DNA from: an uncultured Collinsella sp.
Lineage (GTDB): Bacteria > Actinomycetota > Coriobacteriia > Coriobacteriales > Coriobacteriaceae
Reading direction: 5' to 3'
NCBI GenBank assembly: GCA_902491415.1
Contig: CABUHP010000080.1
Location: 1 to 7,626, forward strand
Length of the DNA stretch: 7,626 bases
Shown: positions 1 through 7,626 of the stretch, piece by piece
How positions within the stretch are numbered: the first letter of the stretch is position 1
How the letters are laid out: every line of letters starts with the position of its first letter
Made by a program: the position numbers and the translations under genes
The notes under the pieces: generated by a model
Seen by the model: the letters and a program-made list of their open reading frames with translations, nothing else
The model's database searches: none
What the model was told of the DNA's origin: nothing

Positions 1-314
1 CGCTCGAGCTCGAACGCGTCGAGGATGGCCGCGCGTTTAACATCAATCCCGCCGGCCTCAACAAGGGCGTTGCCATCGCACGTTTCTGTGAGCACCTGGG
101 TATCGAGCGCGAGGAGACGCTGGCGCTCGGCGATTCCGAGTCCGACTTCTACATGGCTGACCACGTGGGCACGTTCTGCCTGGTCGAGAACGGTTTGACC
201 AGCGCCGGCGCGCCCGAGTTCCTGGATGCTTGCGATAACGCCTACGTCACGCGCGGCAAGATTGTCGATGGCTGGGCGGCAACGGCAGAGTTGCTCGTCG
301 CGGCCCGTTCGTAG
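1..314 (+). CDS. HAD-superfamily hydrolase (Cof/sucrose-phosphatase-like), 3' part only
   Basis: The left edge cuts this gene; about 103 C-terminal codons are visible, read from base 3 to the TAG at 312-314. Two HAD phosphatase motifs are present. A Lys in the stretch NINPAGLNKGVAIA (Lys codon 63-65) matches motif III, and GDSESDFYMA (Asp codon 132-134) matches motif IV, which binds Mg2+. The spacing and the pattern of Lys followed by a helix resemble the class IIB (Cof-type or phosphoglycolate/sucrose-phosphate phosphatase) branch, which hydrolyses small phosphorylated metabolites in the cytoplasm. The nucleophile motif DxDxT and the cap domain lie outside the window, so the substrate cannot be inferred. 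The gene ends 53 bases before murI on the same strand. No terminator is evident in that gap, so co-transcription with murI is possible. Confidence 0.85.
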   Translation, partial: LELERVEDGRAFNINPAGLNKGVAIARFCEHLGIEREETLALGDSESDFYMADHVGTFCLVENGLTSAGAPEFLDACDNAYVTRGKIVDGWAATAELLVAARS

Positions 315-367
315 CGCGCCCCTATCGTTCTGAGCCATATCTTTTCGAGAGAGAATCTGGTGAGGTA

Positions 368-1252
368 ATGTCCGATATCGAGAATCCGGCAGGCGACACG
401 CGCCCGATTGGCGTGTTCGATTCTGGTCTGGGCGGTCTGACGGTTGCACGCGCGATTGCGACGGCGTTGCCGCACGAGTCCGTCTACTACTTTGGCGACA
501 CCAAGCGCTGCCCCTACGGCACCCGCACCGAGGACGAGGTGCGCTCGTTTGCACTGCAGGCGGGCCGTTGGCTGTCGAAGCACGACGTCAAGATCATGGT
601 CATCGCCTGCAATACGGCGACCGCTGCGGCCTTGCGTTTGGCCCAGCAGGTGCTCGACGTCCCCGTCATCGGTGTGATCGCACCGGGCGCCCGCGCGGCA
701 ATCAACAGCACCCGCACGCGCCGGGTGGGCGTGCTCGCCACCAACCTCACCATTCGCTCAGGCGCTTACACACGTGCCATTCAGGACCTGGATGCCGGCG
801 TCGACGTATACGGCTGCCCTGCCTCGAGCTTTGTCGAGGTCGTTGAGCACGAGCTCGCCTCGGGCGCACATCTGCAAGAGCAGTGGCTCGAGAACGAGGA
901 CATCTTTGATACGCCTGCCGTACGCGCGCTGGTCGGCGCCACGGTTGAACCGCTGCGCGACCACGGCATCGATACCGTGGTACTCGGCTGCACGCATTTT
1001 CCGCTGCTCGTGGGACCTATTCGCCATGCGCTGGGTCCCGGAGTGCGCGTGGTGAGCTCCGCCGAGGAGACCACGCGTGAGTTGACCGATATTCTCACGC
1101 GCCGCGAGCAGCTGGCGGGCGACGCAGCCGAGCCGCAGCATCGTTTTGCAACGACGTCCGATAACATTGCCGAGTTTGCGGTGGCGGGCAGTTTTATCTT
1201 TGGCCAGCCGCTCAAGAGCATTGAGCATATCGATATCGACGAACTGAAATAG
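368..1252 (+). CDS. murI: glutamate racemase
   Basis: MurI interconverts L- and D-glutamate without a cofactor and supplies D-Glu for the peptidoglycan stem peptide in the cytoplasm. The 294-residue product fits the family (about 260-290). The N-terminal GVFDSGLGGLTV has the conserved Asp (D18). The first catalytic Cys is C81 in ACNTATAAAL and the second is C208 in GCTHFPLL, followed by H210. These are the paired acid/base cysteines of the two-base mechanism. The family signature after the first Cys is usually CNTAS/CNTAT, so the active site looks intact. The ATG is preceded by GGTGAGG (359-365) at a short spacing of 2 bases, while a purine run further upstream (347-353) may help. The order murI, rph, rdgB is a recurrent bacterial neighbourhood (for example the racE-rph-ysnA region of Bacillus subtilis), which supports the assignment. 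Confidence 0.97.
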   Translation: MSDIENPAGDTRPIGVFDSGLGGLTVARAIATALPHESVYYFGDTKRCPYGTRTEDEVRSFALQAGRWLSKHDVKIMVIACNTATAAALRLAQQVLDVPVIGVIAPGARAAINSTRTRRVGVLATNLTIRSGAYTRAIQDLDAGVDVYGCPASSFVEVVEHELASGAHLQEQWLENEDIFDTPAVRALVGATVEPLRDHGIDTVVLGCTHFPLLVGPIRHALGPGVRVVSSAEETTRELTDILTRREQLAGDAAEPQHRFATTSDNIAEFAVAGSFIFGQPLKSIEHIDIDELK

Positions 1253-1307
1253 ATACAAGGTCACCGACCAAAGGCTCACGTTCACCTTTTGCCGAAAGGA
1301 TTTTTCC

Positions 1308-2033
1308 ATGGAGTATATGCAGGTCAATCGCGCCAACGGCCGCGCCGCCGATGAGCTGCGCCCCATCAAGCTTACTCGCGGCGTCATGAAACACGCCCAC
1401 GGTTCGTGCCTGGCCGAGTTTGGCGATACTCACGTGCTGTGCGCCGCCACCATCGAGGAGGGCGTGCCGGGCTGGCGCAAGGGCGCCAAGGCCGGTTGGG
1501 TAACGGCGGAGTACGCCATGCTGCCGGCATCGACCGGCAAGCGCTGCAAGCGCGAGCATGCCAGCCGTAAGGGCCGCTCCATGGAGATCGAGCGCCTCAT
1601 CGGTCGCAGCCTGCGTACCGTCGTCAACATGAAGGCACTCGGCGAGTACACCGTTACCGTCGACTGCGACGTGATTCAGGCAGACGGCGGCACACGAACG
1701 GCGAGCATTACCGGCGCCTGGGTGGCACTGCACGACGCCCTTGCCATGTGGGTCGAGGCGGGTAAGCTCGAGCGCATCCCGCTCACGGGCCAGGTCGCCG
1801 CGATTTCCATGGGCGTTGTCGACGGCAACACCCTGCTCGACCTGGATTATTCCGAGGACAGTCACGCCGAGGTCGACATGAACCTTGTCGCCACCGATAC
1901 CGGTGAGATGATCGAGCTCCAGGGTACTGGCGAGCAGGCACCCTTCGACCGCAAGCGCCTCAATTCCCTGCTCGATTTGGGCGACAAGGGCATTGCCGAG
2001 CTCATCGAGCTCCAGCGCCAAGTCCTCGCCTAA
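1308..2033 (+). CDS. rph: ribonuclease PH (phosphorolytic 3'-5' exoribonuclease)
   Basis: RNase PH removes nucleotides 3' of the CCA end of tRNA precursors using phosphate and releases nucleoside diphosphates; the active form is a ring hexamer. The 241-residue product has the family's full length. Visible signatures are NGRAADELRPIKLTRG near the N-terminus, EFGDTHVLCAATIEEGVP, GWVTAEYAMLP, GRSMEIERLIGRSLR (with the phosphate-binding Arg), QADGGTRTASITGA, and DLDYSEDSHAEVDMN with the acidic residues D178 and D184. The start at 1308 is chosen because AAAGGA (1295-1300) lies 7 bases upstream; the next ATG (1317) would be 16 bases away. One oddity is that the segment after MLP reads ASTGKR. Family members such as E. 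coli have Arg right after MLP, and the loop here is about two residues shorter. It lies 55 bases after murI with no clear terminator between. Confidence 0.97.
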   Translation: MEYMQVNRANGRAADELRPIKLTRGVMKHAHGSCLAEFGDTHVLCAATIEEGVPGWRKGAKAGWVTAEYAMLPASTGKRCKREHASRKGRSMEIERLIGRSLRTVVNMKALGEYTVTVDCDVIQADGGTRTASITGAWVALHDALAMWVEAGKLERIPLTGQVAAISMGVVDGNTLLDLDYSEDSHAEVDMNLVATDTGEMIELQGTGEQAPFDRKRLNSLLDLGDKGIAELIELQRQVLA

Positions 2034-2040
2034 CCTGCAA

Positions 2041-2141
2041 AAAAGGGACAGGTTTATTTTGGCAGGTTTTATCTGCGGAAACGCCGATAGATAAGGTTGA
2101 TGCCACATGAAAGGGGAGACGCCGACAGACCGGTCCCTTTT
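2041..2141. repeat. inverted-repeat element between rph and rdgB (MITE/REP-like or structured leader)
   Basis: The segment is bounded by a 12-base inverted repeat with one mismatch: AAAAGGGACAGG at 2041-2052 and CCGGTCCCTTTT at 2130-2141. Its interior is AT-richer than the flanking genes. It holds a small hairpin (GCAG 2062-2065 with CTGC 2073-2076) and a degenerate direct repeat (ACGCCGATAGAT at 2081-2092 and ACGCCGACAGAC at 2119-2130). A second copy of the arm, AAAGGG at 2110-2115, could pair with the same right arm CCCTTT (2135-2140), giving two competing folds. The T-run at the right end on the + strand and the mirror T-run on the - strand mean it could act as a terminator in either direction. 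No reading frame of its own and no clear target-site duplication are visible. Whether it is a dispersed repeat cannot be judged from a single copy. Confidence 0.45.
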
Positions 2142-2162
2142 ACGTGACTTTGCTATACGGAC

Positions 2163-2169
2163 AAGGAGG
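2163..2169 (+). promoter_or_regulatory. ribosome binding site that fixes the rdgB start
   Basis: AAGGAGG is a near-perfect Shine-Dalgarno sequence 6 bases before the ATG at 2176. It decides against the in-frame upstream ATG at 2107, which lies inside the inverted-repeat element and has no comparable site. Confidence 0.9.
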
Positions 2170-2175
2170 CCACTC

Positions 2176-2817
2176 ATGGCACTTGAGAAGATCGACATCG
2201 ACACCCTCGACCCGGCAGCGACCATCGTCGTGGCAACGGGCAACGCCCATAAGCTCACCGAGATCGAGGCCATTTTGGGCAAGGTTATGCCCGAGGTTCG
2301 CTTTGTGGCGCTCGGCCAGCTGGGCGATTTTGAGGACCCCGAGGAAAACGGCACGACGTTTTTGGAGAACGCCATCATCAAGGCCCAGGCTGCGGTGGAG
2401 GAGACGGGCCTTATGGCCATTGCCGACGATTCGGGCCTGGTCGTCGACGCGCTGGATGGTGAGCCCGGTGTGTATAGCGCGCGCTACGCGGGCGTTCACG
2501 GCGACGATGCCGCCAACAATGCCAAACTGCTCGTGAATCTGGAGGGCGTGGCCGACGAGGACCGCACTGCGCGCTTTATGAGCGTCGTCGCGCTCATCGA
2601 CACGGACGGTTTGGTCACCTATGGTGAGGGTGCCTGCGAGGGCGTTATCGCACACGAGGGCCGCGGCGATCACGGCTTTGGCTACGACCCGCTGTTCCTG
2701 CCGGTCGACACGCCGGGCAAGACCATGGCCGAGCTGACGGCGGACGAGAAGAACGCCATCAGCCATCGTTTCCACGCGCTCGAGCATCTGTCCGCCAAAC
2801 TGACGGGCGAGGAGTAG
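2176..2817 (+). CDS. rdgB: dITP/XTP pyrophosphatase (RdgB/HAM1 family)
   Basis: This enzyme hydrolyses ITP, dITP and XTP to monophosphates plus pyrophosphate, which keeps deaminated purines out of DNA and RNA. The 213-residue product matches the family (about 195-210) apart from a short N-terminal extension of some 15 residues. The motifs occur in order: ATGNAHKLTEI (residues 20-30) with the nucleotide-binding TGNxxK; ENGTTFLENAIIKA; ADDSGLVVDAL with the catalytic Asp (D85), then GVYSARYAG; HEGRGDHGFGYDPLFLP (160-176); and SHRFHAL (196-202), which reads the purine base. All key residues are present. An in-frame ATG at 2107 would add 23 residues unlike the family and lacks a good ribosome site, so 2176 is preferred. 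The TAG is three bases from the GTG of dtd, implying a shared transcript and coupled translation. Confidence 0.96.
   Translation: MALEKIDIDTLDPAATIVVATGNAHKLTEIEAILGKVMPEVRFVALGQLGDFEDPEENGTTFLENAIIKAQAAVEETGLMAIADDSGLVVDALDGEPGVYSARYAGVHGDDAANNAKLLVNLEGVADEDRTARFMSVVALIDTDGLVTYGEGACEGVIAHEGRGDHGFGYDPLFLPVDTPGKTMAELTADEKNAISHRFHALEHLSAKLTGEE
2809..2814 (+). promoter_or_regulatory. ribosome binding site for dtd, embedded in the rdgB C-terminus
   Basis: GAGGAG is formed by the two final Glu codons of rdgB and lies 6 bases before the GTG at 2821. It supports the GTG start and ties dtd translation to that of rdgB. Confidence 0.8.
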
Positions 2818-2820
2818 GCC

Positions 2821-3267
2821 GTGCGTGCGGTGGTGCAGCGCGTGCTCAACGCCGGCGTGACGGTAGACGGCGAGTGCGTGGGCAAAATTGGGCGCGGCTA
2901 TCTGGTGCTGCTGGGCGTGGGCCACGGCGACACGCGCGCCGAGGCCGATAAGCTGTGGGGAAAGCTCCGGGGCTTGCGCATTAACGAGGACGAGAACGGC
3001 AAGACCAACCTGGCACTTGCCGATGTCGACGGCGAGGTTCTCGTGGTGTCGCAGTTCACGCTGTTCGCCGATTGCCGTCACGGCCGCCGTCCATCGTTTA
3101 CGGATGCCGGCGCCCCCGATGTCGCCAACGAGCTCTACGAGTACTTCCTGACGCTCGTTCGCCAAGATGTCGAACACGTGGCGCACGGCATCTTTGGCGC
3201 CGATATGAAAGTCGATCTCGTCAACGACGGCCCATTCACCATCGTCTTGGATACCGATAGTCTGTAA
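2821..3267 (+). CDS. dtd: D-aminoacyl-tRNA deacylase (DTD)
   Basis: DTD is a cytoplasmic homodimer that cleaves D-amino acids (and glycine mischarged on tRNA-Ala) from tRNA, a chiral proofreading step. The 148-residue product has the family's usual length of about 145-150. It begins [18 protein letters not shown], the typical first strand. Both signature motifs are present: SQFTLFAD (residues 77-84), and NDGPFTI (135-141), which holds the Gly-cisPro dipeptide (G137-P138) that excludes L-amino acids. Most members have Val rather than Phe after that Pro, a conservative change. The start is GTG, fixed by the Shine-Dalgarno at 2809-2814 and by alignment to the family N-terminus. It is the last gene of the murI-rph-rdgB-dtd run. 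No strong terminator follows; there is only an unpaired-looking T-run at 3289-3294. Confidence 0.96.
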
Positions 3268-3300
3268 GTAGTCAATTTGGGACCGGGCTTTTTTAGCTAC

Positions 3301-3330
3301 TTGCGTATGGCCACAACAGGGTGCTATAGT
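3301..3330 (+). promoter_or_regulatory. predicted sigma70-type promoter of veg-ispE
   Basis: A -35-like TTGCGT (3301-3306) and a -10-like TATAGT (3325-3330) are separated by 18 bases. The -10 is preceded by TGC, an extended -10 element. Transcription would start near 3337 and give a leader of roughly 60 bases before veg. This is the best promoter match in the 130-base gap between dtd and veg. Confidence 0.55.
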
Positions 3331-3350
3331 ATTAGAGTTTTGTCTATCTT

Positions 3351-3370
3351 AGGGGTATTATCCCCTTTTT
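3351..3370 (+). terminator. small hairpin plus T-run in the veg leader (possible attenuator)
   Basis: AGGGG (3351-3355) and CCCCT (3362-3366) can form a 5-bp stem around a 6-base loop, followed directly by T residues up to 3370. It sits between the predicted promoter and the veg ribosome site. The stem is short, so efficient termination is doubtful; partial attenuation or a 5' stabilising hairpin are alternatives. Confidence 0.3.
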
Positions 3371-3384
3371 GAATTGCACCTTCT

Positions 3385-3389
3385 GGAGG
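3385..3389 (+). promoter_or_regulatory. ribosome binding site that fixes the veg start
   Basis: GGAGG lies 8 bases before the ATG at 3398. The upstream in-frame TTG at 3374 has no such site and would translate through this Shine-Dalgarno sequence, so the ATG is chosen. Confidence 0.85.
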
Positions 3390-3397
3390 CCCTGTTC

Positions 3398-3694
3398 ATG
3401 GAAGAGATGGAAGTCAATCACGTCGACGACATCCACGAGAAGCTGACCGATATGGTGGGCGATCGCGTTAAGGTGAAGGCCAACATGGGCCGCACCCGCG
3501 TCGTCGAGCGCATGGGCACCATCAAGAGCGTCCATCCGGCAGTCTTTATCGTCGAGGTCGACGAGCGCCGTGGCCGCAAGTCGCGTCAGTCCTACCAGTA
3601 TATTGATGTTCTCACCGGCCAGGTCGAGTTGTTCGATCCCGAGAGCGGCGAGCACATTTTTACCCCGCTCGGCAATCAGCTCGAGGAGCACTAG
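3398..3694 (+). CDS. veg: Veg family protein (DUF1021)
   Basis: This 98-residue protein resembles Bacillus subtilis Veg (86 residues), which is reported to stimulate biofilm formation by opposing the SinR repressor; its biochemical role is otherwise poorly defined. The recognisable core is GDRVKVKANMGRTRVVERMGTI (split here as residues about 22-43), with the Arg-rich KANxGRxxxxERxG pattern. It is followed by VHPAVFIVEVD and by SYQYIDVLTGQVEL, which matches the family's SYxYxDxLTxxVEL ending. The fold expected is a small SH3/Sm-like beta barrel. It is strongly charged with no signal peptide or membrane segment. The veg-ispE order is conserved in Firmicutes, which supports the call. The SinR pathway may not exist in this organism, so function cannot be transferred beyond the family name. 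Confidence 0.92.
   Translation: MEEMEVNHVDDIHEKLTDMVGDRVKVKANMGRTRVVERMGTIKSVHPAVFIVEVDERRGRKSRQSYQYIDVLTGQVELFDPESGEHIFTPLGNQLEEH
3683..3688 (+). promoter_or_regulatory. ribosome binding site for ispE, embedded in the veg C-terminus
   Basis: GAGGAG, formed by the Glu-Glu codons near the end of veg, lies 8 bases before the GTG at 3697 and supports that start and translational coupling. Confidence 0.8.
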
Positions 3695-3696
3695 CG

Positions 3697-4593
3697 GTGA
3701 CCGATTGGTCCCTGACCCTTTCCGCGCCGGCAAAGATCAACCTCTATCTAGGGGTTCATACCGAGCGTGACGACCGCGGCTACCATAAGGTCGATTCCCT
3801 GATGGCAGCCGTCGGTCTTGTCGATACCGTGACGGTTACGCCGGCACAGGCGCTGACCGTCCAGACGATTCCGATATCCGACTTTCCCATGCAAAAGAAT
3901 ACGGCGTATCGTGCTGCGCTCGCTATGGCCGAGCATTATGGTCGTGAAGCCAGCGTCTGCATCACGATCGAGAAGCGCATCCCGTTGTGTGCCGGCCTGG
4001 GCGGTCCTTCGACGGATGCCGCGGCGGTCATTGTCGCCTTGGCAGAGCTGTGGGGTATCGACCGTGCCGATTCCGCGCTGGACAACATCGCACGCGGCAT
4101 TGGCGCTGACGTTCCCTTCTTTTTGCATGCCAGCCCTGCATTTTACGTGGGTGGGGGAGACGTGCTGGCAACCGAGTACCCCGCACTACCCGCGACACCC
4201 GTCGTGCTGGTCAAGCCGCGCGAGGCAAGCGTTTCAACAATTGAAGCCTATCGACGTTTTGACGAGACCCCAGCGCCTGCGGACAAGCCCGGAGCGATCG
4301 CATCTGCCCTTCGCTCGGGAGACGCAGAGGCGGCCTACGCGCTCGTCCACAACAACCTGGGTGTCATTTCCGCGCAGATGGAGCCGCGGATTCAAACGGT
4401 GCTTGACTGGCTTCGTTCACAGGACGGTACCATTGCCGCAAATGTGTGCGGTTCGGGTGCCTGCTCGTTTGCCATTTGCGATACTGCCGCCACGGCAGTC
4501 AATCTTGCGACAGCCGCTCAACAAAACGGCTGGTGGGCTTATGCAACGGAGCTCGTTTCCGACACGGTTCGCATTGAAGCGCCAAAGAAGTAA
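3697..4593 (+). CDS. ispE: 4-diphosphocytidyl-2-C-methyl-D-erythritol kinase
   Basis: IspE phosphorylates the 2-hydroxyl of CDP-methylerythritol with ATP, the fourth enzyme of the MEP (non-mevalonate) isoprenoid pathway. The 298-residue product is a GHMP kinase of normal length. Motif 1 is SAPAKINLYLGV (residues 9-20) with the catalytic Lys K13. The ATP-phosphate loop is PLCAGLGGPSTDAAA (96-110), and GIGADVPFF has the catalytic Asp D138. The C-terminal GHMP motif is VCGSGACSFAI. The phosphate loop departs from the usual GLGGGSS/GLGGSS form by having Pro-Ser-Thr (P104-S105-T106). It starts with GTG two bases after the veg stop codon, with its Shine-Dalgarno inside veg, so it is probably co-translated. 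The start is supported by the family N-terminus, which places the PAKINL motif about ten residues in. No hairpin terminator is visible before the tRNA gene 49 bases later. Confidence 0.96.
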   Translation: MTDWSLTLSAPAKINLYLGVHTERDDRGYHKVDSLMAAVGLVDTVTVTPAQALTVQTIPISDFPMQKNTAYRAALAMAEHYGREASVCITIEKRIPLCAGLGGPSTDAAAVIVALAELWGIDRADSALDNIARGIGADVPFFLHASPAFYVGGGDVLATEYPALPATPVVLVKPREASVSTIEAYRRFDETPAPADKPGAIASALRSGDAEAAYALVHNNLGVISAQMEPRIQTVLDWLRSQDGTIAANVCGSGACSFAICDTAATAVNLATAAQQNGWWAYATELVSDTVRIEAPKK

Positions 4594-4601
4594 AAATTTC
4601 T

Positions 4602-4631
4602 CTGGCACACGACGGAAATCTTTGTTACTAT
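4602..4631 (+). promoter_or_regulatory. possible promoter of the tRNA-Pro gene
   Basis: CTGGCA (4602-4607) and TACTAT (4626-4631) each match the sigma70 consensus at four of six positions and are 18 bases apart. Transcription would begin a few bases before the mature tRNA 5' end at 4643. An overlapping TATAGT (4629-4634) is an alternative -10. The tRNA may also be co-transcribed from veg-ispE. Confidence 0.35.
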
Positions 4632-4642
4632 AGTCGAGCTAA

Positions 4643-4719
4643 CGGGTTGTGGCTCAGTTTGGTAGAGCACTGCGTTCGGGACGCAGGGGTCGCTGGTTCA
4701 AATCCAGTCAACCCGACCA
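4643..4719 (+). tRNA. tRNA-Pro (anticodon CGG)
   Basis: A complete 77-base cloverleaf is visible. The acceptor stem pairs CGGGTTG (4643-4649) with CAACCCG (4709-4715), all seven pairs Watson-Crick. The D arm has a GCTC/GAGC stem (4652-4655, 4665-4668) around a 9-base loop with GG. The anticodon stem is CTGCG/CGCAG with loop TTCGGGA, giving anticodon CGG at 4677-4679, which reads CCG proline codons. The variable loop is GGGTC and the T arm contains TTCAAAT. Discriminator A4716 and an encoded CCA (4717-4719) finish the molecule. C1:G72 with A73 fits bacterial tRNA-Pro. It is a single tRNA gene between ispE and tatA, with its own terminator. Confidence 0.97.
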
Positions 4720-4730
4720 GAGCATGAGGA

Positions 4731-4758
4731 GGGACCGCTTCTTGCGGTCCCTTTTTTT
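4731..4758 (+). terminator. rho-independent terminator after tRNA-Pro
   Basis: A perfect 8-bp stem pairs GGGACCGC (4731-4738) with GCGGTCCC (4744-4751) around the loop TTCTT. Seven T residues (4752-4758) follow. It begins 12 bases after the tRNA CCA and separates the tRNA from the tatA promoter. Confidence 0.93.
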
Positions 4759-4766
4759 AGCTATTG

Positions 4767-4795
4767 TTGTGATACCGCGATACCCGCGGTATACT
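4767..4795 (+). promoter_or_regulatory. predicted sigma70-type promoter of tatA
   Basis: TTGTGA (4767-4772, four of six matches) and TATACT (4790-4795, five of six) are separated by exactly 17 bases. This is one of the best promoter matches in the window. Transcription would start near 4802, leaving a leader of about 30 bases before tatA. It sits just after the tRNA-Pro terminator, so tatA has its own promoter. Confidence 0.65.
4772..4792. promoter_or_regulatory. palindromic putative operator inside the tatA promoter
   Basis: ATACCGCG (4772-4779) and CGCGGTAT (4785-4792) form a perfect 8-base inverted repeat with a 5-base spacer. The spacer itself reads ATACC, so ATACC half-sites occur at 4772 and 4780 and an inverted one (GGTAT) at 4788, each 8 bases apart. 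The palindrome fills the space between the -35 and -10 elements, where a bound dimeric regulator would block or remodel RNA polymerase binding. The regulator is not identifiable from the sequence. A small RNA hairpin is unlikely because the site lies upstream of the predicted start. Confidence 0.45.
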
Positions 4796-4821
4796 CATTC
4801 GAGCTTGTCTCGCTGTATTGT

Positions 4822-4826
4822 GGAGG
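4822..4826 (+). promoter_or_regulatory. ribosome binding site that fixes the tatA start
   Basis: GGAGG lies 5 bases before the ATG at 4832. Upstream in-frame starts would read back through the promoter, the terminator and the tRNA and are not credible. Confidence 0.88.
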
Positions 4827-4831
4827 TCTAC

Positions 4832-5107
4832 ATGTTTGGACTGAGGGCTCCTGAGCTCATCATTATTCTCGTCGTTGTCCTGATTATCTTTGGGCCCAAG
4901 AACCTGCCGAAGCTCGGCAAGTCCCTCGGCTCTACCGTCAAGAATATCCGCGAGGGTATGGAGGGCGACGATAAGGGCGAAACCAAGCAGGCCGAGGACG
5001 TTGTGGTCGAGGAGTCCAAGGAGGACAAGGAGATCGCAGAGCTCGAGGCCAAGCTCGCTGCTGCCAAGCAAAAGAAGGCAGAGGACAGCGACGCGGACGC
5101 AGAGTAG
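4832..5107 (+). CDS. tatA: twin-arginine translocase subunit TatA/TatE family
   Basis: TatA polymerises in the cytoplasmic membrane to form the pore-like element through which folded proteins with twin-arginine signals cross, working with TatC. The 91-residue protein has the expected layout. A short periplasmic N-terminus, MFGLRAPEL, carries the conserved Glu E8. A single membrane helix spans about residues 9-20 ([12 protein letters not shown]). The FGP hinge at 20-22 leads to an amphipathic helix ([20 protein letters not shown]). The C-terminal tail is strongly charged, with Glu/Lys-rich heptad-like sequence (about 50-85), probably flexible or weakly coiled-coil, and a very acidic end. No tatB or tatC is adjacent. 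Members with such a short tail can act as TatA or as a bifunctional TatA/B. It is flanked by its own promoter and terminator, so it is likely a single-gene unit. Confidence 0.95.
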
Positions 5108-5132
5108 TCCCATCCCTTTGGGGTGAGCACCT

Positions 5133-5165
5133 GACCGGCTTGCCCGCAGGCTAGCCGGTCTTTTT
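5133..5165 (+). terminator. rho-independent terminator after tatA
   Basis: GACCGGCT (5133-5140) pairs perfectly with AGCCGGTC (5153-5160). The 12-base intervening sequence can partly fold as well. TTTTT (5161-5165) follows. It starts 26 bases after the tatA stop codon. Confidence 0.85.
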
Positions 5166-5173
5166 CGTTTTTG

Positions 5174-5200
5174 TTGACAGTTGATCGTTACATCATAGTT
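5174..5200 (+). promoter_or_regulatory. possible greA promoter (perfect -35, weak -10)
   Basis: TTGACA at 5174-5179 is a perfect -35 hexamer, directly after the tatA terminator and before greA. The -10 is unclear. CATAGT (5194-5199) resembles it, but the spacer would be only 14 bases, and at 16-17 bases the match is poor. A promoter for greA is needed here because of the upstream terminator, but its exact position is uncertain. Confidence 0.35.
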
Positions 5201-5214
5201 GGGGAGATATCCGT

Positions 5215-5685
5215 ATGGACGCAAGCCAGATCGTACTGACCGCTGAGGGCCGCCAGAAGCTCGTCGAGGAGCTCGCTTGGCGTGAGGGCGATTACGCCAA
5301 GGAGATCGTCGAGGACATCAAGGAAGCCCGCGCGTTCGGCGACCTTTCGGAGAACTCCGAGTACGATGCCGCCAAGGACAAGCAGGCCCAGAATGCTGCT
5401 CGCATCGCCGAGATTCAGGCTATTCTCGCCAACGCCCAGGTTGCTGCCACCACGGGTGATCTGACCGTCTCCATCGGTTCCACCGTTTCGTTGATTGATC
5501 CCAACGGTGAGGTCATAGAGGTCACGCTTGTCGGTACCACCGAGACCAACTCGCTCGAGCACAAGATCTCCAACGAGTCTCCGGTCGGCCACGCCATCAT
5601 TGGTCATGGCGAGGGCGACTCCGTCGAGGTCGTTACGCCTTCCGGCAAGACTCGCGTCTACACCATCGCCAAGATCGCACGCTAG
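5215..5685 (+). CDS. greA: transcription elongation factor GreA
   Basis: GreA enters the secondary channel of backtracked RNA polymerase and stimulates cleavage of the extruded RNA 3' end, which rescues stalled complexes. The 156-residue product has the family's length (about 155-160). The N-terminal coiled-coil hairpin spans about residues 1-75. Its tip reads ARAFGDLSENSEYDAAKDKQ, with the acidic pair D43 and E46 that holds the catalytic Mg2+. The C-terminal FKBP-like domain ends with SPVGHAIIGHGEGDSVEV and KTRVYTIAKI, typical of the family. GGGGAG (5201-5206) lies 8 bases before the ATG and sets the start. It precedes lysS by 78 bases on the same strand, and a hairpin with a T-run in that gap may limit read-through. 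Confidence 0.97.
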   Translation: MDASQIVLTAEGRQKLVEELAWREGDYAKEIVEDIKEARAFGDLSENSEYDAAKDKQAQNAARIAEIQAILANAQVAATTGDLTVSIGSTVSLIDPNGEVIEVTLVGTTETNSLEHKISNESPVGHAIIGHGEGDSVEVVTPSGKTRVYTIAKIAR

Positions 5686-5713
5686 ACCACGGTCCCGCGT
5701 AAAGGTATGTTTT

Positions 5714-5746
5714 CGCTCCCTGGGACCGAATCCTGGGGAGCGTTTT
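5714..5746 (+). terminator. terminator-like or attenuator hairpin between greA and lysS
   Basis: CGCTCCC (5714-5720) pairs with GGGAGCG (5736-5742), with TTTT at 5743-5746 and more T after one AG. The loop can extend the stem through GGGA (5722-5725) with TCCT (5731-5734), one pair being G-T. The same loop contains GGGACCG (5722-5728), fully complementary to CGGTCCC just after the greA stop (5690-5696). Two folds are therefore possible. It may be the greA terminator, or a leader element that sets lysS expression. Confidence 0.55.
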
Positions 5747-5763
5747 AGTTTGAGGAGCTAACT

Positions 5764-7626
5764 ATGGCAGAAAACCAGAACGCCGCCGATCAGGCATCGA
5801 CGCTCAACGACGAGCGCGCCACTCGCCTGGCCAAGCGTGCCTCCCTGTTCGAGGCGGGCCAGAACCCGTATCCCGAGCACTCCGAGATTGAGGACTACGT
5901 CGTCGACATCGAGACTAAGTATGCCGAGCTCGCCGATGGCGAGGACACCGAGGACGTCGTGAAGATCGGCGGCCGTGTGGTCGCCAAGCGCGGTCAGGGC
6001 AAGATCATGTTCATCGTCGTGCGCGACGCGACCGGCGAGATCCAGCTGTTCTGCCGTATCAACGATATGGACGAGGCCGCCTGGAACACGCTCAAGGCAC
6101 TCGACCTGGGCGATATCCTGGGCGTGACCGGTGTAGTCGTGCGCACCAAGCGTGGCCAGCTTTCCGTTGCCCCCAAGAGCGCGACGCTGCTGTCCAAGGC
6201 CGTTCGCCCGCTGCCCGAGAAGTTCCACGGTCTCTCCGACAAGGAGACTCGCTATCGTCAGCGCTATGTCGACCTGATCGCCAACGACGACGTTCGCGAG
6301 ACCTTCCGCAAGCGCTCGCAGATTCTCTCCACGTTCCGCCGCTTTATGGAGTCCGATGGCTACATGGAGGTTGAGACCCCCATCCTGCAGACCATCCAGG
6401 GCGGAGCTACTGCCAAGCCGTTCATCACGCACTTCAACGCGCTCGATCAGGAGTGCTACCTGCGTATTGCCACCGAGCTGCACCTCAAGCGCTGCATCGT
6501 CGGCGGCTTTGAGCGCGTGTTCGAAATCGGTCGTATCTTCCGCAACGAGGGCATGGACCTTACCCACAATCCCGAGTTCACCACGATGGAGGCCTACCGC
6601 GCCTTCTCCGATCTCGAGGGCATGAAGGCGCTCGCCCAGGGTGTCATTAAGGCCGCTAACAAGGCTATCGGCAACCCCGAGGTCATCGAGTATCAGGGCC
6701 AGACTATCGACCTGTCCGGTGAGTGGGCAAGCCGCTCCATGACCGATATCGTCTCTGACGTGATTGGTAAGCAGGTCACCATCGACACGCCGGTTGAGGA
6801 GCTTGCTGCCGCCGCACGCGAGAAGGGCCTGGAGATCAAGCCCGAGTGGACCGCCGGCAAGATCATCGCCGAGATCTATGACGAGCTGGGCGAGGACACC
6901 ATCGTCAACCCCACCTTCGTGTGCGATTACCCCATCGAGGTTAGCCCGCTTGCCAAGCGCTTTGAGGATGACCCGCGCCTGACCCATCGCTTTGAGCTGG
7001 TCATCGCCGGCCACGAGTACGCGAACGCGTTCTCCGAGCTCAACGACCCGGTCGACCAGGCCGAGCGCTTCGCTGCCCAGATGGCCGAGAAGGCCGGCGG
7101 CGACGACGAGGCCATGGAGTACGACGAGGATTACGTGCGCGCCCTCGAGTACGGTATGCCTCCCGCGGGCGGCATTGGCATCGGTATCGACCGCGTGGTC
7201 ATGCTGCTCACCAACCAGGCTTCCATCCGCGACGTGCTGCTGTTCCCGCACATGAAGCCCGAGAAGGGTTTCCAGTCCGGTGCCGCTGCTGCCAAGGCTG
7301 CCGAGGCCGGCAACACCGCGAGCCCCTTCGTCAAGCCCCTCAAGCCCACGGTCGATTATTCCAAGATTGCCGTCGAGCCGCTGTTTGAGGAGTTCGTCGA
7401 CTTCGATACCTTCTCTAAGAGCGACTTCCGCGCCGTGAAGGTCAAGGCATGCGAGGCCGTCAAGAAGTCCAAGAAGCTGCTGAACTTTACGCTCGATGAC
7501 GGTACCGGCACTGACCGTACCATTCTCTCCGGCATCCATGAATACTATGAGCCCGAGGACCTGGTCGGCAAGACCCTGCTCGCCATCACCAACCTGCCTC
7601 CGCGCAAGATGATGGGTATCCCCAGC
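5764..7626 (+). CDS. lysS: class II lysyl-tRNA synthetase with C-terminal tRNA-binding (Trbp111/EMAPII-type) domain, 3' end cut by window
   Basis: LysRS charges tRNA-Lys with lysine. The frame stays open for 621 codons to the window edge. GAGGAG (5752-5757) lies 6 bases before the ATG. The N-terminal OB-fold that binds the anticodon covers about residues 66-140 (VKIGGRVVAKRGQGK, then FIVVRDATGEIQLFC). Class II motif 1 is near 192-208, motif 2 at about 249-279 (FERVFEIGRIFRNEG and THNPEFTTMEAY), and motif 3 at 470-490 (GIGIGIDRVVMLL). A usual LysRS ends soon after DVLLFPHMKPE, near residue 500. This one continues through an Ala/Gly/Pro-rich linker (about 503-533). It then enters a second OB-fold with the hallmarks of the MetRS C-terminal domain: DFDTFSKSDFRAVKV, KKSKKLLNFTLDDG, ILSGIHEYYEPEDLVGKT and NLPPRKMMGIPS. 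That domain would end roughly 30 residues beyond the window. The core signatures are all intact; the fusion is the oddity. Confidence 0.97.
   Translation, partial: MAENQNAADQASTLNDERATRLAKRASLFEAGQNPYPEHSEIEDYVVDIETKYAELADGEDTEDVVKIGGRVVAKRGQGKIMFIVVRDATGEIQLFCRINDMDEAAWNTLKALDLGDILGVTGVVVRTKRGQLSVAPKSATLLSKAVRPLPEKFHGLSDKETRYRQRYVDLIANDDVRETFRKRSQILSTFRRFMESDGYMEVETPILQTIQGGATAKPFITHFNALDQECYLRIATELHLKRCIVGGFERVFEIGRIFRNEGMDLTHNPEFTTMEAYRAFSDLEGMKALAQGVIKAANKAIGNPEVIEYQGQTIDLSGEWASRSMTDIVSDVIGKQVTIDTPVEELAAAAREKGLEIKPEWTAGKIIAEIYDELGEDTIVNPTFVCDYPIEVSPLAKRFEDDPRLTHRFELVIAGHEYANAFSELNDPVDQAERFAAQMAEKAGGDDEAMEYDEDYVRALEYGMPPAGGIGIGIDRVVMLLTNQASIRDVLLFPHMKPEKGFQSGAAAAKAAEAGNTASPFVKPLKPTVDYSKIAVEPLFEEFVDFDTFSKSDFRAVKVKACEAVKKSKKLLNFTLDDGTGTDRTILSGIHEYYEPEDLVGKTLLAITNLPPRKMMGIPS

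What the first reader, a model, noticed from the sequence alone, without database searches (positions are those of the whole stretch)
7273..7626. Lysyl-tRNA synthetase fused to a MetRS-type C-terminal tRNA-binding OB-fold
After a complete class II LysRS core, with motif 3 ending near residue 490, the same frame runs through a low-complexity linker. It then enters a segment that matches the tRNA-binding domain seen at the C-terminus of many bacterial MetRS and in Trbp111, CsaA and EMAPII. The key pieces are the D-F-x-K-x-D-F-R start, the S-K-K-L-L strand, SGI-x-x-Y-Y-x-P-E-x-L-V-G-K, and N-L-P-P-R-K-M-M-G. Established knowledge: this domain binds the tRNA outer corner or elbow without sequence specificity and often dimerises. 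LysRS already has its own N-terminal anticodon OB-fold, so this protein would carry two tRNA-binding OB-folds flanking the catalytic core. Inference: the extra domain raises tRNA affinity or oligomerises the enzyme, or it may have been captured from metG. It is not part of the standard bacterial LysRS design.
Basis: partly seen in the sequence, partly recalled or inferred. Interest (0 to 1): 0.7.

Follow-up and report, generated by a model that had tools for sequence, protein, structure and literature searches.

The report
Hitchhiking tRNA-grip on a lysine enzyme
A gut bacterium's lysine-charging enzyme carries an extra C-terminal tRNA-binding domain; in related gut bacteria mobile DNA elements insert exactly at the joint where this domain begins and appear to carry it, so the domain likely arrived as mobile cargo and is predicted to hold the 3' ends of tRNAs.

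Summary
In detail: the last ORF (5764-7626, cut by the window end) is a class II LysRS followed by a linker and a PF01588 tRNA-binding OB domain; relatives encode the complete 654-aa protein. Recent capture from metG is not supported. The domain belongs to a LysRS-linked subfamily: of the 80 best GTDB-wide loci 64 are LysRS fusions, 16 lack a LysRS core in frame, none is MetRS. It is patchy in Coriobacteriales and gut Clostridia. In Clostridia the joint between core and domain coincides with the known 13-bp attachment site of lysS-targeting integrative elements: standalone copies lie 105-171 nt behind a Tn916-type integrase, a 17.4-kb mobilizable element lies between a LysRS-fused and a second copy, and three genomes with lysS cores 69-72% identical share 99-100% identical DNA that starts at that site. 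In Eggerthellaceae one genome has an element at this site (without the domain) and one fusion has a clostridial-type joint. I infer that such elements deliver the domain; for Collinsella itself this is indirect. Equivalents of Trbp111 K33, R75, S82 and M85 are kept, while 11 of 12 MetRS C-domains of Bacillota lack R75; so the domain probably captures tRNA 3'-CA ends. No function was measured.

The parts
5215..5685 (+). greA, immediately upstream of lysS; greA-like ORFs precede lysS in the clostridial loci L198, L199, L200 too (context)
   Evidence: ORF; named greA under the 94% match in Collinsella aerofaciens NZ_OY725717.1; clostridial ORFs, named by recall
5764..7626 (+). lysS: lysyl-tRNA synthetase fused to a C-terminal tRNA-binding OB domain, open at the window end (621 of about 654 codons)
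   Evidence: full-length relative in L036 1785-3749
5959..6189 (+). N-terminal anticodon-binding OB fold (residues 66-142)
   Evidence: PF01336, 8.7e-18
6238..7257 (+). class II catalytic core (residues 159-498)
   Evidence: PF00152, 4.5e-86
7243..7255 (+). TTCCCGCACATGA (codons F-P-H-M), the position at which integrative elements insert in other lysS genes; 10 of 13 letters fit the published repeat TTCCC[gac]AC[ag]ATGA
   Evidence: repeat from PMC10765050
7264..7350 (+). low-complexity, predicted disordered linker (residues 501-529)
   Evidence: AlphaFold2 pLDDT below 50 at 501-529 in the Collinsella homologue L057
7429..7626 (+). tRNA_bind (Trbp111/EMAPII-type) OB domain, first 66 residues (556-621); completed in relatives
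   Evidence: PF01588
7474..7476 (+). K571, equivalent of Trbp111 K33
   Evidence: site list from PMC11286949
7603..7605 (+). R614, equivalent of Trbp111 R75, whose R75A change nearly abolishes tRNA binding
7612..7614 (+). M617, equivalent of Trbp111 F78 (differs: Met for Phe)
7624..7626 (+). S621, equivalent of Trbp111 S82; the M85 equivalent lies beyond the window

Best explanation
This gene encodes a lysyl-tRNA synthetase ending in a Trbp111/EMAPII-type tRNA-binding OB domain, a module found in gut Clostridia exactly at the lysS attachment site of integrative elements, which likely carry it and likely brought it to the Collinsella lineage too, and it is predicted to capture tRNA 3' CA ends. 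Proposed working: a Tn916-type tyrosine integrase recombines the element at the codons F-P-x-M near the 3' end of lysS; the DNA just inside the element's end continues the reading frame with linker and OB domain, so the essential gene stays intact and gains the domain, while the old 3' end is pushed to the integrase side. After loss of the element the fusion stays, as I think happened in Collinsella. The flexibly tethered domain then holds the terminal CA of tRNAs near LysRS and raises effective tRNA affinity. SHOWN: the fusion; the att position at the joint; integrase beside standalone copies; a 17.4-kb element between two copies in one genome; a DNA identity jump at the att site; conserved binding residues. 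INFERRED: that elements carry the domain and caused its spread, the same origin in Coriobacteriales, tRNA binding, kinetic benefit.
For: (1) Of 16 OB frames without LysRS core in the scan, 9 have at least 300 nt upstream; in 7 of these an integrase ORF ends 105-171 nt before the OB frame. The 6 complete ones are Tn916-type (PF00589 + PF02920, 6 of 6). In the five starts read, the OB ORF begins M-K and is preceded by the end of the att core. One unannotated faecal 'Bacteriophage sp.' record, MT839044.1, has the same order, integrase (62% identical) then OB 320 nt on, without a LysRS core in 4.1 kb upstream. (2) G841: lysS-OB, then SSB, MmeI restriction-modification, AIPR, MobA/MobL relaxase, Toprim/DnaB-like, RelB/ParE and Tn916-type Int, then a second OB; att cores TTCCCGACAATGA and TTCCCGACGATGA about 17.4 kb apart (distance from coordinates). 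(3) GAM79 against G889: 74% DNA identity in the 300 nt before the att site, 99-100% in the 450 after it, 97% in the next 150, then 73 and 53%; the same pattern for L067 with each of them; Blautia against 1XD42-54 73% before, 98, 100 and 88% after; a weaker jump for GAM79 against L175 (62% before; 76, 90, 91%). (4) vanD elements sit in lysS in all 36 sequences compared, with the repeat TTCCC[gac]AC[ag]ATGA (PMC10765050); 38 of 56 distinct Bacillota fusions have exactly that motif at the joint (which corrects). (5) Downstream of lysS-OB in G889 and G846 lie a zinc-ribbon-like and a ParA-like gene, in G889 a ParB-like one too (names recalled). (6) Between clostridial fusions sampled by their core and coriobacterial ones the core is 48.7% and the OB 76.7% identical; within Coriobacteriales 66.9% and 77.4%. 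(7) G284 (Eggerthellaceae) has an 8.5-kb element with this integrase type at the homologous position of its lysS. (8) G384, same genus code as G284, has LysRS-OB whose joint reads clostridial-style LLF-PTMKPL with an exact published repeat, where relatives read FPHMRNE; its OB falls in a supported clade (SH-aLRT 96) with the clostridial ones, apart from seven other Eggerthellaceae. (9) K33, R75, S82, M85 equivalents: 12 of 12 core-sampled clostridial and 13 of 13 coriobacterial fusions; R75 is Ala or Val in 11 of 12 MetRS C-domains of Bacillota. (10) OB dN 0.005-0.007 against dS 0.29-0.37 between the window and four Collinsella relatives.
Against: No element was seen at lysS-OB in Collinsella: the integrase clade was found in 1 of 80 Coriobacteriales genomes at E<=1e-70, and that one (G284) brings no OB at lysS. 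Among fused loci of the scan with at least 2.5 kb downstream only 1 of 49 shows one of the markers I tested. Two of the nine testable standalone copies (L119, L126) and the coriobacterial standalone copies fetched (L017, L027, L028, L201, L203-L207) have no such integrase in the stretch read. The coriobacterial joint has the published repeat in 1 of 27; the window fits in 10 of 13 letters. Monophyly of coriobacterial OB domains is not rejected (p-AU 0.21; six Coriobacteriaceae 0.26). The OB rejection of the core tree (lnL difference 121.7, p 3e-7) must be read beside a control: 3 of 4 core pieces of equal length also reject it at 0.05 (differences 24-68); within Coriobacteriales alone (38.9, p 0.0135) and within Clostridia alone (48.8, p 1.6e-4) the difference is no larger than in such controls. 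Recent recombination in Collinsella lysS breaks near nt 780, not at the att site. Trbp111 F78 is Met here. In Entamoeba the analogous domain had a limited role in aminoacylation (PMC3226552).
Confidence: 0.6

Rival explanations
1. The domain came from a methionyl-tRNA synthetase C-terminus (metG) by recent domain capture.
For: Same Pfam family; the best PDB profile matches are MetRS C-domains and Trbp111; 105.6 bits on metG_C_term, not far below the cut-off of 116.65.
Against: 0 of the 80 best GTDB-wide loci are MetRS; the MetRS C-domains of 12 genomes with LysRS-OB are far more distant and 11 of 12 lack R75.
Confidence: 0.07
2. A standalone Trbp-like gene was fused to lysS independently in Coriobacteriales by ordinary gene fusion, without elements.
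For: Standalone copies exist in G195, G040, G223, G261, G119, G229, G097, G235, G248, with no more than one profile match per genome, as in fused genomes, and no integrase near those read; the lysS 3' end accretes domains otherwise, as the HD fusions and adjacent HD genes show.
Against: The joint lies at the same codons as in Clostridia, and OB identity across phyla equals that within the order.
Confidence: 0.18
3. The LysRS-OB fusion is old and vertically inherited under strong constraint, with many losses.
For: Coriobacterial OB monophyly is not rejected; the OB is constrained (75 of 123 columns at 90% or more identity in 86 rows; low dN).
Against: 99-100% identical DNA begins at the att site in genomes with diverged cores; OB identity depends little on core identity (whose loci were chosen by OB similarity, chosen by core: rank correlations 0.17-0.32); fusion in only 13 of 137 clostridial LysRS.
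Confidence: 0.13
4. The OB is functionally neutral cargo: it only restores an open reading frame after insertion and changes LysRS little.
For: LysRS without the domain is standard; the lysS of G284 is closed by four codons after the site; limited role of the analogous domain in Entamoeba (PMC3226552).
Against: Low dN against dS; full conservation of the four contact side chains; persistence in Collinsella without a visible element.
Confidence: 0.25

Closest known systems
Trbp111 / EMAPII-type tRNA-binding OB fold (PF01588; Aquifex Trbp111, PDB 1pyb)
   Same: Fold family by profile match; equivalents of K33, R75, S82 and M85 that contact tRNA 3' CA
   Different: Fused to LysRS; Met instead of Phe78 and Ile77; loop signature N[LI]PPRxMMGxxSCGM; binding not measured
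Bacterial MetRS C-terminal domain (metG_C_term, TIGR00399)
   Same: Same Pfam family and same place after a synthetase core
   Different: Below the curated cut-off (105.6 of 116.65 bits); MetRS C-domains of Bacillota with LysRS-OB lack R75 in 11 of 12
Entamoeba LysRS with EMAPII-like C-terminal domain (PDB 4up7, 4up8; PMC3226552)
   Same: LysRS with a C-terminal EMAPII-like domain, in 2011 the only known example by that paper
   Different: Eukaryote; by that paper's proposal a copy of its own MetRS domain; weak match to this subfamily (6.8e-9)
lysS-targeting integrative elements (streptococcal ICEs, PMC4701971; vanD islands, PMC8301612 and PMC10765050)
   Same: Insertion in lysS with the repeat that stands at the joint here
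   Different: The passages that I read mention no tRNA-binding domain supplied by the element; the window itself shows no element

Membership tests
Bacterial class II LysRS (TIGR00499) | Score over the curated cut-off, full-length match | tested here: met
   603 bits, cut-off 427.6, residues 14-501
tRNA_bind PF01588 | Score over the gathering cut-off after the LysRS core | tested here: met
   54 bits partial in the window, 79 bits whole in G001, cut-off 27
Trbp111/EMAPII-like 3'-CA-binding OB | K33, R75, S82, M85 side chains | tested here: met
   25 of 25 fusions not drawn by these motifs; the window holds K571, R614, S621, the fourth lies beyond its end
Trbp111/EMAPII-like 3'-CA-binding OB | F78 stacking on C75 | tested here: not met
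   Met in 25 of 25
Trbp111/EMAPII-like 3'-CA-binding OB | Binds tRNA 3' CA | not testable with these tools
   Needs purified protein
MetRS C-terminal domain (TIGR00399 metG_C_term) | Score over the curated cut-off 116.65 | tested here: not met
   105.6 bits for the whole G001 domain, 110.6 for Blautia L074, 109.2 for standalone L066; 86.4 for the piece in the window
lysS-inserted integrative element | Integrase beside a direct repeat in lysS with a displaced 3' end | tested here: met
   In G841 and G284; not in the window or G001
lysS-inserted integrative element | Element present at the window's own lysS | tested here: inconclusive
   The window ends inside the gene; G001 has no integrase of this clade at E<=1e-70; its downstream ORFs were listed but not scanned

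The most novel reading that the evidence does not exclude
A family of integrative elements carries its own tRNA-gripping domain and bolts it onto the host's lysyl-tRNA synthetase each time it integrates, so that an essential enzyme of gut Clostridia and Coriobacteriia is re-equipped by mobile DNA; the domain serves the element or its host, for instance by shielding or recapturing tRNA-Lys ends under attack by tRNA-cutting toxins or during conjugation, and Collinsella has kept the gift after losing the giver.
Probability: 0.35. Interest if true: 0.85.

Novelty: new variant of a known kind. Interest (0 to 1): 0.7.

Why it matters
Elements that insert at gene ends are usually taken to leave the target unchanged. 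Here the evidence points to elements that rewrite the C-terminus of an essential tRNA synthetase and spread a ready-made tRNA-binding domain between gut bacteria of two phyla. It offers a natural experiment on what an appended 3'-end-binding OB domain does to a synthetase (relatives with and without it, and a MetRS domain that lacks the key arginine in the same genomes), and it puts the known vanD insertion hotspot in lysS in a new light.

Tried and rejected
Rejected: recent capture from metG (see rivals). Sequencing frameshift (full frame in many genomes). That the extension is standard. A plasmid or phage home was looked for: tblastn of the OB against plasmids gave 10 records; the four at 60% or more are large records with lysS (2), metG (1) or no annotation (1), which I take for chromosomal. 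Against phages it gave 12 records; four unannotated faecal 'Bacteriophage sp.' records at 64-79%, of which the three best were read: none has a LysRS core, one has the integrase, one a ParB-like gene (36%), one neither. Site-specific exchange within Collinsella was tested and not seen. A tree test of separate coriobacterial acquisitions was inconclusive; the AU test on short pieces proved liberal in my own control. The printed top 50 of the structure search of the AlphaFold2 model are LysRS cores, so it adds nothing on the OB. Counts that lean towards the claim: the 80 loci were found with patterns that include R75 and the MMG motif, hence the independent samples (loci drawn by LysRS or by Pfam match); one search leaves out near-copies, and the class centre L167; one search had two mis-picked OB segments (L174, L182), corrected; one search had put some coriobacterial loci among the clostridial ones (38 of 60, 1 of 23), corrected (38 of 56, 1 of 27). 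Frame length, not a full read, stands for 'fused' in the genome tallies; sequences were read in the fetched loci only. Not followed: G276 (frame 683, weak OB match), G240 (two LysRS matches), the surroundings of L126.
Full report
WHAT IS IN THE WINDOW. The last gene, 5764-7626 (+), is lysS, downstream of greA, and is cut by the window end at codon 621. It has the N-terminal anticodon OB (66-142), the class II core (159-498) and, from residue 556, a PF01588 tRNA-binding domain. Its 621 residues are 98.2% identical to the 654-aa LysRS of the nearest held genome G001, where the domain is complete; the DNA 5003-7626 is 94% identical to Collinsella aerofaciens NZ_OY725717.1. An AlphaFold2 model of the Collinsella homologue L057 (52 sequences) gives mean pLDDT 82.6, a linker 501-529 below 50 and a C-terminal domain at about 71-90 from residue 551 on.

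HOW COMMON IT IS. In the order of G001 (395 genomes) the match to the full-length fusion runs to the query's end in the printed rows of family f1 but two (G172, G370; the list is truncated), and patchily in f5 and f3. With a profile of the OB domain 48 of 80 genomes (mostly f5) and 19 of 79 f3 genomes have a hit, one each: 43 and 13 in frames of 640 aa or more, 4 and 6 in frames of 112-223 aa, and one weak hit (G276, frame 683) of another kind. Among 396 Actinomycetota genomes the 24 printed rows that run past residue 600 are all in this order; the list was truncated. Among Clostridia drawn evenly, 138 of 147 genomes gave a LysRS match and 14 of these (13 without the centre) run through the domain. 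A GTDB-wide scan for the domain kept the best 80 of at least 584 relatives; the telling titles name Coriobacteriia, Clostridia and other Bacillota, one of them the erysipelotrichial genus Faecalicoccus. 64 of 80 lie in frame behind a LysRS core, 16 do not, none lies behind MetRS.

NOT FROM METG. G001 has two PF01588 places, LysRS and an 820-aa frame that is probably PheT (name recalled), and a MetRS frame of 547 aa without the domain. Twelve Bacillota genomes with LysRS-OB (11 Clostridia, Faecalicoccus) have a MetRS with its own C-domain, but these are distant (1.5e-24 to 6.3e-19 on the LysRS-OB profile, against 1e-60 to 1e-74 for the subfamily). The whole domain reaches 105.6 bits on metG_C_term, cut-off 116.65, so an old common origin is plausible.

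WHY I THINK IT TRAVELS. First, divergence. With clostridial fusions chosen by their LysRS core, core identity to coriobacterial ones averages 48.7% but OB identity 76.7%; within Coriobacteriales 66.9% and 77.4%; rank correlation of OB and core identity is 0.17-0.32. OB data reject the core tree (lnL difference 121.7, p-AU 3e-7); a control shows that such tests on 124 columns are liberal (differences 24-68 for four core pieces, three with p below 0.05), so I lean on the size of the difference. Coriobacterial monophyly of the OB is not rejected (p 0.21), and within Coriobacteriales alone (38.9, p 0.0135) or Clostridia alone (48.8, p 1.6e-4) the difference is no larger than in the controls.

Second, the neighbours. 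Of 16 OB frames without LysRS core in the scan, 9 have 300 nt or more upstream; in 7 of these an integrase ORF ends 105-171 nt before the frame, in L119 and L126 none was found. The six complete integrases carry the Tn916 DNA-binding and the catalytic domain. A faecal record labelled Bacteriophage sp., MT839044.1, shows the same order without a LysRS core. Third, the joint. The five ORF starts read begin M-K (M-K-S-L, M-K-P-T, M-K-P-M), as LysRS goes on after F-P-T, and the DNA there, TTCCCGACAATGA and variants, is the 13-bp repeat reported for vanD elements, TTCCC[gac]AC[ag]ATGA, whose site in lysS is conserved in all 36 sequences compared (PMC10765050, passages read); PMC8301612 lists such repeats too (passages), and streptococcal ICEs in lysS are in PMC4701971 (passages). 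38 of 56 distinct Bacillota fusions have the motif exactly; 1 of 27 coriobacterial ones, of which the commonest form, TTCCCGCACATGA (9 of 27), is also the window's at 7243-7255.

Fourth, whole elements. In G841 the order is greA, lysS-OB, SSB, MmeI-type restriction-modification, AIPR, MobA/MobL relaxase, Toprim/DnaB-like protein, RelB and ParE-like genes, Tn916-type integrase, second OB, then a sigma-factor-like gene; the two att cores are about 17.4 kb apart (the integrase is that of L096). Since the first OB lies on the element side of its att site and the second on the far side, the first is what the element supplied, the second what lysS had before (inference). GAM79 shows a decayed second OB about 9 kb after lysS-OB, without integrase in the stretch read. 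Behind lysS-OB of G889 lie glyoxalase-like, zinc-ribbon-like, ParA-like and ParB-like genes, behind that of G846 the zinc-ribbon-like and ParA-like ones (names by recall, not scanned). Among 49 fused loci of the scan with 2.5 kb or more downstream only one shows such a marker, so most fusions stand without these signs. Fifth, DNA. GAM79 and G889 are 74% identical in the 300 nt before the att site and 99-100% in the 450 after it; L067 behaves the same with both; Blautia and 1XD42-54 go from 73% to 98-100% and fall off again; GAM79 and L175 show a weaker jump (62% to 76, 90, 91%). In Blautia and 1XD42-54 the letters already differ directly before TTCCC.

COLLINSELLA AND ITS ORDER. No element is seen in Collinsella. 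The integrase clade occurs in 1 of 80 Coriobacteriales genomes tested: G284, where it sits in an 8.5-kb element inside lysS at the homologous codons, the gene being closed as FPHMRNEA-stop and the displaced end reading FPHMRNEAL-stop. So the site is a target in this order, but that element brings no OB. In G384, which has the same genus code, lysS carries an OB behind a clostridial-type joint, LLF-PTMKPL, with the exact published repeat, where its relatives have FPHMRNE; its OB groups with the clostridial ones (SH-aLRT 96) while seven other eggerthellacean rows stay outside. This lysS has an in-frame TAG in the core, an assembly fault or a broken gene. Within Collinsella the gene is a mosaic by ordinary recombination with a break near nt 780, not at the att site. 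The route into Collinsella is therefore inferred.

WHAT THE DOMAIN PROBABLY DOES. Trbp111 holds the tRNA 3' CA with K33, R75, S82, M85 and F78 among others; R75A nearly abolishes binding (PMC11286949, section read). K, R, S and M are kept in 12 of 12 core-sampled clostridial and 13 of 13 coriobacterial fusions; F78 is Met in all 25. In the 12 MetRS C-domains R75 is Ala (10), Val (1) or Arg (1): there the LysRS-linked domain, not the MetRS one, seems to keep the 3'-end grip. Between the window and four Collinsella relatives the OB has dN 0.005-0.007 against dS 0.29-0.37, so it is under constraint. I therefore expect a flexibly tethered 3'-end grip that raises effective tRNA affinity. The analogous domain of Entamoeba LysRS had a limited role in aminoacylation (PMC3226552; passages, and one section), so the effect may be small.

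NOVELTY. Six text searches that bear on it listed no paper that I recognised as being on a bacterial LysRS with this domain; two more led to the element papers, whose passages read mention no domain supplied to LysRS. The library holds open-licence papers only. Known: the OB fold, lysS as an insertion site, and one eukaryotic precedent. New, if it holds: integrative elements that carry and install a tRNA-binding domain on LysRS.

Noticed in passing
L037, L038, L039, L040, L042, L045, L046 (f3 and f5 genomes); A second module, an HD-domain putative phosphohydrolase (about 193 aa, weakly PF01966), is fused to the LysRS C-terminus in the seven loci read, and in 57 of 79 f3 genomes it lies in a frame of at least 713 aa; sometimes the OB follows (LysRS-HD-OB, for example G111, G210, G354). 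A protein search lists such LysRS in Olsenella.
   Followed up: partly
G221, G237, G127: The HD gene stands alone within about 140-220 nt downstream of lysS, a plausible step towards the fusion.
   Followed up: no
G841 C32 about 69052-86480 (L197, L198): The element inside lysS carries an MmeI-type restriction-modification enzyme, an AIPR protein and a RelB/ParE pair, a small defence island.
   Followed up: partly
L066 5205-6593, L132 4244-5536: The zinc-ribbon-like gene that follows lysS-OB in G889, G846 and L098 also follows these standalone OB copies, as if elements stood in tandem at lysS.
   Followed up: no
L088, L089, L093, L106, L117, L121, L122, L127: These OB frames without LysRS core lie within 400 nt of a contig end, as expected beside repeats; the architecture there cannot be told.
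   Followed up: no
L056 (G384), lysS core: In-frame TAG inside the LysRS core of this Eggerthellaceae genome; assembly fault or broken gene.
   Followed up: no
L227, L228, L229 (faecal Bacteriophage sp. records): Short virus-fraction records hold OB copies without LysRS core, one beside the Tn916-type integrase, one with a ParB-like gene.
   Followed up: partly
window 4643-4719: tRNA-Pro (CGG) gene overlaps the start of the mechanical ORF 4649-5107 that contains tatA.
   Followed up: no
G252, G207, G073, G163, G125, G236, G180, G385 and relatives: Several f5 genomes (genera g45, g69, g87, g104) carry LysRS about 78-85% identical to Collinsella while other fused f5 LysRS are 60-65%, which suggests transfer of the whole lysS gene.
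   Followed up: no
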